NCBI RefSeq assembly: GCF_016863615.1
Contig: NZ_BOPF01000023.1
Span: forward strand, 1-64,000
DNA length: 64,000 nucleotides
DNA from: Virgisporangium aliadipatigenens
Lineage (GTDB): Bacteria > Actinomycetota > Actinomycetes > Mycobacteriales > Micromonosporaceae
Direction: 5' to 3'
The notes under the pieces are model-generated. The model did not search any database, was not told the DNA's origin, and saw nothing but the letters and a program-made list of their open reading frames with translations. Shown in pieces: positions 1-64,000 of this stretch (position 1 is its first letter; each line of letters opens with the position of its first letter). Position numbers and translations under genes: made by a program.

Positions 1-63
1 ATCGATCAGCGAATATAGCGGCGCCCCGCGGATGTGTCAGACCGGCTGCCTAGGGTGTGAGGT

Positions 64-744
64 ATGCGCGCGTTCGCGATCACCGGAGTGTCCCGTGGCC
101 TCGGGGCCGCCCTGTTCACGCTGCTCGTCGAGGGTGGGCACCGCGTGCTCGCGATCGGTCGACGGTTCGCCCCGGAGCAGGAGGAGGCGGCGCGGCGCGA
201 GCCCGACCGGATCCGGCTGCACACCGCCGACCTCGCGGACCCGCCCGAGGTGCGGACCGCCTTCGAGGCGCTGTGGGACGGCGCGGAGTCCGCCCACCTG
301 ATCCAGAACGCGGCCGTCGTCGAGCCGATCGGCGCGATCGGGACCCTCACGCGGTCCGAGCTGGTCAGAGCCGTGGCCGTCAACCAGACCGCCCCGATGC
401 TGATCACCAACGACTTCCTCGCGGCCCGCCCGGAGGGCCGGCCGGCGACCGTCCTGTTCATCTCCTCCGGCGCCGCCACCCGGCCGATCCAGGGCTGGGG
501 CCTCTACTGCGCGACCAAGGCCGGCGGGGAGATGTTCCACCTGGTGGCCGCCGAGGAGCACCCCGACGTGCGGATCGTCAACGTCAACCCGGGCCGCATG
601 GACACCGGCATGCAGGCCGTGCTGCGCGGCGCGGACTTTCCCGACGCGGCCCACTACATCGAGGCCTATGAGCGTGGGGAGATCCCCGATCCGGCCGACG
701 TTGCCCGGCGGATCCACAGCGAATTTCTCTCACCTCTTCCCTAG
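64..744 (+). CDS. SDR family NAD(P)-dependent oxidoreductase
   Basis: Predicted cytosolic NAD(P)-dependent oxidoreductase of the classical short-chain dehydrogenase family; substrate not recognisable. The 226-residue Rossmann protein shows the cofactor loop TGVSRGLG at residues 7-14, a QNAA motif in place of NNAG near 81-84, Ser134/Ser135 after strand 5, and the catalytic pair Tyr148/Lys152 in YCATK. The length is a little short of the usual 250 residues, the C-terminal substrate region being the compact part. The ATG at 64 follows a purine-rich GTGTGAGG stretch. The aldehyde dehydrogenase gene starts 32 nt downstream on the same strand, so the two may be co-transcribed and could act successively on an alcohol and its aldehyde; that link is inference. 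Confidence 0.9.
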   Translation: MRAFAITGVSRGLGAALFTLLVEGGHRVLAIGRRFAPEQEEAARREPDRIRLHTADLADPPEVRTAFEALWDGAESAHLIQNAAVVEPIGAIGTLTRSELVRAVAVNQTAPMLITNDFLAARPEGRPATVLFISSGAATRPIQGWGLYCATKAGGEMFHLVAAEEHPDVRIVNVNPGRMDTGMQAVLRGADFPDAAHYIEAYERGEIPDPADVARRIHSEFLSPLP

Positions 745-776
745 ACTGGAGGGCCCGGACGAGGAGGCGCACCCCC

Positions 777-2285
777 ATGACCGCCACCCGCACGCCCGGC
801 CTCCCCGCCATCGAGGACGGCCACCTGATCTCCACCAACCCCGCGACGGGCGAGGAGGCCGGCCGCTTCCCGTTGACCGCGCCGGCCGACGTCGCCGCCG
901 CCGTCGAGCGCGCCCGCGGGGCCGTCGCGTGGTGGTCCCGCCTCGGTTTCGCCGAGCGGCGCAAGCGGCTCGACCGGTTCCGCGGCAGCGTCGCGCGGCG
1001 CATGCCGGAGCTGGTCGACCTGATGCGGCTGGAGTGCGGCAAGCCGCGCGTCGACGCGGTCGTGGAGATCTCCGCCGCGCTCGACCACGTCGCCTGGTCC
1101 GCCCGCCACGCGTCGCGGGTGCTGCGGCCCCGCCGCCGGCGCGGCTCGTTGCTGCAGGCCGAGTACTCGGCCGTCGTCGGCTACCTCCCGCTCGGCGTCA
1201 TCGGCGTCGTCGGCCCGTGGAACTATCCCGTCTACACGCCGCTCGGTTCGATCGCGTACGCGCTCGCCGCCGGCAACGCCGTCGTCTTCAAGCCCAGCGA
1301 GTACTCCCCGGCGATCGCGCAGTGGCTGGTCGACCGGATGACCGAGGCCGTTCCCGAGCGGCCCGTGCTCCAGGTGGTGCACGGGCTCGGCGACGTCGGC
1401 GCCGCGCTGTGCCGCGCCGGTGTGGACAAGGTGGCGTTCACCGGGTCGACGGCCACGGCCAAGAAGGTCATGGCCGCCTGCGCGGAGACCCTGACGCCCG
1501 TGCTCATCGAGGCCGGCGGCAAGGACGCGATGATCGTCGACGCCGATGCCGACCTCGACGCCGCCGCCGACGCCGCGCTCTGGGGCGGGATGTACAACGC
1601 CGGCCAGACCTGCGTCGGCATCGAGCGGGTCTACGTGACCGAGTCCGTCGCGGATTCCTTTGTCGAACGGCTGACCGCCCGCGCGAAGCCGCTCCGCGCA
1701 GGGTTCGACGACGAGGCGACCATCGGCCCGGTGACGATGCCCTCCCAGGTGGACGTGATCCGCCGGCACATCGCCGAGGGGCTGGCCGCCGGGGGTAAGG
1801 CCGTGGTGGGCGGCGCGGATGCCGTCGAGGCGCCGTTCGTGCAGCCCACGATCCTCGTGGACGTGCCGGAGGAGTCGGCGGCGGTGCGCGAGGAGACGTT
1901 CGGGCCGGTGCTGATCGTCAACCGGGTGAAGGACGCCGACGAGGGCATCGCCCGCGCCAACGCGCTCACCTACGGGCTGGGCGGCTCCGTGTTCTCCCGA
2001 CGCCGCGGCCGCGAACTGGCCCTGCGCATGCGCTCCGGCATGACGGCCGTCAACTCGGTGCTGTCGTTCGCCGGTGTGCCGAGTGTGCCGTTCGGCGGCG
2101 TGGGCGACTCCGGGTTCGGGCGGGTGCACGGGGAGGACGGGCTGCGGGAGTTCACCCGGGTCAAGTCGATCACCTCGCGGCGGATGCCGTCGCTGCTGCC
2201 GGTCGCGACGTTCGACCGCGATCCCGGCAAGACCGCGGGCCGCCTGATCAAGATCATGCAGGCGGTCCACGGCCGCGCGAAGTGA
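777..2285 (+). CDS. Aldehyde dehydrogenase family protein
   Basis: Predicted NAD(P)-dependent oxidation of an aldehyde to its acid. The 502-residue protein spans a full ALDH fold: PWNY (residues 147-150) in the cofactor site with Asn149, FTGSTATAKK (221-230), the general base Glu245 in IEAGGKD (family consensus ELGGK, here Ala replaces Leu), and the nucleophile Cys279 in NAGQTCVG. The ATG at 777 has GAGGAG about nine bases upstream. The C-terminal 30 residues are basic. Succinate-semialdehyde-like and generic aldehyde substrates are both possible; the sequence does not decide. It ends four bases before the 3' end of the convergent TerD/TerA gene, leaving no room for a separate terminator. Confidence 0.92.
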   Translation: MTATRTPGLPAIEDGHLISTNPATGEEAGRFPLTAPADVAAAVERARGAVAWWSRLGFAERRKRLDRFRGSVARRMPELVDLMRLECGKPRVDAVVEISAALDHVAWSARHASRVLRPRRRRGSLLQAEYSAVVGYLPLGVIGVVGPWNYPVYTPLGSIAYALAAGNAVVFKPSEYSPAIAQWLVDRMTEAVPERPVLQVVHGLGDVGAALCRAGVDKVAFTGSTATAKKVMAACAETLTPVLIEAGGKDAMIVDADADLDAAADAALWGGMYNAGQTCVGIERVYVTESVADSFVERLTARAKPLRAGFDDEATIGPVTMPSQVDVIRRHIAEGLAAGGKAVVGGADAVEAPFVQPTILVDVPEESAAVREETFGPVLIVNRVKDADEGIARANALTYGLGGSVFSRRRGRELALRMRSGMTAVNSVLSFAGVPSVPFGGVGDSGFGRVHGEDGLREFTRVKSITSRRMPSLLPVATFDRDPGKTAGRLIKIMQAVHGRAK

Positions 2286-2289
2286 TCGT

Positions 2290-4014
2290 TTACTTGGAGC
2301 CTGGGGTCCAGGTCAGGCCCCAGTTGTAGGCCAGGTCGACGGCCTGCTGGCGAAACTTGCCGGGCGGCGTGGGGATGTAACGCGCCTCGCGCCGCACGAC
2401 GAGTTCGCCGTTGATGTTCTCGATGAGGGCGATGGCGACGCTGCGGGCCTTGATCGTGCACTCGTCGAGGCGCATCTCGATCGGCGGCCCGGCCTGCGGA
2501 TACAGCGTCGCGACGGCCGAGTCGACCCCCTCGAACGAGTCGGCGCCCTGGTACAGGTCGGCGAAGATCAGGATCCGCTTGAACATGGCGGCGTGATCCA
2601 GGTTGATCGTCAGGTTCTCGCCCTCGGCCGAGGCGCCGGTGCGGTCATCGTGATCGAGCAGGATGTACGGCGGCGCGGTCAGCGAGCCCATGTTGTTGCC
2701 GATCGCCTGGACGATGTCCTTCCGCCCGTCCTGGAACTCCCACAGCGCGCTCAGGTCGAGGTCCAGATCGGGCAGCCGCACGGTCTTCTTGCCGAACAGC
2801 CCCTTGGTCGTCATCGTGCGCATCGTCCAGTTGAGGTTGACGCGCATCGTGCCGGAGGAGCCGCCGCTCTTGGTGAGCGAGACGGACGGGGACTGCTTGG
2901 TGAGCGTCACCTTCGACAGCCGCACCGGCCCGCTCCCCGGCGCCTGCGGCGCGCCGGGAGCCTGCGGCGGACCGGAGTAGGGCGCGGCCGCCGGACCCGG
3001 CTGCGGCGCGGGCGGTCCACCGGAGTAGGGCGCGGCCGGCGGACCGGGCGGCGCTGAGGGCGGCGCGTAAGGCGCCTGAGGCGACCCGGGCGCCACGGGA
3101 GGCGCTGAAGGCGGACCCGGCGGGACGGGCGGGGCGGACGGGGCTGCGAAGGGCGCCGTCGGCGGACCCGACACCGGCCCAGACGCCACCGGCGGCGCCG
3201 AGGGTGGACCGTAAGGCGCCTGCGGCGGACCCGACGCCACGGGAGGCGCCGAGGGCGGACCGGGCGGGGCCGTGAAGGGCGCCGCCGGCGGACCCGAGGC
3301 GGGCGCGGCCGGCGCCACCGGGGCGGCGAAGGGCGCCTGCGGCGCCGAAGGCTGCGGCACAGGCGTCGGCCGCGCCTGCGGACTCGGCACCGGCGCCACC
3401 GAAGGAGCCGGCGGCACGGAAGGCGCCGACGGAGCCGCTGAAGGCCCGGACGAAGCCTGCGGCGACGGCACAGGTGCGGCCTGCGGAGAAGCGGGCTCGT
3501 CGTCGACGGAGATCCCGAAGTCCCGTGCCAACCCGGCAAGCCCGCTGTCATACCCCTGCCCGACGGCGCGGAACTTCCACGCCCCCTGCCGCCGGTACAA
3601 CTCCCCCACGATGAACGCCGTCTCCGTGGTGGCCCCCGCGCTGTCGAACCGCGCGATCTCCGCCCCGCTGGACGCGTCGACGATCCGGATGCGCAGATCC
3701 GAGACCTGCCCGAACGTCCCACCGTCGGCCGAGGCCGCCAGCAGGATCCGTTCGACGGCGGGCTCCACCGAGGAGAGCGAGATCAGCAGCGTGTCGGTGA
3801 CGGTGCCGGGCGCGGTCTGCTTCCCCTCGTGGCGCACCGTGCCGGAGGCGTGCGCGGGCTGGTTGTAGAAGACGAAGTCGCTGTCGTCGCGCACCTTGCC
3901 GCCGACCAGGAGGAGCGCGGAGGCGTCGGCGTCGACCGGCCCCGAGCTCCAACTCAGGACGGCCCGGACAGCCTCCGCCGGAACGGCCGTGTTCGCACCC
4001 TTTGCCAGCGACAT
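2290..4014 (-). CDS. Two-domain TerD/TerA-type tellurium-resistance family protein with Pro/Ala-rich linker
   Basis: A 574-residue protein with two Ter-type domains. The N-terminal ~172 residues (MSLAKGAN, DADASALLL, DSDFVFYNQP, GELYRRQGAWKFRAVGQGY) are a clear TerD domain, a calcium-binding beta fold known from tellurite and phage-resistance operons. Residues ~178-365 are a low-complexity linker of repeated GPPSAPPV/PQAP units. The last ~210 residues (VTLTKQSPSVSLTK, NLNWT, LDLDLSALWEF, ILLDHDDRTG, NLDHAAMFKRILIFADLY) resemble TerA. The start was moved from an upstream in-frame codon to ATG 4014 because the family motif begins there and GGGGGAA precedes it. No other ter genes lie in the window, so it is a solitary member. 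The role is probably metal or stress sensing at the membrane; no tellurite function can be shown from sequence. Confidence 0.88.
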   Translation of the reverse strand: MSLAKGANTAVPAEAVRAVLSWSSGPVDADASALLLVGGKVRDDSDFVFYNQPAHASGTVRHEGKQTAPGTVTDTLLISLSSVEPAVERILLAASADGGTFGQVSDLRIRIVDASSGAEIARFDSAGATTETAFIVGELYRRQGAWKFRAVGQGYDSGLAGLARDFGISVDDEPASPQAAPVPSPQASSGPSAAPSAPSVPPAPSVAPVPSPQARPTPVPQPSAPQAPFAAPVAPAAPASGPPAAPFTAPPGPPSAPPVASGPPQAPYGPPSAPPVASGPVSGPPTAPFAAPSAPPVPPGPPSAPPVAPGSPQAPYAPPSAPPGPPAAPYSGGPPAPQPGPAAAPYSGPPQAPGAPQAPGSGPVRLSKVTLTKQSPSVSLTKSGGSSGTMRVNLNWTMRTMTTKGLFGKKTVRLPDLDLDLSALWEFQDGRKDIVQAIGNNMGSLTAPPYILLDHDDRTGASAEGENLTINLDHAAMFKRILIFADLYQGADSFEGVDSAVATLYPQAGPPIEMRLDECTIKARSVAIALIENINGELVVRREARYIPTPPGKFRQQAVDLAYNWGLTWTPGSK

Positions 4015-4071
4015 GTGGTTCCCCCAACCGATAGTCCCCGTTCGGGCCACACTATCGGGGGAACACACCCG

Positions 4072-4731
4072 TCAGAACAGCGTCAGGTCGTCGCTCTTGG
4101 CCCCGCGCATGGCGTTGTAGTCGAGCACCACGCACTTGATGCCGCGGTCCTCCGCGAGCACCCGCGCCTGCGGTTTGATCTCCTGCGCCGCGAAGATGCC
4201 CCGGACCGGCGCGAGGAGCGGGTCGCGCCCGAGGAGTTCCAGATAACGGGTCAGCTGCTCCACTCCGTCGATCTCACCGCGGCGCTTGACCTCGACGGCG
4301 ACCGTGGCGTTGTCCGCGTCGCGGCAGAGCAGGTCGACGGGCCCGATCGCGGTCGGGAACTCGCGGCGGACCAGGGTGAACCCGTCGCCGAGCACCGTGG
4401 GCTGAGCGGCGAGCAGCTCCTGCAGGTGTGCCTCGACGCCGTCCTTCTGCAGGCCGGGGTCGATCCCCAGCTCGTGCGAACTGTCGTGGAGCACCTCCTC
4501 CAGGGTGATCCGCAGCTCCTCGCCGGCCTTGTTGACGACGCGCCACACGCCGGGCGCCTCCTCGACGCGGCACGGCGGGCTCATCCAGTTGAGCGGCTTG
4601 TAGGCCCGGTCGTCGGCATGGATCGAGACGGATCCGTCGGCCTTGACCATGAGCAGGCGGGTGGCGGAGGGCAGATGTGCGGTGAGCCGACCGATGTAGT
4701 CGACGGAACACCGGGCTATCACTAGACGCAC
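4072..4731 (-). CDS. nucS: Mismatch-specific endonuclease NucS (EndoMS)
   Basis: NucS/EndoMS cleaves both strands at mismatched bases and is the core of the MutS/MutL-independent mismatch repair found in actinobacteria and archaea. The 219-residue protein has the N-terminal DNA-binding/dimerisation domain ([26 protein letters not shown]) and the C-terminal RecB-like nuclease with Asp133 (GPVDLLCRD), Glu147 and Lys149 (VAVEVKRRG) and the following [10 protein letters not shown] helix. The very C-terminus, DDLTLF, matches a short sliding-clamp-binding motif, as known for family members. ATG 4731 is the family start (MRLVIARC). It is divergent from the DUF4259 gene across about 60 bases. All catalytic positions are present. 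Confidence 0.96.
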
Positions 4732-4791
4732 CCGGGCAGCCTAGAGGATCCCTTGCGCGAACCTTCTCCACCGGTGACACAATTCGACTCC

Positions 4792-5190
4792 GTGGGTGCT
4801 TGGGACGCAGGACCGTTCGACAACGACGACGCGGCGGACTTCAGCAGCGAGCTGGACGACGCCGATCCCAACCAGCGCGTGGTGCTGGTTCGCGCCGCGC
4901 TCCAGGCGGCGCTCGATCCCGACGAGGGCGATTCCGACGAGGACGAGGCCCAGCCGAAGGCGGTCGCGGCGGCGGCCGTGGTGGCCGCGGCCCGGTTCGG
5001 CGCTCCGGTGGACTCCGGTTATGCGCCGAAGTTCCTCGGTGCCGAGGAGGACGGGCTGTCGGTCGCGGACGATCTGGTGGAGCTGGCCGTGGCCGCGCTG
5101 GATCGGATCGCCGACAGCGACACCGAGTGGGCGGAGCTGTTCGGCGAAGCGGGCACGCTCGATACGTTGCGGGACGCGTTGACTGCCTGA
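4792..5190 (+). CDS. DUF4259 domain-containing protein
   Basis: Small acidic protein of 132 residues beginning MGAWDAGPFDNDDAADF, the hallmark opening of the DUF4259 family, whose function is unknown. GTG 4792 was chosen rather than the earlier TTG at 4753 because the family motif begins exactly there. The middle contains an acidic run (DEGDSDEDEAQ) followed by an Ala-rich helix, and the C-terminus is helical (ELAVAALDRIADSDTEWAELF). No signal peptide or membrane segment. It starts about 60 bases from the divergent nucS and ends 27 bases before the DUF4126 gene, so it may share that transcript. Confidence 0.82.
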   Translation: MGAWDAGPFDNDDAADFSSELDDADPNQRVVLVRAALQAALDPDEGDSDEDEAQPKAVAAAAVVAAARFGAPVDSGYAPKFLGAEEDGLSVADDLVELAVAALDRIADSDTEWAELFGEAGTLDTLRDALTA

Positions 5191-5217
5191 TGTGCGCCGA
5201 AGTGCGATGCTGGTGAG

Positions 5218-5826
5218 ATGTTCGAGGTACTCACCGGCACCGGGCTTGCCGCATCGGCCGGGCTCAACGCCTACATCCCGCTGCTGACGGTCGGGCTGCT
5301 CGCGAAGTACACCGAGCTGATCTCGTTGCCGCAGAGCTGGCAGTGGCTGGAGAACCCGTTCATCCTGCTGATCCTCGGTGGGCTGCTGGCGATCGAGTTC
5401 GTCGCGGACAAGGTGCCGGCGGTGGATCACGTCAACGACGTGCTCCAGACGGTGGTGCGGCCGACGGCGGGCGGGTTGGCGTTCGGGGCGGCGGCGAGTG
5501 CGGAGACGACGACGGTCTCCGATCCGGCGCAGTTCTTCTCGTCCAACCAGTGGGTGCCGGTAGTGGTCGGCATAGTCATCTCGCTGTGCGTGCACGCGAT
5601 GAAGGCGGCGTTCCGGGCCGGGGCCAACGCGGTCACGGTGGGCTTCGCCGCGCCGGTGGTGAGCGTGGTCGAGGACGTCGTCGCGGTGTCGCTGTCGCTG
5701 GTCGCGATCATCCTGCCGATCGTCGTCGTGGTCTTCGTGGTGGGGCTGATCCTGGTGTTCTGGTGGGCGATGCGCCGCCGTCGGGCGCGCCGGGAGGCCC
5801 GCCTCGCCGCCCGTCCAGGCTATTAA
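5218..5826 (+). CDS. DUF4126 domain-containing membrane protein
   Basis: Integral membrane protein of 202 residues matching the DUF4126 family, whose biochemical role is not established. Visible features are the N-terminal TGTGLAASAGLNAYIPLLTVGLLAKY helix, a second helix at ILLILGGLLAIEFVADKVP, the conserved DKVPAVDHVNDVLQTVVRP loop, a Gly/Ala helix, and two closely spaced hydrophobic segments near the C-terminus (VVGIVISLCVH; SLVAIILPIVVVVFVVGLILVFWW) ending in an Arg-rich cytoplasmic tail. ATG 5218 lies 27 bases after the DUF4259 stop; a short operon with that gene is plausible. Confidence 0.85.
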   Translation: MFEVLTGTGLAASAGLNAYIPLLTVGLLAKYTELISLPQSWQWLENPFILLILGGLLAIEFVADKVPAVDHVNDVLQTVVRPTAGGLAFGAAASAETTTVSDPAQFFSSNQWVPVVVGIVISLCVHAMKAAFRAGANAVTVGFAAPVVSVVEDVVAVSLSLVAIILPIVVVVFVVGLILVFWWAMRRRRARREARLAARPGY

Positions 5827-5934
5827 GAGCATTCGGGGGAACTCTGCCAATGGCGATCACATCTCGTGATCGCGGCTTCGCGCACACATTCGGCGGATGC
5901 GCACGAGGGGCGTGCACCTGGCACACTGCTGCGG

Positions 5935-6792
5935 GTGTTCGCCCCTCGCATCGCCGTCTATCTCTCACTTGCCGCGTTGTGCCTGGGCCTGAGCGCCTGC
6001 GCCGGCAAGGAGCCCGCACACAGCGCCGCCCAGGGCGCCGCGCCGGCCCCGGGCGCGTCGTCCTCGTCGGCGGCGCCGTCGCCGAGTGCCACACGGCAGC
6101 CGGGCACCGCCGCGACGGGCGTCAAGCCGGAGGTCGTCAAGCACGGCCCGCGCACCGGCAACAAGGTGGCGCTGACGTTCGACGCGGACATGACGGACTT
6201 CATGCAGAAGCAGCTGGCCGAGGGGAAGATCGCCTCGTACGCCAACCTGAAGATCCTCGATCTGCTGGAGAAGGAGAAGATCCCGACCACGTTCTTCCTG
6301 ACGGGTCAGTGGGTCGAGCAGTACCCGGACGTGACGCGGCGGATCACCGGCAACCCGATCTTCGAGGTGGCGAACCACTCCTACGAGCACATGGGCTTCG
6401 TGCCGAAGTGCTACACGCTGCCGCAGCTGTCGCCGCAGTTGATGACGACCGACGTGTCGCGCACGTTCGACGTGATCAAGCCGTACGGCGGGCGGCAGAC
6501 GCGCTACTTCCGCTTCCCCGGCGGCTGCTACGACCAGGCGGCGCTGCAGGCCCTGGCGCCGCTCGGCCTGACGGTGATCGAGTGGGACGTGGTGAGCGGG
6601 GACCCGTTCGCGACGGCGTACAAGCCGATCGTCAACGCGGTGCTGTCGACCGTGCAGGCCGGCTCGATCGTGGTCCTGCACATCACCGAGGGGAACGCCC
6701 AGTACACCGACGAGGCGATGCCGGAGATCCTGGCGGGGCTGAAGCAGAAGGGCCTGCAGCCGGTGACCCTCTCGGAGTTGCTGGGCGGTTAG
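5935..6792 (+). CDS. Polysaccharide deacetylase (NodB/CE4) lipoprotein
   Basis: Extracellular lipoprotein predicted to remove acetyl groups from a cell-wall or extracellular glycan. With GTG 5935 as start the protein has 285 residues and opens with a signal peptide ending in a lipobox (LSAC, Cys22), then a Ser/Ala/Pro-rich tether to about residue 65. The CE4 domain follows: motif 1 TFDADM (Asp83, Asp85; family TFDDGP), motif 2 NHSYEH (His148, His152, metal ligands), motif 3 RFPGG (193-197), motif 4 EWDVVSGDP, and motif 5 VVLHI (His249). The earlier ATG at 5866 would place 23 polar residues before the signal peptide and is unlikely. Motif 1 lacks the canonical Gly-Pro but keeps both acidic residues. 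Confidence 0.88.
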   Translation: MFAPRIAVYLSLAALCLGLSACAGKEPAHSAAQGAAPAPGASSSSAAPSPSATRQPGTAATGVKPEVVKHGPRTGNKVALTFDADMTDFMQKQLAEGKIASYANLKILDLLEKEKIPTTFFLTGQWVEQYPDVTRRITGNPIFEVANHSYEHMGFVPKCYTLPQLSPQLMTTDVSRTFDVIKPYGGRQTRYFRFPGGCYDQAALQALAPLGLTVIEWDVVSGDPFATAYKPIVNAVLSTVQAGSIVVLHITEGNAQYTDEAMPEILAGLKQKGLQPVTLSELLGG

Positions 6793-6899
6793 CGAACGGG
6801 CGTAGGTAACGCAGGGCACCCGTTCCGCACCAGAACTGCACGAATCACTCAGCCTTACGACCGACGTTATCGATCATCGTCTCCTGGCACACTTCACGG

Positions 6900-7190
6900 G
6901 TGCCTCTGGAGATCTTCCTCGTCGGCCCGCTGCTCGCACTGGCGGTATTGGCCGTTCTCGCCGTTGCCGCGGACGTCACGACGCTGCGGCCCGAGCGCCG
7001 TCGCACCGAGCCCGAGGAGTTCGGGCTGCTGCGGCCGGTGGCCCTGCTCGCCGACGTGCCGTCCGCCCGTTCCGTGCGGGACCGGCTGACCGCGCTGAGC
7101 ATCCGCGCCACGATCGGGACCGGCAAGGACGGGTTCGTCCGGGTGCTGGTCTTCGCGGACGAGTACGACCGGGCCCGCGACGCGGTCTAA
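6900..7190 (+). CDS. Small single-pass membrane protein, unknown function
   Basis: Hypothetical protein of 96 residues. The N-terminus is one hydrophobic helix (residues 3-24, IFLVGPLLALAVLAVLAVAADV), followed by a charged segment (RPERRRTEPEEFG) and a small soluble domain (ALLADVPSARSVRDRL, RATIGTGKDGFVRVLVFADEYDRARDAV) that looks like an alpha/beta unit and resembles the DUF2007-type signal-transducing fold only in outline. The start is GTG 6900; there is no clear Shine-Dalgarno sequence. Codon use is typical of the neighbours, with GC-rich third positions, supporting a real gene. It ends nine bases before the convergent acetyltransferase gene. Confidence 0.6.
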   Translation: MPLEIFLVGPLLALAVLAVLAVAADVTTLRPERRRTEPEEFGLLRPVALLADVPSARSVRDRLTALSIRATIGTGKDGFVRVLVFADEYDRARDAV

Positions 7191-7198
7191 GGCGTGAC

Positions 7199-7732
7199 TT
7201 AGGCGTCGAGATCCGCGTACGGCCGCGGATACGCCACCTCTCCTCGGGGGAACGGTGTCTGCAGCGCCAACGCCTGCAGATACGGCGACGGATAGCTCGG
7301 GTGCGAGATGCCCACGACCGGCGCCGGCACGAACCCGAAGCGCCCGTAGTACTGCGGGCTGCCGAAGACGATCAGCAGCGGCTCACCGCGTTCCAGCAGC
7401 GCGCCGATGACCGCATAGACGGCCTTGGCGCCGTGGCCCCGCTTCTGGTGCGCCGGCAGGGTGGCCAGCATGCCGAGGCCGAGCGTGGGCGTGCCGCCGA
7501 CGGTCAGGTTGACCACGAGCGCGTGCGCCACGGGCTCGCCGTCGGCCTCGACGATCCACCCCGAGTCGACCGCTCCCGGGTCGGCGCGCAGGCCGTCGAG
7601 CAGCCCGCCCTCGACCGGTTCCTCGCCCGGTGGGATCTCCCGCGGGCCCGGCCCGTGTCGGAACGCCGCCACCACGATCCGCCGCACGGTGTCGGCGTCC
7701 TCCGGCGTCTCCGGCCGTACCTCGATCGACAT
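7199..7732 (-). CDS. GNAT family N-acetyltransferase
   Basis: Predicted acetyl-CoA-dependent N-acetyltransferase of 177 residues; acceptor unknown. It begins MSIEVRPETPEDADTVRRIV, the typical GNAT strand 1/helix 1, and contains the acetyl-CoA motif in LGMLATLPAHQKRGHGAKAV (Q/R-x-x-G-x-G/A) and the PQYYGRFGFVPAP segment of the YhbS/EIS-like subgroup. ATG 7732 was preferred to an upstream in-frame ATG at 7873, because the extra 47 residues would run into murA and have no family similarity. It lies immediately downstream of murA on the same strand (10 bases between the murA stop and this start), so it is probably co-transcribed with it. Confidence 0.85.
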   Translation of the reverse strand: MSIEVRPETPEDADTVRRIVVAAFRHGPGPREIPPGEEPVEGGLLDGLRADPGAVDSGWIVEADGEPVAHALVVNLTVGGTPTLGLGMLATLPAHQKRGHGAKAVYAVIGALLERGEPLLIVFGSPQYYGRFGFVPAPVVGISHPSYPSPYLQALALQTPFPRGEVAYPRPYADLDA

Positions 7733-7742
7733 CTGCAGAACG

Positions 7743-9038
7743 CTACATCGTGAACACAGGCTCGTCCGGCGCTTGGATGCGGCGTACGTCCGCGCCGAGG
7801 GAGACGAGGTCGGCCGCGAAGTCCGGATAACCGCGGTCGATATGGTGAACGTGCCCCACATCGGTCGTTCCATCAGCGCAAAGACCGGCCACGACGAGCC
7901 CGGCGCCGGCGCGGATGTCCGTGGCGGTCACGGGCGCGCCGGAGAGCCGCTCCCGCCCGCGCACGACGGCGTGGTGTCCGTCCGTGCGGATCTCGGCCGC
8001 GAGCCGGGTCAGCTCCTGGATGAACATGAACCGCCCGTCGAAGATGTTCTCGGTGATGAGCGAGTTGCCCTCGCTGACCGCGGCGAGCCCCACCGCCATC
8101 GGCAGCAGGTCGGTGGGGAACCCGGGGTACGGCAGCGTCACGATGTCCACGGCGGACGGCCGGCGGTCGATCCGCACCCGGAACCCGTCCTCGGACGCCG
8201 CCACGCTCGCGCCCGACGTGACGAGCTTGTCCAGCGCGATCTCCAGGTGCGCGGCCGGCACACCGTGCACGTGGACGTCGCCGCGCGTCATCGCCGCCGC
8301 GAACGCCCACGTGCCCGCCACGATCCGGTCCCCCACCGTGCGGTGCGCGACGGGGCGCAGCGCGTCCACGCCGTCGACGACGATCTGGGACGTGCCGGCG
8401 CCGAAGATGTTGGCGCCCATGGCGGTGAGCATGTCGCAGATGTCGACGATCTCCGGCTCCCGCGCGGCGTTGTCGATCTCCGTGACGCCGTCGGCGAGAA
8501 CCGCCGCCATCAGCAGGTTCTCCGTGGCGCCCACGCTCGGGAAGTCGAGCCAGATGGTGGCGCCGTGCAGCTTCTCCGCGGTGGCGATGACGAACCCGTG
8601 CTCGCTGGTGATCTCCGCGCCCATCCGGCGCAGCCCGGCGACGTGCATGTCGAGCCCGCGCGAGCCGATGGCGTCGCCGCCCGGGTGCGCCACGCGCACG
8701 CTGCCGCACCTGGCCAGCAGCGGCCCCAGCACACAGATCGAGGCGCGCAACTGGCGGACCAGGTCGTAGTCGGCCTCGTGCCGCGGCACCTCGGGCACGT
8801 CGATCTCGACGGTGGCGCGGGAGATGTCGTCCTCGGAGGTCAGCGTCACCTCGCAGCCGAGTCGCCGGACGACCTCCGCCATGATCGCGATATCGGTGAT
8901 CTTCGGAACATTGGTCAGCACCGTGCGGCCCGGTGCCAGCAGCGCCGCCGCCATCAGCTTGAGCGCCGAGTTCTTCGCCCCGACCACGGTCACGTCGCCG
9001 GAGAGCCGGGCGCCGCCGGCCACGCGCAGGAGATCCAC
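7743..9038 (-). CDS. murA: UDP-N-acetylglucosamine 1-carboxyvinyltransferase (MurA), Asp-type active site
   Basis: First committed step of peptidoglycan synthesis: transfer of enolpyruvate from PEP to UDP-GlcNAc in the cytosol. The 431-residue protein covers the whole EPSP-synthase-like fold, from [23 protein letters not shown] (Lys22/Asn23 substrate site) to HIDRGYPDF near the C-terminus. The mobile active-site loop reads [10 protein letters not shown], so the position that is the catalytic and fosfomycin-alkylated Cys in most bacteria is Asp122. This Asp form is known from mycobacteria and confers intrinsic fosfomycin insensitivity while keeping activity. It is divergent from the cobalamin adenosyltransferase gene across 33 bases. 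Confidence 0.96.
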
Positions 9039-9071
9039 GAGAGTTATCTTCGCAGGATCTAGGGTGAACGC

Positions 9072-9653
9072 ATGTCAGGTGTCCACCTCACCCGCATCTA
9101 CACGAAGACCGGCGACGACGGCACGACCGGCCTGGGCGACTTCTCGCGGGTGCCGAAGACGCATCCCCGCATCGGCGCCTACGCCGACGTCGACGAGTGC
9201 AACGCGGCGATCGGGGTGGCGCTGGCGCTCGGCTCCCTGGCCCCACGCGTGGCGGCCGTGCTGACGGTGGTGCAGAACGACCTGTTCGACGTGGGTGCGG
9301 ACCTGTGCAAGCCGCTCTCCCCGGAGCCGTCGGAGTACCCCGAATTGCGCGTCGCCGAGGAGTACGTGACGCGGCTCGAGGGCTGGTGCGACGAGTTCAA
9401 CGAGGGACTGTCCAAACTGGACAGTTTCATCCTGCCCGGCGGCACGCCCGGGGCGGCTCTCCTGCACGTGGCGCGCACGGTGTGCCGGCGGGCCGAGCGT
9501 TCCGGGTGGGCGCTCGCCGAGGTCGACCCCGAGGGCACCAACCCGCTCGCGCTGAAGTACCTCAACCGGCTGTCGGACCTGCTGTTCATCCTCTGCCGGG
9601 TGGCCAATCCCGAGGGCGACGTGAAGTGGGTGCCCGGGGCCTCCCGTGCCTGA
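9072..9653 (+). CDS. PduO-type ATP:cob(I)alamin adenosyltransferase
   Basis: Transfers the adenosyl group of ATP to cob(I)alamin, making coenzyme B12. The 193-residue protein is a typical PduO-type four/five-helix bundle: the N-terminal ATP-binding loop [11 protein letters not shown] (11-21), [34 protein letters not shown], and the C-terminal [15 protein letters not shown]. All these family signatures are intact. ATG 9072 matches the family start ([13 protein letters not shown]). It overlaps the following VOC gene by eight bases (9646-9653), implying translational coupling. No adenosylcobalamin-dependent enzyme or cobalamin pathway gene lies nearby. Confidence 0.94.
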
Positions 9654-10041
9654 CGGGTTGCACCACGTCGAGCTCTGGGTCCCTTCTCTGGAACGCGCGC
9701 TGCGCAGCTGGGGCTGGCTGCTGCCGGCCCTGCGCTGGCAGCAGTACCAGGACTGGCCGGCCGGGCGTTCGTGGCGGCTCGGCGGGACGTACCTCGTGGT
9801 GGAGCAGTCGCCCGCGCTGACCGCCGACGCGCACGAACGCCGCCGCCCCGGCCTGAACCACCTCGCTCTGCACGCCGGCACCCGCGGCGACGTGGACCGT
9901 CTCGTGACGGCCGCGCCCGCTCACGACTGGACGCTCCTCTTCCCCGAACGCCACCCGTACGCCGGCGGCCCCGACCACTACGCCGCCTACCTGGAGAACG
10001 GCGACTCCTTCGAGGTCGAGTTGGTCGCGGGAGACGGATAA
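9646..10041 (+). CDS. VOC (glyoxalase/bleomycin-resistance) family protein
   Basis: Single-domain vicinal-oxygen-chelate protein of 131 residues with unknown substrate. It opens with GLHHVELWVPSLERALRSWGWLL, the characteristic first beta-alpha unit with a metal-ligand His, and contains GLNHLALHAG (second strand His) and the terminal DNGDSFEVELV-like strand (ENGDSFEVELVAGDG, last ligand Glu). The start codon GTG 9646 lies inside the end of the adenosyltransferase gene, an 8-base overlap. The family includes metalloenzymes and antibiotic-binding proteins; nothing in the sequence decides between them. Confidence 0.82.
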   Translation: MPDGLHHVELWVPSLERALRSWGWLLPALRWQQYQDWPAGRSWRLGGTYLVVEQSPALTADAHERRRPGLNHLALHAGTRGDVDRLVTAAPAHDWTLLFPERHPYAGGPDHYAAYLENGDSFEVELVAGDG

Positions 10042-10081
10042 CCGGTCGTTTGTGTCACAGGGGGCCGCTACGGTGGCGCCC

Positions 10082-11026
10082 ATGACGGACGCGATCGTCG
10101 CGCAAGGCCTGACCAAGACCTACGGCGCGGTGAAAGCCCTCGACGGCATCGACCTGCGCGTGCCCGAAGGCACCGTGCTCGGACTCCTCGGCCCCAACGG
10201 CGCCGGCAAGACGACCTGCGTGCGCATCCTCACGACGTTGCTGCGACCCGACAGCGGATCGGTCACGGTCGCCGGCATCGACGTGCTCGCCCATCCGCAG
10301 CGGGTCCGCCGCAGCATCGGCCTCTCGGGGCAGAACGCCGCCGTCGACGAGCACCTCACCGGCTACGAAAACCTCGAGATGATGGGGCGGCTCTACCAGC
10401 TCGGCCGCAAGACCGCCCGCACCCGCGCCCACGAGCTGCTGGAGCGCTTCGAGCTGACCGACGCCGCCGACCGGCCCGCCAAGACCTACTCCGGCGGCAT
10501 GCGGCGCCGGCTCGACCTCGCCGGCGCGCTGGTCACCTCGCCGCCGGTGATCTTCCTGGACGAGCCGACCACGGGTCTCGACCCGCGCAGCCGCCTCGGC
10601 ATGTGGGACGTCATCGCCGAGCGGGTCCGCTCCGGCTCCACGCTCCTGCTCACCACGCAGTACCTGGAGGAGGCCGACCGGCTGGCCGACGACATCCTGG
10701 TCGTCGACCACGGCCGGGCCATCGCGCACGGCACACCCGACCAGCTCAAGCGCCAGGTCGGCGGCGAGCGGCTGGAGCTGACGGTCAGCGAGGCCGACCA
10801 GGTCCCGGTCGCCGAGGGCGCGCTCAAGGAGATCAGCGGCGAGCCGCCGACGGTCGACCGCGCGGCGCGCACGCTCTCGATCCCGGTGGCCAACAGCACC
10901 CGCACGCTCATCGAGGTGGTGCGCCGGCTCGACGCGGCCGGCATCGAGCCCGCCGAGATCGGTATCCACCGCGCCACGCTGGACGACGTGTTCCTGGCGC
11001 TGACCGGCCAGGAGGTCCCCAAATGA
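10082..11026 (+). CDS. DrrA-type ABC transporter ATP-binding protein
   Basis: ATPase subunit of an ABC exporter of the daunorubicin-resistance (DrrA/CcmA) type. With ATG 10082 it has 314 residues. Walker A GPNGAGKT is at 37-44, the signature YSGGMRRRLDLA at about 136-147, and Walker B VIFLDEPTTGLDP at 156-168, followed by the H-loop segment LLTTQYLEEADRLAD. The C-terminal ~90 residues (RAARTLSIPVANSTRTLIEVVRRLDAAGIEP, THRATLDDVFLALTG-like end) are the DUF4162 extension typical of DrrA. The in-frame start ten codons earlier (10052) is less likely. It pairs with the permease at 11130; between them sits a 36-codon mini-ORF joined by ATGA overlaps at both ends. The substrate is probably a hydrophobic drug or lipid. 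Confidence 0.93.
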   Translation: MTDAIVAQGLTKTYGAVKALDGIDLRVPEGTVLGLLGPNGAGKTTCVRILTTLLRPDSGSVTVAGIDVLAHPQRVRRSIGLSGQNAAVDEHLTGYENLEMMGRLYQLGRKTARTRAHELLERFELTDAADRPAKTYSGGMRRRLDLAGALVTSPPVIFLDEPTTGLDPRSRLGMWDVIAERVRSGSTLLLTTQYLEEADRLADDILVVDHGRAIAHGTPDQLKRQVGGERLELTVSEADQVPVAEGALKEISGEPPTVDRAARTLSIPVANSTRTLIEVVRRLDAAGIEPAEIGIHRATLDDVFLALTGQEVPK

Positions 11027-11133
11027 GCGTGCGGTCGGCGGCGCGGCGTCGCCTGGAGGAAGCGGAGCTTGCGGAGCGGAAGGAAGGCGACGCCTCAGGG
11101 CGCCGCCGATTGCTGAGCGGGGAGCAGATATGA
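11023..11133 (+). CDS. Mini-ORF (36 codons) bridging the two ABC transporter genes
   Basis: A short reading frame exactly filling the gap between the ATPase and permease genes. Its ATG overlaps the ATPase stop in ATGA (11023-11026), and its own stop overlaps the permease ATG in ATGA (11130-11133). The predicted peptide is Arg/Glu/Ala-rich (SVRSAARRRLEEAELAERKEG) with no recognisable domain. Near its end GGGGAGCAGAT supplies the permease ribosome-binding site. It contains the 12-mer CTCAGGGCGCCG at 11094-11105, also present in a second mini-ORF of identical design at 24697-24783. Whether the peptide has a function or the frame only keeps ribosomes moving is unknown. Confidence 0.45.
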   Translation: MSVRSAARRRLEEAELAERKEGDASGRRRLLSGEQI

Positions 11134-11936
11134 CCGCTGTTGTCGGGGCGTTCGTGGACGGGTGGGTCGTCACCAAGCGCAATCTGATCAAGATCAAGCG
11201 GATCCCGGACCTGCTGATCTTCTCCACCGTGCAGCCCATCATGTTCGTGCTGCTCTTCGCGTACGTCTTCGGCGGTGCGATCAACACCCCGGGGGTCAAC
11301 TACCGCGAGTACCTGATGGCCGGCATCTTCACGCAGACCGTCATGTTCGGCTCGGGGATCACCGCCATCGGGCTCGCGGACGATCTGCAGAAGGGCATCA
11401 TCGACCGGTTCCGTTCGCTGCCGATGTCACGGGCCGCCGTGCTCATCGGGCGCACCACGTCGGACCTGCTCAACAACGTGCTCGTTCTGGTGATCATGGT
11501 GCTGTGCGGGCTGCTCGTGGGCTGGCGCATCCACACCGGGGTGCTCGGGGCGGTGGCCGGGTTCGCGCTCATGCTGCTGTTCGGCTACGCGATCAGTTGG
11601 GTGGCGGCGGTGATCGGGCTGGCCGCCAAGACCGTCGAGGTGGCGCAGTCGGCGGGGCTCATCTGGATGTTCCCGGTGACGTTCCTGTCCAACGCGTTCA
11701 TCACCACCAACACGCTCCCCGATTGGCTGCAGCCGGTCGCCGACTGGAACCCGCTGAGCGCGGTCGTCCTGGCGCTGCGCGACCTGTGGGGCAACGCGCC
11801 CGAGGGGCTGGGGCGCGGCGACGGGTTCCCGGCGGAGCACCCGCTGGCGCTGGCGCTGATCTGGATCACCGGGATCCTGCTGGTCTTCGTTCCCTGGTCG
11901 ATCGCCAAGTACCGCAAGACCGCCACCGCTTCGTAG
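11130..11936 (+). CDS. DrrB-type ABC-2 transporter permease
   Basis: Membrane subunit of the exporter, 268 residues, ABC-2 family. The N-terminal amphipathic stretch (VTKRNLIKIKRIPDLLIFSTVQPIMFVLLF) leads into six predicted transmembrane helices, with the family segment GIFTQTVMFGSGITAIGLADDLQKGIIDRFRSLPMSR between helices 2 and 3 (the EAA-like coupling loop) and AKTVEVAQSAGLIWMFPVTFLSNAFI further on. ATG 11130 overlaps the stop of the preceding mini-ORF and has GGGGAG five bases upstream. It probably forms a homodimer with the DrrA-type ATPase encoded just before it. Confidence 0.93.
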   Translation: MTAVVGAFVDGWVVTKRNLIKIKRIPDLLIFSTVQPIMFVLLFAYVFGGAINTPGVNYREYLMAGIFTQTVMFGSGITAIGLADDLQKGIIDRFRSLPMSRAAVLIGRTTSDLLNNVLVLVIMVLCGLLVGWRIHTGVLGAVAGFALMLLFGYAISWVAAVIGLAAKTVEVAQSAGLIWMFPVTFLSNAFITTNTLPDWLQPVADWNPLSAVVLALRDLWGNAPEGLGRGDGFPAEHPLALALIWITGILLVFVPWSIAKYRKTATAS

Positions 11937-11947
11937 CGAGCGGTCGC

Positions 11948-12412
11948 CTAATGGGGCGGCTCGGTGGCGAGACGGCGCGAGGCCGCCCCGGGTGGGGCGG
12001 CCTCGATCCAGGACAGGAAGCCGGTCAGCGTGGCCTCGGCCATCGCCAGCTCTACGGTAATTCGCCGCTCGGAGCCGTTTTCACTGGTGCAGCGCACGAT
12101 CACCCAGTCGCCCGGCAGGGAGAACCGCTCCGTCCCGTCGGGCCGGCGTCGGCCCTGCACGCTCACCGTGTGCCGGCGGAAGACCCGCCGGGGCCGGGGC
12201 CAGAGGCTGAACACGCGATACCAGCGCAGCTCGTCCCCGGCGAAGCGGGCCAGCCCGTGGGCCCAACCGCGGCCGGCCACCATGGTGGTCAGCCGCATGC
12301 TCATGTCGGTCGTACCGCCGGCCCGCGCGATGGCGGCACGCCGGAAATACCACGCCAACAGGGCCGCGAGCGGCACAAGAACACCGATGCCGATCCATTC
12401 GAGAATCTCCAT
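11948..12412 (-). CDS. DUF2550 family membrane-anchored protein
   Basis: Protein of 154 residues matching DUF2550, an actinobacterial family usually found just after atpC; function unknown. One N-terminal transmembrane helix (IGIGVLVPLAALLAWYF) is followed by a basic region (RRAAIARAGG) and a beta-rich domain (RWYRVFSLWPRPRRVFRRHTVSV, RFSLPGDWVIVRC, ITVELAMAEATLTGFLSWIEAAPPG) with a PH-like look. It lies 12 bases after the atpC stop on the same strand, so it is read with the distal part of the ATP synthase operon. Confidence 0.85.
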   Translation of the reverse strand: MEILEWIGIGVLVPLAALLAWYFRRAAIARAGGTTDMSMRLTTMVAGRGWAHGLARFAGDELRWYRVFSLWPRPRRVFRRHTVSVQGRRRPDGTERFSLPGDWVIVRCTSENGSERRITVELAMAEATLTGFLSWIEAAPPGAASRRLATEPPH

Positions 12413-12424
12413 CGGTGCCCGCCG

Positions 12425-12697
12425 CTACCGTTTGTCGTCGGAGAACTCGCAGGACTCCGCGAGGATGGTCACACCCGCCGAAGAGACCGAGAGGAACCCG
12501 CCGGTGACCTCGTAGACGGCCTCGCGGCCGTCGCTCTTGATGCGCACCTCGCTCGGCTCGGCGAGCTGGCCCAGGAGCGGCGCGTGGCCGGGCAGCACAC
12601 CCAGCTCGCCCTCGGTCGTCCGGGCGATCACCATGTCGGCGGTGCCGGACCAGACCTTCTCCTCGACCGCTACCAGGTCGACCTGTAGCTGCGCCAC
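12425..12697 (-). CDS. atpC: F1Fo ATP synthase epsilon subunit
   Basis: Central-stalk epsilon subunit coupling gamma rotation to Fo and inhibiting ATP hydrolysis. The 90-residue protein contains the beta-sandwich domain (MAQLQVDLVAVEEKVWSG, LPGHAPLLGQL, YEVTGGFLSVS) and ends soon after it (ILAESCEFSDDKR). The usual C-terminal helical hairpin is missing, as in several actinobacteria with short epsilon subunits. GTG 12697 was chosen: AAGGAG lies nine bases upstream and the family motif starts there; the longer frame reaching 12922 overlaps atpD. A 170-base gap separates it from atpD, unusual in an otherwise tightly packed operon. Confidence 0.95.
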   Translation of the reverse strand: MAQLQVDLVAVEEKVWSGTADMVIARTTEGELGVLPGHAPLLGQLAEPSEVRIKSDGREAVYEVTGGFLSVSSAGVTILAESCEFSDDKR

Positions 12698-12867
12698 GTT
12701 ACTTCTCCTTACCAGCGGTGGTCCGAGTCTAGCCAAGCGATCTGTGTGAACGGCCGAGAGGGTAGGTCGTTGACACAGACCTGAGCGAACGGAAACGGTA
12801 CGAAACGGCGACGGGGCCCGGCCGACCACAACCGGTCCGCAGAGCCCCGCCACGTGCGCTGACCTCG
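12698..12867 (-). promoter_or_regulatory. atpD-atpC intergenic spacer with GC-rich hairpin
   Basis: A 170-base spacer inside the ATP synthase operon. It contains a nested inverted repeat: outer arms CGGGGC (12812-12817) and GCCCCG (12844-12849), inner arms GACC (12824-12827) and GGTC (12834-12837). There is no T-run after it, so it may be an attenuator, an mRNA-processing site, or a weak terminator that lowers epsilon and DUF2550 expression relative to the upstream subunits. Only the inverted repeats are seen directly; the role is inferred. Confidence 0.4.
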
Positions 12868-15206
<2,339 letters not shown>

Positions 15207-15210
15207 GGTG

Positions 15211-16779
15211 TTACTCCTGGCCCTGGGCGGACTCGCGGGCGGCGAGGAACTCGCGCTTGAAGGCGGTGATCGCCTCCTTGAGCCCGTCGGCCGTGTCGTC
15301 GGCGAGCTGGTTGCTGCTGGCGATTGCGTCGAGCAGCTCCTTGCGGTTGCGCCGCACGTAGTCCAGGAACTCGGTCTCGAACCGGCGGATGTCGCCGACC
15401 GGGATCTCGTCCAGCTGACCCGTCGTGCCGGCCCACACGGAGATGATCTGCTCCGCCACCGGGTACGGCGAGTAAGCGGACTGCTTGAGCAGCTCCACCA
15501 GGCGCGCACCGCGCTCCAGCTGCGCACGCGACGCCTTGTCCAGGTCGGACGCGAACGCGGCGAACGCCTCCAGGTCGCGGTACTGCGCCAGGTCCAGCCG
15601 CAGCCGGCCGGAGACCGAGCGCATGCCCTTGACCTGCGCCGAACCACCCACGCGGGAGACCGAGGTACCGACGTTGATCGCCGGGCGCACGCCCTGGTTG
15701 AACAGGTCGGTCTCGAGGAAGATCTGGCCGTCGGTGATCGAGATGACGTTGGTCGGGATGTAGGCCGAGATGTCGTTGGCCTTCGTCTCGATCAGCGGCA
15801 GGCCGGTCATCGAGCCGCCGCCCAGGTCGTCGGAGAGCTTCGCGCAGCGCTCCAGCAGCCGGGAGTGCAGGTAGAACACGTCACCGGGGTAGGCCTCGCG
15901 GCCCGGCGGACGGCGCAGCAGCAGCGACACGGCGCGGTACGCCTCGGCCTGCTTCGACAGGTCGTCGAAGATGATCAGGACGTGCTTGCCGCCGTACATC
16001 CAGTGCTGCCCGATGGCCGAACCGGCGTAGGGCGCCAGGTACTTGAAGCCGGCCGGGTCGGAGGCCGGCGAGGCGACGATGGTGGTGTACTCCAGCGCGC
16101 CGCGCTCCTCCAGCGTGCCCTTGATGGACGCGATGGTGGAGGCCTTCTGGCCGATGGCGACGTAGATGCAGCGGACCTGCTTCTCCGGGTCGCCGGACTT
16201 CCAGTTGTCGAGCTGGTTGAGGATCGTGTCGATCGCGACCGTCGTCTTGCCGGTCTTGCGGTCGCCGATGATCAGCTGACGCTGGCCGCGGCCGATCGGG
16301 GTCATGGCGTCGATGGCCTTGATCCCGGTCTGCAGCGGCTGCTTCACCGGCTGGCGCTGCACCACGGTCGGCGCCTGCAGTTCGAGCTCGCGCAGGCCCT
16401 CGTTGGCGATCTCGCCGAGCCCGTCGATCGGGGCGCCGAGCGGGTTGACCACGCGGCCGAGGAACGCGTCGCCGACCGGCACCGAGAGCACCCGGCCGGT
16501 CCGCTTGACCTGCTGACCTTCCTCGATTCCGCCGTAGTCACCCAGGACCACGACACCGATCTCACGCACGTCGAGGTTCAGCGCCACGCCGAGCGTGCCG
16601 TCCTGGAACTCGAGCAGCTCGTTGGCCATGGTCGAGGGCAGCCCCTCGACGTGGGCGATGCCGTCGCCGGCATCGGAGACGATGCCGACCTCCTCGCGGG
16701 TGATCTCCGGCGTGTACGACGAGACATAGCGCTCAAGCGCCCCCCGGATCTCATCCGAGGAGATGGTCAGCTCGGCCAT
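15211..16779 (-). CDS. atpA: F1Fo ATP synthase alpha subunit
   Basis: Non-catalytic nucleotide-binding alpha subunit of F1. The 522-residue protein has [18 protein letters not shown] at the N-terminus (delta-binding segment), Walker A GDRKTGKT at 172-179, the family pattern [30 protein letters not shown] (Walker B LIIFDDL), and [13 protein letters not shown] (arginine-finger region). ATG 16779 was chosen over a TTG two codons upstream: GAGGAAG lies seven bases before it. The C-terminus is a lysine/glutamate tail ending [10 protein letters not shown]. The spacer between atpH and atpA carries a directly repeated decamer. Confidence 0.98.
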
Positions 16780-16803
16780 CCTCAACTTCCTCTATCTCTT
16801 GGA

Positions 16804-16829
16804 GGGATATCTCGTATCGGGGATATCTC
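16804..16829. repeat. Direct repeat GGGATATCTC (two copies) between atpH and atpA
   Basis: The 80-base spacer between the atpH stop and the atpA start contains the decamer GGGATATCTC at 16804-16813 and again at 16820-16829, one repeat every 16 bases. Each contains the palindrome GATATC. GATATC also occurs just upstream of the atpE start on the same transcript (around 18536). It may be a protein or processing site within the operon mRNA or a simple duplication; nothing in the sequence decides. Confidence 0.35.
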
Positions 16830-16859
16830 TAGAAGCGAATATTGTGCCGACGGATAGCG

Positions 16860-17681
16860 CTAGCCGACCAACGCCTGGCGGGCCTCGCCGAGACGGCGGG
16901 CGATGGTGCCGTCGTAGAGGTCGGCTCCGACGCGGACCTTGACCCCGCCGATCACCGACGGATCGACGTCCACCTTCAGGGAGATCTGTCGACCGTACAG
17001 CGCACCGAGCTTGGCGGCCAGACGGGCTTCCTCGTCGTCGGTGAGCGCCACGGCGGTGGTCACGTAGGCCACCTCCAGGTCGCGCCGCTGTGCGGCCAGC
17101 TCGACCAACCGGCCGAGCGAGCTGTCGAAACCCCGCCCTCCGAAGCCCCGCAGCGCCAGCGCCACGAGCCGGACCGTCACCGGGTCGGCCTTGCCGGCGA
17201 GCAGTTCCTCGGCGAGGGTCGCGCGCCGGGCGACGTCGGCCGTGGAGTCGGAGAGCGCCGACGCCAGCGCCGGGTTGCCGGAGGCGACCTGGCCGAAGCG
17301 GAACAGCTCGTCCTCGACGTCGCCCAGCTTCCCGGCCCGGTCGGCGCTGACCATGAGCGCGTCGACGCCGAGCCGTTCGGCGGCGTCGAGCAGCTCGCTC
17401 GGCGCCGACCAGCGGCCCCTGACCAGCGCGGTGAGCAGGCCCAGCGCGTCGTCCCCGACCTTGCCGGCGAAGACCGCGCCGAGCAGGCCCGCGCGGTCGT
17501 CGGCGGCACGCGACGAGTCGGCCAGCGCCCGGCGCAGCCGCGGCTCGCGCCGCAGCAGGTCGGCCGCCGCCAGGATCTCGTCGCCGGTGGTCGCGATCGT
17601 CGCGGGAGGCGTGTCCGCGGCGTAGGCGGAAAGGTTCTCCGCCGCGGCCGCGTACGCCTCCCGGCTGACCGACGAGGTCAC
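16860..17681 (-). CDS. atpH: F1Fo ATP synthase delta subunit
   Basis: Peripheral-stalk delta subunit linking F1 to the b subunit. At 273 residues it is about 95 longer than the E. coli protein, as is usual in Actinomycetia. The extra part is the Ala-rich N-terminal half (SREAYAAAAENLSAYAADTPPATIATTGDEILAAADLLRREP). The conserved C-terminal domain contains VTTAVALTDDEEARLAAKLGALYGRQISLKVDVDPSVIGGVKVRVGADLYDGTIARRL, the family signature. GTG 17681 overlaps the atpF stop in GTGA. The b subunit is a separate gene here, unlike the b-delta fusion of mycobacteria. Confidence 0.95.
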   Translation of the reverse strand: MTSSVSREAYAAAAENLSAYAADTPPATIATTGDEILAAADLLRREPRLRRALADSSRAADDRAGLLGAVFAGKVGDDALGLLTALVRGRWSAPSELLDAAERLGVDALMVSADRAGKLGDVEDELFRFGQVASGNPALASALSDSTADVARRATLAEELLAGKADPVTVRLVALALRGFGGRGFDSSLGRLVELAAQRRDLEVAYVTTAVALTDDEEARLAAKLGALYGRQISLKVDVDPSVIGGVKVRVGADLYDGTIARRLGEARQALVG

Positions 17682-18241
17682 CGCTTGCTCCCGGTGGCGG
17701 TCGGGGCGTCACCCAGCTCGTCGAGGAACCGCTCGACGGTGCCCCGCCGGCGTGCCTCGTCGGCCAGGGCCTCCCCGACGATCCGGCTCGCCAGCTCGAC
17801 CGAGAGCGCACCGAGCTCGCTGCGCAGTTCCCGCACGATCGACGCCCGCTCGCCGGCGAGCGCCTCGCGTCCGGCCGTGATGATCCGGTCAGACTCTTCC
17901 CGGGCGCGGGTGGCCGCTTCCTCACGGATGCCCGCCGCGTCGGCCCGTGCCTCGTCCCGGATGCGGGCCGCCTCGGTGCGTGCCTCGGCGAGCTGCTGCT
18001 TGTACTGCTCCAGCAGCTGGCCGGCCTCGGCCTGGGCCGCCTCGGCACGCTTGATGCCGCCCTCGATGGCGTCGACCCGGGCCTGGAACGTCTGCTCCAT
18101 GCGCGGGAAGACGAACTTCATCAGGATGAAGCAGAGCACCCCGAAGGCGATGAGACCGATGACGATCTCCTGCCAGATGGGTACGACAGGGTTGTGCTCA
18201 CCCTCGGCGGCGAGCACGACGGCGGCGAGGTTGTTTGGCAT
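17678..18241 (-). CDS. atpF: F1Fo ATP synthase b subunit
   Basis: Peripheral-stalk b subunit, 187 residues. One transmembrane helix near the N-terminus (PVVPIWQEIVIGLIAFGVLCFILMKFVFP) is followed by a long, heptad-rich charged helix (MEQTFQARVDAIEGGIKRAEAAQAEAGQLLEQYKQQLAEARTEAARI through RSELGALSVELASRIVGEAL) that dimerises and contacts delta. ATG 18241 is followed by MPNNLAAVVLAAEGEHN, a short periplasmic leader. Its stop overlaps the atpH start; atpE ends 29 bases upstream. No b' gene is present, so a homodimeric stalk is expected. Confidence 0.96.
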   Translation of the reverse strand: MPNNLAAVVLAAEGEHNPVVPIWQEIVIGLIAFGVLCFILMKFVFPRMEQTFQARVDAIEGGIKRAEAAQAEAGQLLEQYKQQLAEARTEAARIRDEARADAAGIREEAATRAREESDRIITAGREALAGERASIVRELRSELGALSVELASRIVGEALADEARRRGTVERFLDELGDAPTATGSKR

Positions 18242-18270
18242 GTGAACCTCCGTTGCCTGGGAAAAGAAAG

Positions 18271-18615
<345 letters not shown>

Positions 18616-19395
18616 TCAGTGCTCTTCGGCGATCGAGGTCTGCACGTACACCGACGTCAGCAGCACGAAGACGTACGCCTGGAGCAGGGCGACCAGCAGT
18701 TCGAAGATGGTCATCACGATGGCGATGGCCCACGAGACGATCGAGATGCCGGCCAGTGCGAAGTTGTCGCTGCCGAGCAGGACGAACCCGCCGAGGGTGA
18801 ACACGAGCAGGATGACGTGGCCGGCGAACATGTTCGCGAAGAGTCGCAGGGCCAGCGTGAGCGGCCGGAACAGGAACGTCGAGGCGAACTCCAGCGGGAT
18901 CACCAGCGGCAGCAGCCATGCCGGCGCGCCCGGGGGGATCAGCTGGTTCTTGATGTACTTCGCGAAGCCGAAGCGCTTCACGCCGACCCAGATGAACAGG
19001 ACGTACGAAATGATCGCCAGGAACGCCGGGAACGCGATGTGCGTGTTGGGCGAGAGCTGGACGCCGGGGATGATGCCCCAGAGATTGTTGAACGCGATGA
19101 AGAGGAACAGCGACGCCAGATAGGGCGCGAACTTGATGCCCTCGGCGCCGATGATGTCCTTCGCGATCCCGTCGCGCACGAAGCCGTAGGCCGACTCGGC
19201 GATCCACTGGGACTTGGTCGGCACCAGCTTCGGATTACGGTACGCGACCAGGAAGAAAATGATCGTGATGGCGACCGCGACCCACACGAACAGCGTGAAC
19301 TTCGTGAACCAGTTGTCCGGCCCGGCGATCGGGGGCAGGAAGAAGTCGTCCACGCTCGGCGGCCACGGCACCTCCGCAGCGAGTCCTCGCACCAT
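18616..19395 (-). CDS. atpB: F1Fo ATP synthase a subunit
   Basis: Stator subunit with the proton half-channels, 259 residues with five to six transmembrane helices. The essential Arg is visible in PLTLALRLFANMFAGHVI, and the partner region FELLVALLQAYVFVLLTSVYVQTS in the last helix carries the conserved Glu and Gln. The N-terminus (AAEVPWPPSVDDFFLPPIAG) is a short external segment. It begins 14 bases after the atpZ stop on the same strand. Confidence 0.97.
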   Translation of the reverse strand: MVRGLAAEVPWPPSVDDFFLPPIAGPDNWFTKFTLFVWVAVAITIIFFLVAYRNPKLVPTKSQWIAESAYGFVRDGIAKDIIGAEGIKFAPYLASLFLFIAFNNLWGIIPGVQLSPNTHIAFPAFLAIISYVLFIWVGVKRFGFAKYIKNQLIPPGAPAWLLPLVIPLEFASTFLFRPLTLALRLFANMFAGHVILLVFTLGGFVLLGSDNFALAGISIVSWAIAIVMTIFELLVALLQAYVFVLLTSVYVQTSIAEEH

Positions 19396-19409
19396 GCCCC
19401 TGTCTCCTC

Positions 19410-19625
19410 CTAAGCCCCGAGTCGCTTCACGACGAGGTAGACCCCGAGTGCCACGCCCATGACAACGCCGATCGCCGTGGCAATGCCACCGAGGTCCAAC
19501 CAGCGATCAACGAGCCATCCAACGAAGCCCCAGATCAACATTCCGGAGATCAGGTATCCGAGGGCGGTGTATGCCTGGTCAGCACCTCGCGCACTGTCAC
19601 GTCGCGGGGACTGGTCATCGGTCAT
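19410..19625 (-). CDS. AtpZ/AtpI-like small membrane protein heading the ATP synthase operon
   Basis: Protein of 71 residues with two transmembrane helices (YTALGYLISGMLIWGFVGWLVD; ATAIGVVMGVALGVYLVV) separated by RWLDLGG, the pattern of AtpZ-type proteins that precede atpB in many operons and that have been linked to Mg2+/Ca2+ handling or c-ring assembly. The N-terminus is short and polar (MTDDQSPRRDSARGADQ). As the first gene after a 210-base non-coding region it is the likely start of the ATP synthase transcript. Confidence 0.75.
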   Translation of the reverse strand: MTDDQSPRRDSARGADQAYTALGYLISGMLIWGFVGWLVDRWLDLGGIATAIGVVMGVALGVYLVVKRLGA

Positions 19626-19835
19626 GACGCGCGAACCATATCAAGCGCGTTTCGGGAGTTGTGCATCGACCCCCGCGTGCTCATCGCGCGGGGGTGTGCC
19701 ACCGTGTCCGGCCGCCTGCCGGTAACCGGCCACATTACCCCTCTGCGACCACCTTGTGCCTCCCCCGCCCGGCTTACACATGAATCCTGCGCAGCGTTGC
19801 CGGGGAACAACGTTCGGCTACCGGTTACCCGGCGT
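19626..19835 (-). promoter_or_regulatory. Leader region of the ATP synthase operon
   Basis: Non-coding 210 bases between the DUF1835-like gene and atpZ, both on the minus strand. Nearest atpZ is a GC hairpin (19670-19694). Further upstream are two related motifs, GCCGGTAACCGGC (19718-19730, an odd palindrome) and, about 100 bases away, ACCGGTTACCCGG (about 19820-19832), which reads as a near copy in the opposite orientation. They could be operator half-sites controlling the operon. A weak -10-like TATGGT on the minus strand (19640-19635) lies just before atpZ. No promoter is convincing. Confidence 0.35.
19670..19694 (-). terminator. GC-rich hairpin upstream of atpZ (terminator or attenuator)
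   Basis: Perfect 8-bp stem CCCCCGCG (19670-19677) / CGCGGGGG (19687-19694) with a nine-base loop. No T-tract follows on the minus strand, which is common for actinobacterial hairpin terminators. It could end transcripts from glyA and the DUF1835-like gene, or act as an attenuator in the ATP synthase leader, since it lies about 45 bases before the atpZ start. Confidence 0.4.
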
Positions 19836-20753
19836 TCACCAGCCGAGACCCCGTGAAATGCGGCGCTGGTCAGGGTCCCAGAGCCAGGCCGGGCGCGGTG
19901 TGACCTCAATCCCGCCGAGCCATCGCCCGTCCCCGCGCCACTGTGCGTCGCCGTTCAGGATCGCGGTGCCGTGTGCGGTGGCGCGCCAGCCGTCGCCGTC
20001 CCGGACGAGTGCCGGGTCCTCCTCCGTGCAGAGGTCGCGCAGCACGGGCCTCAGTTGCGAGTCTCCGTGGAACGGGGCCGGGTCGGCCGCCCGCACCGCG
20101 GGGAAGATCTCCCGGAGCGTGTGCGCGCCACCGGCGACGGCGCGCAGGCAGAGGCGTTCGCTCAGGGAGAGCCCGTCCGTGGTCCACGGCAGGTCGGCGA
20201 GGTGCCGGCGGACTCCGGCCGCCAGGTGCGGCAGGGCGGACGCCCCGTGATCCAGGAGCCCTTGCAACGGCTCGGGCGTCGGGGCGCGCATGCCGTCCCA
20301 GGCCCACACGGCGAGCACGAGCTGGTCGTCGTCGATCGGCCGGGCCTGACGGGCCGCGGCTTCCAGCGCCGGCGCGTCGAGGTCGCCGAAGCAGCCCGCG
20401 GCGATGGGCACGAGGCGGAAGCGTTCCACCGCGGTGGGACCCTGCTCGGAGAACCGGGCCAGCACGCGCACCAGCACCGCCTGGTCGTACCAGTCGGCGC
20501 CGAGCCACAGCAGCACGATCCGGTACTTGTCGAGCCGATCGAGCGCCAGTTCCTCGGCGAGGAAGCGGGCCTCCACCTCGTGCGCGGGCTCTCCGTAGGC
20601 CTCCGCGACGAACTGCGCCCGCGCGGCGACCAGTTCCGTCGCGGGGAGCGGGCCCTGGCACACCGGGTCCGCGTAGCAGAAGTAGTCGCCGCCGCGGAGC
20701 TTGTCCCGCAGGTCGTCCCCGCAGCGGAGATGCGCGACGTCAGGCGTCCACAT
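19836..20753 (-). CDS. DUF1835-like hypothetical protein
   Basis: Soluble protein of 305 residues. The N-terminal part (VAHLRCGDDLRDKLRGGDYFCYADPVCQGPLPA, then VVLLWLGADWYDQAVLVRVLARF) follows the pattern of DUF1835 proteins, where a GD/S segment, a charged DPVxxGP stretch and an LWxxxDxYDQ motif recur; biochemical function unknown. The C-terminal half contains a winged-helix-like segment (LRAVAGGAHTLREIFPAVRAAD; RDGDGWRATAHGTAIL). ATG 20753 overlaps the end of the preceding membrane-protein gene by 14 bases, implying coupled translation. It is not a usual member of the ATP synthase neighbourhood. Confidence 0.65.
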   Translation of the reverse strand: MWTPDVAHLRCGDDLRDKLRGGDYFCYADPVCQGPLPATELVAARAQFVAEAYGEPAHEVEARFLAEELALDRLDKYRIVLLWLGADWYDQAVLVRVLARFSEQGPTAVERFRLVPIAAGCFGDLDAPALEAAARQARPIDDDQLVLAVWAWDGMRAPTPEPLQGLLDHGASALPHLAAGVRRHLADLPWTTDGLSLSERLCLRAVAGGAHTLREIFPAVRAADPAPFHGDSQLRPVLRDLCTEEDPALVRDGDGWRATAHGTAILNGDAQWRGDGRWLGGIEVTPRPAWLWDPDQRRISRGLGW

Positions 20754-21129
20754 AGAGAATCTTGGCGTGCCAGGTCCACCACGCCTGGGCGGTGGCCCAA
20801 CCGACCGTCGTGACCATCGTGGCGACGCCGAACGCCGGCAGCCCCGCCCAGCCGGTGCTCGCCAGCGCGTAGCAGCCGAACCCGATGGCCGTGATCTTCA
20901 GGATGTACGTGACCATGCCGACCGGGAAGACCAGCGTCGGATTGACGGAGTCGGCCCAGGCGATGACGAGGCTCGACACCGTGAAGCTCGCCGCGACGAG
21001 CGCCACGCCGAGCACCGCACCCCCGGCCCCGGCCGCCCCGTCGACCAGGAGTCCGAGCAGCACCCCGATGACGACCAGCGCGGCGCTGACCTTGAGGCCC
21101 GCGGGCAGGAACTTCAGCCGGGCCTTCAC
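20740..21129 (-). CDS. AtpI-like four-helix membrane protein
   Basis: Membrane protein of 129 residues with four predicted transmembrane helices ([87 protein letters not shown]). Layout, size and position two genes upstream of atpB resemble ATP synthase protein I of other actinobacteria, so an assembly or ion-supply role is plausible but not shown. GTG 21129 was chosen: it overlaps the glyA stop in GTGA and the longer open frame is an artefact of GC content. The 3' end overlaps the DUF1835-like gene. Confidence 0.65.
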
Positions 21130-22412
21130 GCCGGCACCGCCGTCACCGGGTAGGCCGGGAACTTCTCCACCAGCGCGCCCACCTGTTCGGCGACCTCGCC
21201 GAGGGCAGCCCGCCCGGGCCCGGTCGACGGGTCGGCGCGCACCGCCCGGGCGATCAGCGCGGCGATCTCGCGCATCTGCGGCTCCTTCATGCCCTGCGTG
21301 GTGACCGAGGGGGTGCCGACCCGGATGCCGGAGGCGATCATCGGCTTCTGCGGGTCGTACGGGATGGCGTTCTTGTTGAGCGTGATGCGGGCCAGGTCGC
21401 AGCGTTCCTCCGCCTCGCGGCCGGTCACGCCGACGTCGCGCAGGTCGATGAGGGCCAGGTGGGTGTCGGTGCCGCCGGAGACCGGCCGCATGTGTTCCCC
21501 CTTCAGCCCGGCCGCGAGCGCCTTCGCGTTGGCGATGACCTGTTTCGCGTACGTCCCGAACGCCGGCTGCATCGCCTCCTTGAGCGCCACGGCCTTGGCT
21601 GCGATCACGTGCATCAGCGGCCCGCCCTGCGTGAACGGGAAGACCGCCTTGTCGATCCGGGCGGCCAGCTCGGACGTGCAGAGGATCATGCCGCCGCGCG
21701 GCCCGCGCAGCACCTTGTGCGTGGTGAAGCAGACGACGTCGGCGTGCGGAACGGGCGACGGGATGGCCCCACCGGCGACCAGCCCGATGAAGTGCGCGGC
21801 GTCGACCATCAGGTACGCGCCGACCTCGTCCGCGATGGCCCGGAACCGCGCGAAGTCGATCAGCCGCGGGTACGCCGTGGCGCCACAGATGATCATCTTG
21901 GGGCGGTGCGTGCGGGCCAGGTCGCGCACCTGGTCGTAGTCGATCAGTTCGTCGTCCTGGCTGACCGGATACCCCACGGTGTTGAACCATTTGCCGGAGA
22001 AGTTGACCTTCGAGCCGTGCGTCAGGTGGCCGCCGTGCGGCAGTTCCATCGCGAGGACCGTGTCGCCGGGCATCAGCAGCGCGGCATAGGCCGCCAGGTT
22101 GGCCCCGGCACCCGAGTGCGGCTGCAGGTTGGCGTGCGCGGCGCCGAACAGCTCCTTCGCCCGTTCGATCGCCAGCTGCTCGGCGCGGTCGACGTCGGCG
22201 CACCCGCCGTAGTAACGCCGACCCGGATAGCCCTCGGCGTACTTGTTCGTCAGCGTCGAACCGAGGGCCGCGAGCACGGCCGGGGACGTCAGGTTTTCGC
22301 TGGCGATCAGCTGCAGCCCGCCGCGCAGCCGGTCCAACTCGTCGACCACGATGCCGGCGATCTCCGGATCCGTCGCGCGCAGCGCGTCGAAGTCGGGTCC
22401 CCAGAACGTCAT
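21126..22412 (-). CDS. glyA: Serine hydroxymethyltransferase
   Basis: PLP enzyme interconverting serine and glycine with tetrahydrofolate as one-carbon carrier. The 428-residue protein shows [37 protein letters not shown], the [11 protein letters not shown] segment, the PLP aspartate in [13 protein letters not shown], and the Schiff-base lysine Lys233 in [14 protein letters not shown]. GlyA precedes the ATP synthase genes in many actinobacteria. ATG 22412 gives a normal-length N-terminus. It is the first gene of the run glyA, AtpI-like, DUF1835-like. Confidence 0.97.
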
Positions 22413-22472
22413 GCCGGCAGTCTACGCACCCGTTTCGGCGTGAAACGCGCCGTTGCGGGGCATGATGCGAGC

Positions 22473-23984
22473 GTGCGGGTACTGGTCACGGGGGCAACGG
22501 GCTATGTCGGCGGGCGTCTGGCGCCCCGTCTGGTGCACGCGGGGCACCGGGTGCGCTGCCTCACCCGATCGCCGGGCAAGCTCCGCGACGTTCCCTGGGC
22601 AAAGGAAGTCGAGATCGTCGAGGGCGACGTCACGGACGCGGAGAGCCTGTACGCGGCCTTCAAGGGTGTGGAGATCGTCTACTACCTGGTCCACTCCCTC
22701 GGCCGGCGCGACTTCGAGGAGCTGGACCGGGCCGCCGCCCTGAACGTCGCCGCCGCGGCGGCGGCCGCCGGCGTGCGGCGCATCGTCTACCTGGGCGGAC
22801 CCGACCCCGACGACAACGCCGGCTCGGCGCACCTGCGCTCCCGGCACGAGGTGGCGCGGATCCTGCTGGAGGGCGAGGTGCCCGCCGTCGTGCTGCGCGC
22901 GCCGGTGATCATCGGCTCCGGCTCGGCCTCGTTCGAGATGCTGCGCCACCTGACCGAACGCCTCCCTATCATGATCACGCCGAAGTGGGTGCACAACCGC
23001 ATCCAGCCGATCGCCATCCGCGATGTGCTGCGCTACCTGGTCTTCATGGCCAGCGACGACGACTGGCCGGCGCGCGAGGTGAACCGGGCGTTCGACATCT
23101 GCGGGCCGGACGTGCTCACCTACGCCGAGATGATGCAGCGGTACGCGCGCGTCGCCCGGCTGCCGCGGCGCGTGATCCTGCCGACGCGGTTCCTCAGCCC
23201 GACGCTCTCGGCGCACTGGGTCGGGGTCGTCACCCCGGTCCCGAACGCCATCGCCCGCCCGCTGGTGGCGAGCCTCATCCACGACGCCACCGGCCACGAG
23301 CACGACATCGCCACGTACGTGCCGGACCCGCCGGAGGGGCTCACCGGCTTCGACCGGGCGGTCGCGCTGGCCCTGGCGAAGATCCGCGACTCGGACGTGG
23401 AGACCCGCTGGTCGGGCGCCACGTGGCCGGGCGCGATGGCCGCCGAGCCGCTGCCCACCGACCCCGAGTGGTCCGGCGGCACGCTCTACACCGACAACCG
23501 GCAGCGGCCCGTGGCCACCTCCCCGGAGCGGTTGTGGCGGGTCATCGAGGCGATCGGCGGCGAGAACGGCTGGTACTCGTTCCCGCTGGCGTGGTCGGTG
23601 CGCGGCTGGCTGGACCGGCTCGTCGGCGGCGTCGGCCTGCGGCGCGGGCGCCGCGACCCGCACCGGCTCTACGTCGGCGAGGCGCTGGACTTCTGGCGGG
23701 TCGAGGAGATCGTGCCCGGCGAGTTGCTGCGGTTGCGGGCCGAGATGCGGCTGCCGGGCCGCGCCTGGTTGGAGATGTGGGTCGAACCGGGGCCGAACGG
23801 CGCCCGCTACCGCCAGCGCGCGGTGTTCCTGCCGCACGGGTTGGCCGGCCACCTGTACTGGGCGGCGGTGTGGCCGTTCCACGCGGTCATCTTCGGGGGC
23901 ATGGCCCGCAATATCGCACGCACCGCCGAACGCACCGCCGGCGCACCGCTACCCGCCTACCCCGCCGACCGCCTCCGCCGCTGA
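22473..23984 (+). CDS. SDR-type NAD(P)-binding protein with C-terminal DUF2867 domain
   Basis: Two-domain protein of 503 residues. The first ~300 residues are an atypical short-chain dehydrogenase of the NmrA/complex-I-assembly-like type: nucleotide loop VTGATGYVGGRL at the N-terminus, GDVTDAESLYAAFKGVEIVYYLVHS, and LNVAAAAAAAGVRRIVYLGG. The remaining ~190 residues (SPERLWRVIEAIGGENGWYSFPLAWSVRGWLDRLVGGVGLRRGRRDP, FWRVEEI) match DUF2867, a START-like ligand-binding fold. GTG 22473 is the first in-frame start before the Rossmann motif. It is divergent from glyA (60-base gap) and its 3' end overlaps the convergent PAP2 gene by 28 bases. Substrate unknown. Confidence 0.88.
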   Translation: MRVLVTGATGYVGGRLAPRLVHAGHRVRCLTRSPGKLRDVPWAKEVEIVEGDVTDAESLYAAFKGVEIVYYLVHSLGRRDFEELDRAAALNVAAAAAAAGVRRIVYLGGPDPDDNAGSAHLRSRHEVARILLEGEVPAVVLRAPVIIGSGSASFEMLRHLTERLPIMITPKWVHNRIQPIAIRDVLRYLVFMASDDDWPAREVNRAFDICGPDVLTYAEMMQRYARVARLPRRVILPTRFLSPTLSAHWVGVVTPVPNAIARPLVASLIHDATGHEHDIATYVPDPPEGLTGFDRAVALALAKIRDSDVETRWSGATWPGAMAAEPLPTDPEWSGGTLYTDNRQRPVATSPERLWRVIEAIGGENGWYSFPLAWSVRGWLDRLVGGVGLRRGRRDPHRLYVGEALDFWRVEEIVPGELLRLRAEMRLPGRAWLEMWVEPGPNGARYRQRAVFLPHGLAGHLYWAAVWPFHAVIFGGMARNIARTAERTAGAPLPAYPADRLRR

Positions 23985-24700
23985 ACGGGCACCCGCGGCC
24001 AGTCGCCGTCGGCGTCGCGCCCCGGCCGGAACGCGTACACCGCGATCACCACGCAGAGCACGCCGTTGAGCATGCCGAACGCCACGTCGCTCACGTGGTG
24101 CATGCCCCGGTAGAGCCGCGACAGCGCCACCAGGAACGGCAGCACCGCCAGTCCCAGCACCAGCGCCCACCTGATCCACGTCTGCCGCAGCCGCCACCCC
24201 ACCACCACGGCGATGCCGATGTACAGGGCGGTGGCCGCACCCGTGTGCCCCGACGGGAAGCTCGACGTCGGCGGGGCCGGGTCGAGGTGCGGCACGTCCG
24301 GCCTGTTCCGGTCCACGACGGCGGCCGTGAGCACGAAGACCGACGACTGCAGGATGACGGCCGTCATGAGCGTCACCGACTCGCCCCAGCGGCCGTAGAG
24401 CACGCGCAGCAGCACCGCGAAGACGGCCATGCTGCCGATGATCGACGCGGTGTCGGCCAGCGTGCTGAGCACCGACGTGACGGCGTTCCAGAACGGGGTG
24501 CGGCCGTCGGCGAGGTCCCGGTTGACCTCGGACTCTCCGGCGGCGAGCCGCGCCAGCGGGTGCGCCAGCGCCAACCCGCTGCCGACCAGGAAGAGGTACA
24601 GCAGCGCACCCGGGGCGACCACCCGCTTCAGGACCAGCCGTCCGACGTGCCGGCGCAGGTGCGTGCCGTGCGCCGACGTGTCCGTAAGCGCGTTGCTCAT
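23957..24700 (-). CDS. PAP2 superfamily membrane phosphatase (copy 1)
   Basis: Integral membrane lipid-phosphate phosphatase of 247 residues and about six transmembrane helices. The catalytic signature is complete: VDRNRPDVP (C1, K/RxxxxxxRP variant), PSGHTGA (C2, His general acid), and SRLYRGMHHVSDVAFG (C3, SRxxxxxHxxxD). Likely substrates are undecaprenyl pyrophosphate or phosphatidic acid. The start overlaps the end of a 28-codon mini-ORF in ATGA (24697-24700), which links it to the second PAP2 gene just upstream, so both are probably translated from one message. Its 3' end overlaps the convergent SDR gene by 28 bases. Confidence 0.92.
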   Translation of the reverse strand: MSNALTDTSAHGTHLRRHVGRLVLKRVVAPGALLYLFLVGSGLALAHPLARLAAGESEVNRDLADGRTPFWNAVTSVLSTLADTASIIGSMAVFAVLLRVLYGRWGESVTLMTAVILQSSVFVLTAAVVDRNRPDVPHLDPAPPTSSFPSGHTGAATALYIGIAVVVGWRLRQTWIRWALVLGLAVLPFLVALSRLYRGMHHVSDVAFGMLNGVLCVVIAVYAFRPGRDADGDWPRVPVQRRRRSAG

Positions 24701-24783
24701 GCCGCCGCCTCGCTTCGCTCCCCGGCGCCCTGAGACACAAGTGCACAGCGCTCCACGATTCGCTCCCGCAAGCGTCCGCTCAT
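24697..24783 (-). CDS. Mini-ORF (28 codons) bridging two PAP2 phosphatase genes
   Basis: The gap between the two phosphatase genes is one short reading frame whose ATG overlaps the upstream stop (ATGA, 24780-24783) and whose stop overlaps the downstream start (ATGA, 24697-24700). The peptide starts SGRLRERIVERCALVSQG and ends GERSEAAA; no domain is recognisable. It shares the 12-mer CTCAGGGCGCCG (plus-strand complement at 24723-24734) with the mini-ORF at 11023-11133 and the 14-mer GGGGAGCGAAGCGA (24710-24723) with the intergenic repeat at 26723-26736. It looks like a repeat family that fits between co-translated genes without breaking coupling. Confidence 0.45.
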   Translation of the reverse strand: MSGRLRERIVERCALVSQGAGERSEAAA

Positions 24784-25529
24784 GCCAACCTCCGGGCGTC
24801 CTCCGGGTCCACGCCCTCCAGCGGATCGTGCGGCGGGGCGCCGACGTCGCGCCGCCACGTCTCGAACGCCGCCGCCGTCGCCGCCACCAGCGCCGCCGCC
24901 ACCACCCACGCGGCCACCACGTCGCTGAGGTAGTGCACGCCGAGCGCGATCCGGTCCAGCCCGGCCAGCGCGATCACGGTCAGCCCGGCGACCCACGCCG
25001 CGATCCGGGTCCGCACGCCCGGCAGCGCCGGCAGCACGGCCAGCAGCAGCACGAGCACGCCGACGGCGCTGTTGAGGGCGTGCCCCGACGGGAAGCTGTA
25101 GCCGGGCGCGTGCGCCACCGGATCGGCCAGCTCGGGTCGGGCCCGCGCCATCGCGAGCTTCAGCGTGAAGCCGAGCACGCTGCCGACGGCCATCGTGATG
25201 CCGGCCCACCACGCCAGCCGGATCGCCTTGCGCCGGATCAGGGCGATCACCAGCCCCAGGACCGCCACCCGGAAGACCCACGGGTGCAGGACCACGTCAC
25301 CGGCCTTGCCGAGCCAGACCGCCCAGCCGTGCGCGGACACCTCGCGGTGCACCGCCTCGGCGATGCCGTGGTCGATCCGCCGCAGCGGCGCCCATCCGGT
25401 CCGTACCGCCAGCGCCAAAAAGACTAGGGGGAACGCCACCAGGAAGGCGGCCAGCGCGGCCAGCACCAGCCGCGGGCGCAGCCGCAGGGAGTGCAACCGG
25501 GAACGCGTAGAGACGAAGGCCGACGTCAT
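24780..25529 (-). CDS. PAP2 superfamily membrane phosphatase (copy 2)
   Basis: Second PAP2 lipid phosphatase, 249 residues, about six transmembrane helices. Signatures: KLAMARARPELADP (C1), YSFPSGHALNSAVG (C2) and LDRIALGVHYLSDVVAAW (C3). The sequence differs clearly from copy 1, so this is not a recent duplication. ATG 25529 was chosen because the N-terminal basic segment and first helix (LRLRPRLVLAALAAFLVAFPLVFLALAV) begin just after it; there is no strong Shine-Dalgarno sequence. It lies 47 bases after the patatin-like lipase gene on the same strand, giving a possible lipid-metabolism operon. Confidence 0.92.
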   Translation of the reverse strand: MTSAFVSTRSRLHSLRLRPRLVLAALAAFLVAFPLVFLALAVRTGWAPLRRIDHGIAEAVHREVSAHGWAVWLGKAGDVVLHPWVFRVAVLGLVIALIRRKAIRLAWWAGITMAVGSVLGFTLKLAMARARPELADPVAHAPGYSFPSGHALNSAVGVLVLLLAVLPALPGVRTRIAAWVAGLTVIALAGLDRIALGVHYLSDVVAAWVVAAALVAATAAAFETWRRDVGAPPHDPLEGVDPEDARRLA

Positions 25530-25576
25530 AACCGAGTAATGATCCGGGACGGTCGCCCCGAAACCCAAGCGGTACT

Positions 25577-26518
25577 TCAGGCTGCACGCGGCACGTCGCC
25601 GAGCGCGTGCCGCGCCGTGGCCAGCGAGGTCTCCAGCACCTGCAGCCGACGGCCGGGGTCCATGAGGTTCAGGCCGATCGCCGCCACGTCGGCGGGGCCG
25701 GGGGTCAGCACGGTCACCGCCGTGCCGGCCGCCTCGACCTTGCGCACCTCGGCCATGAGCCAGGAGGTGATGACGTTGCGGAAGAAGCGCTCCGTGCGCA
25801 ACGCGGGATTGAGCGGGCGGCCCAGGTCGTGGCCCGCCATCGGGGCCAGCACGTACACCTCGTCCAGCCCGGCGCGCGACAGCAGATCGAGCGAGGTCAC
25901 CGAGCGCACGCCGCCGTCGACGTAACGCTGGCCGTCGATCAGCCTCGGCTCGTGCCAGCCCGGGATGGAACAGGATGCGACCACCGCGTCGGCGAGCGAC
26001 GCCGCCGGTGCGCCCGTGCGGCCGAAGGCCACCCGCCGGCCGCTCCCGTAGTTCACCGAGATGATCCAGGTGGGACGGCGCGGCCAGGACGAACGGGCGG
26101 ACAGCGACGAGACGAACGCGTGGAGCACCCGGTGCTGCGCCCGCCCCGCCGGCAACAGCGCACTGGCGGCGACCCGGGGATGAACCTGGAGCGGCGCCCG
26201 CGCGGCGCTGGCGAGCAGGCCCGGCGACCCGAGGCGGAACCGCGGCAACGGCGGCATCCGACCCGTGTCCCGCGCGAACTCCGCCGCGTCCGGCAGGTCG
26301 GCCAGGCCCTCGCCGCGCTGGTGGGCGACCAGGGTGTCGACCGTGATCCCGCACCGGAGGGCGGCGGCGAGGATGCTGCCCGCGCTGGTGCCGACCATGA
26401 GGTCCACGCCGCGTAACGGCCGGCCGATCCGCCGCTCGACGGCGCCGAGCGCCCCGACCATCCACGCGGCACCGAGAGTGCCGCCCGCACCGAGGACAAG
26501 TCCGACCCGTCGCGCCAT
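25577..26518 (-). CDS. Patatin-like phospholipase
   Basis: Serine lipase/phospholipase of 313 residues with a Ser-Asp dyad. The oxyanion motif GLVLGAGGTLGAAW (G-G/A-G-G) opens the protein, the nucleophile is in GTSAGS (GxSxG), and the catalytic Asp is in YVDGGVRSV (DGG). No signal peptide, so it is probably cytosolic and acts at the inner face of the membrane. ATG 26518 (MARRVGLVLG) was preferred to the ATG three codons earlier. It is followed on the same strand by two PAP2 phosphatases. Confidence 0.92.
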   Translation of the reverse strand: MARRVGLVLGAGGTLGAAWMVGALGAVERRIGRPLRGVDLMVGTSAGSILAAALRCGITVDTLVAHQRGEGLADLPDAAEFARDTGRMPPLPRFRLGSPGLLASAARAPLQVHPRVAASALLPAGRAQHRVLHAFVSSLSARSSWPRRPTWIISVNYGSGRRVAFGRTGAPAASLADAVVASCSIPGWHEPRLIDGQRYVDGGVRSVTSLDLLSRAGLDEVYVLAPMAGHDLGRPLNPALRTERFFRNVITSWLMAEVRKVEAAGTAVTVLTPGPADVAAIGLNLMDPGRRLQVLETSLATARHALGDVPRAA

Positions 26519-26527
26519 GGCTGCCAC

Positions 26528-26880
26528 CTTTCGCAGCCCCGGGCAGCGCCCGGGAGATGAGAATGCGCGCAGCTCAGCGCGTTGACAAGAGGTCGGCGCA
26601 ATTACGACCGGTCACCGGACAAGCTCCTTACAGTGTTGCCCGCGCAAGCGCGGGACGGCACTCTGTTGCACGCGCAAGCGCGGGATGGCGCCTCCGGCGT
26701 CGTCTTCCCTCGTCGCTTCGGGTCGCTTCGCTCCCCTGCGCTCCTCAGTCCAGACGACGCCGCGCCATCCCGCCGCGCGCTCGAACAGCGCGGGCCGCGC
26801 GTCGTGCGAATCGCCTGTGGTCGGCCTCAAGGGCGGTACCGCGGTGCCGATCTTCCGGACAGACGTCGGGAGGAGGGTAC
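26528..26880. repeat. 353-base non-coding region with direct repeats and a 22-bp bulged inverted repeat
   Basis: Between the patatin-like gene and the GGDEF-EAL gene, divergently transcribed. It holds two 24-base direct repeats (26636-26659 and 26666-26689, period 30, core CGCGCAAGCGCGGGA). It also holds a large inverted repeat with left arm 26680-26691 plus 26696-26705 and right arm 26752-26773; these are complementary over 22 bp with a 4-base bulge (CTCC). The loop contains TCGCTTCGCTCCCC (26723-26736), also present in the mini-ORF at 24710-24723. No transposase is present, so a palindromic MITE-like or REP-like element is most likely. The last ~100 bases hold the GGAGGAGG ribosome-binding region of the next gene. 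Confidence 0.65.
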
Positions 26881-29178
26881 GTGGGGCGCATTCCCGTCGC
26901 GGCACGGCCGGATCCCGTGCTCACCGGACTCGCCGCCCTGGTCGTGCTGTACGGCGCGTGGTGCCTGAGCGACCTCGGCGGTTCGGACGTGAGATCGCAC
27001 GTCCTGCTGCCGATCCAGGTCGTGTGCGACGCGATCTTCACCGTCCTCGCGTTCCGCGTCTCGGCGCTGCCCGGGCACGACACGCCGACCCGGCGGTTCT
27101 GGCGGGTGCTGAGCGTCGCCGGGATCTGGTTCGCGTTCGGGGACCTGCTGGGTGCGGTGCGGACGTTCCTCTACACGACGCCGCCGACGCTGGAGAACTC
27201 GCCGTTGCGGGCGGCGTTCTTCTTCGGCGGGGTCGTGCCGATCGTGGTCACGATCCTGCGGCATCCGGGTCCGCCGCGCACCGGCGCCGAGCGGTTGCGG
27301 TTCTGGCTGGACTGCGCGGCGTTCCTGCTGGCGGGTGGGCTGTTGGCGCAGTCCGTGGCCGGCCTGCCCATCGGGGCCGGGCGCCGCGAGATGATCACCG
27401 GGCTTCTCGCCGCGGCGCTCGTCCTTGTCGCGACGTTCGCGGTGATCAAGCTTGTGCTCAGTGGAACGGCACCGATCACGCGCCGCGCCGCGGCTCCCCT
27501 GTTCGGCGCGCTGGCCGTGATGGGGATCGGGCTCGCCTACCGCACCAGCGGCCTCGGCACGGCCGACGACCCCGTGTCGCTCGTGTTGCGGCTGATGCCG
27601 ACGGTGCTGCTGGTCGCCGCGCCGCGGATCCAGGGGCTGCAACTACGGGCCGATCCCGGCGCGCTCGACCGGGCGTACCAGGCCAAGAGCCTGCTCCCCG
27701 CGACCAGCGTCATCGTCGTGGGGTCGATGTTCTTCCTGCTGCCCGACGACCCGGACCCGCAGCAGATCGTGCTCCTCGCCGGCGTTCCCGTCGTCGCGGT
27801 GCTGGCGATCGCCCGCTACCTGCTCGCCGAACGGGACAGCAGCGCCGTCATCAAGCGCCTCGACGCCACCCTCGACGAGTTGCGCGGCCGCGAGGGCGAA
27901 CTGCGCGAGCAGTCCACGCACGACCCGCTGACCGGCCTGCTCAACCGGGCCGGCTTCGTCGAGCACTCGGCCCGACGCGAACGCGACGCGCTGCTCCTCG
28001 TCGACGTCGACGACTTCAAGACCGTCAACGACACCCTCGGGCACGGCGTCGGCGACGCACTCCTGCGCGTCGTCGCCGAACGCCTGCGCGCCATCACCCG
28101 CGCCGACGACCTCGTGGCCCGCATCGGCGCGGACGAGTTCGCCCTGCTGGCCGGCGACCTGACCGACGAGGAGACCGAGCACCTCGCCGAACGCGTTCTC
28201 GCCGACCTCGCCCACCCGGTGCGCGTCGGCGACCACGAACTCGCCGTGCGCGCCTCGGTCGGCATCGCGACCTCGTGCCACGCCGGTTCGACGGACGCGC
28301 TGATCCGCAACGCCGACATCGCCCTGTACGCCGCCAAGGACCGCGGCAAGGGCATGTTCCAGCGCTACCTGCCGGAGATGGGCGAACGGATCGTGGAGGC
28401 GGCCCGCCTGTCGAGGCACCTGCGCGAGGCGATCGGCACCGACCAGTTCCACCTGCTCTATCAACCGATCGTGGACCTCGACACGGGCCGGATCCGCGGC
28501 GTGGAGACGCTCGTGCGCTGGGTCCATCCCGAACGCGGCCCGGTCTCGCCCGCGGAGTTCATTCCGGTCGCCGAGAACACCGGCCTGATCGTGCCGCTCG
28601 GCCGGTGGATCCTCGCCGAGGCGTGCCGGCAGGCGGCCGAGTGGCGGGCGACCGACCCGAACGCCCGCCACCTGACCGTGAGCGTCAACGTCGCCGGCCG
28701 GCAGCTGGAGGAACCGGGCTTCGTCGCCGAGGTGACCGGCCTGCTGGACGAGACCGGCCTGCCGCCGGACCGCCTCACCATCGAGGTCACCGAGACGGCC
28801 GTGATCGAGGGCGGCGACGTCGTCGACGTCCTGAACGACCTGCGCGCCCTCGGCCTGGGGCTGGCCCTGGACGACTTCGGCACGGCGGCCTCCTCGCTGG
28901 GGCTGCTGCTGACCTGCCCGGTGAGCCAGCTGAAGCTGGACCGCTCGTTCGTGGAGGCGGTCACCACCACCGACCGGCAGGCGGCCGTCGCGACGGCGGT
29001 GATCCAGATGGCGCGGGCGCTGCGGCTGCGCGCCGTCGCCGAGGGCATCGAGACCACCGAACAGGCGGAGTACCTGCGCCACCTCGGATACCGGCTGGGC
29101 CAGGGCTTCCTGTTCGCCCGGCCGCTGCCCCCGGGCGAGATCACGCAGCGCCTCGCGGCCGCCCCGGTGCGGGTATGA
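26881..29178 (+). CDS. Membrane GGDEF-EAL protein with degenerate GGDEF (GADEF) motif
   Basis: Cyclic-di-GMP signalling protein of 765 residues. The first ~320 residues form about nine to ten transmembrane helices, a probable sensory module. A short linker (SSAVIKRLDATLDELRGREGELREQ) leads to the GGDEF domain, whose active site reads GADEF (about residue 415) instead of GGDEF, while the I-site RxxD (RADD) is kept. The EAL domain has ETL for EAL (about residue 541), followed by LVRW, and DDFGTA near 664. Cyclase activity is doubtful; phosphodiesterase activity is possible. GTG 26881 was chosen because GGAGG precedes it and the hydrophobic segment starts there. Its stop overlaps the start of a near-equal-length paralogue in ATGA. 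Confidence 0.88.
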   Translation: MGRIPVAARPDPVLTGLAALVVLYGAWCLSDLGGSDVRSHVLLPIQVVCDAIFTVLAFRVSALPGHDTPTRRFWRVLSVAGIWFAFGDLLGAVRTFLYTTPPTLENSPLRAAFFFGGVVPIVVTILRHPGPPRTGAERLRFWLDCAAFLLAGGLLAQSVAGLPIGAGRREMITGLLAAALVLVATFAVIKLVLSGTAPITRRAAAPLFGALAVMGIGLAYRTSGLGTADDPVSLVLRLMPTVLLVAAPRIQGLQLRADPGALDRAYQAKSLLPATSVIVVGSMFFLLPDDPDPQQIVLLAGVPVVAVLAIARYLLAERDSSAVIKRLDATLDELRGREGELREQSTHDPLTGLLNRAGFVEHSARRERDALLLVDVDDFKTVNDTLGHGVGDALLRVVAERLRAITRADDLVARIGADEFALLAGDLTDEETEHLAERVLADLAHPVRVGDHELAVRASVGIATSCHAGSTDALIRNADIALYAAKDRGKGMFQRYLPEMGERIVEAARLSRHLREAIGTDQFHLLYQPIVDLDTGRIRGVETLVRWVHPERGPVSPAEFIPVAENTGLIVPLGRWILAEACRQAAEWRATDPNARHLTVSVNVAGRQLEEPGFVAEVTGLLDETGLPPDRLTIEVTETAVIEGGDVVDVLNDLRALGLGLALDDFGTAASSLGLLLTCPVSQLKLDRSFVEAVTTTDRQAAVATAVIQMARALRLRAVAEGIETTEQAEYLRHLGYRLGQGFLFARPLPPGEITQRLAAAPVRV

Positions 29179-31466
29179 GGAGGCCCGATCCGATCCTGCT
29201 GGTGCTCGCGGCGTGCACGACGGCGTCGGTCGCCTGGTTCGGTCTCGGCGACGAACACGCGCGGCTGCTCACGGTCTGGCCGCTGCGGGTCGCCTGCGAT
29301 CTGGCGTTCGTGGTGCTGACCCGCCGGGTCGCCGGCATGGCGGTGCTCGGCCCGGCGACCCGCCGCTTCTGGTGGTCGCTCAGCAGCGCGGGCCTGCTGT
29401 TCGGGGTGGGCGACGCCTACCAGGCGGTGCAGATGGTGCGGGCCCCGTCGGCGACGCTGCTCGACGGGACCCAGGTGCAGTGGGCGCTGATCCTCACCGG
29501 GATGGCCCAGGTGGTGCTGACGATGCTGCGCCACCCGTCGCCGAAACGCACCTTCGGCGAGTGGCTGCGGTTCGGGCTGGACGCGGCCGGGTTCCTCATG
29601 GCGGGCGGGCTGCTCGTGTGGTCGCTGGCCTCGCTGCCGGGTGTCCTCGACGAGGAGGACGTCCTCAGCGTGGCGGGCGCGGGGGCGCTGCTGCTCGTGG
29701 CGGCGTTCGCCACGGTGAAGCTGATCCTGAGCGGCAACGCGCCGATCAGCCGGGTCGCCGCGGTTCCCGGGCTGCTGGCCGCCGGGCTGGCGTTCACCAC
29801 GCTGGTGCTGGACATCCTCGAGCGCTCGCCCGGCACGTCGGCGGCCGGGATGGCGCTGTGCGTCGGGCCGGCGGTGCTGATGGCGTTCGTGCCCCGGGTG
29901 CAGGAACTGCAGCTGCGGGCCGACGCGTCGGCGGTGTCCCGGCCGTACTTCGGGCAGAGCCTGATCCCGCTGACCGGATGCGCGACGGTGCTGGTGCAGG
30001 CGTCGATGGCGCTGCCCCGGCCGACGCTGCGGGACCTGGTGCTGGTGCTCGGCGTCGTCGCCGTGTCGGTCGTCATGGTCACCCGGCAGGAGCTGAACAC
30101 CCGCGACAACATCGGTGTCATCAAGCGCCTCGACACGACCCTGCTGGAACTGCGCGGCCGCGAACGCGACCTGCAGCAGCAGGCGGCGCGGGACCCGCTG
30201 ACCGGCCTGTTCAACCGGGCCGGCTTCGCCGCGGAGGCGCAGCGCGTCCTCGCCGACGAGGCACACGACCGGGGCTGCGCGCTCATGCTCATCGACCTGG
30301 ACGACTTCAAGACGGTGAACGACACCCGCGGCCACCCGTTCGGCGACGCGCTGCTGGCCTCCGTGGCCGAACGCCTGCGCCGCACGGTGCGCCCGCTGGA
30401 TCTGGTGGCCCGCCTCGGCGGTGACGAGTTCGCGATCCTCGCCTGCGACCTGACGGCGGAGGCGGCCGACGCCCTGGCCGAACGCCTGCTCGTCGAGCTC
30501 ACCGTCCCGCTGGCCGTCGACGGACACGCCCTGGTGGTGCGCGCCTCGGTCGGCGTCGCGCACGGCACGCCCGAGGCCGGCATGGACGAGATGATCCGGG
30601 ACGCCGACATCGCCATGTACGCCGCGAAGGACCGGGGCAAGGGCACGTTCCGCCGCTACCACCCGGAGATGGGCGAACAGCTCGTCGAACGCGCGCACCT
30701 CGGCGCGGAGCTGGAGAAGGCGATCGGCACCGATCAGATCCGGCTGCTCTACCAGCCGATCGTGGACCTGGTGACGGGCCGCATGACCGGCGTGGAGGCG
30801 CTGACCCGCTGGCACCACCCCGAACGCGGCCCCGTCTCGCCGGCGGAGTTCATCCCGATCGCGGAGTACACCGGGCTGATCGTGCCGCTGGGCCGGTGGA
30901 TCCTGGCCGAGGCGTGCCGGCAGGCGGCGGCGTGGCGGGACGCGTTCGACGAGGCCGCCGACCTGGTGGTGAACGTCAACGTCGCCGGCCGCCAGCTGAT
31001 GGAGCCGGGGTTCGTGGACGAGGTGGCGGGTGTGCTGCGGCGCACCGGCCTGCCGGCGCGGCAGCTGACGGTGGAGGTGACCGAGACGGCGGTGCTCCGC
31101 GGCGAGGTGACGGACGTGCTGCAGCGGCTGCGCGATCTCGGCGTGGGGCTGGCGCTGGACGACTTCGGCACGGCGGCGTCGTCGCTGGGGCTGCTGCTGA
31201 CCTGTCCGGTGAGCGTGTTGAAGCTGGACCGGTCGTTCGTGGAGGGGGTCACGACGGCGGACCGGCAGTCGGCCGTGGCGACGGCGGTGATCCAGATGGC
31301 GGCGGCGTTGAAGCTGCGCGCGGTCGCCGAGGGCATCGAGACCGTCGAACAGGCGAGCTACCTGCGCCGGCTCGGGTACCGCTACGGGCAGGGCTTCCTG
31401 TTCGCCAGGCCGCTGCCGGTGGACGAGGTCGCCGGCTGGTTCAGGGAGACAGAAGCGCGCGTGTGA
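29175..31466 (+). CDS. Membrane GGDEF-EAL protein, intact motifs (tandem paralogue)
   Basis: Protein of 763 residues, co-linear with the preceding gene: about nine to ten transmembrane helices, the linker VIKRLDTTLLELRGRERDLQQQ, an intact GGDEF (about residue 414) with RPLD as I-site, then an EAL domain with EALTRW (about residue 540), DDFGTA, and KLDRSFVEG. Both activities are therefore possible. ATG 29175 overlaps the stop of the first paralogue (TGA 29176-29178), so the pair is translationally coupled and may form a heteromeric sensor. The 3' end overlaps the convergent phosphatase gene by 26 bases. The in-frame extension upstream to 26685 is an artefact of GC-rich codons. Confidence 0.92.
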   Translation: MRRPDPILLVLAACTTASVAWFGLGDEHARLLTVWPLRVACDLAFVVLTRRVAGMAVLGPATRRFWWSLSSAGLLFGVGDAYQAVQMVRAPSATLLDGTQVQWALILTGMAQVVLTMLRHPSPKRTFGEWLRFGLDAAGFLMAGGLLVWSLASLPGVLDEEDVLSVAGAGALLLVAAFATVKLILSGNAPISRVAAVPGLLAAGLAFTTLVLDILERSPGTSAAGMALCVGPAVLMAFVPRVQELQLRADASAVSRPYFGQSLIPLTGCATVLVQASMALPRPTLRDLVLVLGVVAVSVVMVTRQELNTRDNIGVIKRLDTTLLELRGRERDLQQQAARDPLTGLFNRAGFAAEAQRVLADEAHDRGCALMLIDLDDFKTVNDTRGHPFGDALLASVAERLRRTVRPLDLVARLGGDEFAILACDLTAEAADALAERLLVELTVPLAVDGHALVVRASVGVAHGTPEAGMDEMIRDADIAMYAAKDRGKGTFRRYHPEMGEQLVERAHLGAELEKAIGTDQIRLLYQPIVDLVTGRMTGVEALTRWHHPERGPVSPAEFIPIAEYTGLIVPLGRWILAEACRQAAAWRDAFDEAADLVVNVNVAGRQLMEPGFVDEVAGVLRRTGLPARQLTVEVTETAVLRGEVTDVLQRLRDLGVGLALDDFGTAASSLGLLLTCPVSVLKLDRSFVEGVTTADRQSAVATAVIQMAAALKLRAVAEGIETVEQASYLRRLGYRYGQGFLFARPLPVDEVAGWFRETEARV

Positions 31467-32031
31467 GCGGGCCGACGGTGGCCTCGATCTCGTCGGCGAC
31501 GCGGGAGAAGTAGCTGTCGCCGCGCCCCCACGGGTCGTCGAGATCGTCCTGCGGCAGCGGCGGCCGGTCGCCGCGCAGCTTCGCGACGGCCTCGACGAGC
31601 GCGACCCCGCGGGCCTCCACGGCCTCGGCCGTCGGCGCGAACGCCGGCAGCGGGTCGAGGTCGACGTCGCGCAGCAGCCGCCCGAACTCCCCCAGCACGA
31701 AGGTGCGCGCGGCGGCGTCGGGCCGCATCTCCTGCGCGAACTCCCGCTGTTCCCCCGTGGCGGTGAGGATCAGGTCGGACGCCTCGATGAGGTCGGACGC
31801 GAGCTTCCGCGCCGCGAACCGCTCCGCGTCCCCACCCCGCGCCCGGACCTGACGGGCGGCCGACGGATCCATGCCCGACCCGACGTGCCACCCCCCGGTA
31901 CCGGCCCCGTGCACGAGCAGCAGTTCGGACGCGAGATCCCCGACGAGCTCCCGCGCGGCAAGGACGGTGAGCCGCTCCGCCATCGGCGACCGGCAGATGT
32001 TCCCCATGCACACATGCAAGATCCCGAACAA
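31441..32031 (-). CDS. Low-molecular-weight protein-tyrosine phosphatase
   Basis: Cysteine-dependent phosphatase of 196 residues, probably acting on phosphotyrosine proteins. The P-loop is HVCMGNICRSP (Cys8, Arg14), matching CxxxxCR-S; the general-acid region is the DDPWGRGDSYFSRV segment near residue 165. The length exceeds the usual 150-160 residues because of an insertion in the middle. The gene follows tsaC and prmC in the actinobacterial order. A stable hairpin lies in the 97-base gap between it and tsaC. The 3' end overlaps the convergent GGDEF-EAL gene. Confidence 0.88.
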   Translation of the reverse strand: MFGILHVCMGNICRSPMAERLTVLAARELVGDLASELLLVHGAGTGGWHVGSGMDPSAARQVRARGGDAERFAARKLASDLIEASDLILTATGEQREFAQEMRPDAAARTFVLGEFGRLLRDVDLDPLPAFAPTAEAVEARGVALVEAVAKLRGDRPPLPQDDLDDPWGRGDSYFSRVADEIEATVGPLTRALLSP

Positions 32032-32043
32032 CGCTAGATCCGC

Positions 32044-32116
32044 GCGATCTTGCAGTTGTGGTGGGCGCGAATCACCGCAGATTCGGGCACGCCGGGCGCC
32101 ACAACTGCAAGATCGC
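32044..32116. repeat. Intergenic palindrome with 18-bp arms (GATCTTGCAGTTGTGG family)
   Basis: Perfect inverted repeat: left arm 32044-32061 and right arm 32099-32116 (core GATCTTGCAGTTGTGG and its complement), separated by 37 bases that themselves hold a small nested inverted repeat CGAATC / GATTCG. It fills the gap between the tsaC stop and the phosphatase start, both on the minus strand. It would form a long stable hairpin in the message, with no T-run. It has the shape of a repetitive extragenic palindrome; from memory, similar sequences occur widely in Micromonosporaceae genomes, but this could not be checked here. Confidence 0.75.
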
Positions 32117-32128
32117 CGTAGCAGCGGC

Positions 32129-32773
32129 TCACTCCGGGACCTCGATGTCCGGGGCCACCTCGCGGAGCTTCTCCAGCGGGATCGCCCCGGCCCGGACCAG
32201 CTTCGGACGGGTCTGGGTGACGTCGATGATGGTGCTCGCCACCGGGTCGGGCGTCTCGCCGGCCTCCAGGTACACGCTCACCCCGTACCCGAACTGCTCG
32301 CGCGCCTGGTCGGCGGTCAGCGCCGGCGGCTGGCCGTGCTTGTTGGCGCTGGAGACCCCCATCGGGCCGGTCTGGCGCAGCACCTCCAGCGCGACGGGGT
32401 GCAGCGGCATCCGCACGCCGACGGTGCCGCCGGACTCGCCGAGGTCCCACTGGAGGCTGGCGGCGTGCTCGACGATGATCGTCAGCCCGCCCGGCCAGAA
32501 GGCCTCCATCAGGTCGCGGGCCACCGCCGGCAGGCCGTAGACCAGGCCGTCGACCGTCTGGCGGGAGCCGACGAGCACGGGCACTGGCTGGGTGCGGTCG
32601 CGACCCTTCGCGTTTTGCAGGGCGGTGATCGCCCAGGACTTGAAGGCGTCCGCGCCGATCCCGTAGACGGTGTCGGTCGGCATCACGATCAGGTCACCGC
32701 GCTGGACCGCCTCGACGGCCGCGGTGATCCCCCGCTCCCTCTCCTCCAATTTGGAGCAGTCGTAGAGCATCAT
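32129..32773 (-). CDS. tsaC: Threonylcarbamoyl-AMP synthase (Sua5/YciO/TsaC family)
   Basis: Makes threonylcarbamoyl-AMP from threonine, bicarbonate and ATP for the t6A37 modification of ANN-decoding tRNAs. The 214-residue single-domain protein has GDLIVMPTDTVYGIGADAF, the KGRDRTQPVPVLV segment (Lys/Arg motif), FWPGGLTIIVEH, and GVRMPLHP, with the SSANKHGQPPA loop. The Sua5 C-terminal domain is absent, so it is TsaC-like. Two adjacent ATGs (32773 and 32770) can serve as start. It lies 62 bases after prmC on the same strand. Confidence 0.93.
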   Translation of the reverse strand: MMLYDCSKLEERERGITAAVEAVQRGDLIVMPTDTVYGIGADAFKSWAITALQNAKGRDRTQPVPVLVGSRQTVDGLVYGLPAVARDLMEAFWPGGLTIIVEHAASLQWDLGESGGTVGVRMPLHPVALEVLRQTGPMGVSSANKHGQPPALTADQAREQFGYGVSVYLEAGETPDPVASTIIDVTQTRPKLVRAGAIPLEKLREVAPDIEVPE

Positions 32774-32793
32774 CTATCCACTCCTGTTCGCGA

Positions 32794-32822
32794 CTGCGGT
32801 CCTCGCAAGCTGCGGTCCTCGC
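32794..32822. repeat. Short tandem duplication between prmC and tsaC
   Basis: The 13-mer CTGCGGTCCTCGC occurs at 32794-32806 and again at 32810-32822, period 16. It lies in the 62-base spacer on the shared minus-strand transcript. It is too small to be a CRISPR or element boundary; probably a local duplication. Confidence 0.35.
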
Positions 32823-32835
32823 GCTTCACGGTCAA

Positions 32836-33735
32836 TCAGTCTCCCAGACGCACCGCGGTCGCGAATCGCGGGCGTCCGACCAGGTCCGTGTGGGTGACGA
32901 TCCGGTCGAACCGGCACCCGGCCCGCAGCAGGTCGACCACGCCGGCGGCGTGCGTCTCGTCGTGCTCCAACGCGAGGGTGCCGCCGGCTCTCAGCAGCCC
33001 GGCGGCCCGTGCGGCGATGCCGCGGATCACGTCGAGCCCGTCCGTTCCGCCGAACACCGCCACCGCCGGATCATGCGCGGCGACCTCCGGCGGAACCGGA
33101 GTCCCGTCCGGCACATACGGTGGGTTACACAGCACGAGGTCGACCGTTCCGTCGACGGCGCACAGGATGTCCGGGTCGGTGGCGTCCCCAGGGACGACCG
33201 TTATCGACGTGCCTTCCGAGTTGCGTCGCAGCCACCCGAGCGCGGCGTCGTCGCGTTCGACGGCGTACACGCGGGCGGTGCTCCGTTCGTGCGCGACGGA
33301 ACGGGCGATCGCCCCGGAACCGCTGCACAGGTCCACGACGACCGGTGCGTCGAGGCCGGCGACGGCGGCCAGTCCGAGATCGACGAGCATCTCCGTCTCC
33401 GGCCGGGGCACGAACACCCCGGGGCCGACGGCGAGTTCGACGTACCGGAACGGCGCCCGCCCCGTGATGTGCTGCAACGGCTCGTGCCCGGCACGGCGTT
33501 TCAGCAGTGTTTCCAACCGCTCTACCTGTGACAAAGTGAGCCCCGTCACGCTGTGGAGTCGGGTTCGCGGGACATCAAGGACAAACGCCACAAGTTCCTG
33601 GGCATCGACGCCAGCCGACGGCAGATTGGCACCGGACAAAACGGAAGTCGCGTTCATGATTGCCCGGCGCAGTGAAATTAACCGATTCGGTGACGTGTCG
33701 GCAGACACAGAAGACACCCCATAATCATGGTGCAT
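32836..33735 (-). CDS. prmC: Release factor glutamine methyltransferase
   Basis: SAM-dependent methylation of the GGQ glutamine of release factors RF1 and RF2. The 299-residue protein has a helical N-terminal domain (DAQELVAFVLDVPRTRLHSVTGLTLS, RRAGHEPLQHITGRAPFRYVELAVGPGVFVPRPETEMLVD), the SAM-binding loop DLCSGSGA at 135-142, and the catalytic NPPY at 204-207. ATG 33735 is preferred, but a GTG six codons later is possible. The gene is divergent from the TPR-GGDEF gene across about 70 bases and is separated from prfA by two c-di-GMP genes and a small ORF, whereas the two are adjacent in many actinobacteria. Confidence 0.93.
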   Translation of the reverse strand: MHHDYGVSSVSADTSPNRLISLRRAIMNATSVLSGANLPSAGVDAQELVAFVLDVPRTRLHSVTGLTLSQVERLETLLKRRAGHEPLQHITGRAPFRYVELAVGPGVFVPRPETEMLVDLGLAAVAGLDAPVVVDLCSGSGAIARSVAHERSTARVYAVERDDAALGWLRRNSEGTSITVVPGDATDPDILCAVDGTVDLVLCNPPYVPDGTPVPPEVAAHDPAVAVFGGTDGLDVIRGIAARAAGLLRAGGTLALEHDETHAAGVVDLLRAGCRFDRIVTHTDLVGRPRFATAVRLGD

Positions 33736-33804
33736 CGTCGCTTCTCAGGTGGCGGTGCCCGCCTGCTCCTCAGCGCGCGGCCTTGCGAAAGGTGGTGTGT
33801 ACCG

Positions 33805-35352
33805 GTGACGCCCGCCCTCGACGGCCGACCCGGCCTGACCCGACCCGACACCCTCCTGTCCAGTGTGGAGGGGATGCTGTTCGACGACCGGGCCGAGGAG
33901 GCGCTGGCGGTCAGCCGCCGGCTGGTGCACGCCGACGACCTTCGCGTGCGGGTGGACGCCCGGATCTTCGGTCTCGTGGCACTGATCAACCTCGACCGTG
34001 CCGACGAGTACGCCGCCGCCGTCGACGCCGCGTTCGAAGCGGCCCGCCAGTATCCCGAGCCCGGTCGCTACGGCCGGCTGCACGCGCTCGCCGCCGTCAC
34101 CGCGTACCGGTTCGGCTCGCTGGAGCGCTGCGTCACGCACATGGTCCGCAGCGCCCAGGCGTTGAACGCCGTCGAGCTGACCGACTCGATGGCCGCCTGG
34201 GGCTGGCACAACCTCGCCATCGCCTACTCGTACACCGGCTTCCACGGCTACGCCCTGTCCGCCATCGAGAAGGCCCGCGAGGTCGCCGACGCGATCGGCC
34301 TGCCCGCCTCCGACTTCGTCTCGCCCGGCATCCGCCTGCGGCTCGCGCTCTCCCTGGACCAGCGCGGCGACACCGACGGCTGCCAGCGCATCCTGCGCGA
34401 CCTGGTGCAGGACGCCAAGCAGAAGATCGCCGACGGGGTGTTCGACAAGATCCGGCCGATCAACCGGACCAACTACGGCTACGCCGCCGCCCGCCTGGCC
34501 GCCCTGGGATTCCGCCGCGCCGCGGAGGGTGTCGACTGCCGTGCGCTCCTGGGCAACGGCACGTCGCGCCGCGCCGCTGACCTCCGTTCCCTCGGAGCGG
34601 TCTGCCTGGCGATCGCCGCGGGGCGCCCGATCGAGGCCGCGGCGCGACTGGAGAGCGTGATCGTCTCCGACGAGACGCTCGGGGCGGCCGAGGCGCCGCG
34701 CCTGCGCGCGCTGGCCTACCTGGCGACCGGCGACCACGCGGCGGCGTACGCGGCGGACCGGCAGGCCTTCCGGGTCGCCTGCGCCGGTATGGAACGCCTC
34801 CACGACCTCTTCATCGACGGCATGGCCGCCCGCCTCGACCACGAGGACCTGCACCGCCGCGTGCAGCTGTACGAGGGCGAGGCCAACACCGACCCGCTCA
34901 CCGGCCTGCCCAACCGCCGCTATCTCGAGCGGTACGTCGCCGACCTGGTCGGCCACGGCAAGTCCGCGATCCTCGGCGTGTGCGACCTCGACGGCTTCAA
35001 GACCGTCAACACCGTCCACGGCCACCTCTCCGGCGACCTGGTGCTGCAGCGCGTCGCCGGCATCCTCAACCGCGTCATGCGCAAGGGCGACTTCGTGGCC
35101 CGCTACGGCGGCGACGAGTTCGTGGTGCTGCTGCCGACGACGTCCCGCGCCGAGGCGCACGAGATCGCGCGCCGCATCGTCGGGGCCGTCAAGGGCGAGG
35201 ACTGGCAGGCGCTGGTCCCGGGCACGCCGATCAGCGTCACGATCGGCTGGGCCGGGGTGGGCGGCGACGGCGGGTTCACCACGGTGCAGGAGGCGTTCGA
35301 GGCCGCCGATCACGCCATGCTCGCCGCCAAGACCCGCCCGCGCGCCAGCTAG
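33805..35352 (+). CDS. TPR-like/GGDEF diguanylate cyclase
   Basis: Cytosolic predicted diguanylate cyclase of 515 residues. The first ~370 residues are helical repeats of the TPR type (ALAVSRRLVHADDLRVRVDARIFGLVALINLDRADEYAAAVDAAFEAARQYPEPGR; MAAWGWHNLAIAYSYTGFHGYALSAIEKAREV). The GGDEF domain begins at NTDPLTGLPNRRYLE, with active site GGDEF near residue 435 and the I-site RKGD just before it, so activity and feedback inhibition are both expected. GTG 33805 is preferred to the upstream in-frame ATG 33727, which overlaps prmC; AAAGGTGG precedes the GTG. The gene ends four bases inside the convergent GGDEF-EAL gene. Confidence 0.9.
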   Translation: MTPALDGRPGLTRPDTLLSSVEGMLFDDRAEEALAVSRRLVHADDLRVRVDARIFGLVALINLDRADEYAAAVDAAFEAARQYPEPGRYGRLHALAAVTAYRFGSLERCVTHMVRSAQALNAVELTDSMAAWGWHNLAIAYSYTGFHGYALSAIEKAREVADAIGLPASDFVSPGIRLRLALSLDQRGDTDGCQRILRDLVQDAKQKIADGVFDKIRPINRTNYGYAAARLAALGFRRAAEGVDCRALLGNGTSRRAADLRSLGAVCLAIAAGRPIEAAARLESVIVSDETLGAAEAPRLRALAYLATGDHAAAYAADRQAFRVACAGMERLHDLFIDGMAARLDHEDLHRRVQLYEGEANTDPLTGLPNRRYLERYVADLVGHGKSAILGVCDLDGFKTVNTVHGHLSGDLVLQRVAGILNRVMRKGDFVARYGGDEFVVLLPTTSRAEAHEIARRIVGAVKGEDWQALVPGTPISVTIGWAGVGGDGGFTTVQEAFEAADHAMLAAKTRPRAS

Positions 35353-37640
35353 ACGCCGAGCGGTTCGACCCTCGGGGGGACCACCGGGGGCAGGTGCGGC
35401 CAGGCCTCGATGCTGGCGCCGATCAGTTCGTCCACGCGCTCCGGCGGGAGCGGCGCGGCGAAGTGGTAGCCCTGGGCGTTCCGGCAGCCGAGCAGGGTCA
35501 GCTCCGTCGCCTGCGCCGGCAGCTCGATCCCCTCCGCGATCGTCTCCAGCCGCAGCACCTGCGCCAGCCGGATCACCGCCTCCGCGACCGCCGAGCCCTC
35601 GGCCTCGCCGTTCAGCTCCGCGACGAAACAGCGGTCGAGCTTGAGCACGTCCACCGGCAGGCGGGTCAGGTGGCGCAGCGATGAGTAGCCCGTGCCGAAG
35701 TCGTCGAGGGCGATCCGCGCACCCGCCGCGCGCAGCGCGGCAAGGTGCGGCGCCGCCGACTCGTCGTCCGCGACCGCGCTCTCCGGGATCTCCACCACGA
35801 GATGCCTCGGGTCGAACCCGGTGCGCGCCAACACCTCCGTCACCTCGGCCGCGAGCGCCGGCCGTTCCAGCTGGTGCGCGGACAGGTTGACGCTCAGCTG
35901 CAGCGCCCGCCCCTCGGGCAGCCGCTGCTGCCACCGGCGCACCTGCCGGGTCGCCTGGTCGAGCACGCTCATGCCGAGCGCGTGCACCACACCGGCCTCC
36001 TCGGCCAACGGGATGAACGTCGACGGCGGCACCGGGCCGCGCACCGGATGTTCCCAGCGGGCCAGGGCCTCGACGGCGACGAGGTCGCCGCTGCGCAGGT
36101 CCACGATCGGCTGGTACACCACGGAGATCTGCCCTGCCTCGACGTCCACCACGAGGTCGGCACGCAGTTCGTCGTCGCCGGCGCCGTCGACGCCCCACAG
36201 CTGCCAGCCGTGCGTCTGGTTCCGCTTGGCCGCGTACATCGCCTGGTCGGCCCGGTGCAGGAGTTCGTTCGTCGGGACCGGGCGCTCGGGGTCGGCGACC
36301 GCGATGCCGACGCTGGCCCGGATCCGGTGCGTCCGGCCGGCGATCGTGACCGGACGGCCGGACTCGGCGAGGACGCGCTCGGCGACGGCCACCGCCTCGT
36401 GGATCCCGGTGAGATCGGCCAGCACGACGGCGAACTCGTCGCCGCCGAGCCGCGCCGGCAGGTCGTTCGGGCGCACCGAGCGCCGCAGCGCCGCCCCGAA
36501 CGCCACGAGCATCTCGTCGCCCGCCTCGTGCCCGAACGCGTCGTTCATCTGCTTGAAGCCGTCCAGGTCGATGAGCAGCACGCCGAGCCGCCGTCCGGTC
36601 CGGGCGCAGCGGGCGGCGGCCCGATCGAGCGAGGAACGCAGCCGGGTCCGGTTCGCCAGCCGCGTCAAACTGTCCGTGACGACCAGCTCGTGGTTCTCGC
36701 GCAGGGCGATCACCTGCCGCGCCGCCACCCCGAACGTCATCACGACACTGCCCACGACGAGCCCGATCCACACGACGGACCCGCTGCGGACGGCGGCGAC
36801 GGCGAGGAGCGCGTAGCCGAGGAGCAGCGCCAGGTACGGCAACGCCGCGTAGCGCGGCAGCGCGCGACGGCGCCGCCCGGCGAGAACGGCGACCCGGCAC
36901 CGCTCGACGGCGGCGAGCATCATCAGCGCCGGCGCGACGAAGTTGGCGAGGGCGGCGGCCTCCGGAACGGCCCCTTCGCGCAGCCCGTGCACCAGCGCGA
37001 AGCCGAGCACGAGATCGGCGACGAGGTTGACCACGACACCGGCGAGCAGCAGAACCAGCGGCCGCGCCACCCCCGAGGAGCCGCGCATGAGCACGAGGCA
37101 CGCGCCGAGCAGCAGCACGAGGTCGACGACGGCGAACGTCATCGCCACCGACGTGCGCGGGTCGAAGTGGTGATGGTGCCGCAAGGCCGGGGCGACGAGC
37201 ACGTACCAGAGCACCATGAGCCCGCCGCCGACGACGGTGACGCTGTCGAGGACGAGTTTGCGCCGCGCGGCACCGCTCAACGGTTCACTCAGGAACGCCA
37301 GCAGCCCCCACACCAGCGCGCCGGTGAGCGTGAGCCGCAGGAGCACACCGACGGCGAGCCCGACCGATATCGTGTACTGCCCGTCGACCCTGCTCGCCCC
37401 GAAGGCCGCCGCCATCGGCGTCATGAGCGCGAAGACGACGGCGATGTAGCGCCACGGGCGGCGTTCGGCGGGAGACAGTGCGGGGTGCCGCGCGGCGCGG
37501 ATCGCGTACGCCAGTCCCACGGCCGCGGTGCCGACGTACAGCAGCCCGAGCACGGGATCGCCGGGCGTACCCGGCAACGCGTGGACGGCGAGCCCCGCCG
37601 CCACGATCAGGTACGGCCAGCGCCGGAGCTCCGTCAACAC
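35349..37640 (-). CDS. Membrane GGDEF-EAL protein
   Basis: Protein of 763 residues with about nine transmembrane helices (residues ~10-325), then a GGDEF domain (VTDSLTRLANRTRLRSSLDR; RLGGDEF near residue 397, I-site RPND) and an EAL domain (VEALARWEH near 523, DDFGTGYSSL, KLDRCFVAEL). All motifs are canonical, including DDFGTG, which differs from DDFGTA in the tandem pair at 26.9-31.5 kb. It may therefore both make and break c-di-GMP. Upstream on the same strand are a hairpin and the 73-residue gene. The 3' end overlaps the convergent TPR-GGDEF gene by four bases. Confidence 0.92.
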   Translation of the reverse strand: MLTELRRWPYLIVAAGLAVHALPGTPGDPVLGLLYVGTAAVGLAYAIRAARHPALSPAERRPWRYIAVVFALMTPMAAAFGASRVDGQYTISVGLAVGVLLRLTLTGALVWGLLAFLSEPLSGAARRKLVLDSVTVVGGGLMVLWYVLVAPALRHHHHFDPRTSVAMTFAVVDLVLLLGACLVLMRGSSGVARPLVLLLAGVVVNLVADLVLGFALVHGLREGAVPEAAALANFVAPALMMLAAVERCRVAVLAGRRRRALPRYAALPYLALLLGYALLAVAAVRSGSVVWIGLVVGSVVMTFGVAARQVIALRENHELVVTDSLTRLANRTRLRSSLDRAAARCARTGRRLGVLLIDLDGFKQMNDAFGHEAGDEMLVAFGAALRRSVRPNDLPARLGGDEFAVVLADLTGIHEAVAVAERVLAESGRPVTIAGRTHRIRASVGIAVADPERPVPTNELLHRADQAMYAAKRNQTHGWQLWGVDGAGDDELRADLVVDVEAGQISVVYQPIVDLRSGDLVAVEALARWEHPVRGPVPPSTFIPLAEEAGVVHALGMSVLDQATRQVRRWQQRLPEGRALQLSVNLSAHQLERPALAAEVTEVLARTGFDPRHLVVEIPESAVADDESAAPHLAALRAAGARIALDDFGTGYSSLRHLTRLPVDVLKLDRCFVAELNGEAEGSAVAEAVIRLAQVLRLETIAEGIELPAQATELTLLGCRNAQGYHFAAPLPPERVDELIGASIEAWPHLPPVVPPRVEPLGV

Positions 37641-37714
37641 CGTTCACCTCCCCGGTACCGGTGTTTGATCGGTCCGGACCGGTGGCACTTGAGTGCATCC
37701 AGAGGTCGGGTTGC

Positions 37715-37731
37715 GCCGCCCTTGAGGCGGC
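37715..37731 (-). terminator. Short GC hairpin before the GGDEF-EAL gene
   Basis: Perfect stem GCCGCC (37715-37720) / GGCGGC (37726-37731) with a five-base loop, in the 110-base spacer between the 73-residue gene and the GGDEF-EAL gene, both on the minus strand. A second small hairpin, GCACT-TG-AGTGC-like, lies nearby at about 37685. It could terminate the prfA/small-gene transcript. There is no T-tract. Confidence 0.35.
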
Positions 37732-37750
37732 AGTGGTCGGGATCGGCGGG

Positions 37751-37972
37751 CTAGATGCCGCGGCGGACCGCCGGCTCGGACAGCAGGCGGGCGACCTCGG
37801 CACGCTCGGCGGCGCGCTCCCGGTCCTCGCAGACGGCCGCCCAGGCGTTCTCCCGCGCGGTAGCGACCTTGTCGACGCCGATGACGGTGCAGCCCACCCG
37901 GTAGATGAGGTCGGCCGCGGTGGCCACGACGGCACGGGGGGCGTCACTCAGCACGAGAGTTGAGGGTTTCAT
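37751..37972 (-). CDS. Small hypothetical protein after prfA
   Basis: Unrecognised protein of 73 residues, MKPSTLVLSDAPRAVVATAA then helical, charged sequence (TARENAWAAVCEDRERAAERAEVARLLSEPAV). ATG 37972 has AAAGGCGGGG about four bases upstream, a good ribosome-binding site, which supports translation. No membrane helix or known motif. It follows prfA on the same strand (100-base gap). It resembles neither a ribosomal protein nor a toxin. Confidence 0.55.
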   Translation of the reverse strand: MKPSTLVLSDAPRAVVATAADLIYRVGCTVIGVDKVATARENAWAAVCEDRERAAERAEVARLLSEPAVRRGI

Positions 37973-38072
37973 GACCCCGCCTTTCGGGTAGACAGCCGCG
38001 CCAACGTTATCGTCCGGCCCATCGTGCGCGCCGCACGTTTCGCCAGGATGACGTGGGAGTCACACTCGGTGG

Positions 38073-39161
38073 CTACTGCCGGGTCAGTTGGTTCTCGCCC
38101 TCGAGGCGTGCCTTGCGGTCGGCCTCGGTCAGCGCGTCGAGCACCCCGTCGAGATCCCCCTGGAGCGAAAGATCCAGGTTGTAGGCGGTGTATCCGATCC
38201 GGTGATCGCTGATCCGGTTCTGCGGGAAGTTGTACGTGCGGATCCGCTCCGAACGGTCGACGGTGCGCACCTGCGACCGCCGCGCGTCCGAGGCGGCGGC
38301 CGCGGCCTGCTCCTCGGCGAGCTGCGCCAGGCGGGCCCGCAGCATGCGCATCGCCCGGTCCTTGTTCTGCAGCTGCGAACGCTCGTTCTGGCAGGAGACC
38401 ACGATCCCGGTCGGCATGTGCGTGATGCGCACCGCAGAGTCGGTCGTGTTCACGCTCTGCCCACCCGGCCCCGAGGAACGGAACACGTCGATGCGCAGGT
38501 CCTTCTCCTCGATCTGGACCTCGGTCTCCTCGGCCTCCGGCACGACCAGCACACCGGCCGCGCTGGTGTGCACGCGGCCCTGCGACTCGGTGGCCGGCAC
38601 GCGCTGCACCCGGTGCACGCCGCCCTCCCACTTCAGCCGCGACCAGACCCCGTACCCCCCGTCGGGAACGCCCTTCGTCTTCACCGCCACGGAGACATCC
38701 TTCAACCCGCCGAGGTCGGACTCCTGGGAGTCGAGCACCTCGGTGGCCCAGCCGCGGCGTTCGGCGTAGCGCATGTACATGCGGAACAGGTCGGCCGCGA
38801 AGAGCGCGGACTCCTCGCCGCCCTCGCCGGCCTTGATCTCCAGGATCACGTCCTTGCCGTCGTTGGGGTCGCGGGGCGCGAGCAGTTCCGCCAGGCGCTC
38901 CTCGATCTCCGGGATGCGCGACTCGAGGTCGGTCGCCTCGGCCGCGAACGCCGCGTCCTCGGCCGCCAGCTCCCGTGCCGCCTCGAGGTCCTCGCGGAGC
39001 TGGCCCAGCTCGGTGGAGGTCTTCCAGATCGGCGTCAGCTCGGCGAAGCGCCGCCCCACCCTGCGGGCCTCCGTCTGGTCGGCGTGGATCGCCGGGTCGG
39101 CGAGCCGCTTCTCCAGCTCGGCGTACTCCTCGAGCAGCGTGGACAGGCGATCGGAACTCAT
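38073..39161 (-). CDS. prfA: Peptide chain release factor 1
   Basis: RF1 recognises UAA and UAG and triggers peptide release. The 362-residue protein has the stop-codon recognition tripeptide PAT (189-191, in [10 protein letters not shown]) that distinguishes RF1 from RF2, and the GGQ motif at 233-235 in [20 protein letters not shown], the target of PrmC. ATG 39161 was chosen over a GTG three codons upstream: AGGGGAG lies eight bases before it. rpmE lies 94 bases upstream on the same strand, so the two are probably in one operon with rho. Confidence 0.97.
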
Positions 39162-39255
39162 GGCGGACACTCCCCTGATCGAAAGAAACGCGCAGAAACG
39201 ACTCCGGCGCCCACCACCCCCGGTGAACGGGGGCGACGGGCGCCGGGCGGGGAAG

Positions 39256-39486
39256 CTACTTGTCGCCGGTCTTCTTCGCCTGGACCTTGGCGTACTTCTG
39301 CTGGAACTTGGCCACGCGGCCGGCGGTGTCGAGCACGCGCTGCTTACCGGTGTAGAACGGGTGGCACACGTTGCACGTCTCGACGTGGATGCTGCCGTTC
39401 TTCGCGGTGCTGCGCGTGGTGAAGGTGTTGCCGCAGGAGCAGGTGACCTCGGTGGTCACGTACTCCGGGTGGATACCCTGCTTCAT
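39256..39486 (-). CDS. rpmE: 50S ribosomal protein L31, zinc-binding type
   Basis: Ribosomal protein L31 of 76 residues. The zinc-ribbon cysteines are present: Cys16 and Cys18 in TCSCGNTF, then Cys38 and Cys41 in [10 protein letters not shown], so this is the C+ form rather than the zinc-independent paralogue. The C-terminus is a basic helix ([21 protein letters not shown]). It sits between rho and prfA in the usual actinobacterial order. Confidence 0.97.
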
Positions 39487-39645
39487 TGCTGTCCTCTTCT
39501 CGTAAGTCGCCGGGTCGCCGTCAACACCGCCGCATCCTCAGTGCGCACGGCTCGGGCGTGAACCGGAACCTGTCTGGCCGACGAACCAGTCTGCCAGACG
39601 CTCCAAGCGCCTGGCGGACCGGTCTATTCCCGTCGGGTCCGGTGG

Positions 39646-41766
39646 CTACTCCTGGCCCGGCGTGGTCTGCGCGATCTGCATCAGGAACTCGATGTTGGTG
39701 CGGGTCTTCTTCAGCCGCTCCAACAGCAGGTTGAGCCCCTCCTGCGAGTCGAGCGCGTGCAGCACCCGGCGCAGCTTGTGCACGATCGCCAACTCGTCCG
39801 GCGCCAGCAGGATCTCTTCCTTGCGGGTGCCCGACGGGTCGAGGTCGATGGCCGGGAACACCCGCTTGTCCGCGATCTTGCGGTCGAGCTTGAGCTCCGC
39901 GTTACCCGTCCCCTTGAACTCCTCGAAGATGACCGTGTCCATCGTCGAACCGGTCTCCACCAGGGCGGTGGCGAGGATCGTCAGGGAGCCGCCGTTTTCG
40001 ATGTTGCGGGCGGCGCCGAGGAACCGCTTCGGCGGGTACAGGGCCGTCGAGTCCACACCACCGGTGAGGATGCGCCCGCTGACCTTGGCCGTCAGGTTGT
40101 ACGCCCGGCCCAGCCGCGTGATCGAGTCGAGCAGCACGACGACGTCGTGGCCCAGCTCCACCAGCCGCTTGGCGCGTTCGACGGCGAGCTCGGCGACCTT
40201 GGTGTGGTCCTCCGGCTTCCGGTCGAACGTCGACGCGATCACCTCGCCCTTCACCGACCGCTGCATGTCGGTGACCTCTTCGGGCCGCTCGTCCACGAGC
40301 ACGACCATCAGGTGGCACTCGGGGTTGTTGCGGGTGATGGCGTTGGCGATGGCCTGCAGCACCATCGTCTTGCCGGCCTTCGGCGGCGACACGATGAGCG
40401 CACGCTGCCCCTTGCCGATCGGCATCACGAGGTCGATCACGCGGGTGGTGAGGATGTGCGGCTCGGTCTCGAGGCGCAGCCGCTCCTGCGGGTACAGCGG
40501 CGTCAGCTTGTAGAACTCCGGCCGGCGCTTGGCCTCGTCGGGGTCCATGCCGTTGATCGTGTCGAGGCGGACCAGCGGGTTGTACTTGTCGCGCCGCTGC
40601 TCGCCGTCGCGCACCTGCTTGACGGCACCGGTGACGGCGTCGCCCTCGCGCAGGCCGTAGCGCTTGACCTGGGCCAGCGAGACGTAGACGTCGTTGGGGC
40701 CGGCGAGGTAGCCGGTCGTGCGGATGAACGCGTAGCTGTCGACGATGTCGAGGATGCCGGCGACCGGCACCAGCACGTCGTCCTCGGCGACCTGCGGCTC
40801 GTTGCCCTCGCGGCCACCGCCGCCGCTCTCGCCGCGCTCGTTGCGGCCCCGGCGACGGTCCCGGAAACGGCTGCGCCGGCCGCGGCGGCCGCCCTCGCCG
40901 TCGTCGTCACCGTCGGCGTCCGCGTTGGCGCCGCGCTGGGCGTTGTCCCCGCGGGGGCTGCCGTCGCGCTGCTCGTTGCGGTCGCCGCGGTCACCACGGT
41001 CGCCCCGCTCACCGCGCTCGTTGCGGTCGCGCCGCTCGCCGCGCTCCTCGCGGTCGCCACGGTCGTTGCGGTCGCCGCGCTCGGCCCGCTCCTCGCGGTC
41101 GTTGCGGTCGGCCTGGTCGCCACGGTCGCCGCGGTCGTTGCGCTCCGTGCGCTCCTGCCGCTCGCCACGGTCCCGGCCGGCGCGCTCCCGGCGCTGGTTG
41201 CGCTCCGGGCGCTCGGCCCGCTCGGTGCGCTCCGGGCTCTCGGTACGCTCGGCGGCCTCGGCACGGCCGGTGGACTGCTCGGCGGCCTCCGGCGCGGGGG
41301 TGTCCAGCGCCAGCTGCTCCGCGGCCACCTCGACGGGCTTGACCTCGGTGGCGTTGCGCGGCTCCGGCGGGCCGGCGGCGCGGGTGGCGCGGCGCGGACG
41401 CTCCGCGGCGACCGGCGCCGAAGCGGCCGGAACCTCGACCACCTGCGCGGTGTCGGCCACGTCGGCACGCACCTCGGACCGGGGGGTGTCGAGGGCAGCG
41501 ACGTCGTTGCGGGCGGCGTTGGCGCCCTGGCGCTCCTGGATGGCCGCGATCAGCTCGCCCTTGCGCATGCGGGCCGTGCCCGAGATGCCGAGCGATGCCG
41601 CCATGCCCTGCAACTCCGGCAGCAGCATGGACGTCAACCCGCCACCGGTACGCCGCCGGCGGGTGGTCCGCTCGGCACCGGCCGCCGCGACGGCCTCGCC
41701 GCCGTTGGCATCGGCGGCCACGCCGCCGCTGGTCACGTCTTCCGTGACCTCGGTGGTGTCGCTCAA
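39646..41766 (-). CDS. rho: Transcription termination factor Rho with extended N-terminal insertion
   Basis: Hexameric RNA-dependent ATPase ending transcription at Rho-dependent sites. At 706 residues it is about 290 longer than E. coli Rho. The N-terminal Rho-N helices (SMLLPELQGMAASLGISGTARMRKGELIAAIQERQ) are followed by an inserted, mainly disordered region at ~155-325, rich in Arg, Asp, Glu and Asn (ERTERAERPERNQRRERAG, GDRNDRGDREERGER), typical of high-GC actinobacterial Rho. Then come the RNA-binding domain (GILDIVDSYAFIRTTGYLAG), Walker A SPPKAGKT near residue 460, Walker B VVVLLDSITRLGRAYN, and DSTALYPPKRFLGAARNIENGGSLTIL. All motor motifs are intact. ATG 41766 is the start. Confidence 0.96.
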   Translation of the reverse strand: MSDTTEVTEDVTSGGVAADANGGEAVAAAGAERTTRRRRTGGGLTSMLLPELQGMAASLGISGTARMRKGELIAAIQERQGANAARNDVAALDTPRSEVRADVADTAQVVEVPAASAPVAAERPRRATRAAGPPEPRNATEVKPVEVAAEQLALDTPAPEAAEQSTGRAEAAERTESPERTERAERPERNQRRERAGRDRGERQERTERNDRGDRGDQADRNDREERAERGDRNDRGDREERGERRDRNERGERGDRGDRGDRNEQRDGSPRGDNAQRGANADADGDDDGEGGRRGRRSRFRDRRRGRNERGESGGGGREGNEPQVAEDDVLVPVAGILDIVDSYAFIRTTGYLAGPNDVYVSLAQVKRYGLREGDAVTGAVKQVRDGEQRRDKYNPLVRLDTINGMDPDEAKRRPEFYKLTPLYPQERLRLETEPHILTTRVIDLVMPIGKGQRALIVSPPKAGKTMVLQAIANAITRNNPECHLMVVLVDERPEEVTDMQRSVKGEVIASTFDRKPEDHTKVAELAVERAKRLVELGHDVVVLLDSITRLGRAYNLTAKVSGRILTGGVDSTALYPPKRFLGAARNIENGGSLTILATALVETGSTMDTVIFEEFKGTGNAELKLDRKIADKRVFPAIDLDPSGTRKEEILLAPDELAIVHKLRRVLHALDSQEGLNLLLERLKKTRTNIEFLMQIAQTTPGQE

Positions 41767-42060
41767 TGGATTCCTTCCCTCGTAAGGTGCGGGCCCGTCC
41801 GGATATGAAATGCCGGTCGGGAAGATCCCGCGGTACCCGCCCGGCCCAACGGCACGACGGGCGTAGTTGCAGCCGACTGATGTGCAGCCGACGGCCGACC
41901 CGGAATGCCTCCAGCCCGTGCGACCTCACCGTGCGCGGTGCGAATGCGAATAGCGCCGGGCGGGTGAGCCGAAAAATTCTGGGGGTGCCAGGAGAAATTC
42001 GGGGTAGCCTGCCCCGCTCGCTATCGCCGCGCGTAGCGGATGCTGCGGTCTAGAGCGTAA
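41767..42060 (-). promoter_or_regulatory. 294-base thrB-rho spacer, likely rho leader
   Basis: Non-coding stretch between the thrB stop and the rho start, both on the minus strand. Rho genes often carry long autoregulated leaders, so a promoter and attenuation region are expected here, but no convincing -10/-35 pair is seen. Near 41970-42005 there are two similar A-rich patches (GAAAAATTCTGGGGG and GAGAAATTCGGGG on the plus strand) that may be a degenerate direct repeat. Confidence 0.35.
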
Positions 42061-43002
42061 TCAACTCTCACGACCAGCGGCAACAGGGTCCCGCTCGGCG
42101 TGTCCCATGGTACCCGCCACAATCGACGCACCCGCATCCGCCACACCCAATTTCCACACCTTCCACGTGTCCCCCACGTCGGGAAGCGCGCCGTCCCCGA
42201 CGACGAACGCCAGCACGGTCGGCCCGGCGCCGCTCACCACCGCCGGAACGCCCGCCGCGCGCAGCGTCGCGACCAGTTCGGCGGTGTGCGGCATGCCCGG
42301 GGCGCGATAGTCCTGGTGGAGCCGGTCCTCGGTGGCGGTCAGGAGCAGCGCGGGGTCGCTGGTGACGGCGTGTACCAGCAGGGCGGCCCGCCCGGCGTTG
42401 AACGCCGCGTCGCCGTGCGGGACGCGTTCGGGGAGGGCGGCGCGGGCCTCGGCGGTCAGGCCGCGGGTCGCGGGCACATATACGACAGGACGGATCGACG
42501 GGTGCGGATCGAGCCGGACGGCCCTGCCCTCGCCGTTCTCGGTCCAGGCGATCGTGAAGCCGCCGAGCAGGCAGGGCGCGACATTGTCGGGGTGCCCCTC
42601 GAGCGCGCTGGCGAGGGCGAGCACCGCCGGGTCGGGCAGGCGTCGCGCGCCGTCCACCACCAGTTCACGCGCCAGCAGGAGTCCGGCGACGATCGCCGCG
42701 GACGATGAACCCATGCCGCGCGCCTGCGGAATGGCGTTCGCACAGGAAAGCTCGAGACCCGGAAGCGGCTCGGACAGCGCGTCGAACGCGGCGCGCATCG
42801 CACGGACCACCAGATGGTCGTCCCCGGTGGGCAGCTGGCCGGCGCCCTCGCCGGTCACCTCGACCACGACGTCGCCGGGCGCCACCCGGGCGGTGACCTC
42901 GTCGTACCGGTCCAGGGCGAGGCCGAGCGAGTCGAAACCGGGACCGAGATTCGCGCTGGTCGCCGGCACGCGGACCCGCACGGAAGTGGAGAGGAGCGCC
43001 AT
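42061..43002 (-). CDS. thrB: Homoserine kinase
   Basis: GHMP-family kinase forming O-phosphohomoserine for threonine synthesis. The 313-residue protein has RVPATSANLGPGFDSLGLALDRYD at the N-terminus, the ATP loop ARGMGSSSAA (95-104), EGHPDNVAPCLLGG, and the C-terminal GPTVLAFV motif. ATG 43002 was chosen; the much longer open frame to 43716 is antisense to the next gene. thrB is separated from thrC by four unrelated genes (about 2.9 kb), although the two are adjacent in most actinobacterial threonine operons. Confidence 0.96.
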   Translation of the reverse strand: MALLSTSVRVRVPATSANLGPGFDSLGLALDRYDEVTARVAPGDVVVEVTGEGAGQLPTGDDHLVVRAMRAAFDALSEPLPGLELSCANAIPQARGMGSSSAAIVAGLLLARELVVDGARRLPDPAVLALASALEGHPDNVAPCLLGGFTIAWTENGEGRAVRLDPHPSIRPVVYVPATRGLTAEARAALPERVPHGDAAFNAGRAALLVHAVTSDPALLLTATEDRLHQDYRAPGMPHTAELVATLRAAGVPAVVSGAGPTVLAFVVGDGALPDVGDTWKVWKLGVADAGASIVAGTMGHAERDPVAAGRES

Positions 43003-43077
43003 GTCCGGGGATGTTATTCCCCGGTGCCGGCAGGCTACGGTGAGCCGGCCGATTCCGGGACGTCGGGGAGCCGCCAC

Positions 43078-43605
43078 ATGCCGTGGGCACTGATCACGAT
43101 CGAGGCACTGATGGTGCTGGTGGCGCTCGTGGGCGGCATCTCCACACTGGTGCGGGCGAAGGGGCTCGGCACCACGACCGCCGCGCTGCTCGGCGTGGGC
43201 TGCCTGCTGTTGATATCGGTGGCCGCGTTCGACCTGTACTTCTGGCTGGTCGTCTTCCAGGACACGGCCGATGACGGCGCCGAGAGCGTCGAGCGGCTGG
43301 CCAACGTCGGCACGCTGGCGAGCGGCATCCTCATGGCCATCGGCGTCGCGCTGATCCTGACCGGGGCGCACACCGGCCGCAGCGCACCGGAGCCGGCCGT
43401 CGCGTACCCGATGTCGCCGCCGGTGCCGCCGGTCGACCAGCCAGTGCCGCCGCCGGCGGGCGCACCGGCTACCGGCGGTTGGACGCCGCCCCGCCAGACC
43501 CAGTCCAGCGAGTGGGGCGTGATGTCCGGGGTCTGGTCGATCCCGCGGGGGACGTTCGACGATCCGCCTCAGTCCGGGCCGTCGTCCGACTCGGCGCCGC
43601 GCTGA
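43078..43605 (+). CDS. Hypothetical membrane protein with Pro-rich tail
   Basis: Unrecognised protein of 175 residues. Three hydrophobic segments (LITIEALMVLVALVGGISTLV; TAALLGVGCLLLISVAAFDLYFWLVVF; VGTLASGILMAIGVALILTGA) form the N-terminal half, followed by a Pro/Thr/Ser-rich tail (SPPVPPVDQPVPPPAGAPATGG) ending DPPQSGPSSDSAPR. ATG 43078 has GGGGAG about eight bases upstream. Divergent from thrB (75-base gap) and convergent with the small RHH gene, whose 3' end it overlaps by 37 bases. Confidence 0.7.
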   Translation: MPWALITIEALMVLVALVGGISTLVRAKGLGTTTAALLGVGCLLLISVAAFDLYFWLVVFQDTADDGAESVERLANVGTLASGILMAIGVALILTGAHTGRSAPEPAVAYPMSPPVPPVDQPVPPPAGAPATGGWTPPRQTQSSEWGVMSGVWSIPRGTFDDPPQSGPSSDSAPR

Positions 43606-43778
43606 TCCCCCTCCTCCTCCTTGGGGGAACGGGGTGGGCGCCCGGCCGCCTTCAGCGCCAGCCGCAGGGCGTACTCGATCTGCGAGTTGACGCTGCGCAG
43701 GTCGTCGCCCGCCCACCGGGCCACCGCCTCGTAGACGGCCGGGTCGAGCCGGAGCAGCAGTTTCTTGCGCTCCGCCAT
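43569..43778 (-). CDS. Ribbon-helix-helix (Arc-like) protein
   Basis: Protein of 69 residues. The N-terminal ~47 (MAERKKLLLRLDPAVYEAV then ARWAGDDLRSVNSQIEYAL) fit a ribbon-helix-helix fold: one strand (KKLLLRLD) and two helices, with the DNA-contacting strand residues typical of Arc/CopG-like repressors. The tail is charged and probably unstructured (RPPRSPKEEEGDQRG). It follows the SPFH gene with one base between stop and ATG, so they are co-translated. A nested palindrome just upstream of the SPFH start is a candidate operator for it (inference). Similar RHH/SPFH pairs exist in other actinobacteria, as far as I recall. Confidence 0.75.
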   Translation of the reverse strand: MAERKKLLLRLDPAVYEAVARWAGDDLRSVNSQIEYALRLALKAAGRPPRSPKEEEGDQRGAESDDGPD

Positions 43779-43779
43779 C

Positions 43780-44652
43780 TCAGCCGTAGAGCGTTCCGGC
43801 GTTGACCACGGGCTGTGCGGAACGGTCGCCGCAGAGCACGACCAGCAGGTTGGAGACCATCTGCGCCTTGCGCTCCTCGTCGAGTTCGACCACGGCCTCG
43901 TCGCGGAGGCGTTCGAGGGCGTTGGAGACCATGCCGACGGCGCCTTCCACGATCTTGAACCGGGCCGACACGACGGCGTTCGCCTGTTGCCTGGCCAGCA
44001 TGGCGTGTGCGATCTCGGGGGCGTACGCCAGGTGGGTGATGCGCGACTCGAGCACCTCGACGCCGGCCAGCGTGACCCGTTCGCGCAGCTCGTTGGTGAG
44101 CTCCTCGCTGACCACGTTGCCCTCGCGCAGGCTGGCCCGGCCGCTCTCGTGGGCGTCGTACGGGTAGCTGGTGGCCAGGTGCCGCACGGCCGCCTCGGAC
44201 TGCACGGCGACGTAGTCCGCATGGTCGGCGACCCCGAACGACGCCTTGTACGTGTCCGTCACCCGCCACACCACGACGCACGCGATCTCCACGGGATTGC
44301 CGTCGGCGTCGGAGACCTTCAGGCGGTCGGTCTCGAAGTTGTGCACCCGCTGGGAGAGCTTCTTCTTCATGGTCAGCGGCAGCGTGCAGTGGAAGCCGGG
44401 CTCGGTGATCGTGCCGACGTAGCGGCCGAAGAACTGGATCACGCGCGCCTCGTTGGGGTTGACCACGGTGAGGCCGGAACCGATCACGGCCGCGACGATC
44501 GCCGCCAGCGGCAGCACGAGGATGGTGCCGAGCACCCGTTCCTCCACGGTGAGGCCGGTCAGCATGGGCGGGATCGCGCCACCCAGCGCCACCAGCACCA
44601 CCATCAACAGCACGACCGGAAAGCCCGAGACTCTGGACGCGTTCCTGACCAT
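43780..44652 (-). CDS. SPFH/Band-7 (prohibitin-like) domain membrane protein
   Basis: Protein of 290 residues with two N-terminal transmembrane helices ([39 protein letters not shown]) followed by an SPFH domain ([63 protein letters not shown]) and a C-terminal heptad-rich region ([55 protein letters not shown]). Family members organise membrane microdomains or regulate proteases. GGGGAGGATGTC precedes ATG 44652. It is upstream of the RHH gene in a two-gene unit. Confidence 0.92.
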
Positions 44653-44662
44653 GACATCCTCC

Positions 44663-44694
44663 CCGCTAGCAAAGTGATATCACGATGCTAGCGG
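44663..44694. promoter_or_regulatory. Nested palindromic operator-like site upstream of the SPFH-RHH pair
   Basis: Perfect double palindrome: CCGCTAGC (44663-44670), four bases, TGATATCA (44675-44682), four bases, GCTAGCGG (44687-44694). It ends 11 bases before the SPFH start and overlaps the last codons and stop of the MFS gene (44680-44682). The shape, an 8-bp core palindrome inside 8-bp arms with equal spacers, suggests a repressor-bound operator, most simply for the adjacent ribbon-helix-helix protein; that assignment is inference. Confidence 0.65.
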
Positions 44695-45912
44695 AGCGGT
44701 ATCTCTTCGCGCCATCACGAATGTCGTCACCGTCCGCCATACGACTCCGTACACGAGCGTCACCGCCCCGGAGACCGCCACCACGACCTGCGGCTCGACG
44801 CTGTCGACGACCAGACCCGCGACGAGCTGGCTCAATGCGACGGCGAGCGTCGCGATCATCATGTCCGTGGCGAACACCCGCCCACGCAACGCGTCCGGCA
44901 CCTCGGCCTGCAGGGCGAAGTTCGACATGACCCAGTTGGCGCCGCCGGCCAGGTGCGCCACGAGCACCAGCGGCAGCGCCACCACCAGCAACGTCGTGAG
45001 CGACACGCCCAGGTACGCGAGCCCGTAGACGCCCATCGAGACGGCCAGCCCCGGCAGCAGCCAGCGCGGCCGCTTCAGCACGAACCGGAACAGCAGCGGC
45101 CCGATCACCGCACCCGCGCCGCGGACCGCGAAGAGCATGCCGGTGCCCATCTCGCCCACCCGGTACACCTGCGTGGACAGCAGCGGGAACGCCACCAGAA
45201 CGCCGTTGCCCAGCCCGACCGCCGACTTCACGGTCACCAGGGCCGCCACGCGGGGCCGGCGCCCGATGTAGGCGAGTGCCTCGCGCAGGGCCCGGAACGC
45301 GTGCGGCGCCGGCCCCGCCGGCCGCGGCTGCTGCATCGGCCGGCGGATCCCCCAGGTGAACGCCGCCGCCACGATCAGGCACGCGAGCGTCACGAGGAAG
45401 CAGACGTACGGGCCGACGAGGCTGGCCATCACCCCGCCGAGCGAGGCGCCGACGACGAGCATCGTGCCCCAGACCGAACCGGCGATCGCGTTGGCCGTGG
45501 GGAGGTCTTCCTCGTCGACGAGGTTCGGCAGGGCGGAGGTGGCCGCCGGATTGTGGAACGCCTTGGCGATCCCGAACACGGCCACGGCCGCCACGGCGAT
45601 CCATGCCGTGCCGGCCGAACGGACCAGGAGCAGTGCGGCGACGGCGCAGATGCCCACGACGTTCGCCGAAATCATGATCTTGCGGCGGTCGAGGCGGTCG
45701 GCCACCGTTCCCGTGTAGGGAAGCAGGAGGGCGATCAGGCCGACGTCGGCGGCGAGCACCAGCCCGCCCCAGAAGCCGCTTCCGGTCAGCTCCGGCAGGA
45801 GCGTGACCAGCGGGATCAGGACGAACCAGTCCCCGCCGGCGAGGACGAGGTCGGCGATCAGCAGGCGGCGGAAGTCCTTGTTGCGGGTAAGGAGTGCAGC
45901 GGTCGACGACAC
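44680..45912 (-). CDS. MFS transporter
   Basis: Major-facilitator efflux-type transporter of 410 residues with about 11-12 transmembrane helices. Helix 1-2 region LLIADLVLAGGDWFVLIPLVTLL, the loop-2/3 motif GTVADRLDRRKIMISANVVG (GxxxDRxxRR), and HNPAATSALPNLVDEEDLPTANAIAGSVWGT, characteristic of the EntS/DHA3 subgroup. Substrate unknown. Its stop lies within the palindrome upstream of the SPFH gene. It follows thrC by ten bases on the same strand, so the threonine operon transcript may run into it. Confidence 0.92.
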   Translation of the reverse strand: MSSTAALLTRNKDFRRLLIADLVLAGGDWFVLIPLVTLLPELTGSGFWGGLVLAADVGLIALLLPYTGTVADRLDRRKIMISANVVGICAVAALLLVRSAGTAWIAVAAVAVFGIAKAFHNPAATSALPNLVDEEDLPTANAIAGSVWGTMLVVGASLGGVMASLVGPYVCFLVTLACLIVAAAFTWGIRRPMQQPRPAGPAPHAFRALREALAYIGRRPRVAALVTVKSAVGLGNGVLVAFPLLSTQVYRVGEMGTGMLFAVRGAGAVIGPLLFRFVLKRPRWLLPGLAVSMGVYGLAYLGVSLTTLLVVALPLVLVAHLAGGANWVMSNFALQAEVPDALRGRVFATDMMIATLAVALSQLVAGLVVDSVEPQVVVAVSGAVTLVYGVVWRTVTTFVMARRDTAPLAS

Positions 45913-45922
45913 CTGACAGACA

Positions 45923-46975
45923 TTAGGCCAGGTCGAGTGCCCTCGCCGCGGTCAGGACGTCGGCCTGGATGGTCACCGGCGCGGGCGCCGTGGAGATCGC
46001 CCACTCCGGGTCCTTCAGGCCGTGGCCCGTGACCGTGCAGACGATCCGCGAACCCGGCGGGAGCAGCCCCTCGTCCGAGGCCTGCAACAGGCCGGCGACG
46101 CTCGCCGCGCTGCCCAGCTCCACGAAGGCGCCGACGGTGCGGGCCAGCAGCCGGTACGCGCTCAGGATCTCCCGGTCGGTGACGGCGCGGATCTGCCCGC
46201 CCGACTCGTCACGGGCGTCGATCGCACGGGTCCACGAGGCGGGATTGCCGATCCGGATGGCGGTCGCGATGGTCGACGGCTCCTCGACCACGTGCCCCTT
46301 CACGATCGGCGCCGCGCCACTCGCCTGGAACCCGAACATCTTCGGCAGCCGCGTCGCGTTGCCCGCGGCGAGATCCTCCTTGTAGCCCATCCAGTAGGCG
46401 GTGATGTTGCCCGCGTTGCCGACCGGCAGGCAGTGGATGTCCGGGGCGTCGCCGAGCGCCTCGACGATCTCGAACGCCGCCGTCTTCTGCCCGTGCAGCC
46501 GGAACTCGTTGACGGAGTTGACCAGCGCCACCGGATAGTCGACGGAGAGCTTGGACGCGAGCGCGAGACAGTCGTCGAAGTTGCCGGAGACCTGGAGCAG
46601 GCGCGCGCCGTGCACCAGCGCCTGCGCCAGCTTCCCCAGCGCGATCTTGCCCGTCGGCACCAGAACGGCGCACGTGAGGCCCGCCCGCGCCGCGTAAGCG
46701 GCCGCCGACGCCGACGTGTTGCCCGTCGACGCGCAGATGATCGCCTTGTTGCCCGCCTCGACGGCCTTCGACACGGCGACGGTCATCCCGCGGTCCTTGA
46801 ACGACCCCGTCGGGTTGGCCCCCTCCACCTTCAGGTACACGTCGCAGCCGGTGCGCTGGGACAGCTCCGGCGCCGGCAGCAGGGGCGTGTTGCCCTCGTG
46901 CAGCGTCACCACCGGGGTGGCGTCGGAGACCGGTAACCGGTCCCGGTACGCCTCGATCAGGCCTTTCCAGATCAT
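45923..46975 (-). CDS. thrC: Threonine synthase
   Basis: PLP enzyme converting O-phosphohomoserine to threonine. The 350-residue protein has [15 protein letters not shown] at the substrate site, the PLP lysine Lys60 in [11 protein letters not shown], the phosphate-loop [17 protein letters not shown], and [15 protein letters not shown] at the C-terminus. The ATG overlaps the hom stop in ATGA (46972-46975), so translation is coupled. Length and N-terminus fit the short actinobacterial type. Confidence 0.96.
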
Positions 46976-48264
46976 GGTTGGTCTCCCTCGACCCGCAGCA
47001 CGCTCGCGACGGCCTTCACGGCGTCCAGCGAGCGCAGTTCGGCAACGGTCGCCGCGAGCGCCGCGTCGGGCGCCCGGTGCGTAACGATCACGAGGACGGC
47101 GGCGTCACCGCGTCCCGCCTGGTTGACCGTCGCGATGCTGACGCCGTGCCGGGCGAAGACCCCGGCCACCGAGGCGAGCACACCCGCGCGGTCCGCCACG
47201 TCCAGGCACACGTGGTATCGCGTGATCTCCTCACCGATCGGCCGGACCCGCAGGTCGGCGTAGGCCGACTCCTTCGCGGCACGGCTGCCGGTGAGCCGGT
47301 TGCGTGCGACGGCGACGAGATCGCCGAGCACCGCGCTGGCGGTCGGCGCACCACCGGCACCCCGCCCGTAGAACATGAGCTGCCCGGCCGCCTCCGCCTC
47401 GACGTAGACGGCGTTGAACGCGTCCACGACACCCGCCAGCGGATGCGTGCGCGGGATCATCGCCGGGTGCACCCGCACGCTGACCGCGTCGTCGACCCGC
47501 GACGCGATGCACAGCAGCTTGATGACGCACCCCATCGCCTTGGCGCTGGCCACGTCCGTGGCCGTCACGTCGGTGATCCCCTCGCGGTGCACGTCGGCGG
47601 CGGTCACCCGGGTGTGGAACGCCAGCGACGCCAGGATCGCCGCCTTGGCCGCCGCGTCGAAGCCCTCCACGTCGGCCGTCGGATCGGCCTCGGCGTAGCC
47701 GAGCGCGGTCGCCTCCTCCAGCGCCTCGGTGAAGCTCTGCCCGGTGGCGTCCATCGCCGACAGGATGAAGTTGGTGGTGCCGTTGACGATGCCGGTGACG
47801 CGGGTGACGCGGTCTCCGTGCAGCGACTCACGCAACGGCCGCAGCAGCGGGATCGCCCCCGCCACGGACGCCTCGTAGAACAGGTCGGCCCCGGACTGCG
47901 CGGCGGCGTCGTGCAGCACCGCGCCGTCCTCGGCCAGGAGAGCCTTGTTGGCCGTCACGACGCTCTTGCCCGCGCCGAGCGCCTCCAGCAGCCACGTGCG
48001 CGCCGGCTCGATGCCGCCGACGACCTCGATCACCACGTCGACGTCGTCGCGTTTGACCAGCCCCAACGCGTCGGCGGTGAACAGTTTCGGGTCGACCGGC
48101 AGGTCGGGGCGTTCGCGGCCGGGGCGGCGCACCGCGATGCCGGCCAACTCCAGGGGGGCACCCACCCGGGCCGTCAGGTCGGCCGCCTGCTCGTGCAGCA
48201 GTTGCACCACCGAGGAACCCACGGTGCCGCACCCGAGCAGCGCGATCTTCACCGGATCAGCCAC
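46972..48264 (-). CDS. hom: Homoserine dehydrogenase
   Basis: NAD(P)H-dependent reduction of aspartate semialdehyde to homoserine, the branch to threonine and methionine. The 430-residue protein has the Rossmann motif [11 protein letters not shown] (9-19), [10 protein letters not shown]-like [51 protein letters not shown], and a C-terminal ACT domain ([30 protein letters not shown]) for threonine feedback. It lies seven bases after lysA and overlaps thrC. Confidence 0.97.
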
Positions 48265-48271
48265 GTTCGAT

Positions 48272-49657
48272 TCACCCCACGTCGAGAGAAAGTAGATCCT
48301 CTTCGGTCTCCCGCCGCACGATCACCCGGGCGGACCCGTCCGCGACAGCGATCACGGGGGGCCGCGGCACATGGTTGTAGTTGCTCGCCATGCTGCGGCA
48401 GTAGGCACCGGTACCGGGAACCGCGACAAGATCTCCCGGCTGTACGTCAGCGGGCAGGAATTCATCCTTCACGACGATGTCCCCGGACTCGCAATGCTTT
48501 CCCACCACGCGGGCCAGAACGGGCTCCGCGTCGGAGGCCCGTCCGGCGACCGTCGCGCTGTACGAGGCGTCGTACAGGGCGGTGCGGATGTTGTCGCTCA
48601 TCCCGCCGTCCACCGAGACGTACGTCCGGATGCCGTCCACGTCCTTGACCGTGCCCACCTCGTACAGCGTGAACACCGCCGGCCCCACGATCGCCCGCCC
48701 CGGCTCGATCGACAGCGCCGGCACCGCCAGCCCGAACGCCGAGCACTCGTGCTTCATCAGCCCGAACAGCGCCTGGCCCAGTTCGGCCGGGGTGGCGGGG
48801 TCGTCCTGCGACGTGTACCGGATGCCGAAGCCGCCGCCGAGATCCATCTCCGGCAGTTCGACGCCGTACTCGTCGCGGATGCGCGCCTGCAGGCCCAACA
48901 GCCGCCGCGCCGACACCTCGAACCCGCTGATGTCGAAGATCTGCGAACCGATGTGCGAGTGCAGGCCGACCAGGTCCAGCACGCCCTCGTCGAGGATGCG
49001 CTTGACGGCCGCGTCGGCCGCGCCGCCGTACAGCGACAGCCCGAACTTCTGGTCCTCGTGCGCCGTCGCGATGAACTCGTGCGTGTGCGCCTCGACGCCC
49101 ACCGTCACGCGCACCATGACCTTGGGCCGGACGCCCCGCTCCGTCGCCAGCGCGGTCAGCCGTTCGATCTCGTCGAACGAGTCCACGACGATCCGGCCGA
49201 CGCCGGCGTCCAGCGCCCGTCGCAGTTCGGAGAGCGACTTGTTGTTGCCGTGCAGGCCGATCCGCTCCGGCGGCATCCCCGCGGCGAGCGCGACGGCCAG
49301 CTCGCCGCCCGTGCAGACGTCGAGGTTGAGCCCCTCCTCGGCGATGATCCTCACGACCGCCTTGCAGAGGAACGACTTCCCCGCGTAGTACACGTCCGCG
49401 CCGGCGAAGCCCTCGCGGAAGGCGCGGCACCGTTCCCTCAGATCCGCCTCGTCGAGGACGTAGGCCGGGGTGCCGTACTCCGCCGCGATCTCGCGGACGT
49501 CCAGACCACCGACGGTGAGGGCACCGGCGTCCGCGCGGGTGACGGTCCGCGGCCACAGTCCCGGCATCAGGGCGTTGACATCTGCGGGGGAACGGAGCCA
49601 GCCCGGGCCACGGTGCCCGATGTCGGCGTGGAGCGCCCCCGCCTCGTGTGCGCGCAT
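48272..49657 (-). CDS. lysA: Diaminopimelate decarboxylase
   Basis: PLP enzyme making lysine from meso-diaminopimelate. The 461-residue alanine-racemase-fold protein has the PLP lysine Lys94 in VYYAGKSFLCKAV, LDVCTGGELAVAL, HSHIGSQI, the phosphate-binding GGGFGIRY, the substrate EPGRAIVGPA, and the partner active-site Cys in VGKHCESGD. GAYCRSMASNYN matches the C-terminal domain. ATG 49657 gives an N-terminal extension of about 45 residues typical of actinobacterial LysA. Upstream gene argS is nine bases away on the same strand. Confidence 0.96.
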   Translation of the reverse strand: MRAHEAGALHADIGHRGPGWLRSPADVNALMPGLWPRTVTRADAGALTVGGLDVREIAAEYGTPAYVLDEADLRERCRAFREGFAGADVYYAGKSFLCKAVVRIIAEEGLNLDVCTGGELAVALAAGMPPERIGLHGNNKSLSELRRALDAGVGRIVVDSFDEIERLTALATERGVRPKVMVRVTVGVEAHTHEFIATAHEDQKFGLSLYGGAADAAVKRILDEGVLDLVGLHSHIGSQIFDISGFEVSARRLLGLQARIRDEYGVELPEMDLGGGFGIRYTSQDDPATPAELGQALFGLMKHECSAFGLAVPALSIEPGRAIVGPAVFTLYEVGTVKDVDGIRTYVSVDGGMSDNIRTALYDASYSATVAGRASDAEPVLARVVGKHCESGDIVVKDEFLPADVQPGDLVAVPGTGAYCRSMASNYNHVPRPPVIAVADGSARVIVRRETEEDLLSLDVG

Positions 49658-49665
49658 CTTGTCTG

Positions 49666-51312
49666 TTACATCCGTTCCGGTGCGGTGACCCCCAGCAGGT
49701 CGAGGCCGTTGGCGATCACGGTACGCGCCGCGTCGTTGAGCCAGAGCCTTGCCCGCATCAGTTCGGTCACCGGTTCGTCACCCTGGGGGAGGATCCGGCA
49801 CTTGTCATAGAACCTGTGGTACGTACCGGCCAGGTCCTCCAGGTACCGCGCGACCCGGTGCGGCTCCCGCAGCTCCGCGGCGGTGGCCACGATCGCCGGG
49901 AAGTCACCGAGCGCCTTGAGCAGGTCCAACTCCTTCTCGTGAACGAGCAGGGCCGCGTCGAAGTCGTCGCCCCGGGTGATCCCCAGGTCGGCCGCGTTGC
50001 GCGAGACGGACGCGGTGCGCGCCGCCACGTACTGCACGTAGTAGACAGGATTCTCCCGCGCCTGGCGGGTGATCTCCTCGATGTCGAGCGTGAGCACCGA
50101 GTCCGTCGACGAACGCGCCAGCGAGTAGCGCGCCGCGTCCACGCCCACCGCGTCGACGATCTCGTCGAGCGTGATGATGTTGCCGGCCCGCTTGGACAGG
50201 CGCACCGGCTCGCCCGCCCGCACCAGGTTGACGAGCTGGCCGATCAGCACCTCGATGTTGCGGGCCGGGTCGTCGCCCGCGCAGGCGGCCACGGCGCGCA
50301 GCCGGGCGATGTAGCCGTGGTGGTCGGCGCCGAGCAGGTACACGCAGCGGTCGAAGCCGCGTTCCCGCTTGTTGATGTAGTAGGCGCAGTCGGCCGCGAA
50401 GTACGTCTTCTCGCCGTTGCTGCGGATCAGCACGCGGTCCTTGTCGTCACCGAAGTCGGTGGTGCGCAGCCACACCGCACCCTCGTGGTCGAACACGTGC
50501 CCCTGCTTGCGCAGCTCTTCGAGGGCGTGCTCGACGGCGCCGCCGTTGTGCAGGTCGCGTTCGGAGAACCAGACGTCGAAGTGCACGCCGAACCGCTCCA
50601 GGCTGGCGCGCATCTCGGCGAGCATGGCCTTGTGGCCGACCTCGGCGAAGAACTCCTCGCCCTTGTCCAGCGCGTCGGGATGCGCCTCGAGGATCTTGTT
50701 TGCGATGTCGGTGATGTACTCCCCCGCGTAACCGTCCTCCGGCGCGGGCTCCTTTCGCGCCGCCGCCAGCACCGACCTGCCGAAACGCTCGATCTGGGCG
50801 CCGGCGTCGTTGGTGTAGTGCTCGCGGGTCACGATGGCCCCGGCGGCGCTCAGCAGCCGGCCGAGGCTGTCCCCCACCGCCGCCCACCGGGTGTGCCCCA
50901 GGTGGATCGGCCCGGTCGGGTTCGCTGAAACGAATTCAAGGTTGACCTTCTCGCCGGCCAGCGTCTCGCTCCGGCCGTAGGCCCGCCCCTGCTGGACCAC
51001 GATGCGCGCGAGGGCTCCCGCGGCGGCCGCGTCGAGCCGGACGTTCAGGAAGCCCGGCCCGGCCACCTCGACGGACTTGACGCCGTCGGTGCGGGCCAGC
51101 TCGTCGGCGAGCTCCCGCGCCAGGTCAACGGGCTTCACACCGAGCTTCTTGGCGAGCTGAAGCGCCAGGTTGGAGGCGTAGTCGCCGTGCTCGGGCTGAC
51201 GCGGGCGGGCCACCGTCGTCGTCTCCGGCAGGAGTGTCGGATCGAGGCCTCGCGCCGTCACGACCCGGCGTGCGGCATCGAGAACGGCTGCGGCGAGTTC
51301 AGCGGGAGTCAC
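49666..51312 (-). CDS. argS: Arginyl-tRNA synthetase
   Basis: Class I aminoacyl-tRNA synthetase charging tRNA-Arg. The 548-residue protein has the N-terminal Add1 domain ([32 protein letters not shown]), the HIGH motif HLGH at 137-140 in [18 protein letters not shown], the KMSKS-like segment RLSKRAGN, and a C-terminal DALR anticodon domain ending [12 protein letters not shown]...[18 protein letters not shown] 51312 is the start. It is the first gene of the run argS-lysA-hom-thrC. It charges the family that includes the tRNA-Arg(CCG) 2 kb downstream. Confidence 0.97.
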
Positions 51313-51407
51313 TGAACAATGCTATCGGGGGTAGACTCCGGTACTTGGCGGCGCCCGGGCGATTCTGGCGTGCCCGCGCGAAACGGACCCCCACTGGACG
51401 AGGCCCT

Positions 51408-52385
51408 ATGAGCATGAGTACGCAAAGCGGCGGTGGATCTCGCCGACCGTCGGCCACGAAGGCGGTCGCGGGCGGCAAGCCTAACCTCGCGAAGGACACG
51501 GATACCTCGGAATCCGAGACTCCCGCGAAGAAGACCGCCGCTTCCAAGAAGGCGACCGCCTCGAAGAAGGCGGCACCCGCTTCGAAGTCGACGACGGCCG
51601 GGAAGTCGACGACCGCTTCGAAATCTGCCGCAGCCGCAAAGCGGACCACGCCCGCGAAGAAGGGCGCGCGTCCGGCCACCAAGTCGGGCCTGACCGGCGG
51701 CCGCAAGCCGATCACCCCGGTGCGGGTGAGCCAGGGCCGCAACTGGGGCCCGGTCGTGCTCTTCGCCGTCACCATCCTGGTCGCGGTGGGCATCATCGGC
51801 TTCGCGGGCTACAAGGTGTGGGACTCCGGCCTGACGGTCTCCGACCGCGTCGGTCGCATCGACGGCGTCAGCAACTTCCGCAAGACCGACAAGGCCCTGG
51901 TCAAGGGGCAGCAGCACAAGGCCGGCCCGCTGACCTACGCACAGAACCCGCCGGTCGCCGGCCCGCACAACCCCGACTGGATGAACTGCATGGGCGACGT
52001 CTACGACGCGCCGATCGCCAAGGAGCACGCGGTTCACGCCCTCGAACACGGCGCCGTGTGGCTCGTGTACAACCCGAGCAAGGTCGACGCGGCCGGCGTC
52101 GAGAAGCTCAAGGCGAAGATCAGCGGCAAGGAATACTCGTTCATGAGTCCGATGCCCGACCTCGACAGCGCGGTGTCGCTGCAGGCCTGGGGCTTCCAGC
52201 TCAAGGTCAACGACGTCAACGACAAGCGGATCGACGAGTTCATCAAGGTCACCCGCAAGAACGCCACCGTCGAGGCCGGCGCCGTCTGCTCCGGCGGCAT
52301 CACCGAGACCGGCACCACGCCGCGCGACCTGCAGAGCGACCAGCCTGCCGGCCAGCAGGGCGGCAACGGGACGACGGGCGGCTGA
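51408..52385 (+). CDS. DUF3105 protein with histone-H1-like Lys/Ala-rich N-terminus
   Basis: Membrane-anchored protein of 325 residues. Residues ~10-100 are Lys/Ala/Ser/Thr-rich with repeated KKA/SKK/AGKST units similar in composition to histone-H1-like tails. One transmembrane helix follows (VVLFAVTILVAVGIIGFAGYKVW). The C-terminal ~170 residues form a DUF3105 domain (TYAQNPPVAGPHNPDWMNCMGDVYDAPIAKEHAVHALEHGAVWLVYNPS), outside the cell, function unknown. ATG 51408 has GACGAGG upstream; the earlier GTG-type starts overlap argS. Stop and next ATG share TGATG, so it is coupled to the DUF305 gene. Confidence 0.82.
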   Translation: MSMSTQSGGGSRRPSATKAVAGGKPNLAKDTDTSESETPAKKTAASKKATASKKAAPASKSTTAGKSTTASKSAAAAKRTTPAKKGARPATKSGLTGGRKPITPVRVSQGRNWGPVVLFAVTILVAVGIIGFAGYKVWDSGLTVSDRVGRIDGVSNFRKTDKALVKGQQHKAGPLTYAQNPPVAGPHNPDWMNCMGDVYDAPIAKEHAVHALEHGAVWLVYNPSKVDAAGVEKLKAKISGKEYSFMSPMPDLDSAVSLQAWGFQLKVNDVNDKRIDEFIKVTRKNATVEAGAVCSGGITETGTTPRDLQSDQPAGQQGGNGTTGG

Positions 52386-53032
52386 TGCCCTCGTTCGGCT
52401 TCCTGGACAACCGGCGGGCGCGGCTCTTCGGAGCCGCGCTCGTCGCGGTCCTGCTCCTCGTCGCCGCTTACGCGGCCGGCTACGCCACCCCGCACATCAC
52501 CGCCCCCGGGGACGACTCCCCCGAGGCCGGCTTCGCCCGCGACATGACGTACCACCACTCCCAGGCGGTGCGCATGTCGTTCCTGGAGTACGACCGGGGC
52601 GACGCCACCAGCACGACCGGCGCGACACTGCACCGCATGGCCTACGACATGGCGACGTCGCAGCAGTACCAGTCCGGCGTGATGGAAACCTGGCTGGCCG
52701 ACTGGGGCCTCGAAGCGCTGTCGACGCACGGCACGATGTCCTGGGTGCCGGGCGGCAAGTCCATGCTCCAGTCCGACGGCCGGATGCCCGGCCTCGCGTC
52801 GGACGACGAGATGAAGCGCCTCGAAACCGCCAACGGCAAGGACGCGGACATCCTGTTCTGCCAGCTGATGATCCGGCACCACCTCGGCGGGCTGCACATG
52901 ATCCGGGCCATCCTGGACCTCACGGATCGGGCCGAGGTCGTCGAGATGGCGGAGAACATGCAGCGTTCCCAGCAGGGCGAGGTGGACCAGTTGCGGCTGC
53001 TGCTGAAGGACCTGGGCGGGGATCCCGTGTGA
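52385..53032 (+). CDS. DUF305 domain-containing membrane-anchored protein
   Basis: Protein of 215 residues with an uncleaved signal anchor (ARLFGAALVAVLLLVAAYAAGYA) and an extracellular DUF305 domain, a ferritin-like four-helix family seen near copper genes. The two His-rich helices are visible: RDMTYHHSQAVRMS and QLMIRHHLGGLHMIRAI, which look suited to metal binding. ATG 52385 shares a base with the DUF3105 stop (TGATG), so the two proteins are probably made together at the membrane. No copper transporter is nearby. Confidence 0.88.
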   Translation: MPSFGFLDNRRARLFGAALVAVLLLVAAYAAGYATPHITAPGDDSPEAGFARDMTYHHSQAVRMSFLEYDRGDATSTTGATLHRMAYDMATSQQYQSGVMETWLADWGLEALSTHGTMSWVPGGKSMLQSDGRMPGLASDDEMKRLETANGKDADILFCQLMIRHHLGGLHMIRAILDLTDRAEVVEMAENMQRSQQGEVDQLRLLLKDLGGDPV

Positions 53033-53117
53033 GTGGTGGTGCTGGGGTAACCCGTGCGCGACGCGGGTCGCCCCTCTGCTAGGCTTTCACCGGCTCTGGC
53101 GGAGATCTCCGCTAGTG

Positions 53118-53192
53118 GCCCCTGTAGCTCAGGGGATAGAGCACCGCCCTCCGGAGGCGGGTGCGCAGGTTCGAATCCTGCCAGGGGCACCA
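53118..53192 (+). tRNA. tRNA-Arg (anticodon CCG)
   Basis: Cloverleaf seen directly: acceptor stem GCCCCTG (53118-53124) / CAGGGGC (53182-53188), D-arm GCTC..GAGC, anticodon arm CCGCC-CTCCGGA-GGCGG with loop positions 34-36 CCG, and T-arm GCAGG-TTCGAAT-CCTGC, discriminator A and an encoded CCA (53190-53192). Anticodon CCG reads CGG. Just upstream is the palindrome GCGGAGATCTCCGC (53099-53112) and a -10-like TAGGCT (53080-53085). The 3' half from 53152 is duplicated at 55687-55731, so the gene is an integration site, and the intact copy is preserved. Confidence 0.97.
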
Positions 53193-53196
53193 TCCT
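53152..53196 (+). repeat. attL-type direct repeat (tRNA-Arg 3' end)
   Basis: 45-bp sequence beginning CGGAGGCGGG and ending CACCATCCT, identical at 53152-53196 and 55687-55731; similarity continues 12 bases further with two mismatches (to CACCGGT). This copy is the 3' half of the intact tRNA-Arg gene. This is the classic trace of tyrosine-integrase integration at a tRNA. Confidence 0.9.
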
Positions 53197-53219
53197 TGAA
53201 ACACCGGTTTAGCTGCAAG

Positions 53220-53262
53220 AACGTGGCCTCTGACCTGGCGATTGCCGGGCAGGGGCCGCGTT
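53220..53262 (+). terminator. Hairpin downstream of tRNA-Arg
   Basis: Thirteen-base stem with two G.T pairs: AACG/CGTT, GGCC/GGCC and CTG/CAG between 53220-53232 and 53250-53262, with a 17-base loop. It follows the tRNA by 28 bases and could end the tRNA transcript, or the integrase transcript read in the other direction. No long T-run. Confidence 0.5.
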
Positions 53263-53319
53263 CGTTATGTCCGGTTGAGTCCGGCCGGATCTGGCCATGA
53301 TCGGCCAGTCACGCCATAT

Positions 53320-53850
53320 TTACGCCACCGTTTTCGGCCTCGATTCGTGCCCCAAAGCGGCCTCGATGAGCCGGCGGTTGCGGCGCATGCTCCGGTCAAG
53401 GCACTTGGCGTAGATCCTGAGCAACACCTCCAACGACTGGCCGGCCCACTCCACGATGTCGGTCGGCGACACTCCCCCGTTGAACCACGTCGACACCGCA
53501 GCGTGCCGCAGGTCGTACGGCCGGCCGGTGTGGTGCCGAACTCGTCCAGGTACTCGTGGAACAGCGCGGTCGACGGGGGCATGGCGCAGTGCGCGTCTCG
53601 CCGGCATTACGCTGCTTGAGCTGGCGAGCGTCGTATTCGTTGCCGTTGTCCGTCCATTCCTCGCCGGCGTGGGGCCGCACGCCGGCAAAGTGGAAATTTC
53701 TCCCCATCCCTTGTCGCGGGATGCCAAGGTGTAGCTTGCCGAGGCTGGCCACCTCCTCGGGGCCGTATCCCTGCCTAGAAGAGGCACCCGTAGTACGCCA
53801 CCAGCCGGTGCCCACGTGTCTCTGAATCGGACGCCGTTGAACACCCATGC
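53320..53850 (-). pseudogene. Degenerate tyrosine-recombinase integrase
   Basis: Integrase remnant spread over three minus-strand frames. From upstream to downstream (coordinates falling): LVAYYGCLF, an in-frame TAG, then PEEVASLGKL and WTDNGNEYDARQLKQRNAGET in a second frame, FHEYLDEFGTTPAGR in a third, a probable deletion of about 35 codons, and the C-terminal catalytic part YDLRHAAVSTWFNGGVS and EWAGQSLEVLLRIYAKCLD. The latter contains the RHxxxS box, a Gln at the usual H/W position and the nucleophile Tyr, ending at TAA 53320. The pattern matches actinobacterial integrases (usual length about 400 residues). The stop, at least two frameshifts and the deletion make it non-functional. Confidence 0.85.
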
Positions 53851-54089
53851 GTCCGTGCGCAAGGCAATTCGAGAGCTTCCACTGACCGCAGTGCGGTCGG
53901 CATCGCCAGAGTTAAGGGCATCTGCGGAACGGACAGATGCCGAACTCTGGGTTCGACCTAGGACAAGCAGGTCGGAAGGTGGACTCAAAAAGCCGGCCGT
54001 ACATTCCCATCAAGTTTGCCGATCATGGAAGTCGCTCCACTATAGTGACCTGTCGCGTTCGTGTCGCCAACGCGACGGAGGGGAACTCC

Positions 54090-55394
54090 ATGCTGGCCGC
54101 AGGGTCACTTTTGGCACGCAGAATTATCAGAGCCCTAGGGCATGCCTATACTCCGACTCTCGGAAGGCAACGAGCACGATCTTACTACAGGAGTGCATGT
54201 AACACGTGGCCCCACATAGCCAAAACCCTCACCGACAATCTCAACTGGCACACAACTGCATCGACTCGAATCATGTACCTGGCAATTTCACGCACCCATG
54301 CGAGGTGGATCGCCCGCGAACGACTCATCTTTCAATGGTTCGCGCCATTCTTCTCGACCTCATTAATGACGATTTCTTTCATGGTATTGTTCGCGACCGT
54401 CAGCGAAAAGGCGAGCTATGGATTAGATTCACTTGGCAAATGGAATCTCGACTACTATGCCATAGGCCTGCTTTGTGGCATCGCCATGGGAATTGTTTCA
54501 GTCTTCCTGTCAACGAAGCTGGCGCTGCGGGACGGGGTGATAGTAGTTGCAATGGTCCTAACAGGCGCAGCGCTCGTAGGAGTCGCCCAATCGGTCAGCC
54601 CGTCAATCTACGAAGGCGGCTGGATCCTACCGTCAAACGCGAGCACCGCAGATCGGCTGGCACTAGTCACCGGCATAGCGGGGGTACATGGCACGATAGC
54701 CGTCTCCTACACATTCGCTGCGCTTAATCTCCTACGCTTCTTTCTCGATCGGCGCCCGATAAAAAAGATGGCGGTTTCTGCAACCGTAGCCGAGATAACC
54801 AGCATCTTGGCCAACCTCTACGAGACTCGCCCCCTTCCCATGGCGGCGACGAACCTCTCCAGTTCAATGACCAGTCTTGAGAGAATCGCCGTATTGATCG
54901 GCCGAGGATTTCCTAAGATGGCGCCGGCGTCAGCGGAAATGGGCCGAAGAGCAATGGAAGATCGGTGCCAGCAGGCGGCATTCGCCGTTAGGGAATACCA
55001 AACATGGGTAGCATTGCCCGGATACGATACAAATCGAGATCTAACAGTGAAGCTGGTGGCACTACTGGGCGCCATTTGCCATCTCGAACTAAACTCTCTC
55101 CCTACACCCTCAAGTGAGTTCTCAGTTCAGGCAGGAAAATCCAAGGTAGCTCTTAACACCCTCAGAACCATAGCCGTCGGAATTCTCCCGCTTGCGGTCA
55201 CATTAGCGCTCAAATGGTCGAAACTTCTTCCTCCGGCACCTCTGGATAGCTTCGTAATTTTAATCTCGACACTCTGGGCTCTAGTATATTTGATGATATT
55301 GCTTGACCCCCTTTTCTCTGCACGCGTTAGCGTGTTCAAAGATTTTGTCTCCGTTTTCCGGGGCGGAAGTGGTGGAAATCGATCACGCCCCTAA
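54090..55394 (+). CDS. Six-TM membrane protein, cargo of the tRNA-Arg element
   Basis: Unrecognised protein of 434 residues. Predicted transmembrane segments near residues 80-105, 121-141, 148-170 and 190-218, a soluble region of about 130 residues (FLDRRPIKKMAVSATVAE, SMTSLERIAVLIGRGFP, MEDRCQQAAFAVREYQTW), and two further helices at 357-377 and 388-409, ending in a charged tail. ATG 54090 was chosen because GGAGGGGAAC lies just upstream; an earlier in-frame ATG at 53937 is less likely. GC content and codon use are clearly lower and more even than all neighbours, showing recent transfer. It is the only intact gene of the element, so it may be a defence or fitness factor; this is speculation. 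Confidence 0.75.
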   Translation: MLAAGSLLARRIIRALGHAYTPTLGRQRARSYYRSACNTWPHIAKTLTDNLNWHTTASTRIMYLAISRTHARWIARERLIFQWFAPFFSTSLMTISFMVLFATVSEKASYGLDSLGKWNLDYYAIGLLCGIAMGIVSVFLSTKLALRDGVIVVAMVLTGAALVGVAQSVSPSIYEGGWILPSNASTADRLALVTGIAGVHGTIAVSYTFAALNLLRFFLDRRPIKKMAVSATVAEITSILANLYETRPLPMAATNLSSSMTSLERIAVLIGRGFPKMAPASAEMGRRAMEDRCQQAAFAVREYQTWVALPGYDTNRDLTVKLVALLGAICHLELNSLPTPSSEFSVQAGKSKVALNTLRTIAVGILPLAVTLALKWSKLLPPAPLDSFVILISTLWALVYLMILLDPLFSARVSVFKDFVSVFRGGSGGNRSRP

Positions 55395-55686
55395 ATAGCT
55401 TTCGCAAGATCGACGGCCAACAGGCAATACTGGCATTGATGTCACACCCACGCCCTCATTGAACCGGACGGGTGCGGGTGGCAGGATCCCGGCCTCAGGC
55501 GAATGCTGCAGTACAGGAAGCGGGATTCCATTACGGCCTCCTCTAACTCACAAGCCAACCGTTTCTTAACCAGGCGGCTCCGCCAAGCATGATCACGCCA
55601 GCTACGCGCCAAAGGACGGCCTCTCTCGTGCGTCCGACGCTGATTCGCAGGTCAGTAGCCTGCCGAGATATCTATGTGCGAACCTA
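55395..55686. other. Non-coding tail of the integrated element
   Basis: About 290 bases between the cargo gene and the right-hand repeat with no convincing gene. An imperfect hairpin (55445-55455 with 55470-55480, 11 bp with one mismatch and one wobble) may terminate the cargo transcript. The rest shows no recognisable motif; the composition is intermediate between element and host. Confidence 0.5.
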
Positions 55687-55731
55687 CGGAGGCGGGTGCG
55701 CAGGTTCGAATCCTGCCAGGGGCACCATCCT
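55687..55731 (+). repeat. attR-type direct repeat (copy of tRNA-Arg 3' half)
   Basis: Second copy of the 45-bp repeat; it carries the T-arm and acceptor 3' strand only, preceded by unrelated sequence (GAACCTA), so it is not a second tRNA gene. It marks the right boundary of the integrated element, after which high-GC host sequence resumes 50 bases before the LysR gene. Confidence 0.9.
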
Positions 55732-55784
55732 CGAATCACCGGTCGATCCGCTCTGGCGAATGATCGGCCCGGTACCTTACCCGG

Positions 55785-56711
55785 GTGCAACTGGACCTGA
55801 ATCTGCTGGTCGTGCTCAACGCCCTCCTCGATGAGGGCAGCGTGATGGGTGCCGCCGAGCGGCTGCATCTGTCGTCGCCCGCGGTCAGCCGCAGCCTCGC
55901 CCGGCTCCGGAAGCTGACCGGTGACGACATCCTGGTCCGTGCGGGGCACACGATGGTGCCGACGCCGTACGCGACGGCGATCCGGGATGACGTTCGCGTG
56001 TTGCTCAGGCAGGTCCAGGACATGTTGGTGCCGAGCCGCACGCTGGATCCCGAGCGGTTGGAACGCACCTTCACGTTGCAGTGCCACGACGGGCTCGCCA
56101 CGACGTTGGCGCCGGCGCTGCTGCGCAGGGTGCAGGACGAGGCTCCGGGCGTCCGGCTCCGGATCCTGTCCGAGAACTCCGTCGACACGGACGAACTCCG
56201 GCGCGGGCACGTCGATCTCGAACTCAGCCAGGACCGGCCGGAGCTGTCGGAGTTCCGTTCCGAGACGCTGGGCACCGATCCGATCGTCGTGGCGATGCGT
56301 TCCGGGCATCCCTGCGCCGAGCACCTCGATCTGCCGTCGTACGCCTCGTACCCGCATGTGATCGTGTCGCGGCGGGGCCGCCTCGCCGGGCCGATCGACG
56401 AGGTGCTCGCCGCCAAAGGCCTGCGCCGTCACGTGGTCGCGGCGGTGACGACCGGCACCATGGCCCTGCACGTGGCGAGCCAGAACGACATGCTGGTCAC
56501 CACGACGGAGCTGGTCAGTCGCCCGCTTGTCCAGGCGTTCAACATGATCAGCCGGCCGTTGCCGGGCTCGTTCCCGCCGGCTCCGATCAACTGCATCTGG
56601 CACCAGCTCCACGACTCCGACCCGGCCCACGCGTGGCTGCGGGGCCAGGTGCGGGCCGCGGTCACGGAGGTCGTCGATCAGTCGGAGAGCGGCACGGCGA
56701 CGCTGCCGTAG
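55785..56711 (+). CDS. LysR-family transcriptional regulator
   Basis: DNA-binding regulator of 308 residues. The N-terminal winged helix is typical (NLLVVLNALLDEGSVMGAAERLHLSSPAVSRSLARLRKLTGDDILVR, with AAERLHLSSPAVSRSLARLR as helix-turn-helix) and is followed by a two-lobed effector domain (FTLQCHDGLATTLAPALLRRV; HVDLELSQDRPEL). GTG 55785 is the start. It begins 54 bases after the element's right repeat and converges with the NAD(P)H-binding gene, overlapping its 3' end by 34 bases. Its target is likely to be nearby (the divergent region around 57.3 kb); inducer unknown. Confidence 0.93.
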   Translation: MQLDLNLLVVLNALLDEGSVMGAAERLHLSSPAVSRSLARLRKLTGDDILVRAGHTMVPTPYATAIRDDVRVLLRQVQDMLVPSRTLDPERLERTFTLQCHDGLATTLAPALLRRVQDEAPGVRLRILSENSVDTDELRRGHVDLELSQDRPELSEFRSETLGTDPIVVAMRSGHPCAEHLDLPSYASYPHVIVSRRGRLAGPIDEVLAAKGLRRHVVAAVTTGTMALHVASQNDMLVTTTELVSRPLVQAFNMISRPLPGSFPPAPINCIWHQLHDSDPAHAWLRGQVRAAVTEVVDQSESGTATLP

Positions 56712-57286
56712 AAGTGGGGCGTCTCGGCCTCGTCGAGCATCGCGGCGGCGACCGTCGCGCGGGAGACCTTGTCGGTGAAGTCGAGCGGGGGCGCGTCCGC
56801 CAGGCCGACGGTACGCCGGTCCGGACTTTCCGGCTCGTCGCTGAGCAGGCACGCGTGGAAGACCGTGCCGCCGGCGGCCAGCACCAGGTCGTCGGCCGCC
56901 ACCTTGTCGGCGAGGCGATCGCCCAGCATCGCGCCGAGGCTGCGCGCGGCCTCCCCCGCGGCCTGCGCGGACCTGCCCGTTCCGTACGCACCGAGCCAGA
57001 TGAGCCGCCGTGGCCCGGCGGCCAGGACCGCCTTGGCACCCGCGGTGAGAACACCGGCCCGATCCGTGCCGAGCGCGGAGAGGACGACCGCATCGGAATC
57101 GATGACGTCGGTGATGCTCTCGACGTCGTTGACGTCGCCGGCGACCCTGCGTAGGAACGGGGAGTCCGCGACGGTGATGCGCGCCGGATCGCGTGCGATG
57201 GCGGTGACGGTGTGGCCGCGCAGCAGTGCCTGCCGGACGAGTTCCGATCCGGTACGCCCGGACGCAGCGAGAACGGTGAAATCCAT
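56678..57286 (-). CDS. NmrA-like NAD(P)H-binding protein
   Basis: Atypical SDR of 202 residues. The cofactor loop is LAASGRTGSELVRQAL (family GATGxxG, here ASGRTG), followed by GHTVTAIARDPARI, VAGDVNDVESI, AVVLSALGTD and a YxxxK-less C-terminal half with FTDKVSRATVAAAMLDE, the pattern of redox-sensing NAD(P)-binding proteins. ATG 57286 is divergent from the TauE gene across 244 bases; the 3' end overlaps the LysR gene. Probably a redox sensor or flavin/NADPH-dependent reductase. Confidence 0.88.
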   Translation of the reverse strand: MDFTVLAASGRTGSELVRQALLRGHTVTAIARDPARITVADSPFLRRVAGDVNDVESITDVIDSDAVVLSALGTDRAGVLTAGAKAVLAAGPRRLIWLGAYGTGRSAQAAGEAARSLGAMLGDRLADKVAADDLVLAAGGTVFHACLLSDEPESPDRRTVGLADAPPLDFTDKVSRATVAAAMLDEAETPHFYGSVAVPLSD

Positions 57287-57530
57287 GCGGGTACGTTATG
57301 CCGCCACCGGCGATGACATCCAATGCGTATCGGTGAAGTGCCGGTTAACCGTCACGCATTTGGGATCCGTGACCCGATTGCGTAGCGGTTAACGGCCGGT
57401 TCAGCAAAGCGTACTGGTTTTGGCGCGGCACCCGACATAGCGTTTCCGGCGAAATGAGAAATTGCCGGCCGGCCGGGGCGATGAATGGCGATCGCACCCG
57501 ACCGTCGGCCTTCCCGGGATCTCGGTACCC
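57287..57530. promoter_or_regulatory. Divergent promoter region with repeated GTTAAC sites
   Basis: 244 bases between the divergent NmrA-like and TauE genes. GTTAAC occurs at 57344-57349 (within the palindrome CGGTTAACCG) and at 57388-57393, 44 bases apart or about four helical turns. An inverted repeat AATGCGT (57322-57328) / ACGCATT (57354-57360) overlaps the first site. This is a plausible regulator-binding region, the nearby LysR protein being the simplest candidate. No clear -10/-35 was identified. Confidence 0.45.
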
Positions 57531-58295
57531 ATGGAACTCGGACACATTCCCCTGCTGATTCTCGCCGGCGTGCTCGCCAGTGGAATCAACGCTCTGGCCG
57601 GTGGCGGCGCGTTGATAACGTTCCCCAGCCTGATCGTGACCGGCCTGTCGCCGGTCGAGGCGAACGTCACGAACTCGGTCTCGGTCTTTCCCGGTGTCGT
57701 CTCCAGCGTGGTCGGCAGCCGCGCCGATCTGGCCGGACGGTGGCGGCGCATTCCCGCGGTGCTGCCGGCCTGTGTCGCCGGCTCGGCCGCCGGCTGCGCC
57801 CTGCTGCTGCGCACGCCCGCTCGCACGTTCGAACTGCTCGTGCCGTTCCTGGTACTGGGCGCCGCCGCGGCGCTGTTCTTCCAGGAACGGCTGCGCGGCC
57901 TGGTCGGGCAGTCCCGCGCCCGGGACCCACGCCGCCGGGCGATCACCCTGCAGGTGGTCGTCTTCGCCGGTGCCGTCTACGGCGGCTACTTCGGTGCCGC
58001 GCTGGGCGTCATGTACGTCGCCGCGCTGGCCCTGGTGCTCGACGAGACGCTCAATCAGATCATCGCCCTCAAGAACGTCCTGACCGTCACCGTGGGCGCC
58101 GTCACCCTGCTGATCTTCGCCGTGTTCGGCCCGGTCAACTGGTCGGCCGTGCTGATCCTGGCCCCGGCGACGATCGTCGGCGGCTACGCGGGGGCGGTCC
58201 TGGCGCGGCGCCTGCCCGGCCGCCTGCTGAAGGCGCTCATCGTCGCCTTCGGCACCAGCATCGGCCTGGTCCTGCTGGTCCGTGCGCTCAGCTGA
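57531..58295 (+). CDS. TauE/SafE-family sulfite exporter-like membrane protein
   Basis: Membrane protein of 254 residues with about eight transmembrane helices, belonging to the TauE/SafE family (putative export of sulfite or organic acids). The family's repeated motif is visible near the N-terminus, ASGINALAGGGALITFPSLIVTGLSPVEANVTNSV, and again in the second half, GGYFGAALGVMYVAALALVLDETLNQIIALKNVLT. ATG 57531 begins MELGHIPLLILAG; the earlier in-frame start lacks family similarity. First gene of a probable five-gene run. The exported compound may be a product of the downstream enzymes. Confidence 0.9.
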   Translation: MELGHIPLLILAGVLASGINALAGGGALITFPSLIVTGLSPVEANVTNSVSVFPGVVSSVVGSRADLAGRWRRIPAVLPACVAGSAAGCALLLRTPARTFELLVPFLVLGAAAALFFQERLRGLVGQSRARDPRRRAITLQVVVFAGAVYGGYFGAALGVMYVAALALVLDETLNQIIALKNVLTVTVGAVTLLIFAVFGPVNWSAVLILAPATIVGGYAGAVLARRLPGRLLKALIVAFGTSIGLVLLVRALS

Positions 58296-58349
58296 CACCA
58301 CGACCGGAGTGACTGTGCCGCCGCTCCGCAATACCGAGAAAGGATTCTC

Positions 58350-58943
58350 ATGATCGCCTGGGTCGAACTGGCCGAGTCGCTGGCCGGGTCGCCGTGGTTG
58401 TACCTGGTCCTCATGTCGGTGTCGCTGCTGGACTCGTTCCTCCCGCTGATCCCGAGTGAGCCGGTCATCATCATCGCCGGCGTCCTCGCCGCCGCGGGTA
58501 CCACAAACGTCCTGCTGGTCATCGCCGCGACAGCCGTCGGCGCGTTCCTCGGCGACCAGATTCCCTACGGGCTCGGCCGGTGGTTGAGCAGCAGGATCGA
58601 GAAGCGACTTCCGCCCGGCTCCAAGCGGCGCGCGACGCACGACTGGATATCCCAGCACCTGGCAGCGCGCGGCGGTTTCGTCCTGGTGAGCACCAGGTTC
58701 ATTCCGGTCGGGCGCTACCTCGTCACCGTCACCAGCGGCATGGTGCGATACAACTACCGGCATTTCCTCCTGTTCACCGTTCTCGGGGGGACCGCCTGGA
58801 GCACCTATACCGTCCTGACGGGTTATGTGGGCGGTTGGCTCTTTCAGGACAACGCATTGCTGGCCTTCGCATTCGGTCTCGCACTCGCTTTCGTGCTGAC
58901 CGGTGCCGTGGAGGTCGTCCGACGAATTCGGGGAATCGCGTAG
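58350..58943 (+). CDS. DedA/SNARE-associated family membrane protein
   Basis: Membrane protein of 197 residues. DedA family features: LLDSFLPLIPSEPVIIIAGVLAAAG, GAFLGDQIPYGLGRW (G-x-x-x-G-D-x-x-x-Y-x-x-G), and RFIPVGRYLVTVTSGMVRYNYRHFLLFTVLGGTAWS, the conserved R-x-x-P-x-x-R segment. These proteins are linked to lipid flipping and membrane homeostasis, including undecaprenyl-phosphate transport. AAAGGA lies just upstream of ATG 58350. Part of the run TauE-DedA-NIPSNAP-monooxygenase-hydrolase. Confidence 0.92.
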   Translation: MIAWVELAESLAGSPWLYLVLMSVSLLDSFLPLIPSEPVIIIAGVLAAAGTTNVLLVIAATAVGAFLGDQIPYGLGRWLSSRIEKRLPPGSKRRATHDWISQHLAARGGFVLVSTRFIPVGRYLVTVTSGMVRYNYRHFLLFTVLGGTAWSTYTVLTGYVGGWLFQDNALLAFAFGLALAFVLTGAVEVVRRIRGIA

Positions 58944-58945
58944 CC

Positions 58946-59278
58946 ATGTTCTATGAGATCCGTCGTGAGACGGCATTGCCGGGCCGGGGCGAAGAGCTGG
59001 CCCGATGGATGGATGAGCAGGTCATTCCGTTGCACGAGGCGCACGGAATGGTCGTTGTCGGAGCGTTCACCGAGGCGGAGGACGAAGACGCTTTCGTCTG
59101 GATCCGTCAATTCCGCAGTGATCAGGAACGACGGGAAATCGTCGAGCGGGTGCATCGGGATCCGCTTTTCGAATCCGACGTCAGGCCTCGGCTCGGAGAG
59201 TTTCTGGCCGGCGACGCGGTGACCGTGCGCCTGGTACCGACCGCGCGGTCCCGGCTCCGCCGGCGGCCGAACCAGTGA
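58946..59278 (+). CDS. NIPSNAP family protein
   Basis: Small alpha/beta-barrel protein of 110 residues with the NIPSNAP pattern: MFYEIRRETALPGRGEELARWMDEQVIPLHEAHGMVVVGAFTEAEDEDAFVWIRQFRSDQER split between an N-terminal strand-helix and the conserved FVWIRQF segment. Such proteins accompany degradation or biosynthesis enzymes; function undefined. ATG 58946 lies two bases after the DedA stop (overall TAGCCATG), implying co-translation. Confidence 0.85.
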   Translation: MFYEIRRETALPGRGEELARWMDEQVIPLHEAHGMVVVGAFTEAEDEDAFVWIRQFRSDQERREIVERVHRDPLFESDVRPRLGEFLAGDAVTVRLVPTARSRLRRRPNQ

Positions 59279-59305
59279 TCAACAGCCAACACAGGAGGTA
59301 GACAC

Positions 59306-60394
59306 ATGCGTGCAGTAGTCGTCGGAGCCGGGATCGTCGGGCTCACCAGCGCCATCGCGTTGCACCGCTCGGGCATCGAGGCGGTGGTCCACGAGCAGGC
59401 GCCCGAGATCCGGGCGGCGGGCGCGGGGCTCGGACTGTGGGCCAATGCCCTGGAGGTCTTCGACGAACTGGGACTGGGTGAGCGGGTGCGGGGCATCGGC
59501 CGGCCGGCCGAGATGTACTTCCGCGACCACGCGGGCGAGCTGATCCAGCCGTCGGGGTTCTCGGCCGACGATCACCGGTATCTGCTCGTGCACCGCGCCA
59601 AGCTGAACGACCTGCTCGCCGACGCGGTGGGCAGGGAAAACATCCGCCTGGACTCGCGCCTGGTGGGCTACGACGAGACTGATGCCGGCGTGACGGCGCG
59701 TTTCCACGACGGGACGACCGTCGAGGCGGACGTCCTGGTCGGTGCCGACGGCGCGTACTCGGTTGTCCGTTCCCTGCTGCTGCCGGGCAGCGACGCGGTG
59801 AACCACGACGGCCACCACGCGTGGCGAGCGGTCGTCCGGCCGCCGGAGGGCACCACCATCGACCGGGCCGTCATCGTGCTCGGCGAGAAGCGCACCCGTG
59901 GCGGGTACGTGCCCACCGCCGATGGCACCGTGTACTGGCTGGTCAACCAGTTCGACGCGGATCCGCTGCACGGTACGCCGAAGGAGCAGGCCGCGGAACG
60001 TGCCGCGTTCCTCGACACCACGGGCTGGAACCCGGCTCTGCCGGCGCTGATCGAATCGACGCCGGACGAGCAGGTGCTGCACAACCAGATCATGCTGGTG
60101 CCGCCGCTGCCGCGGTGGGTGTCGCAGCGGGTGGCGCTGGCCGGGGACTCCGCGCACGCGCTCTCTCCGCACATCACCGCCGGTGCGTCGCTGGGCGTCG
60201 AGGACGGGCTGTTGCTCGCCCGGCTGCTCGCGTCGTCCGGCGGGGTGGCCGACGCGCTGACCGCCTACGAGCGGGACCGGATTCCGCACTACCGCACGGT
60301 CAACGAGCTGTCCAAGCGGGTGGAGGACGCCGCGACGCCGGAGGAGTTCGCCGCCAATTACGTGGCGTTCAGCCACTGGATGATCAGCCGCTAG
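59306..60394 (+). CDS. FAD-dependent monooxygenase (PHBH-like)
   Basis: Flavin monooxygenase/hydroxylase of 362 residues. The FAD dinucleotide loop is VVGAGIVGLTSAIAL (GxGxxG at 7-12), followed by the substrate/FAD region VHRAKLNDLL, the DG motif VLVGADGAYSVVRSLL, and the GD motif LAGDSAHALSPHITAGASLGVEDGLLLARLL near 280-300. The class oxygenates aromatic or polyketide substrates using NAD(P)H. An AGGAGGT ribosome-binding site (about 59293-59299) precedes ATG 59306. Fourth gene of the run. Confidence 0.93.
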   Translation: MRAVVVGAGIVGLTSAIALHRSGIEAVVHEQAPEIRAAGAGLGLWANALEVFDELGLGERVRGIGRPAEMYFRDHAGELIQPSGFSADDHRYLLVHRAKLNDLLADAVGRENIRLDSRLVGYDETDAGVTARFHDGTTVEADVLVGADGAYSVVRSLLLPGSDAVNHDGHHAWRAVVRPPEGTTIDRAVIVLGEKRTRGGYVPTADGTVYWLVNQFDADPLHGTPKEQAAERAAFLDTTGWNPALPALIESTPDEQVLHNQIMLVPPLPRWVSQRVALAGDSAHALSPHITAGASLGVEDGLLLARLLASSGGVADALTAYERDRIPHYRTVNELSKRVEDAATPEEFAANYVAFSHWMISR

Positions 60395-60407
60395 TGGTAC
60401 CGAAGAA

Positions 60408-62153
60408 ATGGACAAGCGAATGAGCCTGTGCATAGATGCCGGCGTCGCGGTGCCGATGCGCGACGGTGTCACGCTGGCGACCGACCTGTGGAAGCCGGCG
60501 GGCACCGGTCCGTGGCCGGTCCTCCTCGCCCGCACCCCGTACGGCAGAACCTCCACCGCCCACCTGGGCAACCCGAAGCTGCCGGACATCCGCGCCCTGG
60601 TGGAGCACGGCTACCTGGTCGTGGTCCAGGACGTGCGGGGCACCGGGGACTCCCCCGGAGTGATGGAACCGCATCGCTTCGACCGGAGCGACACCCTCGA
60701 CACCGTCGCGTGGATCGCCGCCCGGCCCTGGTGCGACGGCAGCGTGGGGATGTGGGGCGCGTCGTACATGGGTTTCCCGCAGTGGCAGGCGGCAACCGAG
60801 GCGCCGCCTGCGCTGCGGGCGATCGCTCCCCTGATGACGTCGGCGGATGTCTACCGGGCCTGGTACTCGGCTCAGGGCGGGGTGTCGCAGGGGACGCTGT
60901 TCAACTGGTCGGCCCGGATGGCGGCGGCGAACCTGTCGCGCACCGGGAACGACGACCCGTCGGATCAGCGGGCCGCGGCGGAGATCCGCGCCGCGCTCGA
61001 CGACGCCGACACCCTGAACTCACTGTCGATCGGCGACCGGGGCGCGCTCCTGCGGGGCCTCCCCTGGCTCGGCGAGATGCTCGCCCACCCGGGCTACGAC
61101 GCCTACTGGGAGGCGCTGGCGGCGTTGAATCGCAGTTCGGCGATCACCGTTCCGGCGCTGAACATGACCGGCTGGTACGACGTGTTCGCGGGAGAGGTCG
61201 TGCGGGCGTACACCACCATGCGCCGCACCGGAGGCAGCGTGGCGGCCAGAGAGGGCCAGCGGCTCATCATCGGTCCCTGGGGCCACGGTGACGGCGCCGA
61301 CCAGGGGGTCTTCCCCGACCGCTCGTTCGGGCCGGCGGGGTCCGTGCGCGCCGCGGCGATGACGCAGGCCCACCTGCGGTTCTTCGACCGGTGGGTGCGG
61401 GGTCGCACCGAGGTGGAGCCGGGTGCGCGGGTACGCATCTTCGTCATGGGCCTGGACCGGTGGCGCGAGGAGGAGGACTGGCCGCTGCCCGACACCCGGT
61501 ACGAAGACTATTTTCTGCACAGTTCGGGACGGGCCAACACCTCGGAGGGCGACGGCCGGCTGTATCGGAGCCCCGCCTCCGACGAGGTCGACGACTCGTT
61601 CTCCTACGATCCGCTGGACCCGGTCCCGACCGTGGGCGGAGCGACCCTCGGCGTCGGCGGGTTCTCCGGCCCCGCCGATCAGGCGGCGGTCGAACGTCGC
61701 GCCGACGTCCTCTGCTACACCGGCGACCGACTGGACGAACCGCTCGAGGTCACCGGCCACGTGGCCCTCACCGTGCACATGTCCTCGACCGCGGTCGACA
61801 CCGACGTGACGGGCAAACTGGTCGACGTCTTCCCGGACGGCCGCGCCATCATCCTCTGCGAAGGCCTGTGCCGGCTGCGGTACCGCGCCTCCGTGAGCCG
61901 GCCACAGCCGCTGGAGCCCGGCCGGGTCGTCGAGGTCACGATCGACATGGGCGTGACCTCGAACGTCTTCCGTCCCGGCCACCGCATCCGGCTCGAGGTG
62001 TCCAGCAGCAACTTCCCCCGGTACGACCGCAACACCAACAACGGCGGCACCCTCGCTGCCACGACGGAGCCCCGGGTCGCGCGCAATCGGATCTTCCACG
62101 GACCGACCCGACCCAGCCGGCTGACGCTACCGGTGATCGCGAGGCCCCGATGA
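60408..62153 (+). CDS. CocE/NonD family hydrolase
   Basis: Alpha/beta hydrolase with C-terminal galactose-binding-like domain, 581 residues, cocaine-esterase/X-Pro dipeptidyl-peptidase type. VPMRDGVTLATDLWKP at the N-terminus, DVRGTGDSPG oxyanion region, nucleophile Ser119 in GMWGASYMG, later catalytic GPWGHGDG (His) and the C-terminal jelly roll (FPDGRAIILCEGLCRLRY; IRLEVSSSNFPRYDRNTNNGG). It hydrolyses an ester or amide; substrate unknown. A second start four codons later (ATG 60420) is possible. Its order after the monooxygenase suggests a short catabolic route: oxygenate, then hydrolyse. Confidence 0.93.
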   Translation: MDKRMSLCIDAGVAVPMRDGVTLATDLWKPAGTGPWPVLLARTPYGRTSTAHLGNPKLPDIRALVEHGYLVVVQDVRGTGDSPGVMEPHRFDRSDTLDTVAWIAARPWCDGSVGMWGASYMGFPQWQAATEAPPALRAIAPLMTSADVYRAWYSAQGGVSQGTLFNWSARMAAANLSRTGNDDPSDQRAAAEIRAALDDADTLNSLSIGDRGALLRGLPWLGEMLAHPGYDAYWEALAALNRSSAITVPALNMTGWYDVFAGEVVRAYTTMRRTGGSVAAREGQRLIIGPWGHGDGADQGVFPDRSFGPAGSVRAAAMTQAHLRFFDRWVRGRTEVEPGARVRIFVMGLDRWREEEDWPLPDTRYEDYFLHSSGRANTSEGDGRLYRSPASDEVDDSFSYDPLDPVPTVGGATLGVGGFSGPADQAAVERRADVLCYTGDRLDEPLEVTGHVALTVHMSSTAVDTDVTGKLVDVFPDGRAIILCEGLCRLRYRASVSRPQPLEPGRVVEVTIDMGVTSNVFRPGHRIRLEVSSSNFPRYDRNTNNGGTLAATTEPRVARNRIFHGPTRPSRLTLPVIARPR

Positions 62154-62170
62154 GTGCGGAGGCCGCGGTC

Positions 62171-62962
62171 TCAGGCGGGCCTGCCGACCAGCGACACGAC
62201 GAGCGCCGCCAGCCGACCCGCCGGCACCTCCGACCCCGACATCCGTCGGGTGCGCCGCGCCAGTTCGTTCAGTTGAACGGCCGCGTCCCGGCGGGATCCC
62301 CGCAGCGAAGGCGCCCGCAACTGCCAGCCGCCGATCTCGTCGGCCGCGTGCGTGTCGGCGATCTCCAGCAGCCGGTAGATGTCCTCGACGTCCCTGGCCT
62401 GCAGCCGCGAACCGTAGGAGAGCGCCTTGACGACGAGTGCGAGCTCGACCGTCGGCACCCGGACCGTGAACTCCAGGACGGCGCCGTCCAGCAGCCGAGC
62501 GCTCACGTCGATCACGATCGGGTCGGCGGCCAGCACCGGAGCCAGACCCGGTGCGGCGTCGAACGCCCGTCCGCCGTACTCCTCGGGCCGGAATCGCCCG
62601 TCGAGCGACGGCACGAGCAGGTCGACGGCGAGCTCCGGAACGGGCGCACCGGCGGCGGCGAGCTCGGGGACCGCTCGCGCGTAGCTGTTGCCGCTGGTGG
62701 CGGCGTAGCCGCGATCGAGCAACCGCTGGTGAACGACGCCCGAGCCGGCCAGTTCGGTGGTGATCGCCGCGTCGGTGTCCCGCGTGCGGCGGGCTCCGAT
62801 CCCGGGCACCGGGAACGCCGCCAGCAGCAGCGACGCCATCTGGCCGCCGATGATGCGCACATTCTGGTCGGCGGTTATCTCGCTGACCTCCGCGAGCGAC
62901 CGGAACGACAGGTCGTCCGCGTAGGAGGTGGCGGCGAGCGCGATGCGGCGCCTCAGGTCCAC
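62171..62962 (-). CDS. AbiEii-like nucleotidyltransferase
   Basis: Protein of 263 residues with a predicted nucleotidyltransferase fold. Seen directly: GG at residues 39-40 (RIIGGQMASLLLAAF), then TRDTD at 60-64 with two acidic residues, a third acid Asp114 in LAVDLLVP, Lys179 in VELALVVKALSYGS and the following RLQARDVEDIYRLL (Arg190-Asp191). This order, GG..DxD..D..K..RDxxD, matches AbiEii/AbiGii-type toxins. The start overlaps the upstream helix-turn-helix gene by ten bases. If it is a toxin it may NTP-modify tRNA or another target. It is not near any abi locus; best called AbiEii-like. Confidence 0.75.
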   Translation of the reverse strand: MDLRRRIALAATSYADDLSFRSLAEVSEITADQNVRIIGGQMASLLLAAFPVPGIGARRTRDTDAAITTELAGSGVVHQRLLDRGYAATSGNSYARAVPELAAAGAPVPELAVDLLVPSLDGRFRPEEYGGRAFDAAPGLAPVLAADPIVIDVSARLLDGAVLEFTVRVPTVELALVVKALSYGSRLQARDVEDIYRLLEIADTHAADEIGGWQLRAPSLRGSRRDAAVQLNELARRTRRMSGSEVPAGRLAALVVSLVGRPA

Positions 62963-63939
62963 AGCGGCTCCCGCAGGGCCCGCTCACGCAGCTGCTCCAC
63001 GGCCGACTCGACATCCCCGCCGGGCGACCGCCGCAGGTCCCACGCCGTGATCAACGGATCGGCGTACCGCCGCGGTGCACCGCCGCCGGTCGACGGCCAT
63101 TCGCGGGCCATGGCCGGAACCGTCGGATCGGCCGGCGTCCGCAGCTCGACCGTCGCGTCCACGGCTCGGGCGGCTGCGAACCCGTGCTCCTCCAGCGGCG
63201 GCTGGTCGGTGACATAGGCGACGACGCGGCCCGGGCGCCGCCACGGCGCGTAGAAGTCGGCGGCGAGGTCGCCGGAAATCACCGGCGGGTCCGGCGCTGC
63301 GCGGTGGAGGCGGCCGAGCTGAGCGGTGATGTCGTCGGCCGCCAGCCAGTACGTGGTCAGGCCGCGCGGGCCCGGGTACTCCGCCATGAACCGGTCCCAA
63401 CACGCGGCGCGATCGACCGCCCGCCACTTGGTCGCGGCGCGCTTCATCAGGTCGTCGAGCAGCGGCAGTTGCTTGCCGACGGCGACGTGCGAGACGCCGA
63501 TCCGGCGCGCGATCTCCGACTGCGACAGCGGTCCGGCGGCGCTGAGGGCGAACACCCGGAGGATCGCCAGCCGGGTCCAGCTGACGCGACCGGGCTGTAC
63601 GACCTGGCCGGTCCGATCGTCGTCGGCGTGGTGCAGCTCGCCGTCGACACAGACGACGGCGTCGTCGACGGCCGCGTAGGCGATGCGGTGATCCTCCCGG
63701 GCCGCCTGCTTCAACGCCCGGCCCGCGCGGGCGACCACGAAGAGAAGCCCGTCGGTGTGGGGCCGGAGTGCCGCGAGTGCCCGCTGGATCTCGTGCGGGC
63801 TCGGCGAATGCCGCAGCAGCAGCACCTGGCGGCGGGACCACCGACGTCGGCCGGCACTGATCTCCACCTCGGCGCTGCCCACGATCCGTCGATCCAGGCC
63901 GGCGTCCAGCAGCAACTCCACCCCGTCGCTGCTCTCCAT
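62953..63939 (-). CDS. Helix-turn-helix protein of an AbiE-like pair
   Basis: Protein of 328 residues. A winged helix-turn-helix sits at about 138-165 (PLSQSEIARRIGVSHVAVGKQL). The first ~115 residues look alpha/beta (VEISAGRRRWSRRQVLLLRHSP; DDAVVCVDGELH) and the C-terminal ~150 contain GLTTYWLAADDITAQLGRL, FYAPWRRPGRVVAYVTDQ and YADPLITAWDLRRSP, the latter reminiscent of AbiEi antitoxins. In known AbiEi the HTH is at the N-terminus, so the layout here differs. It overlaps the nucleotidyltransferase gene by ten bases and lies ten bases downstream of a 33-nt palindrome. Most likely an autoregulating antitoxin or repressor; not proven. Confidence 0.7.
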   Translation of the reverse strand: MESSDGVELLLDAGLDRRIVGSAEVEISAGRRRWSRRQVLLLRHSPSPHEIQRALAALRPHTDGLLFVVARAGRALKQAAREDHRIAYAAVDDAVVCVDGELHHADDDRTGQVVQPGRVSWTRLAILRVFALSAAGPLSQSEIARRIGVSHVAVGKQLPLLDDLMKRAATKWRAVDRAACWDRFMAEYPGPRGLTTYWLAADDITAQLGRLHRAAPDPPVISGDLAADFYAPWRRPGRVVAYVTDQPPLEEHGFAAARAVDATVELRTPADPTVPAMAREWPSTGGGAPRRYADPLITAWDLRRSPGGDVESAVEQLRERALREPLWT

Positions 63940-63948
63940 CCGCCGATC

Positions 63949-63981
63949 GTAACCTACCTAGAAAGTTTCCAGGTAGGTTAC
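63949..63981. promoter_or_regulatory. 33-nt palindromic operator upstream of the AbiE-like pair
   Basis: Arms GTAACCTACCT (63949-63959) and AGGTAGGTTAC (63971-63981) are perfectly complementary. The 11-base spacer contains GAAA-G-TTTC, which extends the symmetry, so the whole is a palindrome of 33 bases broken by one mismatched pair and an odd central base. It ends 10 bases before the start of the helix-turn-helix gene, right where an autoregulator would bind. Confidence 0.75.
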
Positions 63982-64000
63982 AGACGCCCGTCGCCGGATG
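63982..64000. other. Window end, non-coding
   Basis: The last 19 bases carry no feature that can be read; the neighbouring gene beyond the window is unknown. Confidence 0.4.

Follow-up and report, generated by a model that had tools for sequence, protein, structure and literature searches.

In the available text of PMC3218068, actinomycete integrative and conjugative elements (AICEs) were described as residing in the 3' ends of tRNA genes, with two of them in tandem in a tRNA-Arg gene, and fragments with two modules or fewer were set aside as likely remnants or other islands. For Streptomyces, the accessible part of PMC9513070 reported a tRNA-Arg gene in which AICEs had accreted together with defective ones, as well as decayed AICEs that retained two direct repeats, cargo and part of an integrase. 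The definition and a three-step origin of cis-mobilizable elements (CIMEs) were given in sections of PMC5704250, and TR1 of Streptomyces scabiei was termed a CIME in an excerpt of PMC8369830.

A stretch of 64,000 nucleotides (hereafter the window, meaning the whole stretch analysed) from contig C23 of the 10.3 Mb genome of Virgisporangium aliadipatigenens was compared with these systems. An earlier note, made from the sequence alone, had described a degenerate integrative element in tRNA-Arg(CCG), and this description was borne out by an integrase relic, exact repeats, the tRNA call and elements of relatives at the same tRNA. Overall, we consider it highly likely that the unit between the repeats is a CIME-like AICE remnant, that is, a deletion derivative of an actinomycete integrative and conjugative element.

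The unit at tRNA-Arg(CCG)

The sole tRNA gene of the 64-kb window was called by ARAGORN as tRNA-Arg(CCG) at 53118-53192, the same tRNA that the earlier note had named. Genes encoding DUF3105 and DUF305 proteins (Pfam) lie upstream of it, and downstream of the unit are a LysR-type regulator (55785-56711) and a gene for an NAD(P)-binding protein (Pfam). The features of the unit, with positions in the window and strand, are as follows.

53118-53192, plus strand: tRNA-Arg(CCG), intact at the left end of the unit and used as the integration site (ARAGORN)
53152-53196, plus strand: attL core, 45-bp exact repeat that starts at the second anticodon base and ends shortly beyond the 3' end of the tRNA (sequence comparison)
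53219-53263, plus strand: strong hairpin of terminator type, immediately downstream of the tRNA and within the left arm (RNAfold of 53193-53330, z -4.88)
53268-53287, plus strand: a pair of GTCCGG-type repeats at a distance of 10 bp, presumed to be arm-type integrase sites of the left end (motif comparison)
53347-53843, minus strand: tyrosine integrase relic, C-terminal half only, frameshifted, with an in-frame stop and an internal deletion (tblastn and blastn with relatives' integrases)
54052-54076, plus strand: perfect inverted repeat of 8 bp, immediately upstream of the cargo ribosome-binding site (by eye)
54090-55394, plus strand: intact cargo gene for a 434-aa predicted membrane protein of an uncharacterised family, 53% GC (ORF analysis, profile matches in relatives)
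55597-55614, plus strand: presumed right arm-type integrase site, a RCCRAATACGYRCCRAA-like pair located 90 nt ahead of the attR core (trained model)
55687-55731, plus strand: attR core, where the 45-bp repeat recurs (sequence comparison)

The longest exact repeat was 45 bp (53152-53196 and 55687-55731, offset 2535) and reproduced the repeat length and spacing claimed before; when mismatches were permitted it extended to 61 bp at 95%. A 39-nt pattern of the tRNA 3' half, with one mismatch allowed, was found twice in the own genome, at tRNA-Arg(CCG) and at attR, and the backwards control of the pattern was found in no copy there. GC content was approximately 0.65 at the left repeat, 0.48-0.57 across the cargo gene and at least 0.66 again right of the second repeat. 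Two promoters were predicted in the unit against a shuffle mean of 1.0, and two terminators against a shuffle mean of 2.3. The left-arm hairpin was considered as an element-specific feature and dropped, as similar hairpins followed the tRNA at several single-copy sites; inspection by eye showed that hairpins were alike at the matching place in the sites of many relatives.

Seven open integrase frames from relatives matched three minus-strand frames of 53347-53813 (tblastn), and similarity at the DNA level ran to 53843. The integrase of locus L050 (genome G001) matched with 78% identity over 59 aa and an E value of 2e-35. Compared to this 454-aa integrase from the same genus, the relic keeps approximately residues 252-360 and 395-454, while about 35 residues, roughly 361-395, are gone. 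The 59-aa stretch of 78% identity is the piece aligned to residues 395-454, which we take to hold the His-x-x-Arg and tyrosine regions of tyrosine integrases. For the first approximately 250 residues nothing convincing was detected in the unit. The stop, the frameshifts and the deletion that had been read from the letters alone were recovered by comparison with the relatives. The integrase profile check that had been proposed gave no Pfam match in the separate frames of the relic and a PHROGs match of E 0.037 at best, but the relic was clear in tblastn with the relatives' integrases. Intact copies of this integrase are present in relatives, and the relic itself cannot yield a working protein.

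The cargo frame was open at 53916-55391. The best start is probably the ATG at 54090, which follows a GGAGGGG stretch (by eye) and for which the first ATG, at 53937, was set aside; folding around the inverted repeat at 54052-54076 was unremarkable (z -1.42). Of the single intact AT-rich gene described earlier, the intact frame of 434 aa stood, and its AT richness was relative, 53.0% GC in a window of 70.5% GC. The chance of 434 open codons at the composition of the gene was approximately 2e-8. A simple scan showed four hydrophobic stretches in the protein, two of them overlapping, and AlphaFold2 with the single sequence produced all helices at a mean pLDDT of 40, a low-confidence model.

Database searches with the cargo protein gave no usable assignment. 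The best Pfam hit was DUF2368 (11.3 bits, cut-off 25) and the best NCBIfam hit was ArnF (20.7 bits, cut-off 99), while PHROGs and solved structures gave no usable match. PADLOC returned no match at E values up to 10, nor at 0.01 for four relatives of the family, and with no PADLOC model and no Pfam defence model above its cut-off the protein was not assigned to a known defence family in these databases. No match was found in plasmids and phages at E 1e-3 (tblastn), and no relatives were found in scans of genome contigs with the single protein or a two-sequence alignment, or in a scan of viral contigs.

Among 354 genomes of the bacterial family, a single-sequence search showed distant relatives of the cargo protein in nine other genomes, and a profile of seven rows showed matches in 20 other genomes. 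No other genome among the 354 had a close copy; the closest relative was 26-31% identical over part of the protein and lay elsewhere in its genome. The relatives varied in length in the fetched stretches: some stand alone as proteins of about 365-500 aa, and at the other extreme frames of 637-932 residues carry the same membrane region after a long N-terminal part. The relative in G132 had a TPR match slightly below cut-off and that in G083 a PNPOx_N match, and the N-terminal part of the one in G092 may be non-coding. The weakest profile hits (G357, G072 and G109) may be chance membrane similarity, and the match in G113 is probably chance since the profile search did not return this genome. 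Nine neighbourhoods of cargo relatives were inspected. The relative in G089 sits between a tRNA-His gene and an integrase (L061), that in G336 is 1.7 kb from tRNA-Val (L060), and tRNA-Tyr and tRNA-Lys lie about 2.1 kb and 5 kb from the relatives in G187 and G275; for G136, G092, G132, G133 and G113, ARAGORN found no tRNA within the 20 kb examined. A tie of the cargo family to tRNA elements is only suggestive. Overall, the cargo family is uncharacterised, sparsely distributed and mildly new, and any service of the protein to the host is presumed.

Elements at the same tRNA in the family

When 60 relatives and the own genome were searched at the DNA level, tRNA-Arg was seen to be preceded by DUF305-like DNA, with integrase matches and a second tRNA half in some of them. 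The shared layout was DUF305-like DNA, tRNA-Arg, an integrase on the opposite strand, other genes and the second repeat. The repeats were 13.9 kb apart in L049 (G024), and three copies of the tRNA half were found in G011, on two contigs (L052, L053), and in G154. In L050 and L051 the integrase does not adjoin the tRNA, its start lying 2.4 kb and 3.8 kb away. Gene content was obtained with a simple ORF picker and a Pfam search of 27 proteins in total, some of them from outside these elements; pooled across the opened elements, this gave Phage_integrase, FtsK_SpoIIIE, SSB, DUF3631, GntR/UTRA and NUDIX. The cargo varied, with an IrrE-type peptidase in L050, a Schlafen/AlbA protein in L051 and a TIR-NB-ARC-TPR protein in L052. 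Low-GC predicted genes (0.50-0.56) were found near attR in L049, L050 and L051, like in the window, and in L050 a further predicted frame of GC 0.61 follows the low-GC gene. The integrases of three relatives scored 24.2, 17.1 and 28.8 in Pfam (cut-off 27.1), the first two being below it. Of four FtsK candidates (cut-off 24), two were below at 19.9 and 19.2, one was above at 30.3 and one had no match. The AICE label rests on the integrase, the FtsK-like gene and the layout, since no replication gene was pinned down in the relatives' elements.

The census of the 354 family genomes with the 39-nt pattern (one mismatch allowed) found it in 320, with at least two copies in 32 and one copy in 288. 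An integrase matching that of L050 at E 1e-80 or better was found in 106 of the 354 genomes, with at most four candidates scored per genome. When coordinates were matched between the two censuses, at least 22 genomes besides the own one (G000) carried, no more than 4 kb from a tRNA-half copy, a homologous integrase (an open frame sharing 57% identity or more with the L050 one). For at least 13 of these both copies were placed, 13.9-22.7 kb apart, with the integrase between them. On these counts, tRNA-Arg(CCG) is an integration hotspot in the family. The outcome that the earlier note had set against its own reading, the same insert in all close relatives and no empty site, was not what was seen. 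No other genome had a close copy of the cargo gene, the two genus relatives carry different elements with repeats 17.9 kb (L050, G001) and 15.4 kb (L051, G002) apart, and single-copy genomes were the large majority. Within the genus no empty site was found, both relatives being occupied by these other elements.

Left ends were also counted by a pattern (the tRNA half, 48-78 nt, then TGTCCGG), which was found in 60 of the 354 genomes. It occurred in 22 of the 32 multi-copy genomes versus 37 of the 288 single-copy genomes (Fisher p 3e-11, a value that overstates independence as the genomes are related), and also in G013, a genome without the tRNA pattern. This enrichment indicates that the left arm goes with the elements. 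Single-copy genomes do not all have an untouched empty site, because approximately 37 of the 288 keep an element-type left arm; some of these sites are probably one-ended relics, while at least one such match (G285) looks like chance. The census thus describes one tRNA site across a family in full, short, probably one-ended and single-copy states.

Among the matches listed, up to G206, at least two other genomes had closely spaced copies. The unit in G126 (L091) is 2.05 kb long and encodes an HTH protein and a HipA-like protein, and that in G150 (L092) is 3.35 kb with frames of 733 aa and 136 aa. Neither unit matched any of the seven integrases at E 0.01. ARAGORN called a second tRNA-Arg for the right copy in G126, although the opening bases there are not those of the true gene. 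That short units recur at a single site is mildly new.

Ends, origin and mobility of the unit

The left motif, including the GTCCGA variant of L052 and L053, was found 53-88 nt past the core in 12 of the 13 stretches compared, among them the single-copy site L055; the sole miss was the sequence right of attR in L050. The right-arm model, an 18-nt RCCRAATACGYRCCRAA-like pair, took two relatives as its seed, and the window was left out of its training. Its site in the window scored 14.6 (shuffle p 0.0025) and was the only one of that score on both strands of the 64 kb. A clear site was found in seven of the ten other right ends, 94-98 nt before the core (p ≤0.0005), these seven being the training set of the model. 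Only weak sites, both at 94 nt, were present in L050, whose integrase is the closest to the relic (p 0.18), and at the inner (second) end of L052 (p 0.28). A comparison of right ends by shared 7-mers had missed this motif and the trained model detected it. G150 keeps both arm motifs and G126 neither, the model finding no right-arm motif in L091. We infer that the motifs at both ends of the window unit are arm-type integrase binding sites. From sequence comparison, both ends look like ends of the same element kind, and what an integrase needs may still be present there.

The unit has exact repeats, an integrase relic, one intact gene and end motifs in common with full-size relatives at the same tRNA. 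We infer a deletion history and a loss of mobility from these. An AICE would have entered by recombination of its attP with the 3' half of tRNA-Arg(CCG), and integration would have rebuilt the tRNA and left a 45-bp repeat at each end. An internal deletion would later have taken the replication, transfer and regulatory genes together with the N-terminal half of the integrase, and further mutations would then have ruined the rest of the integrase. What remains would be the two ends, each with its arm, and between them the integrase stub and the low-GC cargo gene. No full element with the cargo gene of the window, and hence no parent element, was found in the 354 family genomes.

Alternatively, two elements could have contributed, the first leaving the integrase stub and a later arrival at the site leaving attR and the cargo gene. 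Arrays occur often at this tRNA, as do probable one-ended relics. In addition, of the 12 bases that follow the attR core on its right, 10 are identical to those at the start of the left arm, and L050 from its attR core onward resembles the left end of the window (130 bp including the core, 79%); this left-arm-like sequence right of attR in both loci shows that repeated integrations took place at the site. Such a composite is nevertheless unlikely, as the window shows only two copies of the repeat and one arm per end, and a single deletion gives the same order more simply.

As to mobility, the earlier note had called the unit frozen in place. One part of this stood. No working integrase is left, and judged from the letters, excision by the unit's own integrase would be impossible; the unit is very probably immobile by its own means. 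The phrase was only partly supported because perfect cores and presumed arm sites survive at both ends. The unit could then be a living minimal passenger, non-autonomous and excised or carried, as CIMEs are, by the integrases of elements that enter the site. The perfect cores beside a heavily broken integrase and the presumed arm sites at both ends are consistent with this, as are the elements with open integrases for this site that are common in the family (with the three copies in G011 and G154) and the two other short units without integrase match, L092 with both arm motifs. The own genome also has an open integrase in another element (C4:84706-86037), 47% identical to that of G001. However, no second close copy of the cargo gene exists in the 354 genomes, the right-arm site of the window is more degenerate than in most relatives (14.6 versus a range of 17.0-24.3 for the seven clear sites), both arm motifs are missing from L091 and, 45 bp being short, perfect repeats may reflect luck or recency. 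The action of the C4 integrase on the window unit is doubtful because the end repeat of its element, in copies 14.2 kb apart, is the first 38 bases of tRNA-Arg(CCT), a 5' half, and this integrase probably serves a different site. A living passenger is judged quite improbable. The broader proposal, that arm-keeping units with cargo only (the window and G150) are recurring passengers moved by AICEs and that the cargo is a selected membrane-bound defence or exclusion factor spreading on tRNA-targeting elements, is held as a long shot. If arm-keeping short units could be moved by passing elements, integrase-less islands would be under-counted as mobile.

A duplication of the tRNA half without an integrase (segmental duplication or gene conversion) around unrelated genes may exist as a route at this tRNA because of the L091 unit, with its 51-bp exact repeat and no integrase trace or arm motifs, but for the window it is hardly credible, as the unit contains, in the orientation usual at this site, a relic of the integrase family whose members use this tRNA, and each of its ends carries an arm motif; together these are strong evidence against it.

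Comparison with described elements

As a CIME-like AICE remnant, the unit was compared with the definition in the sections of PMC5704250. It is bordered by attL and attR as exact repeats of 45 bp, of which the left lies in the tRNA, and there are arm motifs in both ends. It has no functional integration gene, only the relic, and no transfer gene was found in its four frames with Pfam and PHROGs. Derivation from an ICE is indicated by the larger elements of relatives, with their homologous integrase and end motifs, while the parent itself was not found. The unit thus resembles a CIME in having lost integration and transfer genes and kept attL and attR. It differs in that a broken integrase stub is still visible, and cis-mobilisation by an incoming element, a trait of CIMEs, would apply to the unit by analogy only. 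Compared to a complete AICE, none of the integrase, replication and FtsK-like transfer modules is intact in the unit.

The full relatives of the window share with the pSAM2-type AICEs in the available text of PMC3218068 a tyrosine integrase, integration at a tRNA 3' end and an FtsK-like gene, whereas the window unit is without functional modules. Like the decayed Streptomyces AICEs in the accessible part of PMC9513070, it combines two direct repeats with cargo and part of an integrase; the decay example given there is in a glycosyltransferase gene, while the window unit is in tRNA-Arg(CCG) with one unrelated cargo gene. The unit and its cargo gene are not described in the available portions of PMC9513070, PMC5704250, PMC3218068 and PMC8369830, and no paper was found on integrase-bearing tRNA-Arg genomic islands in Pseudonocardiaceae. 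Overall, this kind of element is already known and its decay route is ordinary. The cargo family, the arm motifs retained at both ends and the recurring short units are worth keeping, and the unit is a clear worked case of the decay of a conjugative element in a tRNA gene.

Short units at tRNA-Arg(CCG) in other genomes

At least two short units at tRNA-Arg(CCG) were found in other genomes of the family. The unit of G150 (positions 4869-8290 of the fetched stretch L092) was 3.35 kb long and carried both arm motifs, the presumed arm-type integrase sites inside the left and right ends. Its frames encoded 733 and 136 aa, and the 733-aa frame had no Pfam match. The unit of G126 (L091, 4330-6449) was 2 kb long, was located between two copies of tRNA-Arg(CCG) and contained one HTH gene and one HipA-like gene; the arm motifs were absent. 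A search with seven integrase frames from relatives as queries showed no match in the G150 unit and no integrase trace in the G126 unit. In G011, the gene for a TIR-NB-ARC-TPR protein (L052, 2693-5722) adjoined a copy of the repeated 3' half of tRNA-Arg(CCG) at the end of an element.

Relatives of the cargo protein

The membrane region of the cargo gene was also observed in long actinobacterial proteins (L074 and L076-L085), where it was C-terminal to a long N-terminal part. By eye, a WWRTGGPL-type motif recurred in the N-terminal part of many of these proteins, and the single long protein of this group that was scanned showed a TPR match slightly below the cut-off. In G336 (L060), two short genes (7990-8424 and 18239-18673), 10 kb apart and almost identical in their first 50 residues, were located on either side of a cargo-gene relative next to tRNA-Val.

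Other integrases in the same genome

The genome that carries the window contained a further integrase relic with an internal stop on another contig, C4 (221353-222314; L104). On the same contig, a 14-kb element (84509-98800; L106) adjoined tRNA-Arg(CCT) and contained an integrase gene with an open frame, which belonged to the family of the relic in the window. The end repeat of this element was the 5' 38 bases of tRNA-Arg(CCT), and the element therefore lies upstream of the tRNA, a position that is the reverse of 3'-end use.
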